A stretch of 44,602 nucleotides of DNA from Rhodobacteraceae bacterium Water-Bin34 (GTDB lineage Bacteria > Pseudomonadota > Alphaproteobacteria > Rhodobacterales > Rhodobacteraceae), in assembly GCA_900197625.1 (NCBI GenBank), contig FZLS01000017.1, positions 1 through 44,602 on the forward strand, in the 5' to 3' direction. Positions 1-44,602 of this stretch are shown here, one piece after another. The position numbers and the translations under genes are program-made. Under the pieces are notes generated by a model that saw only the letters and a list, made by a program, of their open reading frames with translations, was not told where the DNA came from and searched no databases. How positions within the stretch are numbered: position 1 is the first letter of the stretch; each line of letters starts with the position of its first letter.

Positions 1-2
1 TA

Positions 3-1226
3 GGCATAGGCAGAAAAATTGATGGTCCTCCAGGAACTCCTCAAGCTCAAAGAGTAGGAAGTGGTTCTCCATCAGCTGGAACCGGCGGTGCAGCTAGCTC
101 TACTACAGGAACGAGTAACCAAGCTCAAAGAGTAGGAAGTGGTTCTCCATCAGCTGGGGTAACGCCTTCTTCTACTACAACAATGACAACATCAAGCGGT
201 ACGCAAGTTGCTAAAACTGATGTTCGAACAGCTGCATCTAATATAAAAGGCAACCAATTTAGTCTAGATGCTAACGGCAGGTTAAGAGGACCAAACGGTA
301 CATTTGCTTCAGATGCAGATGCGCTTGCAGCATTAGAAAAAGGTTTATCAAATACTCAATATTCTAACGTGTTTAGAAGGCTAACTCAACTCTTTAAAGC
401 AGTTAAAATCGTGGCTGCTGTATATCTTATGTATGAAATCTATGTAATATTAGAAGATGATAAGACATATCCAACACAAGATTCTAAAATTAAAGCTATG
501 GCTCCAATTATTGGTAGTCTTGTTGGTGGTCTCGGTGGAGCTGCAATCGGTGCTGCTATGGGTTCCATACCTCCTCTTACAGGTTGGGGAACACTTATTG
601 GTGGAGTATTAGGTGGTCTTCTGGGCGGCTTTGCTGGTAATTACTTTGGTGAAGTTATTGCAAAGTGGGCGTTTAATAAAGATCCTGATGAAAAAGACAG
701 ACAAGATGTATCTCAAATGCAAGTTAGAAAGCGACCAACTGGTCAAAGCAAGAAAGCTTGGAATAAAGCATACGGTAAAACGCACAATCCAGATGGAACG
801 CCAATGATGGTTGGTCCTGTTCAGCCAGAAGGAACTGGAAACAATACAACTGGAAACATAACACCATCATCTAGTACTTCACTTAATAACGGTATGGGTC
901 CGTTAAATCAAGAAACTATATCAGAGCTGGAATCAAGTGGTGTTCTAACTAAACCAGGCGGATCAGCTAGTGTTGGTGAATTGTTAGGATTAAAACCAAT
1001 GAGTTTTGCTGGAGCTGCGCAAGGAAGACAAGTTAAGCTTGATATAGCTGCAGCTGGTTCAGGTGGACCAAGCATTAATGTAGTTAATACTCCAACATAT
1101 TCATCTTCACCCGTAGTTGTACAAAACGGTGGAAGTGATGTTACTCAAATTAGTGTTGGTGGAGGTGGTTCAGGCGGTAATGGTAAGTCTACAACAACTT
1201 ACGGAACTACTGGGGCTATCAACTAG
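3..1226 (+). CDS. Glycine-zipper, probably virion-associated protein (5' end outside window)
   Basis: The reading frame is open from the left edge through an internal ATG at 183 to the stop at 1224-1226, so the start lies upstream of the window. The visible part begins with a Ser/Gly/Pro/Thr-rich linker holding two copies of QAQRVGSGSPSAG. It continues with a short globular segment, one hydrophobic helix (VKIVAAVYLMYEIYVI) and a long Gly/Ala stretch (GSLVGGLGGAAIGAAMG and GGVLGGLLGGFAG), then a Gly/Ser/Asn-rich C-terminus. The glycine-zipper pattern suggests membrane insertion or oligomerisation, as in proteins that act on the cell envelope during DNA entry. I do not recognise a named family. 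It is followed by a hairpin and by oppositely oriented genes. A tail or internal head protein is an inference from composition. Confidence 0.75.
   Translation, partial: GIGRKIDGPPGTPQAQRVGSGSPSAGTGGAASSTTGTSNQAQRVGSGSPSAGVTPSSTTTMTTSSGTQVAKTDVRTAASNIKGNQFSLDANGRLRGPNGTFASDADALAALEKGLSNTQYSNVFRRLTQLFKAVKIVAAVYLMYEIYVILEDDKTYPTQDSKIKAMAPIIGSLVGGLGGAAIGAAMGSIPPLTGWGTLIGGVLGGLLGGFAGNYFGEVIAKWAFNKDPDEKDRQDVSQMQVRKRPTGQSKKAWNKAYGKTHNPDGTPMMVGPVQPEGTGNNTTGNITPSSSTSLNNGMGPLNQETISELESSGVLTKPGGSASVGELLGLKPMSFAGAAQGRQVKLDIAAAGSGGPSINVVNTPTYSSSPVVVQNGGSDVTQISVGGGGSGGNGKSTTTYGTTGAIN
42..157 (+). repeat. Pair of 38-bp identical direct repeats, 78-bp period
   Basis: The copies at 42-79 and 120-157 are identical, and the period is exactly 26 codons, so the repeat stays in frame within the partial CDS. 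It encodes a Gly/Ser-rich linker motif. DNA-level identity points to recent duplication or recombination-driven length variation. Confidence 0.9.
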
Positions 1227-1230
1227 CAAT

Positions 1231-1263
1231 AAAAAAGCGAAGGTAATTTTCACTACCTTCGCT
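1231..1263 (-). terminator. Hairpin terminator for the minus strand
   Basis: A perfect 10-bp stem (1236-1245 with 1254-1263) has an 8-nt loop. Read on the minus strand it is followed by a run of six T (the As at 1231-1236). On the plus strand no T run follows, so it best serves the small minus-strand gene at 1284-1406, with weaker effect on the convergent plus-strand gene. Confidence 0.7.
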
Positions 1264-1283
1264 CGTACTTCAGTTGGGTTGTT

Positions 1284-1406
1284 CTATGATATAGCTGCTA
1301 AGCAGTACCACATTACACCGATGGTGGTTAGTGATAAAGCCCATTGAGCTACCATGTCACAAAAGTGGCCGTCACATTCCTTTATATAGGAAAATACCTT
1401 ATTCAT
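1284..1406 (-). CDS. Small membrane protein, 40 aa
   Basis: This short frame runs from an ATG at 1404-1406 to TAG. A GGGAGG Shine-Dalgarno sequence lies about 9 nt upstream. The protein has a polar N-terminus with two Cys, then one hydrophobic helix (MVAQWALSLTTIGVMWYCLAAIS, residues 18-40) ending at the C-terminus. It sits between hsp20 (upstream on the same strand) and the terminator at 1231-1263, so it may be the last gene of the hsp20 transcript. Function unknown. A single-span late membrane protein could be a lysis regulator, but nothing in the sequence proves that. Confidence 0.55.
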   Translation of the reverse strand: MNKVFSYIKECDGHFCDMVAQWALSLTTIGVMWYCLAAIS

Positions 1407-1430
1407 TGCATTGGCCCTCCCAGGCCGTTA

Positions 1431-1889
1431 TTATTCAGTTAAAAGCGTCTTTTTTGCCGACGTACTATTTTTACCGATTTCAATCTTTCTAGGTTTCTTC
1501 TCATCAGGGATTACGTTCTCTAGTTCAATGGCTAAAATACCATTGACTAAATCCGCGCCATTAACGATGATCGTATCAGAAAGAGTAAATGAGCGTCTAA
1601 AAGCTCTTGCGGAAATTCCTTTATGTAAGTAATCTCCTTCGTCCTTATCTGCCTTTTCTGCAAAGACGTTTAGGACGCCGTCCTTTAGCTCTATCTCAAT
1701 ATCACTCTCATTAAAACCAGCTACAGCGATCTCGATCGTGTAATGGTCTTCGTCTATCTTTACGATATTGTATGGAGGGTAATTCGTCTGACCTGGTGTT
1801 GAGTTCTGCATTTTATTTAGAACTCTATCAAATCCAATAAAAAATGGATCGCTAAGCAAGTCTGCTGTCATTCTTCGTGCGTTTGTCAT
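1431..1889 (-). CDS. Small heat-shock protein (Hsp20/alpha-crystallin family)
   Basis: The 152-aa protein has an alpha-crystallin domain from about residue 40 to 135: the PPYNIVKIDEDHYTIEIAVAGF strand pair, the acidic ELKDGVLNV segment and the conserved NGILAIEL (A-x-x-x-N-G-x-L) motif. A short C-terminal extension follows. ATP-independent holdase chaperones of this family recur in marine T4-like phages, where they are thought to protect viral or host proteins. I chose the ATG at 1889 because a strong AAAGGAGA Shine-Dalgarno precedes it; a further ATG 27 nt upstream has no such site. A late promoter box lies at 1987-1994 with a hairpin between it and the gene. Confidence 0.93.
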   Translation of the reverse strand: MTNARRMTADLLSDPFFIGFDRVLNKMQNSTPGQTNYPPYNIVKIDEDHYTIEIAVAGFNESDIEIELKDGVLNVFAEKADKDEGDYLHKGISARAFRRSFTLSDTIIVNGADLVNGILAIELENVIPDEKKPRKIEIGKNSTSAKKTLLTE

Positions 1890-1944
1890 TTTGCTATCTC
1901 CTTTTAAATTAAGCAAGATTATTGTGTCGTTATTAACCGACGTT

Positions 1945-1983
1945 AAAAAGTGTAAGAACCCGAATAATTCAGCATTCTTACAC
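1945..1983 (-). terminator. Intrinsic terminator overlapping a late promoter start
   Basis: A 9-bp perfect stem (1975-1983 with 1950-1958) and 16-nt loop are followed on the minus strand by five T (top-strand As 1945-1949). It would stop transcripts coming from the dut-cytochrome c genes. The late promoter at 1987-1994 would start transcription at about 1980, inside the hairpin's 5' arm. Confidence 0.65.
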
Positions 1984-1986
1984 GTT

Positions 1987-1994
1987 TATTTATA
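1987..1994 (-). promoter_or_regulatory. T4-type late promoter (TATAAATA) for hsp20
   Basis: The minus strand reads TATAAATA, the canonical T4 gp55-dependent late box, about 100 nt upstream of the hsp20 start. Confidence 0.65.
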
Positions 1995-2051
1995 TACCAG
2001 ATGTGTATTTTTTGAAAAAATGTTATTACTTTTTGTAATAACCGCTATTCA

Positions 2052-2504
2052 TTATAACTTTTCTGAGATGAACCTTGATACTGCGGTGATGTCTTGATCG
2101 CTTAGCGCTGAGGCTTGTGACCACATCATGTTTGATTGACTTCCAACTGTACCACGTCTTTTATATGTGATAAGTCTATTAGAAATATAGTCGAAGGTCT
2201 GACCTTGTAATTGTGGTCCTAATCCACCTTCGCCATTAACACCGTGACAACCCATGCAACCACCCCAAAGTTTTTCACCTGGGTCTGCTTCTACTACTAC
2301 AATACCATTAGCTTCATTATAAGCTGCAAGTTCGATTGCCTTTTGCTTTGAGATTTCACGATTGATTTTTAACTGTTCATAACATTCGCCAACGCAAGCA
2401 CTGCTGTAACCGCCACCTTTGTGCTCAATGCTTGGGTAAACAAATGTACTAAACCCTAAAAAGAATACTGCCATACCGCCTAAAACATACCACAATTCTT
2501 TCAT
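2052..2504 (-). CDS. Membrane-anchored c-type cytochrome
   Basis: The 150-aa protein has one N-terminal hydrophobic segment (about residues 5-22) that would act as signal anchor, then a soluble domain with the heme c signature CMGCH (Cys83, Cys86, His87). GEKLW precedes it and GVNGEGGLGPQLQGQ follows, the usual class I cytochrome c surroundings. Met126 or Met127 in SNMMWSQ is a plausible distal ligand. Cys37 and Cys41 are extra cysteines in the linker. It would need export and the host heme-ligation machinery, and would act on the periplasmic face, perhaps passing electrons to a terminal oxidase. It lies 6 nt after dut and can also be driven by a promoter embedded in dut. The family assignment is secure; the partner is unknown. 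Confidence 0.9.
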   Translation of the reverse strand: MKELWYVLGGMAVFFLGFSTFVYPSIEHKGGGYSSACVGECYEQLKINREISKQKAIELAAYNEANGIVVVEADPGEKLWGGCMGCHGVNGEGGLGPQLQGQTFDYISNRLITYKRRGTVGSQSNMMWSQASALSDQDITAVSRFISEKL

Positions 2505-2510
2505 AATATA

Positions 2511-3020
2511 CTATTCTCCAGTAGAACCAAAGCCACCATCACGGTCAGTTTTGAGTTCAGGTTTTACTTTAGTTTCTTTGATTGGTTTGTGTAAAGTTTT
2601 TTCGATTAAACATTGAGCGATTCTTTCGCCATGTTCAATTAGAGCCATGCTATCTGAAACGTTTTCCAGCATCATATAAGATTCTTCAACATAGTCTGAA
2701 TCTATTATACCAACGCCGTTCGCCATTGTCAACCCTTTTTTCAGAGCTTGACTAGAACGAATATACATTTTCATAACATGTTTTTCAGGGATATCAAAGA
2801 TTAGACCAGTAGGTACTAATACTCTAATTCCTGGTGGGAGTTGAAATGCGTGTGGGTTTCTTCCGACGCCTTTAACCGCTATTAGCATTTCTTTATTAAA
2901 TGCGTTATATGATCTTAGACGATCTCCATTCTTAATACATGCTTTAATATCGAAACAGGCTGAGCCTTCTGTCGCGTATTCAGGCACGGATGCCCGATCA
3001 TTCACCTTGTATACATTCAT
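2511..3020 (-). CDS. dut: dUTP diphosphatase (dUTPase)
   Basis: This enzyme hydrolyses dUTP to dUMP and pyrophosphate, keeping uracil out of DNA and feeding dTMP synthesis. The trimeric-dUTPase motifs are present in order: GSACFDIKA (motif 1, near residue 19), RSS (motif 2), NGVGIIDSDYVEE (motif 3), GERIAQ (motif 4) and a C-terminal RDGGFGSTG (motif 5, the lid over the active site). At 169 aa it is slightly longer than typical. It lies immediately downstream of regA (3-nt gap) and upstream of cytochrome c. A consensus promoter for the downstream gene is embedded in the motif 3 coding region. Confidence 0.97.
   Translation of the reverse strand: MNVYKVNDRASVPEYATEGSACFDIKACIKNGDRLRSYNAFNKEMLIAVKGVGRNPHAFQLPPGIRVLVPTGLIFDIPEKHVMKMYIRSSQALKKGLTMANGVGIIDSDYVEESYMMLENVSDSMALIEHGERIAQCLIEKTLHKPIKETKVKPELKTDRDGGFGSTGE
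2704..2732 (-). promoter_or_regulatory. Early sigma70-type promoter inside dut
   Basis: The minus strand has TTGACA (2727-2732), a 17-bp spacer and TATAAT (2704-2709), both at full consensus. It sits inside the dut coding sequence and points toward the cytochrome c gene. Confidence 0.7.
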
Positions 3021-3023
3021 AAT

Positions 3024-3428
3024 TTACTTTTTCCCAATATTGTATTTAGCTTCAAGTGTCCAGTTAGATTTTTCTTTATGAGATAAAATCTTAATTTGAT
3101 TTAATGGAGCAGCTAAGTCGCTTGTTGCATTTTCATGCACAATTGAACATAGTTCCCATTCTTCAAGAAGATTAACGATTGTGTTTCGTCTTGCTTTATC
3201 TTCTTCTGTAAATGTGTTCTTTTTTCCGTCGAGTATGAACAATTCTTTGAAATGTAGAATTGCGTATCTTCCCTGTTTATGTAGGATGTGGCATGTTTGA
3301 TATAACTTCTTTTCTTTGCGAGAAGAAATGCCTATCCTAGTCAATGTTTCTTTTACTTTCAAAAAACTATCGGGAGAGGGAAGTGATACTTCTATACCGA
3401 CACCTTTGAAAATGTCTTCAGTTTCCAT
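3024..3428 (-). CDS. regA: RegA translational repressor
   Basis: The protein aligns by eye with T4 RegA along its length: DSFLKVKETLTRIGI, YQTCHILHKQGRYAILHFKE, a TEEDKARR segment and a final EAKYNIG close to T4's PKYTIG. RegA binds the initiator region of early mRNAs and blocks ribosomes, and it represses itself in T4. I chose the ATG at 3428 (134 aa) because AAGGTG lies about 9 nt upstream; a GTG 12 nt earlier would overlap that site. The 79-nt AU-rich leader between gene 62 and regA could hold its own operator. The order 45-44-62-regA is the T4 replication cluster. Confidence 0.95.
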   Translation of the reverse strand: METEDIFKGVGIEVSLPSPDSFLKVKETLTRIGISSRKEKKLYQTCHILHKQGRYAILHFKELFILDGKKNTFTEEDKARRNTIVNLLEEWELCSIVHENATSDLAAPLNQIKILSHKEKSNWTLEAKYNIGKK

Positions 3429-3507
3429 AACGTACAGCACCTTATTTTTAAATTAATTATTATTGTTATCACGATGAACCAACATTGATGCATCCAATAT
3501 ATTTATT

Positions 3508-3912
3508 CTATTTTGAACTTCCACCAATAGTGAGCTTGTTCTTAACAGACTTCATATCATCTTGTGATAACGCCTTATAATATAATTTAGCAACTGTACG
3601 ATTGCAATTATAAACTTGTTGAATGGCATCAAGGTCAACACTTTTGTCAGCCTTTGGCCACTTTGAGAAACGCTTACGCTTACGTAAAGCTCCTCGGTAA
3701 TAATCAAATTGAGCACCTTCGAATAGATGGTGTCTCATATTCATTTCATTCGCATGAAGAATAGTATCTTCAAAGTTAGTGAATCCACGATTGACTACAT
3801 ATGGAGTATATTGCTTTTCAATCATATCTGGATTATCATGATTTTTAATCAGATCTTCTTTAGTAAAAGATACTGCATTCATAAAATCAAACGGGTTATA
3901 ATCTTTAGCCAT
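3508..3912 (-). CDS. 62: Clamp loader small subunit (gp62-like)
   Basis: The 134-aa protein carries features seen in gp62 of marine T4-like phages: NPFDFMNAVSFTKEDL, TPYVVNRGF, ANEMNMRHHL, the FDYYRGALRKRKRFSKWPK stretch and a basic C-terminus. One gp62 with four gp44 subunits opens and loads the gp45 clamp. It is shorter than T4 gp62 (187 aa), as in marine relatives. I chose the ATG at 3912, preceded by GGAG at about 9 nt, giving an 8-nt overlap with the gene upstream. A promoter embedded in that upstream gene (4052-4080) can drive 62 and regA. Confidence 0.9.
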   Translation of the reverse strand: MAKDYNPFDFMNAVSFTKEDLIKNHDNPDMIEKQYTPYVVNRGFTNFEDTILHANEMNMRHHLFEGAQFDYYRGALRKRKRFSKWPKADKSVDLDAIQQVYNCNRTVAKLYYKALSQDDMKSVKNKLTIGGSSK

Positions 3913-4111
3913 CTTTAAATTCTCCAAATACCTCGGGTGCTAACTTCTGAGCTTCTTCCATATAGTATTCACCAGGATAGTGTTTTAAGCAACGACCTGC
4001 TTCAAGTCTTATTGCTTTAGGAATGCGAGGTGTTTTCTTAGGATCTAATAGATTATATAAAAAAATGCGTGCATTGTCAATAGCCCATTTGCGTTCACAT
4101 GGCATTGTCAT
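3905..4111 (-). CDS. Small BPSL0761-like protein
   Basis: The 68-aa protein contains ERKWAIDNARIFLYNLLDP, RIPKAIRLEAGRCLKHYPG and a short acidic tail. This pattern resembles the small helical BPSL0761-type family (ERTRAV..TREFL... and ..P..VR.EA..LLRHYP), which has no known function. I chose the ATG at 4111 because GAGGAGG lies about 6 nt upstream; it overlaps the preceding gene by 17 nt. It lies inside the replication operon between the zinc-finger-like protein and gene 62. A consensus promoter is embedded in its 5' half. Confidence 0.7.
   Translation of the reverse strand: MTMPCERKWAIDNARIFLYNLLDPKKTPRIPKAIRLEAGRCLKHYPGEYYMEEAQKLAPEVFGEFKDG
4052..4080 (-). promoter_or_regulatory. Early sigma70-type promoter inside a small gene, upstream of 62-regA
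   Basis: The minus strand has TTGACA (4075-4080), a 17-bp spacer and TATAAT (4052-4057), all inside the coding sequence 3905-4111 and pointing at gene 62. Confidence 0.7.
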
Positions 4112-4298
4112 TTCTTGCCTCCTCAATAGCTTTAAGAACTTCATTAACTTCATCAGCACATGCTTGACATGATTTAAGAGTATGTAGTCCTTCAGCAGTA
4201 TTAAACTTTACATTAAACGCGATCTCAGGATCAACGTCCACTCCACAATTAAAACATTGGACAGTCTTTTTTACTTTCTTGATAGTCCAACCGAACAT
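4095..4298 (-). CDS. Small zinc-ribbon-like protein
   Basis: The 67-aa protein has two CxxC pairs (CFNC near residue 15 and CQAC near residue 44) separated by about 25 residues, the spacing of a zinc ribbon. An acidic helix follows. Function is unknown; nucleic-acid or protein contacts are typical of such ribbons. Its ATG overlaps the stop of the gene upstream (TAATG), so it is translationally coupled within the replication operon. Confidence 0.7.
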   Translation of the reverse strand: MFGWTIKKVKKTVQCFNCGVDVDPEIAFNVKFNTAEGLHTLKSCQACADEVNEVLKAIEEARNDNAM

Positions 4299-4468
4299 TA
4301 ATCTTGATCCTCGATACGATTTCCGTAGTAGTCATGAGTACCTGCTCGCCAGTTTTTCTTTCTTTCGTCGAGTATTAATGTAGAAACCCACAGAACTTTA
4401 CAGCCAAAATAAATTATAGCGACTGCAATTGCACCTGTAAACACGTTATAAAATAAATCTAAAATCAT
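4298..4468 (-). CDS. Small single-span membrane protein, 56 aa
   Basis: The ATG at 4466-4468 forms an ATGA overlap with the preceding gene's stop, and its TAA overlaps the next ATG. Residues 6-30 are hydrophobic (LFYNVFTGAIAVAIIYFGCKVLWV), followed by a basic and then polar tail (DERKKNWRAGTHDYYGNRI). The tight coupling on both sides supports it as a real gene despite its size. Function unknown. Confidence 0.7.
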   Translation of the reverse strand: MILDLFYNVFTGAIAVAIIYFGCKVLWVSTLILDERKKNWRAGTHDYYGNRIEDQD

Positions 4469-4680
4469 AATAAAATATCCACGGCTTTACCGTTTTCCTC
4501 AATGTTATATTGCTCCAACTTTCCACTAGAATTGTAAGTAATATATTCAGTTTTTTCTACTGTTTCAACACCATTTCTTTCAACGTGCTTTACAACAGTT
4601 CGAATAACTTGATCATTAACTACTTTTGTAGTTGTATAGTTACTTAATACTACTGGACTAACTGGACCTATTTCACTCAT
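4465..4680 (-). CDS. Hypothetical protein, 71 aa
   Basis: This small acidic/polar protein has alternating beta-like stretches (TTKVVNDQVIRTVVKHVERNG, TEYITYNSSG). No family recognised. Its ATG overlaps the stop of gene 44 by 4 nt (4677-4680), and its own stop overlaps the next gene, so it is part of the clamp-loader transcript. Confidence 0.7.
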   Translation of the reverse strand: MSEIGPVSPVVLSNYTTTKVVNDQVIRTVVKHVERNGVETVEKTEYITYNSSGKLEQYNIEENGKAVDILL

Positions 4681-5630
4681 TTGTATTCAGATTCCAACAT
4701 TACTTCAGTAAGGAATGCAACCATATTAACTTCGAGATCAGCTACAAAGTTTGCTTTGTACATATAATCAGCAAGAGTAACTACGAAGCCTGGCATAGAT
4801 TTAAGTTCAACTTTATCAGTTGCCATATCATAGATACGTCTGAACATTTCGTTCATATCTTGATCAGAGTTTGATGCAACCCATTTGCGCATACCTGTAA
4901 AGTTTTTTGTTTTAAGAAGTTTAAACATTTCGTCCATAGACTCTTGTTTGAGATTAACAAAGATACCTTCATCAATACGACCAGAGGAAGCATATGTTTG
5001 AAGCTCGGTTAATACTCTACGAAAGTCTGGAAAGTGTCGTTCAATTACTTTGGCAAGAACTTTTTTGTCGTATTCAATACCTTCATTATCAAGGATTGCG
5101 TTAACTCGTTTAAAGAATTCCATCGCCATTTTAGGACGTTGCGTTGTCTCAATAGTAAAATCTACTTCAGACAATCGAGACCTAAGTGGTTCAATGATAC
5201 GATTTTTAAAGTTACATGTAAAGATAAACCCGCAATTGGAAGAGTATTCTTCAATAAAGTTACGTAAGGCGGGTTGTACTGATGTAGCGTTTAGATAATC
5301 AGCTTCATCAAAGATTACGTACTTACGTCCACCAGTAAGAGATACTGAGGATGCATATGTAGATATTTCATACCGAAGAGTATCGATATTCACGTTAAGG
5401 GAACCATTCTTTACAATGTAATCACAACCTAGCTCTTCGAGCATTGCTTTAGCGATAGTAGTTTTACCAACGCCTGGACCACCAGTAAGTAGCAGGTTAG
5501 GAATGCTTTCGTCTTCTACAAACTTTTTGAAAGCAGCCTTGGTTTTTTCAGGAAGGATAGTGTCGTCAATTTTTTGAGGTCGATACTTTTCAACCCACAA
5601 CACTTCATTTGCCTTTGATTCAATAGCCAT
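4677..5630 (-). CDS. 44: Clamp loader large subunit, AAA+ ATPase (gp44)
   Basis: The 317-aa protein starts with WVEKYRPQKIDD, the RFC-type entry motif. It has Walker A GGPGVGKT (residues 50-57), Walker B VIFDEAD (about 105-111), sensor 1 FTCN and the arginine-finger motif RSR (150-152). The C-terminal half is the helical collar. Four gp44 and one gp62 load the gp45 clamp using ATP. The length matches T4 gp44 (319 aa). It lies downstream of the clamp gene with one small gene between, the usual marine T4-like order. Confidence 0.97.
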   Translation of the reverse strand: MAIESKANEVLWVEKYRPQKIDDTILPEKTKAAFKKFVEDESIPNLLLTGGPGVGKTTIAKAMLEELGCDYIVKNGSLNVNIDTLRYEISTYASSVSLTGGRKYVIFDEADYLNATSVQPALRNFIEEYSSNCGFIFTCNFKNRIIEPLRSRLSEVDFTIETTQRPKMAMEFFKRVNAILDNEGIEYDKKVLAKVIERHFPDFRRVLTELQTYASSGRIDEGIFVNLKQESMDEMFKLLKTKNFTGMRKWVASNSDQDMNEMFRRIYDMATDKVELKSMPGFVVTLADYMYKANFVADLEVNMVAFLTEVMLESEYK

Positions 5631-5708
5631 ATAGTTTCACCAATCATAATATAAAAATAAAATAAGGGTTTGTTTATCAACGAGAGCCCTTGGTCGTTCA
5701 TAAGGCTT

Positions 5709-5996
5709 TTACGCTGAAACTTTATCAGCAAGCGGAGCTTCCGCTGGTACATCAGCCGGAGCTGCGTCTGCAGGCATTTCACCCTGTGGAGCTTCACCTT
5801 CAGGCGCGTTTTGACGCAAGAAGACTTCAAGCTTATTACGTAGCATACCTACGCCAGCCATTTCATTACCTTCAATACCACCTCTACGTGATACAACATC
5901 AATTAGCTGTACTACGGTTGCAATATCTTGCAAAGAGATTTGTACTGGTTCTTGTTGCTCTTGACCCTGAGCTTGCGGGTTTTGTTGTTCACTCAT
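5709..5996 (-). CDS. Conserved small protein between genes 45 and 44
   Basis: The protein (about 95 aa) has a Gln-rich N-terminus, a compact core (ISLQDIATVVQLIDVVSRRGGIEGNEMAGVGMLRNKLEVFL) and a Pro/Ala/Glu-rich tail. Similar proteins occupy this position in marine T4-like phages; no function is known to me. I chose the ATG at 5996, 9 nt after AGGA; another ATG at 6002 would be only 3 nt from it. The gene starts right at the end of gene 45. In the 78-nt gap after it, a weak AAGGG/CCCTT hairpin followed by T-rich sequence may attenuate transcription into gene 44. Confidence 0.75.
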   Translation of the reverse strand: MSEQQNPQAQGQEQQEPVQISLQDIATVVQLIDVVSRRGGIEGNEMAGVGMLRNKLEVFLRQNAPEGEAPQGEMPADAAPADVPAEAPLADKVSA

Positions 5997-6002
5997 ATTC
6001 AT

Positions 6003-6665
6003 TTATCCTTTTTTATAAGTCGACTTAGTATCAATTGCCACAAAATATGTGACACCTTCGCCTTTAAACTCAGAGATACCCTTTGCGCAAAGCGTAACTT
6101 TATAGTCCTGAGGTAAAAGCTTGAGATTATCAGTTTTCACAATAATCTTAAATTCATCAGAAGTTGTGCCAATTTCAACACCATAATCATCAGAATTTTC
6201 ATTGTTGCCGTCAATAGCTTTCAGGTAAATTTTACCTTCTTGGCCAACAAAAGCAACTTCGCTAAATTGAAGAACACCAGCAGCTTTAATTACTGACTGA
6301 AGATCTTCCCACGATACATTCACTTCAACATCTGCAGAGGGAAGAGTAATATCTTTCTCTGGAGCAGCATGAATCATTGAGATGTCGGCATAAACATACT
6401 TAGTACGTTGTTTGCCCGCGGTAATCATGAAGTATTTATCATGAAACTCTACTTCTGGATCTTTGTAAAGACCTAGAATAGATAAGAACCGAGATAGATC
6501 ATATACACATGCTTGTGATGGGATCTGATCTGGGATTGTAGCAGTTGCTACAAGTGTTTTTTCCGGTGTTACTGTCTTAAGAACATTGCCTTCCTTCATT
6601 AGGATAGACTTGTTGATGCTCGAAAAACTCTTAAGAATCGTAAGAGTACGTTCACTAAATTTCAT
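6003..6665 (-). CDS. 45: Sliding clamp (gp45)
   Basis: The 220-aa protein matches T4 gp45 in length (228 aa) and pattern: MKFSERTLTILKSFSSINKSIL at the N-terminus, VYDLSRFLSILGL, WEDLQSVIKAAGVLQ and the KLLPQDYKVTLCAKGISEFKGEGVTYFVAIDT end. The trimeric ring holds the polymerase on DNA and, in T4, also activates late transcription through gp33/gp55; the TATAAATA boxes in this window fit that use. It is preceded by its own early promoter (6697-6725) and an AGGAGC Shine-Dalgarno. Confidence 0.96.
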   Translation of the reverse strand: MKFSERTLTILKSFSSINKSILMKEGNVLKTVTPEKTLVATATIPDQIPSQACVYDLSRFLSILGLYKDPEVEFHDKYFMITAGKQRTKYVYADISMIHAAPEKDITLPSADVEVNVSWEDLQSVIKAAGVLQFSEVAFVGQEGKIYLKAIDGNNENSDDYGVEIGTTSDEFKIIVKTDNLKLLPQDYKVTLCAKGISEFKGEGVTYFVAIDTKSTYKKG

Positions 6666-6696
6666 TATATAAAGCTCCTAGTTTGTTTATTTATTA

Positions 6697-6725
6697 ATAG
6701 TACCATAGTATCTGCGTATTGTCAA
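6697..6725 (-). promoter_or_regulatory. Early sigma70-type promoter of the gene 45 cluster
   Basis: The minus strand has TTGACA (6720-6725), a 17-bp spacer and TACTAT (6697-6702), within the gap between the glycosyltransferase stop and the clamp start. It separates the modification operon from the replication operon. Confidence 0.8.
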
Positions 6726-6734
6726 CTGTTATTT

Positions 6735-7592
6735 TCATTTTTTCTTGTAAGACTTTTTGCTGCTTGATTTATCGGCAGTAAGCGATGTACCAAGCTGCCC
6801 CATGTGGCCAAGAGATCCTTTAAAGATATATGTACCAACATGTTGTAATTGCATCCAAGGACACATCCAAACTCTTAGACCAGCTTGTCGTGCTTTCTTA
6901 CAAAAGAAGTAATCTTCTGATAGATAGCGTTTAGTTTCTGGATCAATAATACAATCAAAGAATGCTGTAATCATTCGACTTCCGTCAAAATTATCAGTAC
7001 GAGCATGATCTGGTTTGTATTCAAGTTCTGGATAAGCCTCTGCAAACTTTTCCAGAGTTTCACGTGGAATAAGCATAAAGCCTGTACCACCTTCACCAAT
7101 TTCCATAGGCTCATTCATTTTAAATGAACTTTGCTTAGCAACTGGATTAAAGACATAATCAGCTGAGTAATTTTCTAGCGCAAACGGATTTTCATCTCCA
7201 AGACCTGCTTGTGCTGCCTTAGCAACCTTTTCCCATGCAATTGCTTTCTTAGGATAAGGACCAGTTACAACATTATATTTTTCTGGATCTTTTAAATTGA
7301 CTGCCAATAGGCCTAGTACATCACGCGGTGAGAACGTAATGTCTGCATCAATAAACAATAAATGAGTACAGTCAGATCTTAAGAACTCATCAACAATATA
7401 GTTACGTGCCCTCTGAACTAAGCTCTCATTAAATAGGTAATAGAAATGAATACCAATACCGTTTGTTGCACACATCGTAGCAAGATCTGCCGTTGCTTTA
7501 GTATAGGTACCAGCACATTGAGCGCCATACATAGGTGTACCTATAAAGATTTTTTGTTTTCGTAATTCTTCAATACTTACTTCAATGTTCAT
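6735..7592 (-). CDS. GT-A type glycosyltransferase (family 2-like)
   Basis: The 285-aa protein has a GT-A fold layout: IFIGTPMYGA near the N-terminus, ARNYIVDEFLRSDCTHLLFIDADITF with the metal/nucleotide-binding DAD at residues 82-84, a VVTGPYPKKAI stretch, GTGFMLIPRE, and SEDYFFCKKARQAG. The last resembles the acceptor-site ED motif of family 2 enzymes. It should move a sugar from a nucleotide donor to an unknown acceptor. The C-terminus is a Lys/Ser tail that could touch nucleic acid. The ATG overlaps the dexA stop by 4 nt, and it is the last gene of the modification operon. The acceptor could be hydroxymethylated DNA or a surface glycan; the operon favours the former, but this is inference. 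Confidence 0.88.
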   Translation of the reverse strand: MNIEVSIEELRKQKIFIGTPMYGAQCAGTYTKATADLATMCATNGIGIHFYYLFNESLVQRARNYIVDEFLRSDCTHLLFIDADITFSPRDVLGLLAVNLKDPEKYNVVTGPYPKKAIAWEKVAKAAQAGLGDENPFALENYSADYVFNPVAKQSSFKMNEPMEIGEGGTGFMLIPRETLEKFAEAYPELEYKPDHARTDNFDGSRMITAFFDCIIDPETKRYLSEDYFFCKKARQAGLRVWMCPWMQLQHVGTYIFKGSLGHMGQLGTSLTADKSSSKKSYKKK

Positions 7593-8233
7593 ATTTCAAT
7601 TTGCTCCATGTCTGCCTCAGCTCTAACAATTGTTTGTAATCGGAGTATATCCGCAGCAACATCATGTTTACTATCATGTGCTTTAAAGTTGTATTCCCAT
7701 TTTGCTACATCGGACACGGGAATGAATCCGTTTTTACCGCCTGGCACGTTAAAGTCAAACTTAGCATCAATGAATGTACGAGTATCGCGTACAGCCCAAT
7801 ACTTAAGATACTGACCTAGTAATTCTTGTTTATTAGCATTTTGTGCAATACGATCTAGAATAACTGGATCAAAAGAGTTTGATCTTGACCACCAATAATC
7901 TATTGGCTGTTCACTACGAAGATAATCAATAAGCTTTTCCATAAACTGTACTGCGCTAAGATCTTGCTGTGATGGTTTCATATTTGTACGAAGTTCAGGT
8001 GGCTGATCTAACCACCATTGCAAATCACGTTCATTATATTTGCATCCATGATTTACCATTTGATCTTTAATATCAAACTTAGCTTGTTGCATACCAAGCA
8101 CAAGTTCTTTAAAGGAATAAGGATTATCACTAGTAAACCTTTCCCAATCAAATACGATATAAGAACAATCAATTGCAGGTACTTCCCGCGAGTTTTGACC
8201 TATTGTTTCAAAGTCAATTATAAAATGTCTCAA
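7589..8233 (-). CDS. dexA: DexA-type 3'-5' exonuclease
   Basis: The 214-aa protein is a DEDD-family exonuclease like T4 DexA (227 aa). It has FIIDFET (Asp7, Glu9), FKELVLGMQQAKFDIKDQ, LQWWLDQPPELRTNMKPS, the RSNSFDPVILDRIA region and the last motif HDSKHDVAADIL. It degrades DNA from 3' ends. Both ends overlap neighbours by 4 nt, so it is translationally coupled to the C5 methyltransferase and the GT-A glycosyltransferase. A promoter inside the methyltransferase gene (8287-8315) could transcribe dexA and the glycosyltransferase alone. Confidence 0.92.
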   Translation of the reverse strand: MRHFIIDFETIGQNSREVPAIDCSYIVFDWERFTSDNPYSFKELVLGMQQAKFDIKDQMVNHGCKYNERDLQWWLDQPPELRTNMKPSQQDLSAVQFMEKLIDYLRSEQPIDYWWSRSNSFDPVILDRIAQNANKQELLGQYLKYWAVRDTRTFIDAKFDFNVPGGKNGFIPVSDVAKWEYNFKAHDSKHDVAADILRLQTIVRAEADMEQIEI

Positions 8234-9435
8234 AGAAATGCCTCCAGTGTAGAACCGCGTTCGATATAATCTGCTTTCTGTCTATGATTATACTGCATAA
8301 CGAAGTCTGTGTCAACTGTTACTAGTTCATTATCTAAATATTTTTTAATTTCAGCCGCCATATCAGTCGCTGTTTGTACTGGAACGTTTTGACAAATGTG
8401 ATTAGCATTCTTAGGTGATGCACCAACCAATTCAAAATCTTCAGGTAATCCCATAATAGTCATTGCTTCACGATAGTTAATAAAGCGATCTTCATCAGGG
8501 TGAGCTAGCATTAAAGGATAATGACCAACAAAAGCACCAATACGATCTTTTGGAATTGTTACTCCACGTCGCATAATACTTTTACCTGATTCTAATTTAG
8601 CATGTTTGTATTTGCATTTTTCTACTTCACGTTCATAACCATTCTTTTCCATCCATTCTGCTACTTGCAAATAGTTATAACCTTGTTGTTCAATATAACT
8701 ATAAACACATGCGCCACGAGCTGAAGTTGGCTCAATAGCATTTGCGTGTTCAGCATGAGTACGACCGCCATGAATTTCTTCTAAGATGAATCTGTAATAT
8801 GGATTGTCTGTTGGCTTTTTCTTATGATTGATTACTTCAGTTTGGAAGTTAGACTTAACACCACGGATTACTTCCTCAATAGGAGTATGAGGCTTGTTGT
8901 AATAGCTTAAAAGAGGTGTGGTATTACCTTTCCAGAAGAAATAGAATGACCTCTCGCGTACTTGTGGTGACCCATGCAATAGAGATTTAGTACGATATAC
9001 GGACATTGTATATCCATTTGCTTTGCCAATTTCTTTCATTTGATTACGAATTGTTGCACCAATCTTACCAGCAAATCCAGGAGCATTCTCTCCCCAGAAT
9101 ACTTTTGGCTTATATTCACCTAAGATATAATTAGCTGTTTCGACCAACCATTTGTTATTTGCGTTATCATCTCCATATCCCATCGACATAGTTGATAAAC
9201 CAGCACAAGGACATACCGAGGATACTACATCCGCACGTTCGTTAGTAGGTGGTGATTGGTCCTTATCTAAAACATAATAAGGAATTTCATTATTATAATA
9301 ATTTAAGATGTGACTATCGTTAGCAGCAAAAGCTTCATATGACATAAAGTGCAGTGGTTTAGTACCAAATGCTTTATGTGAACCAATAGTCTCTCCACCA
9401 ATTAAGGGTACGATGGATGCGTGTGTATAACTCAT
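8230..9435 (-). CDS. DNA (cytosine-5) methyltransferase family protein
   Basis: The 401-aa protein has C5-methyltransferase motifs: a degenerate motif I (VPLIGGETIGSHKAFG), motif IV CPCAGLS with catalytic Cys77, motif VI ENAPG (116-120), motif VIII QVRER (158-162), a variable target-recognition region, and motif X NVPVQTATDMAAEI near the C-terminus. It should methylate, or transfer another group to, cytosine C5. With a dCMP hydroxymethylase in the same operon, its substrate may be unusual. The last residues (STLEAFL) nearly match the end of the glycosyltransferase at 10914-12338 and resemble a clamp-binding peptide. 4-nt overlaps join it to both neighbours. Confidence 0.92.
   Translation of the reverse strand: MSYTHASIVPLIGGETIGSHKAFGTKPLHFMSYEAFAANDSHILNYYNNEIPYYVLDKDQSPPTNERADVVSSVCPCAGLSTMSMGYGDDNANNKWLVETANYILGEYKPKVFWGENAPGFAGKIGATIRNQMKEIGKANGYTMSVYRTKSLLHGSPQVRERSFYFFWKGNTTPLLSYYNKPHTPIEEVIRGVKSNFQTEVINHKKKPTDNPYYRFILEEIHGGRTHAEHANAIEPTSARGACVYSYIEQQGYNYLQVAEWMEKNGYEREVEKCKYKHAKLESGKSIMRRGVTIPKDRIGAFVGHYPLMLAHPDEDRFINYREAMTIMGLPEDFELVGASPKNANHICQNVPVQTATDMAAEIKKYLDNELVTVDTDFVMQYNHRQKADYIERGSTLEAFL
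8287..8315 (-). promoter_or_regulatory. Early sigma70-type promoter inside the methyltransferase gene
   Basis: The minus strand has TTGACA (8310-8315), a 17-bp spacer and TATAAT (8287-8292), embedded in the 3' end of the methyltransferase CDS about 55 nt upstream of dexA. Confidence 0.72.
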
Positions 9436-9899
9436 TTATTTTCTCCTGCGCATGCTTCTACTACACGATTCCTTAAATCGGTAGATGAAAACGAGTGCTT
9501 ACGTTTGTTATAGTGAATAGAACATAAGCCAACACCTGTATGATCTGTGCCTTTATATTCCTCGCCAACAATTCTAACGTGTGGCTGAATAGTCAAAATC
9601 ATATCGACGATTTCTTGTTCTGTACTAAATGGAATGACTTCATCAACAAAACGACAACCCGCCAATTGAACATAACGTTCAAACGGAGTTTGGATTGGTT
9701 TATTTTTTGATTCAGGACGGTCAACCGTAGGATCGGTTAATAACCCGCAAATGAGATAATCACAAAGCTCTTTAGCTTCTTGTAGCATTACAATATGACC
9801 AGCATGCAATAAATCAAAAGTAGAACAGGTAAAACCAATTCTTACTTCTTCAACAGGCTTACCAACTTTTCTTGCTATCTCAGCTTTGTTTGTAAACAT
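9432..9899 (-). CDS. Cytidylyltransferase-family nucleotidyltransferase
   Basis: The 155-aa protein carries the nucleotidyltransferase signature FTCSTFDLLHAGHIVMLQEAK (with HxGH) and the C-terminal SSTDLR motif. This matches the glycerol-3-phosphate/ethanolamine-phosphate/heptose cytidylyltransferase-like superfamily. It would join CTP (or another NTP) to a phosphorylated small alcohol or sugar, making an activated donor. The ATG at 9899 has GGAG about 10 nt upstream and lies inside the end of the HAD-kinase gene (20-nt overlap), the likely supplier of its phosphorylated substrate. The glycosyl donor could feed either glycosyltransferase of the operon. The exact substrate cannot be read from the sequence. 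Confidence 0.88.
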   Translation of the reverse strand: MFTNKAEIARKVGKPVEEVRIGFTCSTFDLLHAGHIVMLQEAKELCDYLICGLLTDPTVDRPESKNKPIQTPFERYVQLAGCRFVDEVIPFSTEQEIVDMILTIQPHVRIVGEEYKGTDHTGVGLCSIHYNKRKHSFSSTDLRNRVVEACAGENK

Positions 9900-10914
9900 T
9901 ATCAATACACTCCATAATAAAATCTTTGTTAGGGTGGTACTTATACACCCTAGTCACTTCAGCTGCTACCAATGATATCAGCATATCTCTATTTATATCA
10001 TTTGCCATAGCCAAATAATTTAAAGATCGACCGAATAGTTTCTTTGGGTACTTGTTAATTAATAGGCTTGCACAAAACTTAGCAGCGTCGAGTTCAGTAG
10101 AACCAAACACATCACAAATTGGATCGATCAAATGAGCATCACAGTTATTGAATAAGATGTTTTTAATACCGAAATCACCGTGAGAATATCCACGCTTTAT
10201 TTTATATTTGTTTAAACTCGAAGCAACATCCATTAGTTTTTTCTGGCCTGAGTTTTTAGCGTGTTCTTCAATACGATCAATATAACTACTAAATGTTATA
10301 TAGGATTTATTATTAACAGGCTTTAATGATTTCATTTTATCTAACTGTGTTTGAACTGTAGCTAAAGCCATCCAAAAGTTTTCTTTAAAGAAGTTTTCAT
10401 CGTGATCAATATAATCCATAGTAATTGTTTCACCAACAACACGATGAATAGCCGGTGTTTTAATACCAATCTTTTCAGCTCTTTCAAACCAATCACGTGT
10501 TTGGTGAGCATTATTATCTTGCTTATGTACTACTTTACCATCAGTAAAGATTTCACCACCAGATAATCCACCTTCAAGTTCACGAATATCTACTTCAAGG
10601 AAATCCTCAGGCATAATACCTTTATCATCAATATAGTAAGCTGCTAATGGTTTATCAAATGAGAGCATATTAAACTTTACTTTGTGCTTATTCAACCATT
10701 TGAGCATGCTTTTTTCATACTTATCTCGAGCATCTTCACGAGTTTCACATGATATAGAACCACGTGCCGTAAAGATATCGATTTGCCAACCATCGGCGTG
10801 CAGCTTATTCAACTTCTTAATAAGAGGTTTGTTTGGTAAAGCCTTATCAAACTCGCGGTTTTGATGAAAGGCAAGTGTGTCGTCAAAATCTACTACAATA
10901 CGTTTATGGTACAT
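9880..10914 (-). CDS. HAD phosphatase-like/APH-type kinase fusion protein
   Basis: The 344-aa protein has two domains. Residues 1-110 are HAD-like, with the DFDDTLAF nucleophile motif (Asp9, Asp11), FTARG and SFDKPLAAYYIDDKG; this resembles small phosphatases of capsule or nucleotide-sugar pathways. Residues about 130-344 look like an aminoglycoside/choline-kinase fold: HGDFGIKN (HGD at 245-247) is the catalytic loop and HLIDPICD (Asp264) the metal-binding site. Such a pair could phosphorylate and trim a small polyol, amino-alcohol or sugar for the next gene's nucleotidyltransferase. Its ATG overlaps the upstream stop (TAATG), with GAGGGA as Shine-Dalgarno. Substrate unknown. Confidence 0.85.
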   Translation of the reverse strand: MYHKRIVVDFDDTLAFHQNREFDKALPNKPLIKKLNKLHADGWQIDIFTARGSISCETREDARDKYEKSMLKWLNKHKVKFNMLSFDKPLAAYYIDDKGIMPEDFLEVDIRELEGGLSGGEIFTDGKVVHKQDNNAHQTRDWFERAEKIGIKTPAIHRVVGETITMDYIDHDENFFKENFWMALATVQTQLDKMKSLKPVNNKSYITFSSYIDRIEEHAKNSGQKKLMDVASSLNKYKIKRGYSHGDFGIKNILFNNCDAHLIDPICDVFGSTELDAAKFCASLLINKYPKKLFGRSLNYLAMANDINRDMLISLVAAEVTRVYKYHPNKDFIMECIDNVYKQS

Positions 10915-12338
10915 TAAAAAAATCCCTCAAGTGTTGCACCCGTTTCTTTAGGTTCTTTGATTTCATTTTGTCTGCCATCAACAAGAGTGTATGCTTTTTC
11001 ATTTAATACACTGCCTGGTGTTGATACAATAATCTCACCAGCTTCACGTCGTTGTTTTGCACTTGGAAAATAACTTGAAATCCTATCTATAAAGTTTATA
11101 TTATCACGCCTTTTTCCTTTTGTCAACACAAAATCTAAGAACTTAGGACCAAGCACTTCAATATCATTAAAGTTATAAACTAATTCTTGACAAGCCTTTG
11201 TACGTGCTTCCCACTCTTCTTTGTTATCATAAATTCTATTCAATTCTGCTGCTAACTCTTCTTCACATGTCGCTTCAGATATAAGTGGTCCATAGTATTC
11301 ACCCCACTTTTTACCTTCAGGTGATACTGCGTTTTCAGCAAAGTGTTTACTGATAACAGGAAGAGATAAAAGGAATGATTCAATTACAGTATATTCCATA
11401 CGATGGCCATACTCTTTTGGATCACCTAGACGATATCCACACCATGCTGCTGTAGAACTACCAAGTTGACTCATTCCAAAATCATATTTGTAACTATCAT
11501 ATGCTGTAATAGTTGTACCAGTCTTTTCTTTTTCTTTGGCTGGTTCATAGTGTTCGCCAGCAGAATTTGTACCAACAAATTTAATCTTTGGTTGATATGA
11601 TTTATGGTAAGGTGCTGCATCAGTGGCAAGAGTTTTAGAGTTTGGATCTCCAATAGATGAGATAGAACGTTCACAACCCATCAAAGTTAAATCCCAGTCA
11701 TTCTTTAGATATGGTTCAATACGACAGATCATACCTGGATCTTTAAGTGTTGACATACGACCCATGTACATAAAGTGCTTTTTACGATCTTCAAGGGATG
11801 CGCGATGTTTGTCGTATTCACCAGTACGAACCCATATTGGATTCTCCATTAGTCGACCTTCAAGGCCCGGATCAGTGTGCAGATAACACTCGTTAGAGTA
11901 ACCTTCAAATGATTGTGTAACACCAATGTCTGCTAAAGAAAACAACTCAGCGGCTTGTGTTTGTCTGTTAATAGTGTTCTTTGTAATAGCATGGTCGTGT
12001 ATTACAATGATTGGATCTCCAATGCCTTCGACAAATTCACGGAAACGATCGATGTACTTTCCATTTTTGCGGGTTGGGAATGAGTGTATGATTGCAATGT
12101 CGCAAGTGTTTACTTCATCAAGTACTGGCTGTGCGTCTTCAAGTTCATGATCAGATTCAACGCGGTGAATAGTACTTTTCCATTCAGTATCTTTAGCACG
12201 ACCAAATTTTTGTTTATTATCAAAATCAATTACAATGGTTTCATGTCCTTGTGATACCAACCACGATTCAAATATGTTTGCACCTTTAGTAACGCCGCAT
12301 CCTTCGATGCCCTTTCCAAAGATAAAAGCAACTTTCAT
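10914..12338 (-). CDS. GT-B type glycosyltransferase (family 4-like)
   Basis: The 474-aa protein has a GT-B layout. The N-terminal Rossmann half includes a glycine-rich GKGIEGCGVTKG (about 9-20) and HDHAIT. The linker carries FMYMGRMSTLKDPG (about 189-202), the classic start of the donor-binding half. MEYTVIESFLLSLPVIS supplies the conserved acidic donor-site region. It should transfer a sugar from a nucleotide-sugar. It ends in ATLEGFF, nearly the same tail as the C5 methyltransferase. Upstream is AGGAG. T4's alpha-glucosyltransferase is also GT-B and has been reported to bind gp45, which makes a DNA acceptor plausible; a surface-glycan acceptor is not excluded. Confidence 0.88.
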   Translation of the reverse strand: MKVAFIFGKGIEGCGVTKGANIFESWLVSQGHETIVIDFDNKQKFGRAKDTEWKSTIHRVESDHELEDAQPVLDEVNTCDIAIIHSFPTRKNGKYIDRFREFVEGIGDPIIVIHDHAITKNTINRQTQAAELFSLADIGVTQSFEGYSNECYLHTDPGLEGRLMENPIWVRTGEYDKHRASLEDRKKHFMYMGRMSTLKDPGMICRIEPYLKNDWDLTLMGCERSISSIGDPNSKTLATDAAPYHKSYQPKIKFVGTNSAGEHYEPAKEKEKTGTTITAYDSYKYDFGMSQLGSSTAAWCGYRLGDPKEYGHRMEYTVIESFLLSLPVISKHFAENAVSPEGKKWGEYYGPLISEATCEEELAAELNRIYDNKEEWEARTKACQELVYNFNDIEVLGPKFLDFVLTKGKRRDNINFIDRISSYFPSAKQRREAGEIIVSTPGSVLNEKAYTLVDGRQNEIKEPKETGATLEGFF

Positions 12339-12348
12339 TATATAACTC

Positions 12349-12711
12349 CTATATTAAATATTCTTTGCATTCAGCTAAAATTTGTTTTACAAGCTTCTTG
12401 TCATTCATTTGCCGATTAAGTGGCGATGGATGCGGGAGCCTGAAGTGTGATTTATTTATGACCGATAAACAGTTGCTCGCAAAAACTCCTAAAGCTAAAA
12501 CCTTAGAATGATCTTCAACTAAACCTTTCAGTCTGTCAAAATCAACATCCTTCATTTTAACTTTACCCTTTTGAGTTACTACGTTAGCAAAGCTATAATT
12601 GTTGATACCAAGATCATCACACCACTCGTTAAGGCGAACTATAGTATGACCTTTATACGTAGCAGTCTTTGGATTGTTACCAGGATTTTGACCAATTACT
12701 AATACACTCAT
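12349..12711 (-). CDS. Uracil-DNA glycosylase superfamily-like protein
   Basis: The 120-aa protein opens with [11 protein letters not shown], like the first catalytic motif of UDG families (GxxPG). It has [16 protein letters not shown] in the middle and the C-terminal [10 protein letters not shown], the HPSP loop that inserts into DNA. It is about half the size of usual UDGs, as in small phage members. It may excise or recognise a modified base, or act as an inactive reader. Position next to ferredoxin and the glycosyltransferase puts it in the base-modification operon. Its ATG overlaps the ferredoxin stop (4 nt). Superfamily call fairly secure; activity is not. Confidence 0.78.
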
Positions 12712-13034
12712 TCTACAAACTTCTCAAATTTATGTGGTATGTTTTCCCATTCATAAGCATCCTCTAACGGAGCTTTTTCTTCATCGATGTTTGGCCATAT
12801 CTGACTATATTTAGCATTTCTTTCCATCCAAATAATTTTATCTGGTTCAGGTAAATCTACATCAGATACAATCGCATCAACTGGACATTCCGGTACACAT
12901 ATTCCACAGTCAATACATTCATCAGGATTAATAACCAACATATCAGGTCCTTCATAGAAACAATCTACAGGACAAACTGATACGCACGTGGTGTGCTTAC
13001 ATTTTACACAATTGTCGGTAACTAAATAAGTCAT
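12708..13034 (-). CDS. fdxA: Seven-iron ferredoxin (FdxA type)
   Basis: The 108-aa protein matches bacterial Fdx[18 protein letters not shown] and [10 protein letters not shown], then [20 protein letters not shown]. Cysteines at 9, 12, 17, 21, 25, 40, 43, 46 and 50 fit a 3Fe-4S plus 4Fe-4S arrangement. The C-terminal part ([20 protein letters not shown]) is also typical of the family. It carries single electrons at low potential in the cytoplasm. The frame is open further upstream, but the family's N-terminus begins exactly at the ATG at 13034. It sits in an early operon of nucleotide and base-modifying enzymes; no obvious electron acceptor is encoded beside it. Confidence 0.92.
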
Positions 13035-13042
13035 AATACTTA

Positions 13043-13519
13043 TTATACACCAAGAATTGTAACTTGTACACCGCTTTCTGAAAACATTGGCAAAGAATGT
13101 TCTTCCCAAACTTTTTGCCATTCGGCTCGGTCAGTTTTATCAGTTGGAATTACTATTTCTTTAATGCCGGCTTGTATAACACACTTAGCACAATCAGGAC
13201 AAATAGGCAATCCATGTACATACATCGTTGAACCTTTAAGGCTTACACCTGAATATAAAGCATTCATAAGAGCGTTCATTTCAGCATGAACTACAAGCTT
13301 ATGTTTTAATTCACGAGTGTTGAGCCTTACTTCGGTATCATCAATACCCTTTGGAAATCCATTATAGCCTGTTGCTAGGATTCTTCGCTCATCATTAACG
13401 ACTACACAACCAATCTTACTTGATGGATCTTTACTCCATGTTGCGATCATCTCAGCCATAGCCATAAATCGCATATGCCATTTGTCGTTATTCTTTAAAA
13501 AGATTACGTTATCGTTCAA
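13043..13519 (-). CDS. cd: dCMP deaminase
   Basis: The 158-aa protein has the zinc deaminase motifs HAEMNAL (His78, Glu80) and PICPDCAKC (Cys107, Cys110), and the [10 protein letters not shown] stretch seen in dCMP deaminases such as T4 Cd and ComEB. It converts dCMP to dUMP for thymidylate synthesis. With dCMP hydroxymethylase next door it competes for the same pool, as in T4. It overlaps the MazG-like gene by 11 nt. Confidence 0.95.
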
Positions 13520-13859
13520 AGAGAGTACTCCATTGTTCTAGTTTCTTTTTCTTAACAGCAATTCTTTGATCTATTTCTGCTTGAGAAACGAGATTAAATT
13601 CTTTGAGTAATTCAATCATTGCTGCCACGTCACCAATTTCATCTTTTAAGTTATTGGTAAACTTTTCTTGCAGGGCTTTAGTTCTTATTACTTTACTACA
13701 AGCTTGTGTTAACTCACCGCATTCTTCCATAGTAATAACTAACAGCTCATCAATCTTATTTGATTTTATAAGCTGATTAGCACGTCGGTCTGACTCGCGG
13801 AAATAAGAATCATACTCTTTTTCTTGTTGCTCAAGAACGTAAGCGCCCATTTTACTCAT
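13509..13859 (-). CDS. MazG-like nucleotide pyrophosphohydrolase
   Basis: The 116-aa all-alpha protein carries the MazG/all-alpha NTP-PPase metal-site motifs EECGELTQACS (ExxE) and DEIGDVAAMIELL (ExxD). These enzymes cleave NTPs or dNTPs to monophosphates. A phage that builds hydroxymethylcytosine DNA needs a dCTP-removing activity; T4 uses gp56 of a related fold. This gene, between hydroxymethylase and deaminase, is the natural candidate, which is an inference. MazG proteins of marine phages have also been linked to general nucleotide turnover. It starts 1 nt after the hydroxymethylase stop. Confidence 0.85.
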   Translation of the reverse strand: MSKMGAYVLEQQEKEYDSYFRESDRRANQLIKSNKIDELLVITMEECGELTQACSKVIRTKALQEKFTNNLKDEIGDVAAMIELLKEFNLVSQAEIDQRIAVKKKKLEQWSTLFER

Positions 13860-13860
13860 G

Positions 13861-14577
13861 TTATTCTACCAAGTTGAAGTGTCGGTCATACACGTGTAAG
13901 TTCATTACTTGCCAGATAAGATCACCTTTAGTAATGCTGTTGATTGCAGGTGTACCGAATGTATTCATGTTATTATCAGCAGCTTCAACGTTATATTCTT
14001 TAACGAACTTATCCATTAGATACTGAGCCCATGCGTAATCATTTTTATAGCCAAAGACTACGTCATTAGAGCGCATTTGAGATACCATATGTAGTTTACC
14101 ATCACGAATATAAAAGGTCTGAGCGTTAGTACAGATGAAATCAGACTTACCGTTTTCATTGTATTCGGCCCAGATAGATGGACGATTATAGACCATTTGA
14201 GCACGACGTGAATCAGGATTTTGAAGCAATTCATTCATAGCATTTCGGTATTGATTGAAGTACTTATCAGAATAAACAATATGGCCATAGTTTGAATTGA
14301 TTTCACCAACGTCATTAGCTGAATATTGCCAAGCCATTGGTGGTTCTTTTTCATCACCATGAATATCATTAATGTTCGTTGATTGGCTTTCATACCAGTC
14401 GAGTTCAGCTTGGATATACTTAGGAGCTGGTTTACCAAAGATTGCTTCTTCATCAGCAACAAAAGATGCGCCGAGCATCTCAATAGTTTTAGCACCTGTT
14501 TTATCAGTAGTAAATCTTTCAGCAGCTAATTCGCTTTTGAAATATTCACGTACGTCACTTACTTTCATCATCGCCAT
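13861..14577 (-). CDS. 42: dCMP hydroxymethylase (gp42-like)
   Basis: The 238-aa protein is close to T4 gp42 throughout: DKTGAKTIEMLGASFVADE, YIQAELDWYESQS, GEINSNYG, LLQNPDSRRAQMVYNRPS, DFICTN, MRSNDVVFGYKNDYAWAQYL and LHVYDRHF. The catalytic Cys is 149. Asp180 takes the place of the thymidylate-synthase Asn, equivalent to T4 Asp179, which selects dCMP and hydroxymethylation. It makes 5-hydroxymethyl-dCMP from dCMP with methylene-tetrahydrofolate. I chose the ATG at 14577 because AAGGA lies 7 nt upstream; an ATG at 14592 lacks a site. This implies the phage DNA may contain hydroxymethylcytosine. Confidence 0.94.
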   Translation of the reverse strand: MAMMKVSDVREYFKSELAAERFTTDKTGAKTIEMLGASFVADEEAIFGKPAPKYIQAELDWYESQSTNINDIHGDEKEPPMAWQYSANDVGEINSNYGHIVYSDKYFNQYRNAMNELLQNPDSRRAQMVYNRPSIWAEYNENGKSDFICTNAQTFYIRDGKLHMVSQMRSNDVVFGYKNDYAWAQYLMDKFVKEYNVEAADNNMNTFGTPAINSITKGDLIWQVMNLHVYDRHFNLVE

Positions 14578-14695
14578 AATAATATCCTTCATTCGAGTTT
14601 GATTCTAGGTCTTCTACAATTCTATAAAGATCTTGTAGCTTTTCGATATCATTTTTATTTTCAGTATCGATCTGAATTTCTATTTTTATAATCAT
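14555..14695 (-). CDS. Small acidic protein, 46 aa
   Basis: The frame starts 2 nt after the upstream stop and overlaps the hydroxymethylase start by 23 nt. The protein is a predicted amphipathic strand-helix (IIKIEIQIDT, then NDIEKLQDLYRIVEDLES) with an acidic, Tyr-rich tail. The Shine-Dalgarno is weak, so translation probably depends on coupling. Function unknown. Confidence 0.55.
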   Translation of the reverse strand: MIIKIEIQIDTENKNDIEKLQDLYRIVEDLESNSNEGYYYGDDESK

Positions 14696-14697
14696 AA

Positions 14698-15027
14698 TTA
14701 TTCATTGTAATCAGTTTCTTTGTTAAATCTATCATCAAAATCTTCAGCAGTAGCTTCGGCTTGACACATGATAAGTATCATCATTTGTGTAAGAGCGTGA
14801 TGAGTGTGTGGTAATCCACTTTCAGGATCAATATCTTCGCCTGAGTTCCAAGCTAAGAGATGTCGCATGATTGATCCATAATGACGTGTTGATGGAAACT
14901 TATTAACATCTTTACGCCAATTATTTTTGCCATACTTTTGAGCACCAAAAGCAAACACTTCAGCCGCAGCAATAATAGCTTCAGATGGAACGAGATCAAT
15001 TGGTGGTTTGTCGTTATCAAACTTCAT
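14698..15027 (-). CDS. DUF5664-type (dATP/dGTP diphosphohydrolase N-terminal-like) protein
   Basis: The 109-aa protein has the family pattern KFDNDKPPIDLVPSEAI, FGAQKYGKNNW, RHLLAWNSGEDIDPESGLPHTHHALTQM. Proteins with this domain are annotated as dATP/dGTP diphosphohydrolase N-terminal domain and are common in phages. The His/Asp/Glu-rich end of the motif could bind metal. It fits the nucleotide-pool theme of its operon (hydroxymethylase, MazG-like protein, deaminase). Activity is not proven from sequence. Confidence 0.8.
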   Translation of the reverse strand: MKFDNDKPPIDLVPSEAIIAAAEVFAFGAQKYGKNNWRKDVNKFPSTRHYGSIMRHLLAWNSGEDIDPESGLPHTHHALTQMMILIMCQAEATAEDFDDRFNKETDYNE

Positions 15028-15038
15028 AATATATCCTT

Positions 15039-15647
15039 TTAATATACGCTTTCATTATATACAGAGCGTGGGTCACCGTTTTTATTGTAGAAAAACTTAA
15101 GCTTTTTGTTACCATACTGATCGACAATAAAGTTGTTATCGAACTTAGTATTACATGGTCTAAGGTTTTCACGAATAGTATCAAAAGGTGCAACACATCT
15201 CCATCTTACATCATAAGTATTTTCAGATAATTTATTATAACATCCAAAGATAACAATGTCAACACATTTTGGATAGAGCTTGCGATTGCGAGCTAGCTTT
15301 TGTCCCATATAGTTTGAGATCGTAAGCCACTTGGTTTCGTATTTTTTGCCTACAGGATCTGCAGCATTCTTTACTTCGCATCTAAATCCATTCCAATCAA
15401 CATCCCAGTTATGAGATGAGGGAACAGTGTGGTCAAACTCAGCGGGATTCATTACACCACCTTGTCGAACCAAAGCAAATTCAAGAATGACGCCAGCCTT
15501 TGTGTGAGCATATACAGTTTCATAGCTACGGTCACGTCTACGTACGTCGCAAGCATACATTTCTTTAGCCATAGTTTCTATATGCGCCAACTCATCCTCG
15601 TTTAATTCAAGGATGAGAGGCTCTGGGAGGGTAAGCTTTTTAGGCAT
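15039..15647 (-). CDS. Putative PD-(D/E)XK nuclease-like protein
   Basis: The 202-aa protein has a helix with ILEFALVRQGG (acidic residue), then WDVDWNGFRCEVKNA. The D-x(n)-E-x-K pattern is typical of PD-(D/E)XK nucleases. Many Lys/Arg and Cys residues follow. It could be a nuclease acting on host or foreign DNA, which would be safe for phage DNA if the phage cytosines are modified; this is inference. It overlaps its upstream neighbour by 8 nt. A consensus early promoter lies inside its 3' half and points to the nucleotide genes. Confidence 0.6.
   Translation of the reverse strand: MPKKLTLPEPLILELNEDELAHIETMAKEMYACDVRRRDRSYETVYAHTKAGVILEFALVRQGGVMNPAEFDHTVPSSHNWDVDWNGFRCEVKNAADPVGKKYETKWLTISNYMGQKLARNRKLYPKCVDIVIFGCYNKLSENTYDVRWRCVAPFDTIRENLRPCNTKFDNNFIVDQYGNKKLKFFYNKNGDPRSVYNESVY
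15234..15262 (-). promoter_or_regulatory. Early sigma70-type promoter inside the nuclease-like gene
   Basis: The minus strand has TTGACA (15257-15262), a 17-bp spacer and TATAAT (15234-15239), embedded in the CDS 15039-15647 and aimed at the nucleotide/modification operon. Confidence 0.72.
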
Positions 15648-15873
15648 GGTATTCTTTCCGCCAAGATGATCCTACTGTACCAAGACCACTGCCGGAGAGA
15701 TATACTTGCCACATGATACGAGATACTTCAGCTGAATTTGGTGCCTTGTCAAGATCGTACTGAAGACGATTTAAAGCACGCGGTTTAGTCTTTGGACTAA
15801 GCATCTTTAGTGCTTCTTCACGAGCTTTTTCCAAAGGCATTTTATCAAGTTTTTGAAGAGTTTCAATATCCAT
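15640..15873 (-). CDS. Hypothetical protein, 77 aa
   Basis: This mostly helical, Lys/Leu-rich small protein (LQKLDKMPLEKAREEALKML, RALNRLQYDLDKAPNSAEVSRIMWQVYLSG) has a Gly/Ser-rich end. No family recognised. It overlaps the nuclease-like gene by 8 nt and follows the basic protein at 15886-16173 in the same transcript. Confidence 0.65.
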   Translation of the reverse strand: MDIETLQKLDKMPLEKAREEALKMLSPKTKPRALNRLQYDLDKAPNSAEVSRIMWQVYLSGSGLGTVGSSWRKEYHA

Positions 15874-15885
15874 TACAAAAGTTCC

Positions 15886-16173
15886 TTAAGTTCTATCGTA
15901 GACGTAAACGTCAGCATGAGTAGCAAGACTTAGTGGAAGAGATTGATCATAACCTCTCCTTCTACCTTTACCATATCTTGCTTCGGAATGCACTGCCCTA
16001 GGACCTCTACCTTGAAGTTTAACACGCTTTGGTGTTTCGAGAGGGTGAGCTGTGTTGTGCATTTTGACAACCATTTTAAGACCGTCGAGCGACGCTTGAT
16101 CTTCTGGAGCAACTTGTCCATCGATCATTTTAACAGTTGTGTAGTAAGCTTGAGTTCTATTTTGGTTTTTCAT
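15886..16173 (-). CDS. Hypothetical basic protein, 95 aa
   Basis: It is Arg/Lys-rich in the centre (KRVKLQGRGPRAVHSEARYGKGRRRGYDQ), suggesting nucleic-acid contact, with N- and C-termini of mixed composition. No family recognised. It has a full early promoter (16201-16229) and an AAGGAT Shine-Dalgarno, so it heads the transcript leading into the modification operon. Confidence 0.65.
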   Translation of the reverse strand: MKNQNRTQAYYTTVKMIDGQVAPEDQASLDGLKMVVKMHNTAHPLETPKRVKLQGRGPRAVHSEARYGKGRRRGYDQSLPLSLATHADVYVYDRT

Positions 16174-16200
16174 AATATATCCTTATTAATTTATAGTACT

Positions 16201-16229
16201 ATTATACATCATTTAAGAACGAATGTCAA
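16201..16229 (-). promoter_or_regulatory. Early promoter with downstream TATAAATT box
   Basis: The minus strand has TTGACA (16224-16229), 17 bp, TATAAT (16201-16206), then 5 bp and TATAAATT (16188-16195). It heads the operon beginning at 16173. Confidence 0.85.
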
Positions 16230-16242
16230 CAGTTATTTTAAA

Positions 16243-16497
16243 TTAATTTGAAGTTATTTCATCCATTAGCTGGGTAAACACTTTGTGTGCTTCAGAAAAG
16301 TTAGAGTAGGAGTTACTAGTTAGGCCTTCAAGTTCTATGCACTCTAGAACGTACTCTCCATCTTCTTTGCCCCACATCCAGCTGTTCTTATAAAAGCCGT
16401 CGGAATCTTCGATCAACTCGTTCACAAGAACATAGCCTTTGTACTTATAAGACTCATCGAACCAACCGATTCGTTGCTTCTCATGCCAAACAGTCAT
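16243..16497 (-). CDS. Hypothetical protein, 84 aa
   Basis: The protein is rich in aromatic and acidic residues (IGWFDESYKYKGYVLVNELIEDSDGFYKNSWMWGKEDGEYVLECIEL). No family recognised. Its ATG overlaps the stop of the gene upstream (TAATG), so the two are translationally coupled; its stop lies just before the next promoter. Confidence 0.65.
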   Translation of the reverse strand: MTVWHEKQRIGWFDESYKYKGYVLVNELIEDSDGFYKNSWMWGKEDGEYVLECIELEGLTSNSYSNFSEAHKVFTQLMDEITSN

Positions 16498-16934
16498 TAC
16501 GCGTATTCCTTAAATGTTACTACATCAAGGAGCTTTTCAACAAGCTCTCTGCCGTAATCAGTGAATAGAATACCACGATCCCAGACGAAGTGCTCAACAC
16601 ACTGACCTGAGTAAAAATCTTCACCCTCAGTAATCCACCTAAGAGCAGTTGTTTCATCACCAGCGCCTAACGCAATTGCCTTAGCAATTTCAGCTTTCAT
16701 GGCCGCGACGTCTTCTTCTTTTTGAAGCTTAGACTCTTTTATCTGCGCTTCCATCTCAGCGTCCATCTGATCGAGTGATTTCTCAAGAGCTTCAGCCGAA
16801 AGACCTAGGTAGTAATCCCAGGTAGAACCACGCGGGCGAAAGCCGTTGAGGTCCTTGAAGTAATCCGAAAAGCACATGTCGTGCAGTTCAGTATTACGTT
16901 CGGCGGTGTTTGCTTCAGAGTTAATGCGATTCAT
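16497..16934 (-). CDS. Hypothetical acidic protein with coiled coil, 145 aa
   Basis: The central part (about residues 48-90: LSAEALEKSLDQMDAEMEAQIKESKLQKEEDVAAMKAEIAKAI, cut here) is a predicted coiled coil. The ends are aromatic and acidic. It starts 12 nt after the gene at 16947-17210. No family recognised. It belongs to the block of small early genes and may be a host-takeover factor, which is an inference from position only. Confidence 0.65.
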   Translation of the reverse strand: MNRINSEANTAERNTELHDMCFSDYFKDLNGFRPRGSTWDYYLGLSAEALEKSLDQMDAEMEAQIKESKLQKEEDVAAMKAEIAKAIALGAGDETTALRWITEGEDFYSGQCVEHFVWDRGILFTDYGRELVEKLLDVVTFKEYA

Positions 16935-16946
16935 CTTAATAGCCTC

Positions 16947-17210
16947 TTATTTAGTGTAACCTAGTTTTAGAAATTCTTCAGCTTCAGCTTGAGTAACTCC
17001 AGAAAGTTTAAGTACTTCCTTAAGATTACGTGGGCCAAATGATGTACCAAAGCGAGTAAGAGCATCACCGAAGGAGCTCATACGATTTGATCGAGCAATT
17101 TCGTCATCTTTCAAACCTTTCATAGGCATGTTAACTGAGATATCCATCAGTTTGCGACCAATTGCAGCAACTATAACTTGATTTTTAGTAGGATCATAAG
17201 GTGATTTCAT
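16947..17210 (-). CDS. Hypothetical protein, 87 aa
   Basis: The sequence begins MKSPYDPTKNQVIVAAIG and ends LKEVLKLSGVTQAEAEEFLKLGYTK, a likely small helical bundle. I chose the ATG at 17210, which has AAGGA about 10 nt upstream; an in-frame TTG earlier is close to the predicted transcript start. No family recognised. It has its own early promoter at 17243-17271. Confidence 0.65.
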   Translation of the reverse strand: MKSPYDPTKNQVIVAAIGRKLMDISVNMPMKGLKDDEIARSNRMSSFGDALTRFGTSFGPRNLKEVLKLSGVTQAEAEEFLKLGYTK

Positions 17211-17242
17211 AGTATTTCGTTCCTTTTTCAATTTATATAGCC

Positions 17243-17271
17243 ATTATATATCATCTTAAAACGAATGTAAA
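17243..17271 (-). promoter_or_regulatory. Early promoter (TTTACA variant) with TATAAATT box
   Basis: The minus strand has TTTACA (17266-17271), 17 bp, TATAAT (17243-17248), 5 bp, then TATAAATT (17230-17237). Confidence 0.78.
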
Positions 17272-17316
17272 GGCTTTTTTTCACTTTTTTTTGTGACAAA
17301 GTGTCACACCTATTCC

Positions 17317-17643
17317 TTAATCTAAACGATAAGCAACGTGACATTTGATTCCAGCGTCTCTTTCCATGATTGCGGCATATGCCTCAGCACCAGCTTTTTT
17401 AGCACTCATATCTTGAGTATTTACATTGGAAGGATTCCAACAATGAAGACCAGTACCTACATAAGGCTTTTTGAAACCGTGCTCTTTAAGCACTTTACCA
17501 ACCTTTGTGTTACCACGTACTCTTGCTTCAACCCAAGCAAAACCACAATTAAACATACCTTCACCGTACTGATCAATGTATTCTTTTGCCGCTAGCTCAG
17601 CAGCCATCTCAGCTTTACCAATTACTTTAATAAGTTCGTTCAT
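17317..17643 (-). CDS. Hypothetical protein, 108 aa
   Basis: The protein has an Ala-rich N-terminal helix (IGKAEMAAELAAKEYIDQYG) followed by MFNCGFAWVEARVRG, GTGLHCWNPSNVNTQDM and AAIMERDAGIKCHVAYRLD. Three Cys and several aromatic residues suggest a compact fold. I do not recognise a named family. Single gene behind its own early promoter (17674-17702), with AAGGAA as ribosome site. Confidence 0.68.
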   Translation of the reverse strand: MNELIKVIGKAEMAAELAAKEYIDQYGEGMFNCGFAWVEARVRGNTKVGKVLKEHGFKKPYVGTGLHCWNPSNVNTQDMSAKKAGAEAYAAIMERDAGIKCHVAYRLD

Positions 17644-17673
17644 GTTTAAGTTCCTTTATCAATTTATAGAGCT

Positions 17674-17702
17674 ATTATATTCGGTTTGAGAACAAATGTC
17701 AA
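17674..17702 (-). promoter_or_regulatory. Early promoter with TATAAATT box
   Basis: The minus strand has TTGACA (17697-17702), 17 bp, TATAAT (17674-17679), 5 bp, TATAAATT (17661-17668). It precedes the 108-aa gene. Confidence 0.85.
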
Positions 17703-17739
17703 CTGTTTTTTAGATCATTTTGTTATAAAAAGATGTTTC

Positions 17740-17958
17740 TTATAACTCTTCTACAGTGATTCTGTAGGCTTTACCGTTTGAATCTGTACAGTCTATGGTC
17801 TTTCGAGTTGATTGGAAGTAGCCTTCAGTTGGATGAAGATCCAGCATGACGCCACCAACGAGGCCATTGATCGTATCAAAGTGTTGATCTTCTGGCTTGA
17901 TGGATACCAAAGCCTTTCGAATAAAAGATGCGAAAGCGTCGCAATAAGCTAAGTTCAT
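17740..17958 (-). CDS. Hypothetical protein, 72 aa
   Basis: Small mixed protein (AYCDAFASFIRKALVSIKPE, GGVMLDLHPTEGYFQSTRKTIDC, YRITVEEL). No family recognised. It starts 2 nt after the stop of the 124-aa gene and shares its promoter. Confidence 0.65.
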   Translation of the reverse strand: MNLAYCDAFASFIRKALVSIKPEDQHFDTINGLVGGVMLDLHPTEGYFQSTRKTIDCTDSNGKAYRITVEEL

Positions 17959-17960
17959 AA

Positions 17961-18335
17961 TTAAGCCGCCTTTTCTAATTTGGAGTTAAAAGCTTTGAAA
18001 CCGTAGGAGGATACAACCACCATTTCACCTGTCTCGTCGATGATCACGTCAGCAACCGAGATTGAGTGCATAGATGATAAACGTTCGATGCTTTCCTCTG
18101 GACCGATGTTACCGATATGGAACACTTCGTTAAGGTTCTCAGCTACAATATTACAAACGTGGGTGTAGTAACCATTGTCCCATGCTTCAGAGGCTTGATC
18201 AGCAATCTTGTCACCGCTGAAATCCATAGTCATATCCATTTTAGCTACATGAGCAGGAACAGCCATATGACCTTCAGCATTGATTAAGTCATACTGAGCC
18301 TTACTTAGCTTGATTTGATAGATTGAATATTTCAT
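17961..18335 (-). CDS. Hypothetical protein, 124 aa
   Basis: The protein opens with MKYSIYQIKLSKAQYDLINAEGH, contains DFSGDKIADQASEAWDNGYYTHVCNIVAENLNEVFHIGN, and ends in VVSSYGFKAFNSKLEKAA. It looks globular and soluble. No family recognised. It is first in a two-gene early transcript behind the promoter at 18366-18394; the AAGAGGC site precedes the ATG. Confidence 0.66.
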   Translation of the reverse strand: MKYSIYQIKLSKAQYDLINAEGHMAVPAHVAKMDMTMDFSGDKIADQASEAWDNGYYTHVCNIVAENLNEVFHIGNIGPEESIERLSSMHSISVADVIIDETGEMVVVSSYGFKAFNSKLEKAA

Positions 18336-18365
18336 ATTTTAGCCTCTTGTTTAATTTATATGTAT

Positions 18366-18394
18366 ATTATACATCATCTCAAAACAAATGTCAA
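18366..18394 (-). promoter_or_regulatory. Early promoter with TATAAATT box
   Basis: The minus strand has TTGACA (18389-18394), 17 bp, TATAAT (18366-18371), 5 bp, TATAAATT (18353-18360). Confidence 0.85.
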
Positions 18395-18469
18395 CAAAAA
18401 AATGAAATTAAATCAAATTAAATTCCTAATGAAAACAACGGCTTGTAAAATAATTGAAAGTTTTTTGAA

Positions 18470-18494
18470 AAAGACGTCCATGTCTGCGGTCTTT
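18470..18494 (-). terminator. Weak hairpin terminator
   Basis: A 6-bp AAAGAC/GTCTTT stem with a 13-nt loop is followed by further T residues on the minus strand, just after the small gene at 18501-18587. It would mark the end of the fibre-side transcript. Confidence 0.35.
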
Positions 18495-18500
18495 CCGTGA

Positions 18501-18587
18501 TTATTTAGAGGCTTTTTTAACACCAGAAGCTGCTTTAGCAACTTTCTTAGTGTACGACACGCCTCTATAGGTTAGTTCTATAGTCAT
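18501..18587 (-). CDS. Mini-protein, 28 aa, DUF4278-like start
   Basis: The frame has an ideal AAGGAG Shine-Dalgarno and reads MTIELTYRGVSYTKK followed by a Lys/Ala/Ser tail. The LTYRGVSY pattern matches the N-terminus of the short DUF4278 proteins common in cyanobacteria and their phages. Function unknown; the Lys-rich tail suggests binding to nucleic acid or membrane. Confidence 0.6.
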   Translation of the reverse strand: MTIELTYRGVSYTKKVAKAASGVKKASK

Positions 18588-18655
18588 CGTAATTCTCCTT
18601 ATTCGGATTATACGATTCTTTTAACGCATGAACCAATGCGGATCTCTTAAGTGGA

Positions 18656-18859
18656 TCAGGCTGTTTGTTTTTCGTATCTCTGTACTAGCACAGCAACATT
18701 AGAGTGTGAGCCAGTTTTAATAGAACTTAATGCACCAAATAAACATTGGTTAGCACCTGTGGGTAGCAAAAGCTTCATGGATTGTAAAGCTTCGTCTATT
18801 TGATCAGCCGTTACAGAATCTGGATTATCTTGCCATTGTTTTACTAGTTCAATACTCAT
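18656..18859 (-). CDS. Hypothetical protein, 67 aa
   Basis: Helical small protein (IELVKQWQDNPDSVTADQIDEALQSMKLLL, then SSIKTGSHSNVAVLVQRYEKQ). It follows the fibre-type gene at 18873-19940 by 13 nt and probably belongs to the same late transcript, so it may be a fibre-associated or assembly factor. No family recognised. Confidence 0.62.
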   Translation of the reverse strand: MSIELVKQWQDNPDSVTADQIDEALQSMKLLLPTGANQCLFGALSSIKTGSHSNVAVLVQRYEKQTA

Positions 18860-18872
18860 ATTTACTTATTCC

Positions 18873-19940
18873 TTAGAAGTTAAACTTCACATATGGATCA
18901 AATACTTGGAAGCCACCTGTGAGTTCAGCAGCAGCCTCTAAATCAGGATCCATATAAGACGCGTTTTCTGCAAAGAAAATATTAAAGTTCACGTGATTAA
19001 AAGTCTCGCCAACTGACCTTTCTGGAACAAACGTAAATTCAATAAGTTGAAAGTCTTCAAAGTTATCTTGATCTAAGAAAGCTTGTTCAGTCACGTGAGC
19101 AGTGCCTTGCATATGATAGGGAGTGTGCGTGCCATTAGTAGGAGATGATGGTTCATCGTCTGGTCGTGCGCTTAGTCCATTCCAATTATATTCTCCTTGA
19201 TCGCCAGTTAATGTCCCAGTCGGTAAAGTGTAACTTGGATTGTTGGCGCCGATGGCGATATAGTTAACGTGACGTTCATCAGAAGAGTCTACTTGTGTAG
19301 TAGAAATACCAGCAAAAGATAATGGTCTTAATTTGTCATCAGCGCTAATTTTTACTCTTGCGCCAACAGTAATTGATGCTGCCGTTACAGGAACGTAAAC
19401 ACGCTGTGTCCATTCATATCTTATCCAAAGCCCTGTGTTACTCATTTGTGTTGAGCCGTCTATTGTTGACAGGGTTGTATTGCTTATAAGCTTGCACAAA
19501 GCGTGATCATCAGAATGTCCATTAAAGAAGCTGGCTCTAGTTGGGTCTTCATTGCTATAATGCTCATTATCCCATAGATATCCTGAGCCATACATTTTCA
19601 TAACTCTTGCATCACCATCATCTGGGACGTACCCTACTAATTCGTATGGATCAAATCTTTCTAAAAAGAAGTTTCCAACAAAAGAGCCGTATCCATCGTT
19701 AAAGAGCGGCGAAAAATGCAACCAATTTCTTATAGGTGCAAATGTTCCTTCTATCTCAGTAGCGTTGCTTTCATAAACACCGTTGCCGACAGTCCAGGTT
19801 GGATAATTACCGTGTTCAAATAGAGTATTATAAAGACGGTTGCCTGTATAAGGCAATGCCTGCTTGTTCGTAGTATTTTCACCCGCGGTTCTCGCTAAGT
19901 ATAATCCGTGAACACCTTTGATGCCTTTGCCAAGTTTCAT
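18873..19940 (-). CDS. Putative virion/fibre protein, 355 aa
   Basis: The protein is rich in Asn, Gly, Thr, Ser and Tyr with few Lys, a composition typical of beta-structured fibre proteins. It starts GKGIKGVHGLYLARTAGENTTNKQ and contains many aromatic-rich loops (FERFDPYELVGYVPDDGD, WIRYEWTQRVYVPV). It sits 1 nt downstream of the fibre adaptor gene (19942-20487), so it may be the distal receptor-binding part of that fibre. Sequence family not recognised; structural role inferred from composition and context. Confidence 0.7.
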   Translation of the reverse strand: MKLGKGIKGVHGLYLARTAGENTTNKQALPYTGNRLYNTLFEHGNYPTWTVGNGVYESNATEIEGTFAPIRNWLHFSPLFNDGYGSFVGNFFLERFDPYELVGYVPDDGDARVMKMYGSGYLWDNEHYSNEDPTRASFFNGHSDDHALCKLISNTTLSTIDGSTQMSNTGLWIRYEWTQRVYVPVTAASITVGARVKISADDKLRPLSFAGISTTQVDSSDERHVNYIAIGANNPSYTLPTGTLTGDQGEYNWNGLSARPDDEPSSPTNGTHTPYHMQGTAHVTEQAFLDQDNFEDFQLIEFTFVPERSVGETFNHVNFNIFFAENASYMDPDLEAAAELTGGFQVFDPYVKFNF

Positions 19941-19941
19941 A

Positions 19942-20487
19942 TTAGGGATCCAACTTTACTAGACCAGAGCCATAAATTATATAGTTAGGAGTAGTACTAG
20001 TTCCGCCGGCTGCGTTATCGTCTATACAGACAATATCTACGATTCCACCAGACAAAACCTCGAAATTATTTTCTACTGCGAATGCTGAGTTACCATTTAA
20101 TGCATGAACATTCTGAGTGCCAGTATCAATAATTAAGGGAAACGCAGAAGCGTTGCCTATCGTCCACTCTGAACCTACGTTAATCGCCGCTGGTTGAAAT
20201 AAATTAACCGTTGTAGTTACACTTGCACCAGCGCCTTTTTTGATTATTCTTTGATTTGTAAATGCTTCAAACTCTGCACCAGTAATTGTTTCATCATTAG
20301 TAAGCGTTAAAGCGTTAGAAATATTACCGCTGAGCGTAACTTCGTTTCCGCCAGGAGTAACTCCATCAGATAATCTTAACCCACCAGTATCTGGGTTCCA
20401 AAAGATTTCGCCTTTGAGACCTATATAAGTTTCAGGGTTGTTACCACCCAGTTTAGTTAAAAATGCGCTGTAAGTTGTTGTAGCCAT
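19942..20487 (-). CDS. Fibre adaptor protein with conserved N-terminal module
   Basis: The first 50 residues (AFLTKLGGNNPETYIGLKGEIFW, then NPDTGGLRLSDGVTPGG) match the N-terminal module of the plus-strand protein at 32560-33456 and of structural proteins in marine T4-like phages. The rest is Thr/Asn/Gly-rich beta structure. The module probably docks the fibre to the tail. The ribosome site is AAAGGAC. A late-box variant (GATAAATA, 20523-20530) lies about 35 nt upstream. Confidence 0.78.
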   Translation of the reverse strand: MATTTYSAFLTKLGGNNPETYIGLKGEIFWNPDTGGLRLSDGVTPGGNEVTLSGNISNALTLTNDETITGAEFEAFTNQRIIKKGAGASVTTTVNLFQPAAINVGSEWTIGNASAFPLIIDTGTQNVHALNGNSAFAVENNFEVLSGGIVDIVCIDDNAAGGTSTTPNYIIYGSGLVKLDP

Positions 20488-20522
20488 TTTGTTTGTCCTT
20501 TAGTATTAATTGTATTACCTGA

Positions 20523-20530
20523 TATTTATC
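20523..20530 (-). promoter_or_regulatory. Late-promoter-like box (GATAAATA)
   Basis: One mismatch to TATAAATA, on the minus strand in the gap before the fibre adaptor gene. Position suits an extra late promoter, but a single mismatch makes it uncertain. Confidence 0.35.
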
Positions 20531-20542
20531 AAGTTTACTTGT

Positions 20543-22708
20543 TTATGGTTCTTGATCGCATAAAAGAGAGCAGTAGAAGCTAGCAAGAACGTCAGTCGTT
20601 CCAACTTCTCTAATAGACACCGTACCAAATGCTGAAGTCGGATTTATGTTGTTGCCACTATCTTGTATTGCCCAAGTTCTCGTAGTCCCTAAGTTATACC
20701 AAACGCCGTCTGAGTTTTCATCAAGAGTAGATGTAAAGTCACCAGCACCAGATTGGAACCAAGTAAATTGCCATCTAACTTCATAATCAGAAGCAGTTCC
20801 ATAGTTGAGCCACGTTTGGGGTTGCCCGGATACTGTAGTTGGACCACCGCCACCACCGAGACCGGCTGCTGTAATTGTACCATTATTTGAAATTGTCCAC
20901 TCAGCTGAGCATTGAGTGCCAAGCCCCGCTGCAACAGAGTTAACGGTTAATTGGTTTAAACCTGGATTGACCTCCTGCGAGCTGCCAGACCAAACTGTTC
21001 TATAATAACCAGAATCGAGAATATTACTCCCCGACGCATCATCAGCAATTTCAACTTTAGTTTGCATAAATCTCGTAGTAGAGTCTGGAGATGAACTACT
21101 AAAATAACGAAACCCTCGATCGGCGTCGAGAGGATGCCAAGTACCAAGTTGGTCACCTTGATTTGCCGTAACTCTTGTGGCACCTGAAAGGTTTTCTTCG
21201 TGATAAATCGCCCAGTTCTGTGTATAAGAAGAACCCGTTTGTGACGTTCCTCGGTAATATGTTTTACCACCGGTTGTAAGCTGCGTTACGCCCTGCGCTG
21301 AAGATGGTGGTTGATATTGTTGTTGATATACCATTACACTGTTTCTTACAATCTTTAAGGTTGCGTAGTTGCCATAAAAGTCTTGAGTAACTCTCCAAAA
21401 ATCAGTAGCGGTATTGTAATCTTCACCTGTTGCCGGAACACGAGCCGTACCTGACATTGTTGCTCCCGTGTCATCTAGAAATCTTATCCAATAGTCTTGT
21501 ACTGGGGTAACATTACACCATTGATCGGTAGCATATAGTTGAGGAGCTGCAACGTCTCTGTAATCAGTTTTTTCAACTTTGCCTCCCGCTAAGAAATTAA
21601 AGCCGTTGTTAGTAACCCAATTTGACGGGCTGCCAACTTGCGGTAATGGAGAAGAACCACCAAATGACTCAGGAGATCCAGTTGTACCCGACAGGTTTAT
21701 ATTTTCAGCTAAACCAAAAGTAAATTTTAGATTTTTGTTAAAAGAAGAATTAGTTACTGCAGATCCAGTTGGAAACTTTTGTGTCCTATATGTAGAACCA
21801 TCTAATCTTGTAGAGTATCCACTACCGGTAGGACTTAAAAAAGTATTTTGATACGTGTCGCCCTGTGTTGTGCCAGCTCCATTGAGATTATAATCAATAG
21901 TATAGTTTGCATCGCCGCCAGCTAAGTAGTATTGCAAAAACGGATATACTAAGGTTGCCATTGAGTCTAAATCATGACCACGAATTTGTTCTGTACCAGC
22001 ATCAAAATATATTGGCATGCGTTCGAACATAAGACTAGTGTCGCCATCAGCAAAATCAGGAGTATTCTTGAAAAGATAATAATTAGTGTCGATCGTCTGC
22101 TTTTTAGTTTCAGGTATCTGGCTAGATTGATATGCAGATGTGTCCGCTCTACTATCAACTGCCACTGGCGTAGCACTAACACGAGTTGCATAGGGTAGCG
22201 AAGTAGCTGTTGATATGAAGTATCTACCACCGGACAAGAAATTAGTGTGGTCTTCTTGAGCAAGTTTATTTAAACCTGGCAAGATAAATGTATCGATAAA
22301 ATCTTGGCGTGTCATTGCTCTGAGCTCTCGATCAGAATCTCCACCTGCTCCAGCAGCCGTTAAATATAAAGGGTATTGAAAATTGTTCGTGTCTGTTGTA
22401 GGCAATGCTGCGTAGTCATTAACAATTCTTATATTATTATAGTAATCTGTAACCGTCTCAACACTTGGAGTGTCTGCTTCAGAAACATAACTACCGGCCT
22501 GGGCTGTAGCGTCACCAGCAATAAAATATGTGTCTTCAAAATTTTGGTTTGGCATTAGAACACCATTAGTTCCGCCAACCTCTAAGCGTACTGGCGTAAA
22601 TGTACCGTGCCAATCAGATATAACTTCTGCTAGATCTTCGACGTCTGCGGTTACGTATTCTCTTATTGTGCCCTGGCTGTCCATGTAACATGGGGTTCTT
22701 ACGGCCAT
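20543..22708 (-). CDS. Large virion structural protein, 721 aa
   Basis: The protein is Thr/Ser/Asn/Gly/Tyr-rich with few charged residues. It begins MAVRTPCYMDSQGTIREYVTADVEDL, and its middle contains repeated short beta-turn segments (GSGYSTRLDGSTYRT, QNFEDTYFIAGDATA). A Gly-rich GLGGGGGPTTVSG break precedes the C-terminal domain. Length and composition suit a fibre, neck or whisker-type protein. It follows the 67-aa gene under the divergent late promoter and precedes the fibre adaptor. I do not recognise a T4 gene number. Confidence 0.75.
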   Translation of the reverse strand: MAVRTPCYMDSQGTIREYVTADVEDLAEVISDWHGTFTPVRLEVGGTNGVLMPNQNFEDTYFIAGDATAQAGSYVSEADTPSVETVTDYYNNIRIVNDYAALPTTDTNNFQYPLYLTAAGAGGDSDRELRAMTRQDFIDTFILPGLNKLAQEDHTNFLSGGRYFISTATSLPYATRVSATPVAVDSRADTSAYQSSQIPETKKQTIDTNYYLFKNTPDFADGDTSLMFERMPIYFDAGTEQIRGHDLDSMATLVYPFLQYYLAGGDANYTIDYNLNGAGTTQGDTYQNTFLSPTGSGYSTRLDGSTYRTQKFPTGSAVTNSSFNKNLKFTFGLAENINLSGTTGSPESFGGSSPLPQVGSPSNWVTNNGFNFLAGGKVEKTDYRDVAAPQLYATDQWCNVTPVQDYWIRFLDDTGATMSGTARVPATGEDYNTATDFWRVTQDFYGNYATLKIVRNSVMVYQQQYQPPSSAQGVTQLTTGGKTYYRGTSQTGSSYTQNWAIYHEENLSGATRVTANQGDQLGTWHPLDADRGFRYFSSSSPDSTTRFMQTKVEIADDASGSNILDSGYYRTVWSGSSQEVNPGLNQLTVNSVAAGLGTQCSAEWTISNNGTITAAGLGGGGGPTTVSGQPQTWLNYGTASDYEVRWQFTWFQSGAGDFTSTLDENSDGVWYNLGTTRTWAIQDSGNNINPTSAFGTVSIREVGTTDVLASFYCSLLCDQEP

Positions 22709-22734
22709 ATCAATTCCTCACTTATAAATGATTA

Positions 22735-22938
22735 TTAAATTGTACCGTCTGACGCGGCATAGAGTGATTTAATAGTCACACCGGCTGAATTAACGATAGC
22801 AAGTTGCGATCCAACTGTTGACGTTTGGTTTACAATTGCGAAATTGATTGTGTTTGCCGTGAGTGCGTCAACACCAGTTATATTTTCTAGGTTGCGCGTA
22901 TCACTGATGATTATGTTGCCTGATATTTTGATCGCCAT
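22735..22938 (-). CDS. Small fibre-type protein, 67 aa
   Basis: The protein is almost entirely Ile/Val/Thr/Asn/Ala-rich (AIKISGNIIISDTRNLENITGVDALTANTINFAIVN, cut here). It resembles the short beta repeats in phage fibre proteins and begins like the larger one (MA-x-x). It is first gene of the late structural transcript that starts at the palindromic TATAAATA box. A fibre tip or cap function is possible. Confidence 0.65.
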   Translation of the reverse strand: MAIKISGNIIISDTRNLENITGVDALTANTINFAIVNQTSTVGSQLAIVNSAGVTIKSLYAASDGTI

Positions 22939-22975
22939 CTTCGTCTCCTATTGACTATTAGCTTTGTATTAAGTC

Positions 22976-22987
22976 TATTTATAAATA
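22976..22987. promoter_or_regulatory. Divergent T4-type late promoter (palindromic TATTTATAAATA)
   Basis: A 12-bp perfect palindrome gives TATAAATA on the plus strand (22980-22987) and on the minus strand (22976-22983). It lies between the minus fibre cluster (start 22938) and the plus gene at 23051. Confidence 0.8.
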
Positions 22988-23050
22988 TTACATTGAGTCG
23001 AACTTTGTTATGTGTAAATAATTTCATATTATAACTAGGAGAATAATACA

Positions 23051-23380
23051 ATGGCAAAGACAACAATTGACGCCGAAGCTGCAGCAGAAATGGATGTGAA
23101 TGGCGACGGTCACATTTCAGCTGAAGAAATGGCCATGCACTTAGAATTTAAACGTAAAGCTTTAGAAGATAAAGACGCCCAACGAGACGCTATTCGTAAA
23201 ATGGCTTGGTTCTCATTGATTGGATTATTAGTATATCCATTAGCGATTATTTTAACTTCATGGTTGCAATTAGATACGGCGGCTAAATTAGTAGCTGATA
23301 TCGCACCAACATACTTTGCATCAATCGCAGTATTAGTTTCAGCTTTCTTTGCTGCTGATGCCGTCGGCGGTAAAAAGTAA
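23051..23380 (+). CDS. Two-span membrane protein with EF-hand motif
   Basis: The 109-aa protein has a textbook EF-hand loop at residues 15-26 (DVNGDGHISAEE: Asp, Asn, Asp, Gly, Ile, Glu at the canonical positions). A charged helix follows, then two hydrophobic segments (about 52-70 and 78-103). A small, late, two-span membrane protein with a charged cytoplasmic part fits a holin-like role, and calcium binding could modulate it; both are inference. The AGGAG site precedes the ATG. The divergent late promoter (22980) drives it and a strong hairpin ends it. Confidence 0.8.
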   Translation: MAKTTIDAEAAAEMDVNGDGHISAEEMAMHLEFKRKALEDKDAQRDAIRKMAWFSLIGLLVYPLAIILTSWLQLDTAAKLVADIAPTYFASIAVLVSAFFAADAVGGKK

Positions 23381-23390
23381 GAATACAAAA

Positions 23391-23424
23391 AAATAGGGAG
23401 GCTAAATCAATAGCTTCCCTATTT
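23391..23424. terminator. Bidirectional intrinsic terminator
   Basis: A 13-bp stem with one G-T pair (23391-23403 with 23412-23424) and an 8-nt loop is flanked by As on the left and T-rich sequence on the right. It lies between convergent genes ending at 23380 (+) and 23440 (-). Confidence 0.85.
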
Positions 23425-23439
23425 CTCTATTACGATATC

Positions 23440-23700
23440 TTATAGATCGTATACGCCAAGAATAAATTCTTCATTTATCAGTATAGCTTTTTCTCCATTA
23501 AGAGTTATCGGCATTCCTTTACTCCAATCTAGAGCAACCTTGTCCTTAGGTTTAATTTGCTCTGCTAAAGGGCCAACCGCTACAACAAATCCTGGTTTAG
23601 ATCCTGTTTCAACGTTCGTTTGTAGAATAATACCACCGGCTGTGGTTTTCGTATCTTCACCAGCATCTACTACTAGTATGTTTCTTTTAGTGGGTTTCAT
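23440..23700 (-). CDS. GroES-like co-chaperonin (gp31 analogue)
   Basis: The 86-aa protein has GroES features: KPTKRNILVVDAGEDTKTTAGGIIL (the TAGGIIL mobile-loop end), PGFVVAVGP, KPKDKVALDWSKG and the final EEFILGVYDL. Such phage co-chaperonins (T4 gp31 is the model) replace host GroES to fold the large capsid protein. At 86 aa it is slightly shorter than GroES (97). Ends at the shared terminator. The head gene it would serve is not in this window. Confidence 0.85.
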   Translation of the reverse strand: MKPTKRNILVVDAGEDTKTTAGGIILQTNVETGSKPGFVVAVGPLAEQIKPKDKVALDWSKGMPITLNGEKAILINEEFILGVYDL

Positions 23701-23703
23701 AAG

Positions 23704-23940
23704 TCTCCATAGATATAGTCAATTAAATTAGGCCCGCCCTATGTGAATGGCTTTTGTTTGGTCCATCCGCATTTGATTTATTCCTATACCGACGGGCAAT
23801 ATAGGTATAGGTTGTTAACCTAGGATACAGATGCAAGTAGTTAACAACCTAACCTACCTGGTCCGCTCCGCGTAGATTGCTCTTGACCGAAAAAGTTGGT
23901 CGTAGGCTGGTCGCAGAGAATACGTATTATACGTACTTAA
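23704..23940. other. Non-coding gap with 12-bp inverted repeat
   Basis: No convincing gene lies in these 240 nt. A perfect 12-bp inverted repeat (23808-23819 and 23840-23851, TAGGTTGTTAAC and its complement) surrounds a 20-nt centre. Further out, GCCCG/CGGGC can pair around 23733-23796. A 14-codon minus-strand frame (MRMDQTKAIHIGRA) follows an AGGA site but is too short to assert. No T run follows the repeat, so it is not a simple terminator; an operator or structured RNA is possible. Confidence 0.5.
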
Positions 23941-24243
23941 TTATTCTACAGCTGCAGATTCTGCGTCAATTTCTTCTTGAGTACGACGCAAATTCAAGTC
24001 ACCTTCAGCAATTGGCTGAAAAATTAATCTCGTGTCTTCTTGCAAATCAATATCAGCAAATACGTGAGTGGTTACAATACCACCAGTTACAGGTGAATCG
24101 TAAGTAACTTCGTATTGAGCTTCGCCAGAAGCATTTAGCTCTAAGTAAGTAGAACTTAATAATTCAACAGTATCGTGTCCAGCTTCGTCCATCAACTCGT
24201 TAAGACGAGCTAAAGATAATTCTTCTATATTTTCTGACGACAT
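23941..24243 (-). CDS. Hypothetical acidic late protein, 100 aa
   Basis: The N-terminal third is helical and acidic (SSENIEELSLARLNELMDEAG); the rest is beta-rich (YEVTYDSPVTGGIVTTHVFADIDL) with an acidic tail. No family recognised. A canonical late box at 24279-24286 lies about 36 nt upstream, so it is expressed late and may be a virion or assembly protein. Confidence 0.68.
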   Translation of the reverse strand: MSSENIEELSLARLNELMDEAGHDTVELLSSTYLELNASGEAQYEVTYDSPVTGGIVTTHVFADIDLQEDTRLIFQPIAEGDLNLRRTQEEIDAESAAVE

Positions 24244-24278
24244 TTTTTAATTCCTTATTAGATTTAGTTTAACATACG

Positions 24279-24286
24279 TATTTATA
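24279..24286 (-). promoter_or_regulatory. T4-type late promoter (TATAAATA)
   Basis: Exact TATAAATA on the minus strand, between the metallopeptidase stop and the 100-aa gene. Confidence 0.75.
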
Positions 24287-24291
24287 AAATG

Positions 24292-24720
24292 TTAAAAAGA
24301 GTATTGTAATTCTCCGAAACATTCAAAAGCTAATTCAGCTTCTAGATCAAATGCTTCTATTTCCCAAGGCTGTTTACGATAAGGTGTATTGCGAGGAAGC
24401 TCTGGTTCTGCTTTCCACAATTGACTTCCATCTGTTCTATGACCAAGTTCACCTTTAACATATTGCCTTACGTGAATCATTTCATGGCACACAGTGCTAA
24501 TGACATGATAAAGTGTTAAGCCCTTTTGTATTTCTATAAAGAACTCTCGATTGTGATCTCCTTCTACACAATACCCGTATGCACCTGTAATATTTTTAAT
24601 TTTAATAGTAATGTCTAGAGTACGGTAACGAGGCATGAGCTTTTGCACACACCAACAAGCGACTTCTTCAATTAATTGTCGCTCTTTAGCTTTACCACCG
24701 GTCACTTGAACTATATTCAT
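24292..24720 (-). CDS. SprT-like zinc metallopeptidase-type protein
   Basis: The 142-aa protein has VCHEMIHVRQYVKGEL, an HExxH zinc site, with a downstream acidic helix (WEIEAFDLEAELAF) that can supply the third ligand. This is the layout of SprT/WSS1-like small phage peptidases. Substrate unknown. A second protein with the same HEMIHVxQ core is at 38882-39274. It has its own early promoter (24749-24777), so it is made early, unlike the late gene after it. Confidence 0.75.
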   Translation of the reverse strand: MNIVQVTGGKAKERQLIEEVACWCVQKLMPRYRTLDITIKIKNITGAYGYCVEGDHNREFFIEIQKGLTLYHVISTVCHEMIHVRQYVKGELGHRTDGSQLWKAEPELPRNTPYRKQPWEIEAFDLEAELAFECFGELQYSF

Positions 24721-24748
24721 AGACCAACCTTTACTACCTTAAGAATAT

Positions 24749-24777
24749 ATTATATTCTACTTTTTAAAATATGTCAA
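24749..24777 (-). promoter_or_regulatory. Early sigma70-type promoter
   Basis: The minus strand has TTGACA (24772-24777), 17 bp, TATAAT (24749-24754), abutting the stop of the GNAT-like gene and driving the metallopeptidase. Confidence 0.8.
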
Positions 24778-25329
24778 CTACGCAGCTGAAGCAAATACAT
24801 ATATTTCACGTGAAGAAGTTGAATCATATATTTCCTTCTTTGGAAGTATAACCTCACGTTCATAATCACATGTCTCTACAACTTCAGGCTTACCATATTT
24901 GGTTTGTGCCCATACAACTAGATCAGTCATTCGAGCTAGATCAAACCAGACTTTACGACCACCTTGCGATTGAGCAGTACCAGCCTGAAAACAAACACCA
25001 AGCTTTTTCATAGCATAACGATAAGCTTTAGCAGCAATTCCACGACCAGCATACCTATGGTCAAGTTGAGTCATATCAATATGGTATGCATTTTTAAAGT
25101 CACCTACCGATAACTCTACATTAAGAACCCTCTTAACACGCTGAGGGCTTCTTCCATGGACCATACTATTATCTACAACTTCTATAGATAAAAAACCATC
25201 TTTAATCATAGAATCATCGACCCACATGGTCAACCTTGAGAAGTTACCAACCTTTCTATACACATCATCTGTAGCTCGTGTATCAAAATAGCCAAGACTG
25301 GCTTTCTTCTTCATGGTGATTCGATCCAT
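24778..25329 (-). CDS. Putative GNAT-like acyltransferase
   Basis: The 183-aa protein contains LDHRYAGRGIAAKAYRYAMKKLG, close to the R-x-x-G-x-G/A acetyl-CoA loop and following helix of GNAT enzymes, preceded by beta strands. Target unknown; it might acylate a host protein early in infection. I chose the ATG at 25329: AAGGA lies 8 nt upstream, and the longer frame's first codon (25371) would be upstream of the predicted transcript start. Confidence 0.55.
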   Translation of the reverse strand: MDRITMKKKASLGYFDTRATDDVYRKVGNFSRLTMWVDDSMIKDGFLSIEVVDNSMVHGRSPQRVKRVLNVELSVGDFKNAYHIDMTQLDHRYAGRGIAAKAYRYAMKKLGVCFQAGTAQSQGGRKVWFDLARMTDLVVWAQTKYGKPEVVETCDYEREVILPKKEIYDSTSSREIYVFASAA

Positions 25330-25359
25330 AATGTAGTTCCTTATCATCAATAAAGGTAT

Positions 25360-25388
25360 ATTATACATCATTTTAGAACGAATGTCAA
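25360..25388 (-). promoter_or_regulatory. Early sigma70-type promoter
   Basis: The minus strand has TTGACA (25383-25388), 17 bp, TATAAT (25360-25365). Its spacer is nearly identical to that of the promoter at 16201-16229, suggesting a duplicated cassette. Confidence 0.85.
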
Positions 25389-25429
25389 CAGTTATTTAGA
25401 CCATTTTGTTATATAAATGGCCTTTTTTA

Positions 25430-25945
25430 TTACTTTTTAGCTGCTTTTTTGGCCGCTTTAGCCGCTTTCTTTTCCATCTGAATGACTGCTTTATCGTATT
25501 TTGCTTGAGAAATTAGGCCTTCTTTAAGCAATCTCGTACGGTTTACCATATGAGCAGCTTGAGTTTCTTCCTTAGATCCACCAAAATATGGTACACAATG
25601 ACCTTCTTCAGCCATTATTTCGGTGACTTTTTTCATTTCTCCGTTGTATTCTACTTTAAAATCTCCAAGGATACGACCGAATTTGCCCTTCATGTCTTCG
25701 CCTTTTCTGTCTTCGGTTGTAATCAACTTACCACCTTTTTTCATCAGCTGCTTTAATCTCAGCTTAGCCGCTTCTCCAAATAGATCTTCTACTCTATCTG
25801 ATGTGCGTGATTCGGGAGTATCAATTCCCATAATTCGTACTCGTTCATCTGTTAGTGTAATACCGAAGCCAAGATCAATGTCTACATCTACAGTATCACC
25901 GTCAACTACTTTAAGTACTTTGACGTCATATTCGTTCGTGTTCAT
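25430..25945 (-). CDS. Thermonuclease (staphylococcal nuclease-like)
   Basis: The 171-aa protein has the SNase core: VLKVVDGDTVDVDIDLGFG, VRIMGIDTPESR (Arg37, Asp42, Glu45) and GKFGRILGDF (Arg91), which together form the calcium-dependent catalytic site. The C-terminus is an Ala/Lys repeat (KKAAKAAKKAAKK) that can bind nucleic acid. No signal peptide, so it likely acts in the cytoplasm on DNA or RNA. Divergent from the exported-protein operon. A GATAAATA late-like box on the minus strand lies at 26012-26019. Confidence 0.92.
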   Translation of the reverse strand: MNTNEYDVKVLKVVDGDTVDVDIDLGFGITLTDERVRIMGIDTPESRTSDRVEDLFGEAAKLRLKQLMKKGGKLITTEDRKGEDMKGKFGRILGDFKVEYNGEMKKVTEIMAEEGHCVPYFGGSKEETQAAHMVNRTRLLKEGLISQAKYDKAVIQMEKKAAKAAKKAAKK

Positions 25946-26037
25946 TTGCTTACATCCTTTAAGATTGTGTTATTAATTAGAGTGTACTTGAGTATATACA
26001 ATATACTTACTTATTTATCATGTAAGATGATTTAATT

Positions 26038-26045
26038 TATAAATA
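26038..26045 (+). promoter_or_regulatory. T4-type late promoter (TATAAATA) of the exported-protein operon
   Basis: Exact TATAAATA on the plus strand, about 50 nt upstream of the gene at 26097. It is the only clear promoter for genes up to 30981. Confidence 0.75.
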
Positions 26046-26096
26046 ACCTGTAAGCGTTAAAAAATTATGAAGTTATATACACTGGAGAAATATGAG

Positions 26097-26669
26097 ATGA
26101 GAAGTTTCGCTATAGCCACTGCTGGCTTAATGTTATTGATCTTTGCAAATGTGGCGCAGGCACAAGATGCCGAATGTCCGGAAGGTTACGTTTGTACAAA
26201 ATCAGGCACTGATAGTACAATTACAAGTAACGGTAATATGAATACAACTATTACTCAACCACCGCCTAGTGCTATTGCACCGCAATTTCACACAGGCAAT
26301 AATAGCGACCTCTGTACCATTGGAGTGAGCGCTGCTATCCAAACACAAATTTTAGGTATCTCGGGCGGAGGAACTTTTACAGAAGAAAACTGCCAGAGAT
26401 TAAAGAATGCAAAAGTACTATATGACATGGGAATGAAAGTTGCCGCAGTATCAGTAATGTGCCAAGATAAAGGCGTGTTCGATGCTATGATGGATGCTGG
26501 CACACCATGTCCGTACGACGGTCAAATCGGCGAAGCTGCAAAGCTTGGTTGGGAGACCCACGTTGAGCAGACCGAAGAAGAATTAAAAAAGATGGGACCA
26601 TTAGGAAATGTTGAAGAGAAAGCTCCTTTTATTGGCGCTGGCTTGTTGGCCTTCTTACTCTTACTCTGA
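26097..26669 (+). CDS. Exported protein, 190 aa, Cys-rich
   Basis: A Sec signal peptide is visible (MRSFAIATAGLMLLIFANVAQA, cleavage after AQA). The mature part has six Cys, which suggests disulfides in the periplasm, and a Pro-rich TQPPPSAIAPQ linker. It ends in a short hydrophobic segment (FIGAGLLAFLLLL), possibly a membrane tail. I chose the ATG at 26097, with GGAG 9 nt upstream; an ATG 30 nt earlier would add residues before the signal peptide. First gene of the late exported operon; it overlaps the next gene by 62 nt. Family not recognised. Confidence 0.72.
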   Translation: MRSFAIATAGLMLLIFANVAQAQDAECPEGYVCTKSGTDSTITSNGNMNTTITQPPPSAIAPQFHTGNNSDLCTIGVSAAIQTQILGISGGGTFTEENCQRLKNAKVLYDMGMKVAAVSVMCQDKGVFDAMMDAGTPCPYDGQIGEAAKLGWETHVEQTEEELKKMGPLGNVEEKAPFIGAGLLAFLLLL

Positions 26670-27522
26670 GAGCATAGCTCCGTATTATGGTTATACGGGG
26701 AATGCTATCACAGATCAAGCGTTAAGATGGTCGATGGGTAATGTGCTGCCTGAAGGAGTCCCAGGATTAGATATACAAAATGTAATATATTCATACCGTA
26801 TACAAAAGGAAACTGGTGAGTGGGTTACGGTATTTGTACAGAATGAGTTCGCAGAAGGTGCGGGTGAAGGTTATATCTTTAGGGAAAGAGATGACTGGCT
26901 GCCTGGATCTTTATCAGGTACAAGAATCCAAAAAGCTGTACCAGTAGGAAATTTACCCCGAGCGTTATGGGGAGATGGAAGTATCGAGGTGGAAGGAAAT
27001 GGAAGCGTTGATGACGCTAGCGTCGTATATACGTACAAGGTAACTCCTTGTTTTGATCCACAGTTTGATCCAAACTGTCCAGGCTATAAATTGCCTGTTC
27101 CCGATATTCCAGAGATAGGACTAGATGATGTTTATAATGTTTTTGATGACGAAGCAGTGGACCTTGATCGCAATACAGCCATGGCAGAAGATGATGAGAA
27201 TGATGAAGAGAATGAAGCTGAAGATACAGAAGCTAAAGAAGACGAGAGAAGAAAGTATCGTTTAGAAAAAGCAATGTCAGTTGCAGATACTGCAGCGTTG
27301 TTTGCTCAGAACGATATGATTAATCAAATGAATGCTGTCTCACAAACAGCAATTACTACCGCGTACTTGCCCTTGAATATACCGGGCGGCAGTTATAATG
27401 ATACCTTAGTCTATAGAGATGTAGGTATGTCTGATGGTAAAAAAGGACTACGCAATGGATTGGCTCAGCAATTACTTCATACTCAAATGGTTGATAAGCA
27501 ATATAATTTAACTGAAAAATAA
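26608..27522 (+). CDS. Exported protein, 304 aa
   Basis: The N-terminus is a Sec signal peptide (MLKRKLLLLALACWPSYSYS). The mature protein begins ESIAPYYGYTGNAITDQALRW, has a beta-rich domain with paired Cys (CFDPQFDPNC), then a very acidic helical segment (residues about 190-215, ending in EDTEAKEDERRKYR) and an Ala/Gln-rich C-terminus. The start lies inside the preceding gene in another frame, so expression may depend on coupling. Function unknown; an envelope-associated role is inferred from the signal peptide and operon. Confidence 0.7.
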   Translation: MLKRKLLLLALACWPSYSYSESIAPYYGYTGNAITDQALRWSMGNVLPEGVPGLDIQNVIYSYRIQKETGEWVTVFVQNEFAEGAGEGYIFRERDDWLPGSLSGTRIQKAVPVGNLPRALWGDGSIEVEGNGSVDDASVVYTYKVTPCFDPQFDPNCPGYKLPVPDIPEIGLDDVYNVFDDEAVDLDRNTAMAEDDENDEENEAEDTEAKEDERRKYRLEKAMSVADTAALFAQNDMINQMNAVSQTAITTAYLPLNIPGGSYNDTLVYRDVGMSDGKKGLRNGLAQQLLHTQMVDKQYNLTEK

Positions 27523-27536
27523 TAGGAGACATGCAA

Positions 27537-28055
27537 ATGTTCAAAAATAACTTAATTAAACTTGGAGCACTGGTCTTAGTACTAGGCGCTCATAATGGTA
27601 TTGCGCAGGCTCAGGACACCCCAATTAACGGAACAGTCCAGTCGCGTTGTATCATTCAAACAGATGTTGCGGGTACTTATGCTAACCCCAATGCCTACAC
27701 ACTAACAACCGCATCAGCAGATGGTGGTGACAACGCTGTTATTCGTATCGATGTATCATTAGCTGATGCATACTACGCAGAAATTACAGCACCGGAATCT
27801 TTTTCCAGTTCGCCGAATCTTCCTGATGTTGTATATTGGACTGGTGACACAACTGTGAAAACAGTTTCTGACGCTACTACTATGGGCGCTTATGAAACAA
27901 GCAAAATTGAACTTGGTATGGTTGATAGATATGACCTAACCGCCACAGGTTCTACTTGGTTTGAAACTTCATCTGTTGCTACAATGGGTGGTTCAAAAGC
28001 TTTTCCAGGTGGTAACTATACCGCTTTAGTACAAGCTGATTGCATCGCTAAGTGA
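27537..28055 (+). CDS. Exported pilin/spore-coat-U-like protein
   Basis: A signal peptide (MFKNNLIKLGALVLVLGAHN, then GIAQA) precedes a 147-aa beta-rich domain. The domain starts GTVQSRCIIQTDVAGTYANP and ends FPGGNYTALVQADCIAK, with one Cys at each end. This resembles subunits of chaperone-usher-type fibres (early Cys, closing PGxYTxxxxxxC strand). I chose the ATG at 27537 because AGGAGA lies 7 nt upstream. The PapD-like gene two positions downstream supports the idea. The similarity is by pattern only. Confidence 0.65.
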   Translation: MFKNNLIKLGALVLVLGAHNGIAQAQDTPINGTVQSRCIIQTDVAGTYANPNAYTLTTASADGGDNAVIRIDVSLADAYYAEITAPESFSSSPNLPDVVYWTGDTTVKTVSDATTMGAYETSKIELGMVDRYDLTATGSTWFETSSVATMGGSKAFPGGNYTALVQADCIAK

Positions 28056-28071
28056 AATGGAGGCAGTTCTA

Positions 28072-28176
28072 TTGGACAATCTGCGCCAGCGACAAATCCT
28101 GACCCAACTTGTAGAAGGTTTGGTGGTTGCCCGTAAGGTTTCTGGTATGCAGCTGACTAAAAAGGATTTTAAATAA
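28072..28176 (+). CDS. Small cytoplasmic protein, 34-39 aa
   Basis: The frame starts either at ATG 28057 (no good ribosome site) or, more likely, at TTG 28072, which has GGAGG about 8 nt upstream. It ends in TAATG, overlapping the next gene. The product is helical (DNLRQRQILTQLVEGLVVA, then RKVSGMQLTKKDFK). Function unknown; it is the only protein in this part of the operon without a signal peptide. Confidence 0.5.
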   Translation: MDNLRQRQILTQLVEGLVVARKVSGMQLTKKDFK

Positions 28177-28568
28177 TGTTACGTTATGTATTAATTGTGC
28201 TAGTGCTTATGTCGGTTTCTGTAGTCCGTGCTCATGAAATGGTTCCAACTTATCCAGAGATGAAACCCTCTTTCATGGACGGATTGCAGAAATTAACAAT
28301 GACGATGTTCAATAAAAGGCAAGAAGTAGAGTATTATGAAATAGGCGTGTTCACCGAAGAGTGGGAACCGTTGCCGTTTGTATCAAATTATAAAGTATTT
28401 AAAATACCTTATTTGAGTACGGTAACATTTGACATATACATCAGAGACGAAGATAAGAATAAAGCTGAATTTATATGTTCTCAATCTAAATTACGGAAAG
28501 AGCAATTAACGAGAACTGCCGTGTCTTCACGGATATGTTCCAGGGTGAAAAAGAAGGTTAGACGATGA
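28176..28568 (+). CDS. Exported PapD-like single-domain protein
   Basis: A signal peptide (MLRYVLIVLVLMSVSVVRA) precedes about 110 residues patterned like the N-terminal immunoglobulin domain of periplasmic pilus chaperones: LTMTMFNKRQEVEYYEIGVFTEEWEPLPF, then VFKIPYLSTVTFDIYIR. A second chaperone domain is missing; the C-terminus is basic with two Cys. It could hold the pilin-like protein of the same operon. The ATG is coupled to the previous stop. Confidence in the fold is moderate. Confidence 0.62.
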   Translation: MLRYVLIVLVLMSVSVVRAHEMVPTYPEMKPSFMDGLQKLTMTMFNKRQEVEYYEIGVFTEEWEPLPFVSNYKVFKIPYLSTVTFDIYIRDEDKNKAEFICSQSKLRKEQLTRTAVSSRICSRVKKKVRR

Positions 28569-29008
28569 AAAACTATGCAAAGGCAATTATGATATCTTTT
28601 CTGATATATCCTACTATATCTTTGGCCGATAGTAGTGGGATTGGAGTAACACTCCCAGGAATGAGTTCTAGTTATGGCCAAGATAGTATTCGTGCCGGTG
28701 ATTTAGATTGTAAAAACTCGATTGGTGGCGCAACAAATTTAGAGTTCGGAGTAACTGGCGTGGTAGACAATTATCAAAGCCCGTTTGGCGGTGGTAATTT
28801 CGACCCAACAAGAAGCAGCGAACGAGATATAGGGGTTTATGCTAGGATTACTATTCCTCTCGATAAACCAAAAGAAAGAATTAACTGTAACTCTCTATAT
28901 CAATTGGAATTACGCAAAAAACGTCTTGAGGTTCTAAAACTACAACAAGAACTTGAGGCCTTAAAACGTTTGAATGCATCCGGTGAATCTGAAGAGTTCG
29001 AAAATTAA
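28565..29008 (+). CDS. Exported protein with C-terminal coiled coil
   Basis: A signal peptide (MKNYAKAIMISFLIYPTISLA) is followed by GIGVTLPGMSSSYGQDSIRAGDLDC, a beta-rich stretch ending DIGVYARITIPLDKP, and a coiled coil (LELRKKRLEVLKLQQELEAL). The ATG overlaps the previous stop by 4 nt. The beta region could sit in or near the outer membrane, with the coiled coil in the periplasm; this is inference. Family not recognised. Confidence 0.68.
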   Translation: MKNYAKAIMISFLIYPTISLADSSGIGVTLPGMSSSYGQDSIRAGDLDCKNSIGGATNLEFGVTGVVDNYQSPFGGGNFDPTRSSERDIGVYARITIPLDKPKERINCNSLYQLELRKKRLEVLKLQQELEALKRLNASGESEEFEN

Positions 29009-29021
29009 TTGGAGAAAGGCA

Positions 29022-29630
29022 ATGGCCAAAAAAGATCTTGGAGAAGGAATTGAAAATTTTGAGAATGAGGTCGAAAACTTAAAGAACAAAAAGTTCGAGA
29101 TATTTGGATTTACAATGACGCCCACGACTATAGGTGCGGCTTTTGCTATACTGAGTACTATACTAGGTGGCTTATACGGAGCATTCAAAGTATATGACGA
29201 TTATGGCGCAATGAAAGAAATTGTATCGAGTATTGATGTAGAAGCAATCAAAGCTGAAAACGATAAAGTTATATTAAAGCTCGATGAATCAATAGCTCGT
29301 ATTGATGAAGCTATTGAATATACTCGTGATATTAAATCAGGATTACGTGATGATATTATGGGTATTGAAAAACAAGTAGATCGCGTCGAAGATAGCTTTA
29401 GAAAACAAGAAGGCGAAATCAGAGATATTATTCAAAATGCGGAAGAGCGTTTTGAAAACAAGCGTGATGCGTTACAAAACGATTACGATCAAAAAGCAGG
29501 TGCTCTCAGAAATTCTAACTCAGCAAGAATGAGTGAACTTGAATCAAAGGTTGAACGAGATTTAGAAAATCTAGAAACCGATTTAATGAAGAAATTGCAA
29601 AGAGCATTAGATAATCCATTAGCGGATTAA
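29022..29630 (+). CDS. Membrane protein with long coiled coil, 202 aa
   Basis: After a short acidic start, residues about 29-54 form one membrane segment (MTPTTIGAAFAILSTILGGLYGAF). A long charged coiled coil follows to the C-terminus (repeats of Glu/Lys/Asp/Arg with KLDESIARIDEAIEYT and SELESKVERDLENLE). I chose the ATG at 29022 because GGAGAAAGG precedes it. Late membrane proteins of this layout can be spanin-like or scaffold-like; there is no direct evidence for either. Confidence 0.72.
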   Translation: MAKKDLGEGIENFENEVENLKNKKFEIFGFTMTPTTIGAAFAILSTILGGLYGAFKVYDDYGAMKEIVSSIDVEAIKAENDKVILKLDESIARIDEAIEYTRDIKSGLRDDIMGIEKQVDRVEDSFRKQEGEIRDIIQNAEERFENKRDALQNDYDQKAGALRNSNSARMSELESKVERDLENLETDLMKKLQRALDNPLAD

Positions 29631-29673
29631 GATTGGAACAACATTGATCAATGTTATATATACTATAAGCTTT

Positions 29674-29778
29674 ATGATATTAGTAGTATTATTTTACATC
29701 CAGTTAACAATAGGATGGAGCGACAGGATAGATTGGCTACAAAGCCTTTCTAATGAAACACACTTAACGAGGAAATAG
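29674..29778 (+). CDS. Small single-span membrane protein, 34-44 aa
   Basis: The ATG at 29674 gives a 34-aa protein whose first half is hydrophobic (MILVVLFYIQLTIGW), then polar. An in-frame TTG at 29644 with TTGGA upstream would add ten hydrophobic residues. The stop lies 3 nt before the lipase start. Size and context fit a small holin- or antiholin-type protein, but this is only a possibility. Confidence 0.45.
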   Translation: MILVVLFYIQLTIGWSDRIDWLQSLSNETHLTRK

Positions 29779-29781
29779 AAT

Positions 29782-30492
29782 ATGAGCGTAAGTCATAAAA
29801 TGGCACGTCTTTCTGAAATTGCGTATCTTGACGGAAAGGAAGCAAAGGCACATAAAAAAGAACTAGGTTTTACAGGTCACAAGTTTTTCGAAGACGATGG
29901 AGCACAAGCTCACGTTTTCTGGAATAAAGAAGATTATGTAGTATGTTACCGTGGTACAGAACCAGAAGAGATCTCAGACCTACTAGCTGATTTAAATGCA
30001 ATACCTCGTGGAGCGATGACGAATGGTTTAGTTCATTCAGGTTTTAGAAATGAATGTGATAAATTATGGAGAGCAATTTCAAAGCATCAGTTAACACACG
30101 ACAAGAAAAACTTATATGTTACTGGTCATTCATTAGGAGCCGCAATGGCTACTATAGCAACTTCTCGCTTTGAGGAATATACTAACGTAGTACAGCTTAC
30201 AACTTTTGGATCACCAAGAGTCGGTACACGCAGTTTCGTTAAAGCCATCTCAACACCACACAAAAGGTTTGTTAATAACAATGATCTTGTTACTAGGGTA
30301 CCACTGTGGTTGATGGGATATAAACACCATGGCGCATTACAATACATTAACTTCTATGGCAATGTTCGTAAACTTACTTATTGGCAAGCAGTTAAAGATA
30401 AATGGCGTGGTTGGAGATCAGGTATCCTCGACGGAGCGGTAGATCACGGAATGAATAACTACGTTAAACATACGGAGAAATTAGATGATTGA
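29782..30492 (+). CDS. Class 3 lipase-like hydrolase
   Basis: The 236-aa protein has an alpha/beta-hydrolase core: VVCYRGTE, HSGFRNECDKLW, then the nucleophile elbow VTGHSLGAA (Ser117), TFGSPRVG, NNNDLVTRVP (Asp168) and KHHG (His182/183), the order of Lipase_3 family enzymes. It should cleave ester bonds in lipids. It has no signal peptide, so it acts from inside the cell or needs the neighbouring membrane proteins to reach the envelope. A role in membrane disruption at lysis or in releasing lipids is inference. Confidence 0.88.
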   Translation: MSVSHKMARLSEIAYLDGKEAKAHKKELGFTGHKFFEDDGAQAHVFWNKEDYVVCYRGTEPEEISDLLADLNAIPRGAMTNGLVHSGFRNECDKLWRAISKHQLTHDKKNLYVTGHSLGAAMATIATSRFEEYTNVVQLTTFGSPRVGTRSFVKAISTPHKRFVNNNDLVTRVPLWLMGYKHHGALQYINFYGNVRKLTYWQAVKDKWRGWRSGILDGAVDHGMNNYVKHTEKLDD

Positions 30493-30826
30493 GACAATAT
30501 CACAAATGTTCGGAGATAGACTCTGGATATATACAGCAATAGCAGGTGCATTAATTGGTGCTGCATTCTTAGCTTGGTTCAAAGGAACTAGAGCAGGATT
30601 GTGGTGCTATGCCTTATTCGACAGAACATTAGACTACTTAGTCGATCGTTGGGGTTGGACTTGGTTGCAAGAACCAGTAGATGCTTGGAGAAAGAAATAC
30701 CCCAAGATTACTAACAAGATTGATGAGCTTCAAAGCAGCATTAACGTTTTAGAACTACGTATTAAAAGTTTAGAGAACGGCAAGAAAGCAAAGATCATTA
30801 AACAAAAGAAGGAGACAAAGAAATGA
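30485..30826 (+). CDS. Membrane protein with coiled coil, 113 aa
   Basis: It has one hydrophobic segment (about residues 13-32, IWYTAIAGALIGAAFLAW-type), an aromatic amphipathic stretch (WGWTWLQEPVDAWRKKYPKI), and a basic coiled-coil end (SSINVLELRIKSLENGKKAK). Its start overlaps the lipase stop by 8 nt, so the two are probably made together. Could anchor or export the lipase; unknown. Confidence 0.7.
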   Translation: MIETISQMFGDRLWIYTAIAGALIGAAFLAWFKGTRAGLWCYALFDRTLDYLVDRWGWTWLQEPVDAWRKKYPKITNKIDELQSSINVLELRIKSLENGKKAKIIKQKKETKK

Positions 30827-30981
30827 TAGATTTTATTAAGAATAGATTAAAAGAAAGAACATCTTTAGATGGAGCTTTACTAATTGGCGGTGGTGTTATT
30901 ATGCTACTCGCTCCAGTAAGTTTGGTAGCATATGCCATGATTGGTTATGGTGCTTGGACTCTTTGGAAACCAGAATCATAG
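30823..30981 (+). CDS. Small membrane protein, 52 aa
   Basis: The ATGA overlap with the previous stop and a GGAGA ribosome site support it. A basic N-terminus (MIDFIKNRLKERT) leads to a hydrophobic helix (LLIGGGVIMLLAPVSLVAYAMIGY, shown in part) ending WTLWKPES. It is the last gene of the plus-strand operon. Holin-like in size; function not shown. Confidence 0.68.
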   Translation: MIDFIKNRLKERTSLDGALLIGGGVIMLLAPVSLVAYAMIGYGAWTLWKPES

Positions 30982-30984
30982 AAT

Positions 30985-31075
30985 CACCTAGGACCGTTAG
31001 CCGTATCGGCTGATAGCTAGGCGTAGGTGGGTCTGCCACCTTGGAGTCAGGATTCGCTACCCTTGACTCCTAAAG
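30985..31075. other. Structured non-coding element between convergent operons
   Basis: Three hairpins in a row: AGCCG/CGGCT (30999-31011), AGGTGG/CCACCT (31025-31041) and a strong GGAGTCA/TGACTCC (31043-31070). No T run follows on either strand, so it is not a classic terminator, though it lies exactly where the plus operon (to 30981) meets the minus gene (31086). It may be a 3'-end stabilising structure or part of a small RNA. Confidence 0.55.
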
Positions 31076-31085
31076 CGCAGACCTC

Positions 31086-31286
31086 TTATTTGTCTTCATG
31101 AACAGTACCTAAGTGCACACCGATTGTTTTATCTAAACGACTCATTGGCATATTATCTTGAGATAACTCTAAAGCCGTTTGTTTTAGATTAACGTTGAAT
31201 TTACTATTAAACCAAACATCAATACGATCTGCAAAATTTACAAGCTTACGAAAGATTCTACCTTTCCACCTATTCAATACTCTCAT
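31086..31286 (-). CDS. Hypothetical basic protein, 66 aa
   Basis: The N-terminal half is basic and aromatic (VLNRWKGRIFRKLVNFADRIDVWF), the rest polar (KQTALELSQDNMPMSRLDK). It is coupled to gene 4 by an overlapping ATG. No family recognised; possibly a head-assembly accessory, by position. Confidence 0.6.
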   Translation of the reverse strand: MRVLNRWKGRIFRKLVNFADRIDVWFNSKFNVNLKQTALELSQDNMPMSRLDKTIGVHLGTVHEDK

Positions 31287-31666
31287 TAGAATAACTCCTT
31301 TTCAGTCATTACTAAAAATTCCATTTCGTTATCTTGGCAGTATTTAGTAGCCGCACTCCATTTAGCCTTATTGACTTTCATAGTGCGCTGATAGTGTGGT
31401 TTAATCTCAACAAGTTTCTCAACACGATTTCCATTCTTATCGATCATATCAACCCAAAAATCTGGATAGTATGTTCTATTCTTTTCCTCGTGTATATATG
31501 GAATTTTGATCTCTTCACTAGACCATTTAAGAATATTCTCTTTCTTATCGCAATATACCATAAACAATCGTTCCCAACTGCTACGGTATATTATTTGCTT
31601 GATATTTCCAGTATATTTTTCTGGATTTTTAGGTATGTACTTTCCCTTGAAATGAGATCGTTTCAT
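31286..31666 (-). CDS. 4: Head completion protein (gp4-like)
   Basis: The 126-aa protein matches the gp4 family of T4-like phages: KYTGNIKQIIYRSSWERLFMVYCD, ILKWSSEEIKIPYI, RTYYPDFWVDM, LVEIKPHYQ, and AKWSAATKYCQDNEMEFLVMTEKEL. The PDF...EIK pattern is a PD-(D/E)XK nuclease site, as known for gp4/gp50-type head completion proteins that prepare the DNA end before tail joining. Slightly shorter than T4 gp4 (150 aa). Downstream of a small basic gene in a minus-strand late-type cluster. Confidence 0.9.
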   Translation of the reverse strand: MKRSHFKGKYIPKNPEKYTGNIKQIIYRSSWERLFMVYCDKKENILKWSSEEIKIPYIHEEKNRTYYPDFWVDMIDKNGNRVEKLVEIKPHYQRTMKVNKAKWSAATKYCQDNEMEFLVMTEKELF

Positions 31667-31678
31667 ATATGGGATTCA

Positions 31679-31822
31679 TTATGAACCCTGTCCTCTATAT
31701 TTTTTGTATGAACGCTTCTTTGATTTATTCATTGAAGCCATTTTTACTCTACCACGACCAATAGAAGTTTTCTTATTTGTTTTCTCGATCCCACCTGATG
31801 TTGCTCTAAACTTTAGTGCCAT
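31679..31822 (-). CDS. Small basic protein, 47 aa
   Basis: The product is very rich in Lys, Arg, Ser and Gly (GGIEKTNKKTSIGRGRVK, MNKSKKRSYKKYRGQG), so it likely binds nucleic acid. It lies 12 nt upstream of gene 4. No matching family known to me; DNA-end binding with gp4 would be a guess. Confidence 0.6.
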   Translation of the reverse strand: MALKFRATSGGIEKTNKKTSIGRGRVKMASMNKSKKRSYKKYRGQGS

Positions 31823-31838
31823 ATTAATCTTATCCTTA

Positions 31839-32051
31839 TTATATTAAAAACCAACGGTAAATACCTAATGCATCGATGAATATAAAAAATCCGTTTTGAG
31901 TAGTCATTGCCCAGTCTTTCTCTTTATAGAAATACCAACTCAACAGAACGTGTCCTGCCAAAAACAACAAAAACCCAAAACGGGAAATCTCTATATTAAG
32001 AGATAATAAAGTACCTGCCGATAAAAATAATGCTGTAGCTAACCACTTCAT
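31839..32051 (-). CDS. Small membrane protein, 70 aa
   Basis: It has two to three hydrophobic segments (LATALFLSAGTLLSLNI, FGFLLFLAGHVLLSWYFY, GFFIFIDALGIYRWFLI) joined by a short charged loop (KEKDW). The pattern vaguely recalls small transporter-like (PnuC-type) proteins but is too short to assign. It would be transcribed from the promoter at 32238-32266 through the structured leader. Confidence 0.65.
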   Translation of the reverse strand: MKWLATALFLSAGTLLSLNIEISRFGFLLFLAGHVLLSWYFYKEKDWAMTTQNGFFIFIDALGIYRWFLI

Positions 32052-32090
32052 GATTTATGTGCTCATCAATTCATAATAAAAGAATTAAAC

Positions 32091-32231
32091 TAATGGTGGT
32101 TGTTTCTTTGGCGTCAGATTCCTACACAGTATATCGGTAGTTCAAAAGTTGCTCCCGAAAGCAGTTCTCCATCGTGGGTCTTAAATCTTGCGATCTCGCC
32201 GTCTCGGTTTATCCCACCATTAACTTAATAT
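32091..32231 (-). ncRNA. Candidate structured RNA or leader
   Basis: No gene fits these 140 nt. A 9-bp inverted repeat (32091-32099 TAATGGTGG; 32214-32222 its complement) would pair the two ends of a transcript that starts about 7 nt after the consensus -10 at 32238-32243. Inside are smaller pairings such as GCT/AGC around a CCCGAA loop (near 32150-32163). After the 3' arm the minus strand is T-rich. It may be a free small RNA or the 5' leader of the 70-aa membrane protein. Confidence 0.4.
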
Positions 32232-32237
32232 ACATCT

Positions 32238-32266
32238 ATTATACAATAGTTTGAAGCAAATGTCAA
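32238..32266 (-). promoter_or_regulatory. Early sigma70-type promoter before the structured region
   Basis: The minus strand has TTGACA (32261-32266), 17 bp, TATAAT (32238-32243); five bases on, TATATTAA is a weaker form of the TATAAATT box. Confidence 0.82.
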
Positions 32267-32273
32267 CTGTTTT

Positions 32274-32435
32274 TTAAATTAATCCTAATAAACTAAAAAC
32301 AACTATGCTTACGATCATGCCCATGAGACCAGAAGCTGTACATCCAAGTTCGTATTCAGCAGTCATTGGTTCCCAAAAATATGATCCAACAAACGCTCCT
32401 GCTAGTACTCCAATAATTACTGATGCAATTAACAT
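32274..32435 (-). CDS. Small membrane protein, 53 aa
   Basis: It has two hydrophobic segments (LIASVIIGVLAGAFVGSYF and GLMGMIVSIVVFSLLGLI) with a short acidic loop containing one Cys. AAAGGAAT precedes the ATG at 32435. It is a single early gene behind its own promoter (32462-32490). Function unknown; early small membrane proteins are often superinfection-immunity factors, which is only a suggestion. Confidence 0.65.
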   Translation of the reverse strand: MLIASVIIGVLAGAFVGSYFWEPMTAEYELGCTASGLMGMIVSIVVFSLLGLI

Positions 32436-32461
32436 TATATATTCCTTTGTTAGTTTCGTCT

Positions 32462-32490
32462 AATATATAACAGTTCAAAGTAAATGTCAA
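32462..32490 (-). promoter_or_regulatory. Early sigma70-type promoter
   Basis: The minus strand has TTGACA (32485-32490), 17 bp, TATATT (32462-32467). It stands back to back with the late plus-strand box at 32507-32514. Confidence 0.78.
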
Positions 32491-32506
32491 CTGTTTCTTG
32501 TATTAT

Positions 32507-32514
32507 TATAAATA
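32507..32514 (+). promoter_or_regulatory. T4-type late promoter (TATAAATA) for fibre and protease genes
   Basis: Exact TATAAATA on the plus strand, 46 nt upstream of the fibre adaptor at 32560. Confidence 0.8.
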
Positions 32515-32559
32515 ACTCAATAAACATGCATCTTTACAACAGGAAATCAAAGGCATCTC

Positions 32560-33456
32560 ATGGCTAATACATACAGAGCATTTCTTACTAAAATGGGCGG
32601 GACAGATCCTGCTGACTATATCGGCAAAGCTGGCGAAATCTTTTGGAACCCTACTACAGGAGCTTTAAGATTATCTGACGGTGTAACACCGGGCGGACAA
32701 GATATTGCTGGTGGCGGAGGAGTTAGCGGTGAAGTTAATCAAAACGCGTTTACCACCGTATCAGTAAGCGGGCAAAATGACGTTGAAGCAGACGCTAAGA
32801 CAGATACTCTCACGTTTGTTGCTGGAAATAACGTAACCCTTACAACAGACGCTAACTCAGATAGTATTACGATCGCCGCTTCAGGAGGCGGTGGTGGCGG
32901 AGGCGATGCTAACCAAAACGCGTTTAGTAACATAGCAGTTGCAGGTCAAACTACTGTTGCAGCAGACACAACTACAGATACTCTTAACATTGCTGCAGGT
33001 GACAATATAACCATTACAACAGACGATGGCACAGATACTGTTACGATAAGTGGTGATGAAGGATTAGCAACAAGAAACGATACAACTACAGAAACTTCAA
33101 GTTCCTTGGCTGATGCAGCAACAGATTCGAGTATAGACATAACAGGATTTAAGAGTTATGGATTATATTCAATAACAGCAAATAACGCTTGTTGGATAAG
33201 AGTTTATGATTCAAACGCAAGTAGAACTGCTGACATTAACGCGGGTAGAACACAAGGTGTTGATCCTGCTCCTAATGCTGGTGTTATTGCCGAAGCAGTA
33301 TTTACTCAAAGCGGAACAGTTAAGTTCACTCCTGGCGTTTTTGGATTCAATGATGAAAGCACACCAACAACAAATATCCCAGTTGCGGTTACTAACAATA
33401 GTGGCGGAACAACCACAATAGATATTACTTTAAGACTTATACAACTCGAGGGATAA
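32560..33456 (+). CDS. Fibre adaptor protein with repeated beta modules, 298 aa
   Basis: The N-terminal module (AFLTKMGGTDPADYIGKAGEIFW, then NPTTGALRLSDGVTPGG) is shared with the minus-strand protein at 19942-20487. Two repeats of about 50 residues follow, each NQNAF-x(4)-V-x-GQ...ADTTTDTL...AG-N-x-T-x-TTD, separated by a poly-Gly hinge. A C-terminal beta domain ends in TTTIDITLRLIQLEG. It probably docks a fibre to the tail. The protease-like gene follows after 3 nt. Confidence 0.8.
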   Translation: MANTYRAFLTKMGGTDPADYIGKAGEIFWNPTTGALRLSDGVTPGGQDIAGGGGVSGEVNQNAFTTVSVSGQNDVEADAKTDTLTFVAGNNVTLTTDANSDSITIAASGGGGGGGDANQNAFSNIAVAGQTTVAADTTTDTLNIAAGDNITITTDDGTDTVTISGDEGLATRNDTTTETSSSLADAATDSSIDITGFKSYGLYSITANNACWIRVYDSNASRTADINAGRTQGVDPAPNAGVIAEAVFTQSGTVKFTPGVFGFNDESTPTTNIPVAVTNNSGGTTTIDITLRLIQLEG

Positions 33457-33459
33457 CAC

Positions 33460-35514
33460 ATGATCGTTGTTGATATTACGTTAGTTCCTGGAACAGATCA
33501 AAGCGAGTTTGTTGAATCTTTTGCTGATAATGATTCAGTAGAACTAGTAGATCTTCTTGAATTTCTTCCTAATCTGTTGCTTCTAAAAATTGAAGAATCT
33601 TATATAGATACATTTGCCGCTGATTCTAGAGTTTTATCTGTTGATATAGATGAACCGGCAGAACCATCATCTATAGGATATTCATTACCTGCCTCAGCAA
33701 CTCAAGACGGCGATGCCACGGCGGAAGCTCCTCTTACTGTTTTAGATAACAATAATGCACCTGGCGCAGATTACATGCCTCTTGCTTTATATGCTGATAC
33801 TGACGTCATGCCTGAGCCCGAATCGCAAGTAGGTAATACTGATACTAACCCTGATGGAGATGACGCAGACATTCTTGAAAACGTTGAATATACTTCTATG
33901 TTCTTCGGTGAAAATGTTGATATAGTTAGTTTAGAGGCTGGTGGCAATTTTATCGGAACTCAAATTACTGACTGGGATCAATATCATACCGATCCACATC
34001 CTGATTTTGCTGACCCTGATAATACTTCAGTATCAAGATGGGTTCCTACAACTTGGCCTAATACTACTGACCAATCATTTGATCCTAATGATCAAACAGC
34101 TTCTATAGGTGGCGGAACATTTGGGGAATCTAATTGGTTTAGTGCTCACTCCATTGGCTCATTAAGTGTAGCTGGCGGCGCTATTGCAGGATTTGCTAAA
34201 AAAGCAAACTTACATCATATCTTTGAATGGTCAAATACTCAGGCTGGTACTGGAAGTAATGCAATACAATGTATAAACAATGTCGTTAGTTGGCATAACG
34301 CTAAAGCAAATAATCCAGCAACTGGCGTTCCTAACCCAACAGTAATGATAATGCCTATTCAGTTTACTATTAATAAAGAATGGATTTGTCCTGTTGACCG
34401 CATTGAATCAGTAACTCACGATGGTGTAACATCAAATCGTCCTGAAGGCGGGTGGGGAAATGATTTAACACCTTTTACTGATAAGAATATTACACCCTTT
34501 AGATTAGATTTAGATGAAATAGGTAATGAAGGGATTAACGCACCCTGGGTTTGGGCAGTAACTTGGAGCAGGGAAGAGAATACATCATTTAAAAACGCAA
34601 TCGAAGCTGCATGGGATGCTGGAATTGTTGTATTAGCGTGTGCAGGAAATACTGGATGCACATATGTTAAACGAGACGACCCGGCACATGATAATTCAAC
34701 AATGCATATAGAGCACGGCGAAAGATATTTCAGAATGAATTACGCTAGCAGCGATAATGACCTCCAGTACTATTCAGAATTTATTGCTGGCCAGTTTGAG
34801 CCTGAAGGAACAGGATTAACGGTTTACCCGTTCAGATCTTTTGGCCCGCACGGGTGTTCACGAGATAAATCTATAGATGTTGGCGCAGTTCAAAACTCTA
34901 TGAAAAACCCTATAATTGAGTATGCTAGTTCTCGCGGCCCTGGTGTAGATATAATGGGCAGAGGAAACGACACGTATTCAGCATATCCAAGCGGGAGAAA
35001 CTTTGCTGATGGTGAGTGGGGATACTTCACCGGAACTTCAGCCGCTACTGCTTCTATTGCTGGAGTGGCAGCATGCGAGATGTCAAAATATTATTACAAC
35101 ACTGGGCGATGGCCAACTCCTAATCAGGTTAAAGAAATTATAGTGAATCAATCAAAAGATAACCCGATTAAAGAACTTGAAGGCGGCTCAATTTTTCCAG
35201 GAGTTACAGCAACGGGTATCGATCTTACTGGTAAAAGCTTTTCTGATATGCCGCCTGCTGAAGGCGGTACTGGTTGGTTTACAAATTCGCACCATTATTA
35301 CAGGCTCGAAATGGATTTTTATAATGATGTTGAAAGAAATTTATTACAATCTCACAGAAACCGATACTATGGCAGACATAATTCAGTAGATCTTATGGGT
35401 ACGACCGCGAAGATAGGGTTCTTTAATGCAAAGGGATTTGATAGAGCTCAGAGTCAAGGTAGAAGACCTAGGGAAGGTGGTATATATCCTCGTCCTAAAA
35501 TACGAAGATCTTAA
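33460..35514 (+). CDS. Subtilisin-like (S8) serine peptidase domain virion protein
   Basis: The 684-aa protein starts with about 70 residues patterned like an I9 propeptide (VVDITLVPGTDQSEFVESFAD, then VLSVDID). Subtilase-like motifs follow: a degenerate Asp region (VDIVSLEAGG), the His region SAHSIGSLSVAGG (about residue 229), the oxyanion Asn in VVLACAGNTG, and the Ser region YFTGTSAATASIAGVA (about residue 525). The C-terminus is basic (RRPREGGIYPRPKIRRS). No signal peptide. Placed right after a fibre adaptor under a late promoter, it may be a tail-borne protease that processes fibres or degrades host surface protein. The His motif lacks the usual G-T after H, so activity is uncertain. Confidence 0.8.
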   Translation: MIVVDITLVPGTDQSEFVESFADNDSVELVDLLEFLPNLLLLKIEESYIDTFAADSRVLSVDIDEPAEPSSIGYSLPASATQDGDATAEAPLTVLDNNNAPGADYMPLALYADTDVMPEPESQVGNTDTNPDGDDADILENVEYTSMFFGENVDIVSLEAGGNFIGTQITDWDQYHTDPHPDFADPDNTSVSRWVPTTWPNTTDQSFDPNDQTASIGGGTFGESNWFSAHSIGSLSVAGGAIAGFAKKANLHHIFEWSNTQAGTGSNAIQCINNVVSWHNAKANNPATGVPNPTVMIMPIQFTINKEWICPVDRIESVTHDGVTSNRPEGGWGNDLTPFTDKNITPFRLDLDEIGNEGINAPWVWAVTWSREENTSFKNAIEAAWDAGIVVLACAGNTGCTYVKRDDPAHDNSTMHIEHGERYFRMNYASSDNDLQYYSEFIAGQFEPEGTGLTVYPFRSFGPHGCSRDKSIDVGAVQNSMKNPIIEYASSRGPGVDIMGRGNDTYSAYPSGRNFADGEWGYFTGTSAATASIAGVAACEMSKYYYNTGRWPTPNQVKEIIVNQSKDNPIKELEGGSIFPGVTATGIDLTGKSFSDMPPAEGGTGWFTNSHHYYRLEMDFYNDVERNLLQSHRNRYYGRHNSVDLMGTTAKIGFFNAKGFDRAQSQGRRPREGGIYPRPKIRRS

Positions 35515-35660
35515 ACATACGTTACTGAATGAACTGCAATAAAAATACTAATAAAATATAAGAATAACGAGACCATTACAAAAGCACCTACTAAGTAAGT
35601 AATAGTTTTAAGATTTGTAATGACCAAATATATTATTAAGCCTAGTAGTAAAATTTCCAT
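35511..35660 (-). CDS. Small membrane protein, 49 aa
   Basis: The product is almost wholly hydrophobic (EILLLGLIIYLVITNLK and YLVGAFVMVSLFLYFISIFIA), two spans. Its stop overlaps the convergent protease stop, sharing TTAA at 35511-35514. It has a full early promoter at 35687-35715. Function unknown; early and membrane-bound, possibly host-envelope control. Confidence 0.65.
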   Translation of the reverse strand: MEILLLGLIIYLVITNLKTITYLVGAFVMVSLFLYFISIFIAVHSVTYV

Positions 35661-35686
35661 TCATATTTCCACAATAGTTTAACTAT

Positions 35687-35715
35687 ATTATAACATGCTT
35701 GTCTACTAGTGTCAA
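35687..35715 (-). promoter_or_regulatory. Early sigma70-type promoter
   Basis: The minus strand has TTGACA (35710-35715), 17 bp, TATAAT (35687-35692). It is back to back with the late box at 35720-35727. Confidence 0.85.
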
Positions 35716-35719
35716 CTGG

Positions 35720-35727
35720 TATAAATA
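35720..35727 (+). promoter_or_regulatory. T4-type late promoter (TATAAATA) for the endolysin
   Basis: Exact TATAAATA on the plus strand, 29 nt upstream of the lipoprotein endolysin ATG at 35756. Confidence 0.8.
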
Positions 35728-35755
35728 GATATAGCAACACAATAACTATGATCAT

Positions 35756-36301
35756 ATGAAATATTTTATACCATTATATTCACTAATGCTACTTTTGGTT
35801 ATGTCTTCCTGCACCATAGGAGACATGTTCAAACCAGAACCGCTAGCCCCTCAAAAAACAACACTAACACACAAAGCCTATTACTATTATGGCATGGACG
35901 AAGCGCGTCATCGTGATCTTATTAAAGAGATTATGGGGGTGGATCCAGTCACTACCGAATGGTGTGCGGCATTTGTTAATATGGTACTATTAGAAAATAA
36001 ACTACCTACATCAGAATCAGTATCTGAGCATTATCTTTTGGCAAAAAGTTTTTTAGAGTATGGAGAAGAAGTGGTTGAGCCACAACAAGGCGATATCATG
36101 ATATTTGAAAGAGGTAATGAAGGGTGGCAAGGCCACGTTGGATTTTACGTAAGTACCACCGTGTTAGATAATGGATCTAAATTATATAACATTCTTGGTG
36201 GTAATCAAAACGATTCAGTAAATGTAAAAGCTTATTCGGGTTCAAGACTGATAGGAATTAGAAGAGTTGTGGAAGAAGTCGCCGTCCTTGGCGAAGAGTA
36301 A
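35756..36301 (+). CDS. Lipoprotein with CHAP/NlpC-like peptidoglycan hydrolase domain
   Basis: The 181-aa protein has a signal peptide with lipobox LVMSSC (lipidated Cys19). The catalytic domain resembles the TIGR02594/CHAP-like amidase family: TEWCAAFVNMVL (nucleophile Cys70), PQQGDIMIFERG, WQGHVGFYV (His127) and ILGGNQND (Asn150). It would cleave peptidoglycan from the periplasmic side, anchored in a membrane. It is late-expressed and followed after 2 nt by a convergent small lipoprotein gene. It may be the endolysin or a cell-wall remodelling factor. Confidence 0.85.
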   Translation: MKYFIPLYSLMLLLVMSSCTIGDMFKPEPLAPQKTTLTHKAYYYYGMDEARHRDLIKEIMGVDPVTTEWCAAFVNMVLLENKLPTSESVSEHYLLAKSFLEYGEEVVEPQQGDIMIFERGNEGWQGHVGFYVSTTVLDNGSKLYNILGGNQNDSVNVKAYSGSRLIGIRRVVEEVAVLGEE

Positions 36302-36303
36302 TA

Positions 36304-36504
36304 TTACTCAGTTGTTCCCTCGGGATCGGTCTTTTCGGCTGTATCTCTGATAACACCACTTACGCTATCGAGAGTACCAGCAGTAATACCTACAACATCA
36401 TCTTTAACTCCTTGCACAATGTCTGTAACACCATTATACGTAGAGTCTATCGTATTACAACCAGATAATACTACTAGTACCGAAATTAAAAATAAAGATT
36501 TCAT
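36304..36504 (-). CDS. Small lipoprotein, 66 aa
   Basis: A short signal peptide ends in lipobox VLSGC (Cys16), leaving a 50-residue acidic, Val/Asp-rich mature part (YNGVTDIVQGVKDDVVGITAGTL, shown in part) that may be a helix. Small outer-membrane lipoproteins like this can be outer spanin subunits (o-spanin) or entericidin-like. It lies 2 nt from the convergent lipoprotein endolysin. A GATAAATA late-like box on the minus strand lies at 36612-36619. Confidence 0.75.
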   Translation of the reverse strand: MKSLFLISVLVVLSGCNTIDSTYNGVTDIVQGVKDDVVGITAGTLDSVSGVIRDTAEKTDPEGTTE

Positions 36505-36608
36505 AATCTTCTCCTTAATATACGGGTTTTCTGCTCTTTCGAGCTCGTTAAGTCACTAGTGATAATATACTGTATCATCTCCGACTCGGCTAACCCTATG
36601 TCAGCCAA
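36501..36608 (-). CDS. Possible small protein, 35 aa (TTG start)
   Basis: The frame starts at TTG 36608 with AGGAG 10 nt upstream and ends in TGA overlapping the next ATG (ATGA). The product is polar with a basic end (SSKEQKTRILRRRL). The competing view is that this stretch is leader RNA: it overlaps a late-promoter-like box and can form a GGCTGA/TTAGCC hairpin. Kept with low confidence. Confidence 0.35.
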   Translation of the reverse strand: MADIGLAESEMIQYIITSDLTSSKEQKTRILRRRL

Positions 36609-36671
36609 TTCTATTTATCTCCTGGGCACCATCTAGTCAGTTATTTAATGAGGGGAATAGAACCCTACGTT

Positions 36672-36756
36672 TGGTACTCTCGACCGGACTCGAACCGGTA
36701 AGCTGTTAGGCGACAGATTTTAAGTCTGTTGTGTATACCAATTCCACCACGAGAGC
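36672..36756 (-). tRNA. tRNA-Leu (anticodon UAA)
   Basis: The minus strand folds as a class II tRNA of 85 nt with encoded CCA: acceptor stem GCTCTCG/CGAGAGT (one G-U), D-arm TGGTGGAATTGGTATACA, anticodon loop CTTAAAA giving UAA, a long variable arm and T-arm GGTTCGAGTCC. Its first base is the last base of the iscU stop codon TAG, so it is processed out of the iscU transcript. It reads UUA/UUG codons. Confidence 0.96.
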
Positions 36757-37127
36757 TAAGACTTTTCTTTATAGTCTTTTATTGCAGCTTTAATTGCATC
36801 TTCCGCCAAAACAGAGCAGTGTATTTTAACGGGTGGTAGAGCTAATTCATTTGCAAGATCTGTATTTTTAATTGCACCAGCTTCTTCTAACGTTTGTCCC
36901 TTTACCCACTCAGTAAGCAAAGAGCTTGAAGCAATGGCAGATCCACATCCATAAGTTTTAAATTTAGCATCTTCGATAACACCATCTTTTACTTTAATTT
37001 GTAAACGCATTACGTCTCCGCATGCTGGTGCTCCAACCATACCTGTTCCAATATTATCAGCAGGATCCCATTTACCAACATTCCTAGGATTCTCGTAATG
37101 ATCAATTACTTTTTCGGAGTAAGCCAT
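36756..37127 (-). CDS. iscU: Iron-sulfur cluster scaffold protein IscU
   Basis: The 123-aa protein is very close to proteobacterial IscU: MAYSEKVIDHYENPRNVG, GTGMVGAPACGDVMRLQIKV, FKTYGCGSAIASSSLLTEWV, AIKNTDLANELALPPVKIHC and SVLAEDAIKAAI. Cluster ligands Cys36, Asp38, Cys61, Cys104 and the LPPVK chaperone-binding motif (97-101) are intact. It assembles 2Fe-2S clusters with host IscS and hands them to HscA/B. No other isc gene is beside it. A TATAAATA box 33 nt upstream suggests late expression, and its stop overlaps tRNA-Leu. Confidence 0.96.
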   Translation of the reverse strand: MAYSEKVIDHYENPRNVGKWDPADNIGTGMVGAPACGDVMRLQIKVKDGVIEDAKFKTYGCGSAIASSSLLTEWVKGQTLEEAGAIKNTDLANELALPPVKIHCSVLAEDAIKAAIKDYKEKS

Positions 37128-37159
37128 CTTACTCTCCTCTAGTCAGTTATCTCAAATAA

Positions 37160-37167
37160 TATTTATA
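37160..37167 (-). promoter_or_regulatory. T4-type late promoter (TATAAATA) for iscU and tRNA-Leu
   Basis: Exact TATAAATA on the minus strand, in the 42-nt gap before the iscU ATG. Confidence 0.75.
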
Positions 37168-37169
37168 GT

Positions 37170-37481
37170 CTAAACGACCAAGTATGTAACTAAATTTTTA
37201 ACAAGAAACATTAATCCCACTCCGTTGAGTAGAATCAGTGCACGGTCTTTCCATAGGAAGGATACTACTAACCAAAGTGCGATTCCAATCACGGAGAGTG
37301 ATAAATCTATAACTTCCATACCCACAACGCCACGAATAGACATAGCTGATAAAACAAAAAGCGATGCAATCCATTTAAGATACCAATCAAAGGTATACTT
37401 TGGCGTTGCTGATTTAAAAATCCTTTTGCTTCTTTCCAATTCTTCCTTAGTAAATTCACGTACTCGTGCACGCATTTTCAT
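37170..37481 (-). CDS. Membrane protein, 103 aa
   Basis: A basic, charged N-terminus (KMRARVREFTKEELERSKRIF) is followed by three hydrophobic segments (LKWIASLFVLSAMSIRGVVG, DLSLSVIGIALWLVVSFLW, LILLNGVGLMFLVKNLVTYLVV). Function unknown. Upstream is an AAGGAA site; the small Sm-like gene precedes it by 9 nt. Confidence 0.68.
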   Translation of the reverse strand: MKMRARVREFTKEELERSKRIFKSATPKYTFDWYLKWIASLFVLSAMSIRGVVGMEVIDLSLSVIGIALWLVVSFLWKDRALILLNGVGLMFLVKNLVTYLVV

Positions 37482-37490
37482 ATTCCTTCC

Positions 37491-37757
37491 TTACAGGATA
37501 ATCCCCGATGTGGCTGTTTGCCACGCTTTGACAATTTCTTCATTGCATTCAGTAACAAATACTGCTGACAAAATAGTTACTTCCTTAGGATCAGGATTAC
37601 CGGTCATTGCAATACCTTGCGCAAATCCCATACCTTCCTCATTGTAAGTAATCAACCTTGGCTTTTCTAGTACAATACCTGTCTCGTCGATTTTAACCAT
37701 TCTACCAACGTATTCACCGGTAGCTGCTACAACTGTTACAACATCTTTATCTTTCAT
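37491..37757 (-). CDS. Possible Sm/LSm-like small protein
   Basis: The 88-aa protein has the strand pattern DVVTVVAATGEYVGRMVKIDETGIVLEKPRLI, like an Sm1 motif, then a second strand group (EVTILSAVFVTECNE) and a short helix. Small Sm-like proteins bind RNA or act as assembly rings; the assignment is by pattern only. It sits in a minus-strand run of small genes upstream of iscU. Confidence 0.62.
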   Translation of the reverse strand: MKDKDVVTVVAATGEYVGRMVKIDETGIVLEKPRLITYNEEGMGFAQGIAMTGNPDPKEVTILSAVFVTECNEEIVKAWQTATSGIIL

Positions 37758-37766
37758 ATTTTTCCT

Positions 37767-38057
37767 CTAATTAAATTCATTGGGTAGAACACCAGTTATT
37801 GTATACATCTTTTTGAGTAATACCATTACTGCGTCTTGAGTTAAGAACCCAGCAATAGTATCATTCTCATTTGTAATACCTGGTAGTTCTACCATGTCTT
37901 CACCTTTAAAAACACCTATTTCATATAAGCCTTGTTTGTTTCCGTATGACATCGGGTTTTGAATAACACTCACGTCATAGTCACCGAAGGATAACATTGC
38001 ATTTATTCCATAGGGAAAGTCGTCTAACTTATCAAACTTTATATCTTTAAAATTCAT
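37767..38057 (-). CDS. Hypothetical protein, 96 aa
   Basis: Mixed alpha/beta protein (IKFDKLDDFPYGINAMLSFGDYDVSVIQNP, GLYEIGVFKGEDMVELPGI) with a C-terminal helix (DAVMVLLKKMYTITGVLP). Soluble and acidic. It recalls small proteins of T4-like phages placed near Sm-like genes, but I cannot name a family. It starts 7 nt after the 49-aa basic gene. Confidence 0.65.
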   Translation of the reverse strand: MNFKDIKFDKLDDFPYGINAMLSFGDYDVSVIQNPMSYGNKQGLYEIGVFKGEDMVELPGITNENDTIAGFLTQDAVMVLLKKMYTITGVLPNEFN

Positions 38058-38064
38058 AATTTAT

Positions 38065-38214
38065 TTACCGACGTTTACTTTTCTTTGCTTCTAATCGTTT
38101 GCGTTTTGCAATTGTATGCTTCATTGGACCAGCGTTTAATTCTGCTGTATGCTCCTTTGAAGCTGCAACTACTCGTGCTATAATTTCATCACGTTCTTTT
38201 TTTGTTTGTTGCAT
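38065..38214 (-). CDS. Small basic protein, 49 aa
   Basis: The product is helical and Lys/Arg-rich (QQTKKERDEIIARVVAASKE, then IAKRKRLEAKKSKRR), fitting nucleic-acid binding. AAGGAT lies upstream of the ATG, which is inside the preceding gene (26-nt overlap). Function unknown. Confidence 0.62.
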   Translation of the reverse strand: MQQTKKERDEIIARVVAASKEHTAELNAGPMKHTIAKRKRLEAKKSKRR

Positions 38215-38404
38215 TACGGATCCTTTCTACTTTGTGAGCAATATACTCTTCTTCATCTGCAAAGAAATTATGCAGAGCTCTTAAGAATTTCATTTGAAGT
38301 AGTTTAAGATGGCGGCCTCGTGGTAACATCCATCCGACAAAAGCCGCTACTAAAACTACATATGCACTCACTAGTAATGCACCAAAATATTCAATAATAC
38401 CCAT
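38189..38404 (-). CDS. Small membrane protein, 71 aa
   Basis: One or two hydrophobic spans at the N-terminus (IIEYFGALLVSAYVVLVAAFVGWML) are followed by a basic tail (PRGRHLKLLQMKFLRALHNFFADEEEY, shown in part) facing the cytoplasm. AAGGAAA precedes the ATG, and the gene lies just downstream of tRNA-Arg in the same direction. Confidence 0.65.
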   Translation of the reverse strand: MGIIEYFGALLVSAYVVLVAAFVGWMLPRGRHLKLLQMKFLRALHNFFADEEEYIAHKVERIRNATNKKRT

Positions 38405-38441
38405 AACGTTTTCCTTTCTATTACGGTGTTAGTGAAATTGT

Positions 38442-38518
38442 TGGCGCGCCCGAGAGGATTCGAACCTCTGACCTACGGTTTAGAAGACCGTTGCTCTATC
38501 CAGCTGAGCTACGGGCGC
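38442..38518 (-). tRNA. tRNA-Arg (anticodon UCU)
   Basis: The 77-nt minus-strand tRNA has encoded CCA: acceptor GCGCCCG/CGGGCGC, D-arm GCTCAGCTGGATAGAGC, anticodon loop CTTCTAA giving UCU, and T-arm AGAGGTTCGAATCCTCT. It reads AGA/AGG codons. The upstream small gene ends inside it: that gene's stop TAG is tRNA bases 8-10. Confidence 0.97.
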
Positions 38519-38631
38519 TTAATGGATTCAATCCAACCTTGATCAATTGTGTGCTGCATTATCGCTTGTGGCAATAAAGACAAAGCAATCCAACAAGGCC
38601 AGAATACTAGATTAGCTATTAGTATATCCAT
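38509..38631 (-). CDS. Small membrane protein ending inside tRNA-Arg, 40 aa
   Basis: The frame starts at ATG 38629-38631 just after the preceding stop and runs into the tRNA, where the acceptor stem encodes the last codons and U8-A9-G10 is the stop. The product has one hydrophobic helix (MDILIANLVFWPCWIALSLL) and a polar tail. Processing of the tRNA would remove the stop codon from the mRNA, which may limit its expression. Confidence 0.6.
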   Translation of the reverse strand: MDILIANLVFWPCWIALSLLPQAIMQHTIDQGWIESIKRP

Positions 38632-38637
38632 TATATT

Positions 38638-38844
38638 TTAACTCTTTTTACTTCCAAATACTGAGCGGGTAAGTCCACCAAACACATATGAGAAATAGAT
38701 AAAGAATGGAACGGCAATCATAGCGAAAACATTATCTCTTGATAAGCCAACCATTTCACCTAGTTCATATACGCCGAGGATAGAACCAACTACCACGATA
38801 ATAAAACCAGCACCATAAGCGAAGTCTTTCATTTTTTCTAACAT
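38638..38844 (-). CDS. Small two-span membrane protein, 68 aa
   Basis: It has two hydrophobic segments (AYGAGFIIVVVGSILGVYEL and NVFAMIAVPFFIYFSYVFGG) and a basic end (SVFGSKKS). AAAGGATA precedes the ATG. It is driven by the promoter at 38879-38907. Holin-like in topology, but early promoter control argues against lysis; function unknown. Confidence 0.65.
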   Translation of the reverse strand: MLEKMKDFAYGAGFIIVVVGSILGVYELGEMVGLSRDNVFAMIAVPFFIYFSYVFGGLTRSVFGSKKS

Positions 38845-38878
38845 AACAATATCCTTTAGTAAGTCAATTTATATTTCT

Positions 38879-38907
38879 ATTTTAAGCTGCATCCCAGAGA
38901 ATGTCAA
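38879..38907 (-). promoter_or_regulatory. Early promoter with TATAAATT box, overlapping the metallopeptidase end
   Basis: The minus strand has TTGACA (38902-38907), 17 bp, TAAAAT (38879-38884), 5 bp, TATAAATT (38866-38873). Most of it overlaps the 3' end of the gene at 38882-39274. Confidence 0.72.
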
Positions 38908-39274
38908 CATATTTTTTCACCAATTCATAACTATTTTGATTGGCTTCAAGCTCCCACCAACGCTCCTGGTATACTGGTCTGTGTCTTTTGCACAAACTCT
39001 TATTAAGGTTATCCTTCATAAACTGTTTTACATGAATCATCTCATGAGCAATTGTATCGTATATCTCAGTAATATTCCTATCACTCTTTGAAACCATAAT
39101 TAAGTATTCATCTTTACAATTTACTTCATAACAAAGACCGGTTGCTCCATCTAAAAATGAAGATTCCCATCCTTCAACCGATATTAAGCTCGGAAATACA
39201 TTCAATTCATCACAACAAAAGTTAACAAAGTTTGTCGTTAATGTAATATCCAGATCTGATACTTCAACCCTCAT
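38882..39274 (-). CDS. Small zinc metallopeptidase-like protein
   Basis: The 130-aa protein has the same zinc core as the 24292-24720 protein: AHEMIHVKQFMKDNL (HExxH), followed by YQERWWELEANQNSYELVKKYV, whose Glu could be the third ligand. Outside the core the two differ. Four Cys may add structure. Substrate unknown. The ATG is coupled to the upstream small gene (ATGA). Confidence 0.72.
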   Translation of the reverse strand: MRVEVSDLDITLTTNFVNFCCDELNVFPSLISVEGWESSFLDGATGLCYEVNCKDEYLIMVSKSDRNITEIYDTIAHEMIHVKQFMKDNLNKSLCKRHRPVYQERWWELEANQNSYELVKKYVDILWDAA

Positions 39275-39438
39275 TTCTTGCGCCTTGAACTGAGGGTTCT
39301 TTCAACCCAAACCTCAAGGCAATGGTCTGGGCTATTAGGATAGAACAAATTAATAGCCCAAGCAACGTTCAATTTTTTATCTCTTCGACGTTGGTGCTGA
39401 TTGTAAGCAAAGATATACATCTTATACTTTAGATTCAT
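39271..39438 (-). CDS. Small basic protein, 55 aa
   Basis: The product is rich in Arg, Lys and aromatics (KYKMYIFAYNQHQRRRDKKLN, then WVERTLSSRRKK). It lies 1 nt after gene 52 and overlaps the metallopeptidase start, so it is in the topoisomerase transcript. Function unknown; nucleic-acid binding is likely by charge. Confidence 0.62.
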   Translation of the reverse strand: MNLKYKMYIFAYNQHQRRRDKKLNVAWAINLFYPNSPDHCLEVWVERTLSSRRKK

Positions 39439-39439
39439 G

Positions 39440-40792
39440 TTAAATTCCTTTTAGATCTAATACGAATTGGTTGGTTGGGGTTTCCTTACTCCAGAAACTT
39501 AGCTCTGTGTGAGCAGTTTTAATTTCCCTTAGTAGTTCCTTTACCATTTCATCTGTAAGACTCATGATGTTGATACGCAGTAAACGATCAGTATCAGAGT
39601 CAATAGCATCAGTATTCTCAAGGATTTGATTACTAACATCAGCCTTCTTACGATTCTTGAATATAATCTTATCATCAAGTACCGATTGAATGAATTGCAT
39701 CTTAATGTTTAACCAACGCTCCAGTTCTGAGGCCTCAGTCTTACGAAGTTCGATTCGCTTATGTAGTATCCCAAGGCGATAATCACAGAAGTGTTTAACC
39801 AGATCTCGTTCATCTTCATATTCACGAAGCTTACCGTCGTAATCAATAACAGTAATATTTTCTGAAGCAGGCTTACTGAGTTTAAACTTACGAATGATTT
39901 TTTCATCATTCCAATTAGCGGAAGTATTTTGCTTAAGCTTGACTTCAAAGGAGAAACCAGTCTTATCACAAAGATCTTCATAGGATACTATATCACCTTC
40001 GTCTTCAAGCTTATCTAGAATCTTTACATAAGACTCTCGATCAAAACCGTATGGTACTTCAGTAATCTCCATCACTGTCTTTGATTTCTTTTCATAGACA
40101 CCTAGGATATTATAACGTTCTTGTGCAGTATCCCACACGACCTTGCCTTTAAAGTCTGGGAAGGATATTGGAATACGATTCTTAATATCACCGGTAGTAA
40201 TATATTCAGTCACTGCTTTTGAGAGACCTTCTTTACTTCGCGGTAGGATGTTTGTAGCAAACCCTGTTGCAATACCTTTAGTACCATTAGCCAACACTAA
40301 CGGGATTACAGGTACATAGAACGAAGGTGGTTCATGTTCCGGATCCTCATGGGCGGGAGCAAGGTCAATGTCGCGTATGTACTTCTCAAAGTTTTCACTC
40401 AACCGAGTATATACATATCGTGGAGCACCTGCTTCTTGGATAAGTCGAGTACCAAATGATCCTCGGCCTTCGACTAAGCAGATATTGTTGTTCCACGTCG
40501 CGGCCATCAATTGACCTGCTCCCGCTGCACTTGCCTCACCATGGTTATACCCATAGTCACTAATGATACCAGCCACGGCAGAAACTTTCTTGAAGTCTCT
40601 CTTCGAGTTGATAAGTGACGAGTACAAGTAGAATCTTTGAACCGGCTTTAATCCATCGATCATATTGGGAATCGCTCGGGATTCCACAGTATACATTGCG
40701 AAAGATTTCCACTCGTTAGAAGCTACTTGACTTATAGGGTATTCACCCAGTGAGGTCTTATTGTCTTCAGTAATAAATTGATCTAAGCTCAT
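39440..40792 (-). CDS. 52: DNA topoisomerase II medium subunit (gp52)
   Basis: The 450-aa protein corresponds to T4 gp52 (442 aa), the DNA-cleaving GyrA/ParC-like subunit: RAIPNMIDGLKPVQRFYLY, DYGYNHGEASAAGAGQLMA, EGRGSFGTRL and the active-site region AGAPRYVYTRL with Tyr126. NGTKGIATGFATNILP and the C-terminal coiled coil are also typical. With the 39/60 subunit it relaxes DNA ahead of replication forks. It has its own early promoter (40824-40852) with AAGGAATC. Confidence 0.97.
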   Translation of the reverse strand: MSLDQFITEDNKTSLGEYPISQVASNEWKSFAMYTVESRAIPNMIDGLKPVQRFYLYSSLINSKRDFKKVSAVAGIISDYGYNHGEASAAGAGQLMAATWNNNICLVEGRGSFGTRLIQEAGAPRYVYTRLSENFEKYIRDIDLAPAHEDPEHEPPSFYVPVIPLVLANGTKGIATGFATNILPRSKEGLSKAVTEYITTGDIKNRIPISFPDFKGKVVWDTAQERYNILGVYEKKSKTVMEITEVPYGFDRESYVKILDKLEDEGDIVSYEDLCDKTGFSFEVKLKQNTSANWNDEKIIRKFKLSKPASENITVIDYDGKLREYEDERDLVKHFCDYRLGILHKRIELRKTEASELERWLNIKMQFIQSVLDDKIIFKNRKKADVSNQILENTDAIDSDTDRLLRINIMSLTDEMVKELLREIKTAHTELSFWSKETPTNQFVLDLKGI

Positions 40793-40823
40793 TTTATAAG
40801 TGATTCCTTTAATTTATAGTACC

Positions 40824-40852
40824 ATTATACCATGCATTTTGCCGAATGTCAA
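40824..40852 (-). promoter_or_regulatory. Early promoter of gene 52 with TATAAATT box
   Basis: The minus strand has TTGACA (40847-40852), 17 bp, TATAAT (40824-40829), 5 bp, TATAAATT (40811-40818). Confidence 0.87.
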
Positions 40853-41356
40853 CTAAATAAAGCTCTCAAGCAAAACTTTTTCTACCTTTTTACGGTATTT
40901 ACAGCCAATATAATTGGTTTGGAAGTATTCTCCGTTATCAGGAATGTCATATGCTACCTGTAAGGATACACCCATTTGATCTGATAGCTTATTTTCCTGA
41001 GTAGTGGCTAGGACCACACGGTCGTTATCATGGATAAATTTCCACCACTGATTCATATCTTCCCATTCTCTTTCGAATAAAAAGTCTAGCCATATAGCTC
41101 TTTGTTTGATGTGAGCTCTTTCGACTGCAACTGGATCTTTACGAGTTGGAATCCTATCAAAGTCAACAGCCTTAAAAGCATCAAGAGCATCTTGGGTAAT
41201 ACCCACAACTCTCCATGTGTTATCAAAGAACCAGCCTTGAGTAGACGAGAAGGCACGAATACCATATTGTCTACGCTCAGCCATTTCCTCATCTAATATG
41301 GGAGCTTGGAAAGCTTTGAATATATCAAAGTAATATTTCAGTTCTTTCTCATTCAT
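40853..41356 (-). CDS. Conserved hypothetical protein between topoisomerase genes, 167 aa
   Basis: It is a Trp/Phe/Tyr-rich soluble protein (RAFSSTQGWFFDNTWRVVG, LDFLFEREWEDMNQWWKFIHDNDRVVLAT, FQTNYIGCKYRKK). No family named, although the position between the two topoisomerase genes suggests a replication role. Its C-terminus, VLLESFI, resembles the end motif of the glycosyltransferase and methyltransferase (LE-x-F-hydrophobic), so it might contact the clamp; tentative. Confidence 0.68.
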   Translation of the reverse strand: MNEKELKYYFDIFKAFQAPILDEEMAERRQYGIRAFSSTQGWFFDNTWRVVGITQDALDAFKAVDFDRIPTRKDPVAVERAHIKQRAIWLDFLFEREWEDMNQWWKFIHDNDRVVLATTQENKLSDQMGVSLQVAYDIPDNGEYFQTNYIGCKYRKKVEKVLLESFI

Positions 41357-41371
41357 AACGAAAGCCTCTAT

Positions 41372-41575
41372 TTAAAAGTATTTGTTAATTACTTCCAATT
41401 GTTCTTCATATTCTGCAATGATTTTAAGTTCAGCTTCAATAGCTTCCATTACATCTGGGTGTTCACCAATACCAGCTGGGTTAGTGAGGTATACTTCCAC
41501 ATTCATCTTATGCTTATTGATCTTACCAACAGCATGAGACTTCAGTGATTCTAAAATTTGTTCTCTAATTTCCAT
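41372..41575 (-). CDS. Hypothetical acidic protein, 67 aa
   Basis: Helical small protein (EIREQILESLKSHAVGKINKHK, HPDVMEAIEAELKIIAEYEEQLEVINKYF) with one short beta strand (MNVEVYLTNP). It lies 11 nt downstream of gene 39 behind an AAGGAGAAA site, in the same transcript. No family known. Confidence 0.68.
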   Translation of the reverse strand: MEIREQILESLKSHAVGKINKHKMNVEVYLTNPAGIGEHPDVMEAIEAELKIIAEYEEQLEVINKYF

Positions 41576-41586
41576 TTTGTTTCTCC

Positions 41587-43419
41587 TTATGCCATCATAT
41601 AATCTTTACGAAGTTGACTATCCCTGCCAAACATCATTTCAAATGTCTTAGCGTCGTCAACAGTAACTGTGTCATACACTGGTTCATTAATGATGGTACT
41701 ATATTCGTCTTCTTGAAGTGAACCAAGACCTTTGATGTATCTATGTTTCCATCCGGCTTGGTCTGATTTAAATTTACTCGCTTCTTCATATGCATAGAAC
41801 CACTTAACATCTTTTGCTTTAGATGAAATCATGATTGGAGTACGAGTAATCTTGACTTTCTTTTCAAGTAATAGACGAGGCCAGAACTTGTAGAAGAAAG
41901 CGATAAGCAATGGACTAATGTGTCCAATACCATCGTGGTCAGCATCAGTTAGAATTGCGATATGCTTATATGTCATATAGTCAACGCTATTTGGATTTGT
42001 AATATCTAATCCAAGAACTGATATTAATTCTGATAATTCTTTATTCTTAAGAACATCAGCTGGTTTCATGTCCCATGTGTTCATGATTACACCACGTAGT
42101 GGGTAAGCACCAACCTTATTAGGATCACGTACCTTCAGCAAGAAACCCATAGCTGAATCACCCTCTACAATTTTAAGAGTGGCATCATCACGGTTAGCTG
42201 AAATGTGTTTTGCTACCTTTACTTTACGAAGTTTCTTTTGAGCAAGTGTAGCGGCTCGACGATCGGCTGCAATTTTCTTTGCAAGCTGAGCTTCAATAAT
42301 AGGATCAATGATTGTAGGACTATTAAGGATCTTACGAGCGATTGCATCAGACTCCTTAATACCAGCAGCAAGTGCGTGTTCACGAACATTACTCATTGGA
42401 TTCGTTAAACGTTCTTTTGTTTGTGAATCAAACTTTGGATTCGTAAAGTTCCTTGCAAACATTACAAACGTAAGACCATTCTTAATAGTTGACTTAGCAA
42501 CTTCAATTTTGTGCTTACGCTTAATCATTGCACCAAGATCTTCTAATACGGCATTCGTAAGGAAGTCGACATATGTACCACCTTGACGAGTGTTCACACC
42601 ATTCACGAATGAATTAGAACGAAAGCCATCTTCAGAGGGAGCATAAAAGAAAGCAAGATCTTCAGATTTCTCAACAATAAATTCGCCTTCATCACCAACA
42701 AATAACTTAGCATATTTCTTAAGATCATTGACCTTAATTCTACGCTTATTAAATGAGAATGCAATTTCAGGGAAAGCCATTTGAAGACTAATCATACGAT
42801 CTTCAATAAGAGATACTGTATCTAAAGAATCAAGATCATCTATTTCAAATAATGTATAATCAGGTACGAATGAAACTTCAGTACCAGAACCTTCAATGCC
42901 TTGCTTAATTTGAACGTCAACTGAGTCACCGCCGTTTTTGCATCGAACTTCAACGCGTTTACCGGCTGACCAAGTCTTACCAACAAATTTAGAGGAAAGG
43001 AAGTTAGTCGCTGCTGAACCAACACCGTTAGTACCAATAGTAACACGTTCATCATCGAACGATGTACCAGCATTAACTCGTGTCCAAGCAGCTACTGGGC
43101 GAAGTATCTTGTCACCCGATGCTTCATCAAAGATTTCATCTTGTGGAATACCACGACCATTATCTGTAACAACCACGACGCCATTCTTTACTGATACATC
43201 AATCTTATTAGCATATTTGAATTTAGTTCGAATAGCTTCATCAATTGAGTTATCAAGAATTTCGTCAACCATTTTAGATAGTGCTGGAACGTAGTCTGCT
43301 TTTTTCCATTCACCCATAACAAAGCGTTCAATTTCCTCTTTGGAGGACGAACCCATGTACATACCAATACGTTCACGAACGTGCTGTCGTGCCGTTAATA
43401 TTCTAAAGTCTTCAGCCAA
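41587..43419 (-). CDS. 39: DNA topoisomerase II large subunit (gp39/gp60 fused)
   Basis: The 610-aa protein is the ATPase plus TOPRIM subunit. N-terminal GHKL motifs: VDEILDNSIDEAI (Asn57) and VTDNGRGIP (86-92), then GTNGVGSAATNFLS. TOPRIM motifs: KIVEGDSAMGFL and LTDADHDGIGHI. In T4 the function is split into genes 39 and 60; here it is one frame, as in most T4-like phages. It strand-passes DNA with gp52 using ATP. Two early promoters lie upstream. Confidence 0.97.
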   Translation of the reverse strand: MAEDFRILTARQHVRERIGMYMGSSSKEEIERFVMGEWKKADYVPALSKMVDEILDNSIDEAIRTKFKYANKIDVSVKNGVVVVTDNGRGIPQDEIFDEASGDKILRPVAAWTRVNAGTSFDDERVTIGTNGVGSAATNFLSSKFVGKTWSAGKRVEVRCKNGGDSVDVQIKQGIEGSGTEVSFVPDYTLFEIDDLDSLDTVSLIEDRMISLQMAFPEIAFSFNKRRIKVNDLKKYAKLFVGDEGEFIVEKSEDLAFFYAPSEDGFRSNSFVNGVNTRQGGTYVDFLTNAVLEDLGAMIKRKHKIEVAKSTIKNGLTFVMFARNFTNPKFDSQTKERLTNPMSNVREHALAAGIKESDAIARKILNSPTIIDPIIEAQLAKKIAADRRAATLAQKKLRKVKVAKHISANRDDATLKIVEGDSAMGFLLKVRDPNKVGAYPLRGVIMNTWDMKPADVLKNKELSELISVLGLDITNPNSVDYMTYKHIAILTDADHDGIGHISPLLIAFFYKFWPRLLLEKKVKITRTPIMISSKAKDVKWFYAYEEASKFKSDQAGWKHRYIKGLGSLQEDEYSTIINEPVYDTVTVDDAKTFEMMFGRDSQLRKDYMMA

Positions 43420-43449
43420 AGCTTAATCTCCATAACAATTTATAATACC

Positions 43450-43478
43450 ATTCTACACTGCTTTTAAGCAAATGTCAA
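43450..43478 (-). promoter_or_regulatory. Early promoter 1 of gene 39 with TATAAATT box
   Basis: The minus strand has TTGACA (43473-43478), 17 bp, TAGAAT (43450-43455), 5 bp, TATAAATT (43437-43444). Confidence 0.8.
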
Positions 43479-43567
43479 CAGTTAATTTGATTTAATTTCA
43501 TTTTATTTTTGATTGTCCGTATAAAAGGACGGTAGAAAGCACTTCTGCAGTGATTCTGCGAAGTATT

Positions 43568-43575
43568 TATAAATA
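43568..43575 (+). promoter_or_regulatory. T4-type late promoter (TATAAATA) for the tail tube gene
   Basis: Exact TATAAATA on the plus strand, 40 nt upstream of the ATG at 43615. It overlaps the -10 of a minus-strand early promoter. Confidence 0.78.
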
Positions 43576-43601
43576 GTACCATAAGCTGAAATAAATGTCA
43601 A
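43573..43601 (-). promoter_or_regulatory. Early promoter 2 toward gene 39, overlapping a late promoter
   Basis: The minus strand has TTGACA (43596-43601), 17 bp, TACTAT (43573-43578). The -10 shares bases 43573-43575 with the plus-strand late box. Confidence 0.65.
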
Positions 43602-43614
43602 TAGGAATTTTCGT

Positions 43615-44103
43615 ATGATTACAAATTATTTATCTCCGATCTCGTTTAAGGTCATTATAGATAGACTTCCCAATGTTGAGTTCTTTACACAAAGAGTCAA
43701 TATTCCTGGTCTTAGTATGAGCGCGCCGGAGCAATTGTCTCCTATTCATAAGATCTATCAGACTGGTGATAGAATTGAATATGCAGATCTTGACCTATCT
43801 TTTATAGTAGATGAGAACATGGAAAACTATAATGAGATTCTCAAATGGATGGAAGGGCTGGGTAATCCTGAAACTTCAAAACAAAGAACAGATTTGATAG
43901 CATCCAAAGAAGGCTCACGATCAGATATATCTATAGTAGTAGAAAATAGTTCTCGTAATGGAAATATTGAGTTTACTTTCACTGAGGCTTTTCCAACATC
44001 TTTAACTGGCATTCCCCTCGATGTTACAAATACTGATGTTATTCCACCCGAAGTTAGTGTTACATTCCGTTATACTAATATGACGTTCAAAAAAATTAGT
44101 TGA
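43615..44103 (+). CDS. gp19-like tail tube family protein
   Basis: The 162-aa protein matches the gp19/tail-tube family in length (T4 gp19 is 163 aa) and pattern: SPISFKVIIDRLPNVEFFTQRVNIPGLSM, GDRIEYADLDLSFIVDENMENYNEILKWMEGLG, NIEFTFTEAFPTSLTGIPLD and the final VSVTFRYTNMTFKKI. Such proteins stack as hexamers to form the tail tube, or plug its ends. I cannot tell gp19 itself from paralogues of the tube-baseplate junction. It has a late promoter and lies opposite to the topoisomerase genes. Confidence 0.85.
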   Translation: MITNYLSPISFKVIIDRLPNVEFFTQRVNIPGLSMSAPEQLSPIHKIYQTGDRIEYADLDLSFIVDENMENYNEILKWMEGLGNPETSKQRTDLIASKEGSRSDISIVVENSSRNGNIEFTFTEAFPTSLTGIPLDVTNTDVIPPEVSVTFRYTNMTFKKIS

Positions 44104-44128
44104 CATTCTCTCAAAACTGTATTATAAT
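44100..44128 (+). promoter_or_regulatory. Early sigma70-type promoter for uvsY
   Basis: The plus strand has TTGACA (44100-44105), 17 bp, TATAAT (44123-44128). The -35 overlaps the tail-tube stop codon. It is the only member of this promoter family found on the plus strand. Confidence 0.85.
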
Positions 44129-44166
44129 ATATTATAAAACGTACCACACTTGAGGATAACTGTATA

Positions 44167-44602
44167 ATGAGTACTGATGATATTAGCGCTATATGGGCTG
44201 AGGATGCAAAAATCGATGAATCTAATCTTGGCGGTGAAGCTAAGAAGATTCCACAATTGCACAACAAATACTATACCTTATATTATAAGGAAGCTTTGAA
44301 AGTAAAGAAGCTTCGTTATGATTACAAAGAACTTGAGCTTGCTAAACGCGAATGGCTTGATGGTTCTATGGCTGAAGAAGATCTACGGGAACGTGGATGG
44401 AAACCTCAACAAAAGAAAATCATTAGACAAGATCTCGATAAGCATTTGCAAGCTGATCCTGATATTATACGTTTAAGTCTAAAGATTGACTATCACACAG
44501 CAAACGCTGATTATCTCGAAGATGTTGTGAAGACTATTCATAGCAGAAACTTCATTATTAATAACATGATCGCAGTGCTCAAATTCCAACATGGCGAATA
44601 TT
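44167..44602 (+). CDS. uvsY: UvsY-type recombination mediator (3' end outside window)
   Basis: About 145 residues are visible. The start MSTDDISAIWAEDAKIDESNLGGEAKKIPQLHNKYY matches UvsY of marine T4-like phages (W-x-x-D-x-x-ID-x-x-N-L-x-x-E...IPQLH-x-KY), with a basic middle (LKVKKLRYDYKELELAKREW) and a helical C-terminal region (ADYLEDVVKTIHSRNFIINNMI). UvsY loads UvsX recombinase onto gp32-coated single strands. The gene has GAGGATAA upstream and an early promoter; the stop is beyond the window. Confidence 0.9.
   Translation, partial: MSTDDISAIWAEDAKIDESNLGGEAKKIPQLHNKYYTLYYKEALKVKKLRYDYKELELAKREWLDGSMAEEDLRERGWKPQQKKIIRQDLDKHLQADPDIIRLSLKIDYHTANADYLEDVVKTIHSRNFIINNMIAVLKFQHGEY

Follow-up and report, generated by a model that had tools for sequence, protein, structure and literature searches.

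Does a T4-like phage make its own sugar nucleotide and place the sugar on hydroxymethylcytosine (hmC) in its DNA? This question is raised by an operon of eleven genes in a 44,602-nucleotide stretch of DNA (the window), which was found to be a T4-like phage contig within a mixed bin. The first-pass annotation had proposed hypermodification built on hmC, in which a small molecule activated by CTP is added by one or both of two glycosyltransferases. Gene families, conserved motifs and gene linkage indicate that the operon very probably encodes cytosine hypermodification, in which the sugar of a phage-made sugar nucleotide would be put on hmC by an AGT-like enzyme.

All eleven genes were located on the minus strand at the place given earlier, and neighbouring genes overlap by 1-26 bases or lie 1-10 bases apart. 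Most of the family calls hold; the weaker ones are the MazG-like protein, the UDG-like protein, the kinase half of the HAD-kinase fusion and the GT-A-like protein. The operon end reported before, 14577, is an inner ATG in the same frame as the hydroxymethylase ORF. The same core gene order recurs in relatives on many other viral contigs, which indicates that the operon is more than chance. A scan of genome contigs returned one locus, L052, with the same operon. Signal scans added no information: promoter-like sites numbered 38 (35.8 expected) and terminator-like sites 7 (3.9 expected), and ribosome sites searched with a strict pattern numbered 0.

T4 gp42 was aligned at 51% to the dCMP hydroxymethylase (HMase; 13861..14592; Pfam Thymidylat_synt 1e-14) and at 24% to RB69 ORF048. 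In the window, tblastn gave 48% and E 9e-69 for T4 gp42 and 23% and E 2e-11 for RB69 ORF048, so that HMase is the closer relative of T4 gp42, with the RB69-type TS-family enzyme more distant. Cys148 and Asp179 (T4 numbering), the catalytic residues according to the title of Graves 1992 as cited in PMC8670742, are invariant across 11 aligned sequences including HMase. These residues alone cannot tell the two types apart because both are also present in RB69-type enzymes. On sequence comparison, the window protein belongs with the T4-type dCMP hydroxymethylases, in line with the first call. The dCMP deaminase (13043..13519; Pfam PF00383 8e-22) was also confirmed. For the MazG-like NTP pyrophosphohydrolase (13509..13859), a candidate dCTPase, the family call is supported by phrog_4856 (8e-17), but Pfam MazG (0.003) falls below its cut-off. 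T4 gp1-type hmdCMP kinase (PF21448) was found in 0 of the 5 records searched, which counts against the hypermodification reading.

The fold model of the GT-B glycosyltransferase (10914..12338) is weak (pLDDT 54), with T4 AGT as its best structural match; this poor prediction adds little to the sequence evidence. GT-B scores 27.8 bits against Pfam AGT (1.8e-6, cut-off 25) and matches phrog_2888 at 2.3e-31. T4 AGT is its sole PDB match (3e-16, residues 1-152), and in the sequence search T4 AGT matches just the N-terminal third of GT-B. R204, K209, E306, Y307, T308 and E311 of T4 AGT are invariant in 6 sequences, and GT-B keeps residues from the C-terminal half of T4 AGT. These data support the proposal that GT-B is a DNA glycosyltransferase. 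As a homologue of AGT, the DNA alpha-glucosyltransferase, it is predicted to glycosylate hmC in DNA.

GT-B is adjoined by two putative activation genes. The first encodes a HAD phosphatase-APH-family kinase fusion (HADkin; 9880..10914). HMMER matches of the HAD half were 1xpj (1e-13) and 9iqw (6e-11), the latter titled AfhF, a phage D-arabinose 1,5-diphosphate phosphatase. Its assignment to the AfhF family was also obtained by Foldseek match, by alignment and by tblastn with RB69 ORF051 (8e-9), which has the same letters as 9iqw along the aligned stretch when compared by eye. The kinase half gave no Pfam kinase match. Its fold matches are APH, MTR and choline kinases and also LicA, and hhalign against RB69-type kinases gave 95.7% with E 1e-8; plain BLASTP against an RB69-type kinase gave 0.021, and tblastn gave no match at 1e-3. 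The kinase motif residues are invariant in 7 sequences, an alignment that omits L027 for a stop in its reading frame. The fusion call is thus upheld, the HAD half by profile and the kinase half by fold and profile comparison.

The second gene encodes a TagD/HldE-like nucleotidyltransferase (CTPt; 9432..9905; Pfam CTP_transf_like 5e-13). Its profile matches in the PDB were 3elb (7e-26), TagD 1coz (1.5e-18) and 5x9q (8e-12), and its PDB matches include ethanolamine-phosphate and glycerol-3-phosphate cytidylyltransferases. In NCBIfam, the HldE/RfaE domain II model (TIGR02199, adenylyltransferase; 77.5 bits, cut-off 181.5) ranks above TagD (TIGR01518; 53.8 bits, cut-off 165.4), both far below their cut-offs. 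The claim that the phage supplies its own activation genes is supported, but CTP is only one candidate nucleotide, given the NCBIfam ranking. The predicted role of CTPt is sugar-1-phosphate activation with either CTP or ATP.

A pathway of four steps is proposed. The gp42-type enzyme would form 5-hydroxymethyl-dCMP, the MazG-like enzyme (by presumed dCTP removal) and the dCMP deaminase would adjust the pools, and hmC would be incorporated into DNA during replication. The kinase half of HADkin would then add a phosphate at C1 of an already phosphorylated sugar, for which a pentose 5-phosphate (D-arabinose 5-phosphate, for example) is the likeliest candidate; the HAD half would take off the other phosphate to leave a sugar-1-phosphate. 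CTPt would join this product to CTP or ATP to form an NDP-sugar. Finally, GT-B would transfer the sugar onto hmC in DNA, where the presumed benefit would be protection from host nucleases. In the ADP-heptose pathway, HldE is the kinase and adenylyltransferase and GmhB is the HAD enzyme. The proposed pathway is similar, in that a kinase would give a bisphosphate, a HAD enzyme would strip one phosphate and a TagD/HldE-like enzyme would give the sugar nucleotide; however, the window kinase is APH-fold and fused to the HAD half, and a DNA-glycosyltransferase homologue is present in the operon.

Linkage was compared among relatives. Neighbour genes were called by tblastn (E <=1e-4) with the available query families; each scan comprises the best 80 loci and favours close relatives, and contigs in the locus counts were not thinned for near identity. 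L001 is the window, and L002/L016, L005/L018, L006/L019, L007/L020, L010/L017 and L014/L026 are same-contig pairs. CTPt-picked loci among the matches listed were divided at a boundary (L053-L087 and L088-L132) chosen after viewing the neighbour table, where CTPt identity is 65.3% in L084 (with HADkin) and 65.1% in L089 (without HADkin). With this post hoc boundary, the nearer group and the rest contain HADkin in 27/27 versus 0/41 loci, HMase in 14/15 versus 0/32, the C5-methyltransferase-family gene (C5MT) in 22/23 versus 0/34 and a known-family glycosyltransferase in 13/14 versus 0/30. L053-L055 are on contigs already among the relatives found earlier.

Within two phage groups, identity to the window is 93-96% for AGT, 84-90% for HADkin and 94-97% for CTPt, versus 60-62% for HMase and 48-49% for C5MT where whole. 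The AGT-HADkin-CTPt region forms a single blastn block of ~3.46 kb at 89% and 83%. These identities indicate an exchange of activation enzymes between phages. Another best 80 loci (L176 and L177, fetched earlier, are counted) were picked by GT1, an associated glycosyltransferase family: 34 carry HADkin only, 39 the RB69-type NTP_transferase-kinase (NTkin) only, 1 both, 1 HAD only and 5 none. CTPt is present in 0 of these loci with NTkin. The slot between HMase and C5MT was tallied by hand from the neighbour table of L158-L234 (77 loci among the matches listed, which exclude L003, L043 and L044, earlier-fetched matches of that scan). In the 59 loci with both genes the alternatives include AGT, UDP-galactopyranose mutase (UGM) and TAGT; in the other 18/77, the examined sequence gave no HMase call up to 7 kb ahead of C5MT.

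Could the AGT homologue instead glucosylate hmC as T4 does, drawing on UDP-glucose from the host? HADkin and CTPt would then supply a further group, either attached to the glucose or transferred by a different enzyme. An AGT-like gene without a recognised activation gene fills 15/59 slots, which makes a host donor probable for some AGT homologues. L025-type loci carry an extra gene of 305 aa between HADkin and CTPt, with no informative Pfam match, which could be a second transferase. This explanation is nevertheless unlikely for the window: AGT, HADkin and CTPt travelled as one block, and HADkin-CTPt persists where a GT1-family enzyme replaces AGT.

An activated polyol or amino-alcohol (CDP-glycerol, CDP-ethanolamine or similar) that GT-B would move with its phosphate onto hmC, an extension of the earlier suggestion, is consistent with the cytidylyltransferase matches of CTPt and the choline-kinase and LicA fold matches of HADkin. 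A sugar nucleotide is likelier, because the HAD half falls in a pentose bisphosphate phosphatase family, the AGT homologue retains C-terminal-half residues of T4 AGT, and a GalE-like epimerase (below the GalE cut-off) lies between CTPt and the glycosyltransferase in L013, L065 and L236. The AGT type of GT-B and the swap with the NTkin fusion also argue against this suggestion, which we regard as improbable.

That the cassette alters surface glycans of phage or host, the alternative given in the first-pass annotation, was rejected as the main account and is very improbable, because two DNA-glycosyltransferase families, AGT and TAGT, share the slot, and HMase is in 28/29 full-flank GT1 loci among the matches listed, despite the top NCBIfam match of HAD ('capsule biosynthesis phosphatase', below cut-off), a passage of PMC7029224 that reads pelagimyophage glycosyltransferases as surface-glycan modifiers, and two loci with HADkin-CTPt but no TS-family match. 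These are L066 (145 kb contig, in which C5MT and known-family glycosyltransferases were likewise not found) and L013 (26 kb fragment, HADkin-CTPt-epimerase-GT2-GT1, near long genes resembling tail-fibre genes by eye); outside the window phage, HADkin and CTPt may therefore serve a different glycan.

Hypermodification of hmC with a phage-made sugar is supported by the gp42-type HMase, the AGT homology and the linkage, and the remaining genes were compared with this reading. C5 methyltransferases carry the Glu of ENx, the Arg of QxRxR and motif I FxGxGG. In C5MT (8230..9435; Pfam DNA_methylase 9e-21), Cys77, Glu116-Asn117, Arg160 and Arg162 are invariant in 10 sequences, which verifies the catalytic Cys, ENx and QxRxR motifs and supports the C5-methyltransferase-family call. 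FxGxGG was not found: motif I is PL[IV]GG in 9/10 and FIFGG in phage G, and the profile alignment to M.HaeIII starts only at the GG of motif I. HMase lies upstream in 43/44 C5MT-picked loci with >=4.5 kb upstream, among the matches listed. C5MT thus appears as a frequent HMase partner with an unusual motif I. The neighbouring DexA-like exonuclease (7589..8233; phrog_255 7e-26; Pfam Rv2179c-like 3.6e-13) was confirmed.

The GT-A-like protein (6735..7592; Pfam matches below cut-off) belongs to phrog_1574 (function unknown; 2.5e-60), which occurs in 66 phage records, including Synechococcus, Sinorhizobium, Caulobacter and Pelagibacter phages, and it adjoins DexA and a clamp gene. No specific tie of GT-A to the module was found; a role as a second DNA glycosyltransferase is not supported but may still apply, as GT-A is present in 66/77 loci L158-L234, and of the two enzymes first proposed GT-B is the supported one. 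The ferredoxin (12708..13037) is FdxA-type (NCBIfam 149.7 bits, cut-off 135) but occurs in 3/77 of these loci; it was rejected as a chemistry component and is probably a passenger. The small UDG-like protein (12349..12711) resembles the superfamily, but Pfam UDG (8.6e-5) is just below cut-off. Its relatives occur in 18/77 loci; all three counts are among the matches listed.

The operon was further compared with known systems. T4 shares the gp42-type HMase and AGT-family GT-B of its hmC glucosylation (gp42, alpha-gt, beta-gt); in contrast, the window has phage-made activation genes, a diverged AGT C-terminal half and a C5MT partner, and beta-gt was not called among its operon genes. Bacillus phage G gp301-gp319 has two AGT homologues, HAD gp310, NTP_transferase gp309, weakly APH-like gp311, C5MT homologue gp301, TS gp319 and gp315, which joins a UDG domain to one resembling thymidylate kinase. 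It differs in its NTP_transferase-fold enzyme, its general PF00702-type HAD and its spread over ~15 kb and two strands. A TS-family enzyme, kinase, HAD, nucleotidyltransferase and glycosyltransferase occur together in AB434P2, the AB434P2-like MT837767 (UNVERIFIED; glycosyltransferase split over two frames), XG4 (UNVERIFIED_ORG), Planchet and phage G (kinase match weak).

The RB69/Mosigvirus arabinosyl-cytosine module (PMC6024577, PMC13390438 and PMC8056088) likewise combines an AfhF-family HAD, an APH-family kinase, a nucleotidyltransferase and a TS-family enzyme. RB69 clusters these genes with a SIS isomerase; its kinase is separate, its nucleotidyltransferase is NTP_transferase-fold and its TS-family enzyme is a 5-hydroxy-dCMP synthase, whereas the window has the fusion, CTPt (CTP_transf_like), the gp42-type HMase and the AGT homologue. 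RB69 ORF053 (NTP_transferase) had no match in the window, and ORF055 (arabinose-5-phosphate isomerase) had no tblastn match in the 44.6-kb window at 1e-3; among 312 loci the isomerase matched only RB69 itself and a Morganella phage, which also counts against the proposed pathway. In PMC13390438, the RB69 precedent is 5-hydroxycytosine, not hmC, a further point against, and its arabinose pathway is described in 2026 as incompletely characterised. Within the open-licence PMC literature, no paper naming AfhF or HY126 and no description of the present operon was found.

Tentatively, and at somewhat less than even likelihood, T4-like phages of this lineage may carry a dedicated plug-in site between the HMase/deaminase and C5MT genes. 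Exchangeable modules there would give hmC different sugars: a pentose by HAD-kinase and nucleotidyltransferase in the window phage, galactofuranose by UGM, and a UDP-glucuronate-derived sugar by TAGT, with the constant C5MT-family protein acting on hmC DNA and not on plain cytosine. If so, the open-licence PMC literature would hold no report of these bases. The operon offers a parallel for comparison with the RB69-type arabinose pathway, and it raises the question of why a C5-methyltransferase homologue so regularly partners the hydroxymethylase. Such enzyme sets for new DNA bases could serve DNA labelling and could explain escape from restriction and CRISPR. If the plug-in reading is true, cytosine glycosylation in these T4-like phages would be modular, built on cassettes for sugar synthesis that can be exchanged, and the host-derived glucose of T4 would be one case of many.

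All eleven genes named in the first-pass annotation were found in a single minus-strand run with coupled ends. The run comprises a dCMP hydroxymethylase (HMase, 13861-14592), a MazG-like gene (13509-13859), a dCMP deaminase (13043-13519), a ferredoxin (12708-13037), a UDG-like gene (12349-12711), an AGT-like GT-B glycosyltransferase (10914-12338), a HAD phosphatase-APH kinase fusion (HADkin, 9880-10914), a TagD/HldE-like nucleotidyltransferase (CTPt, 9432-9905), a C5 methyltransferase (C5MT, 8230-9435), a DexA-like gene (7589-8233) and a GT-A gene (6735-7592). Most of these names were confirmed by family searches, and those of MazG, UDG and GT-A were weaker. The gene at 12349-12711 encodes a small UDG-superfamily protein; phage G gp315 joins a UDG domain to a thymidylate-kinase-like domain. 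Directly upstream of the operon (14698-15027) lies a protein like the N-terminal part of dATP/dGTP diphosphohydrolase (PF18909, 2e-28). A minus-strand sigma-70-like promoter match (8287-8315, 12/12 bases) was located within the C5MT gene upstream of DexA, with the total promoter count at chance level.

T4-like clamp, clamp loader, topoisomerase and tail genes were found on the window itself. The window spans contig C76 (44,602 bases) from end to end, and this contig belongs to a 3.6-Mb bin of 274 contigs. The T4 major capsid family gave nine matches over nine separate contigs of this bin, which indicates that the bin is mixed and holds several T4-like phages. The window also carries a cytochrome c domain in a phage gene (2052-2504, Pfam 1.5e-8) and a protein like staphylococcal nuclease (25430-25945, PF00565, 5e-10).

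The type of the hydroxymethylase matters because PMC13390438 gives 5-hydroxy-dCMP, not 5-hydroxymethyl-dCMP, as the product of the RB69-type TS-family enzymes. The window HMase was aligned at 51% identity to T4 gp42, while gp42 and RB69 ORF048 shared 24% in the same comparison. By tblastn, the window matched gp42 at 48% (E 9e-69) and RB69 ORF048 at 23% (E 2e-11). Cys148 and Asp179 of gp42 were invariant in all 11 aligned sequences, RB69 included. Judged by its sequence, the window hydroxymethylase is of the T4 type. An Asp at the gp42 Asp179 site was also seen in locus L047 (3838-4500), in a gene annotated as deoxyuridylate hydroxymethyltransferase, which may from this residue act on dCMP.

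The window GT-B scored over the Pfam AGT cut-off. When the PDB was searched with a profile of 13 relatives, T4 AGT was the only protein matched (3 distinct sequences, 3e-16, residues 1-152), and the top eight Foldseek matches of a weak fold model (pLDDT 54) were T4 AGT. The protein has diverged from T4 past the N-terminal third. Within a six-sequence alignment, R204, K209, E306, Y307, T308 and E311 of T4 AGT were invariant, residues that help to bind the donor.

HADkin has 344 residues and combines a HAD phosphatase with an APH-family kinase; in the window protein, the kinase half drew no separate Pfam match. The HAD residues D9, D11, T13, K88, D96 and D97 and the kinase residues H245, G246, D247, N252 and D264 were invariant in seven sequences with identity down to 27%. 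The HAD half matched 9iqw, titled 'phage HY126 encoded D-arabinose 1,5-diphosphate phosphatase AfhF', and by eye the 9iqw chain and RB69 ORF051 have identical letters over the aligned stretch. In RB69, the AfhF-family HAD adjoins an APH-like kinase, an NTP_transferase, a SIS isomerase and a TS-family gene. Profile comparison linked the window and RB69 kinds of kinase domain (95.7%, E 1e-8), and plain BLASTP gave only 0.021. CTPt fell between TagD and HldE domain II, over the cut-off of neither. In the ADP-heptose pathway, kinase, HAD and nucleotidyltransferase activities convert a sugar phosphate to a sugar nucleotide, and the window enzymes represent the same three activities.

The linkage of AGT, HADkin and CTPt was followed in IMG/VR, with 14 loci for HADkin and 33 for AGT. 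HADkin was visible in 28 of the 33 AGT loci, and the remaining 5 contigs stop inside AGT or at most 55 bases past it. The order HMase ... AGT-HADkin-CTPt-C5MT was kept wherever the stretch was long enough, with the sole exception of L013, which has no AGT, HMase or C5MT. An additional stretch lies between HADkin and CTPt in L025 (a 305-residue gene), L028, L034, L038 and L043, and L021-L023 have a second CTPt upstream. A 266-residue gene with the look of a class I aldolase by eye lies between HMase and AGT in L031 (6913-7713).

In two phage groups, AGT (93-96%), HADkin (84-90%) and CTPt (94-97%) were highly identical to the window, whereas HMase reached only 60-62% and C5MT 48-49% where the genes were whole; the outliers are partial genes, namely a short HMase piece in L006 and L019 (40%) and cut C5MT ends in L005, L009 and L018 (58%). 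At the DNA level, a block of about 3.46 kb was 89% (L010) and 83% (L022) identical to the window, with alignable flanks at 67-73%. The higher identity of the three genes than of their surroundings indicates that they travel together.

Loci were also selected by CTPt alone, and the best 80 were divided at a boundary chosen after the table was seen. In the nearest 35 (L053-L087, 65.3-96.8% identity), HADkin was present in 27 of the 27 loci that extend 1.1 kb or more upstream. HMase was present in 14/15, C5MT in 22/23 and a known-family glycosyltransferase in 13/14. The other 45 (53.6-65.1%) had none of these (0/41, 0/32, 0/34 and 0/30, respectively). L066 was the single miss for each of HMase, C5MT and glycosyltransferase and is the main exception to the linkage. 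Its HADkin and CTPt adjoin a GT-A-looking gene by eye (L066:4124-6462) on a 145-kb contig without a TS family. Both L066 and L013 have HADkin-CTPt without HMase in view.

Selection by the associated glycosyltransferase GT1 alone (best 80 loci) gave HADkin in 34, the RB69-type NTP_transferase-kinase (NTkin) in 39, both in 1 (L303), HAD only in 1 and none in 5. No NTkin locus among these had CTPt. Among the 29 with full flanks, 28 had HMase, 27 C5MT and 28 an activation enzyme. The presence of either HADkin or NTkin beside GT1 indicates that one glycosyltransferase family is served by either activation set. The sequences themselves show the families, their motifs, their linkage and this exchange of activation sets.

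Related sets were found in other phages. In addition to HADkin and CTPt, Agathobaculum phage AB434P2 has two GT-like genes, a dUTPase_2/MazG-like gene and a thymidylate-kinase-like gene, and its TS-family enzyme carries Asp at the position of Asp179; gut clone MT837767 has HADkin, CTPt, one GT and an Asp-type TS enzyme. Pseudoalteromonas phage XG4 carries HMase (36% to the window, E 7e-51), HAD, an NTP_transferase-kinase fusion, GT1, GT2 and C5MT. In Enterococcus phage Planchet, a HAD (30% to the window HAD, E 2e-12) and an NTP_transferase-kinase fusion adjoin a TS-family enzyme and GT1. In Bacillus phage G, homologues of AGT (two genes) and of C5MT occur with HAD, NTP_transferase, TS and a gene weakly resembling APH.

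In the most likely order, hydroxymethylation would occur first, at the nucleotide level; HADkin and CTPt would then activate a sugar, and the AGT homologue would move it onto DNA. We infer the reactions, sugar, nucleotide and benefit of this pathway from the gene set. The favoured sugar is a pentose, since the title of the HAD relative whose substrate is named reads D-arabinose 1,5-diphosphate phosphatase; other sugar phosphates fit too. A gp1-type kinase was found in none of the 5 records searched, and no RB69-type isomerase was found in the 44,602-nt window.

The catalytic Cys and the ENx and QxRxR motifs are all present in the C5MT family. For motif I, 9 of the 10 sequences read PL[IV]GG; in the profile alignment, the match to M.HaeIII starts only at GG. 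At E 1e-5, the family was found in eight records of the phage collection: XG4 (one), phage G (two) and S-TIM5-like cyanophages (five, two of them S-TIM5 itself). In S-TIM5, a near-by TS-family enzyme (L144:5775-6611, 'thymidylate synthase') has GVPLD and reads as Asp type by eye. This family with altered motif I accompanies dCMP hydroxymethylases, and a hydroxymethylcytosine-filled genome would leave little substrate for a normal C5 methyltransferase.

Selection by C5MT (best 80 loci, 77 of them new, L158-L234) placed HMase upstream in 43 of the 44 loci with at least 4.5 kb upstream. The slot between the two genes was sorted by hand in the 59 loci with both in view within 7 kb. It held AGT-HADkin-CTPt in 5, NTkin-HAD-GT1 in 2, an AGT-like gene as the sole glycosyltransferase in 15 and AGT with an epimerase in 1. 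Another 15 had the new family U0 with UDP-galactopyranose mutase (L163, L167-L172, L181, L199, L211, L213, L214, L216, L226 and L228), a weakly GalE-like epimerase being present in 6 of the 15, and 11 had U0 alone. The weakly GT4-like U3 occurred in 6, epimerase, TAGT and UDP-sugar dehydrogenase in 2 (L187, L198), and the four genes U8-U11 in 2. In Pfam scans of a single representative per new family, GLF (1.2e-52), TAGT (1.2e-16) and UDPG_MGDP_dh (9e-16) were over the cut-off, U3 was below it, and U0, U8, U9, U10 and U11 had no match. The slot mutase also matched solved UDP-galactopyranose mutases. From its position, U0 would be a glycosyltransferase, and its pairing with the mutase suggests galactofuranosyl-hydroxymethylcytosine. 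The genes U8-U11, between the UDG-like and C5MT genes (L227:3915-7998 and L232:5063-6971), are a candidate pathway for an unknown cytosine hypermodification.
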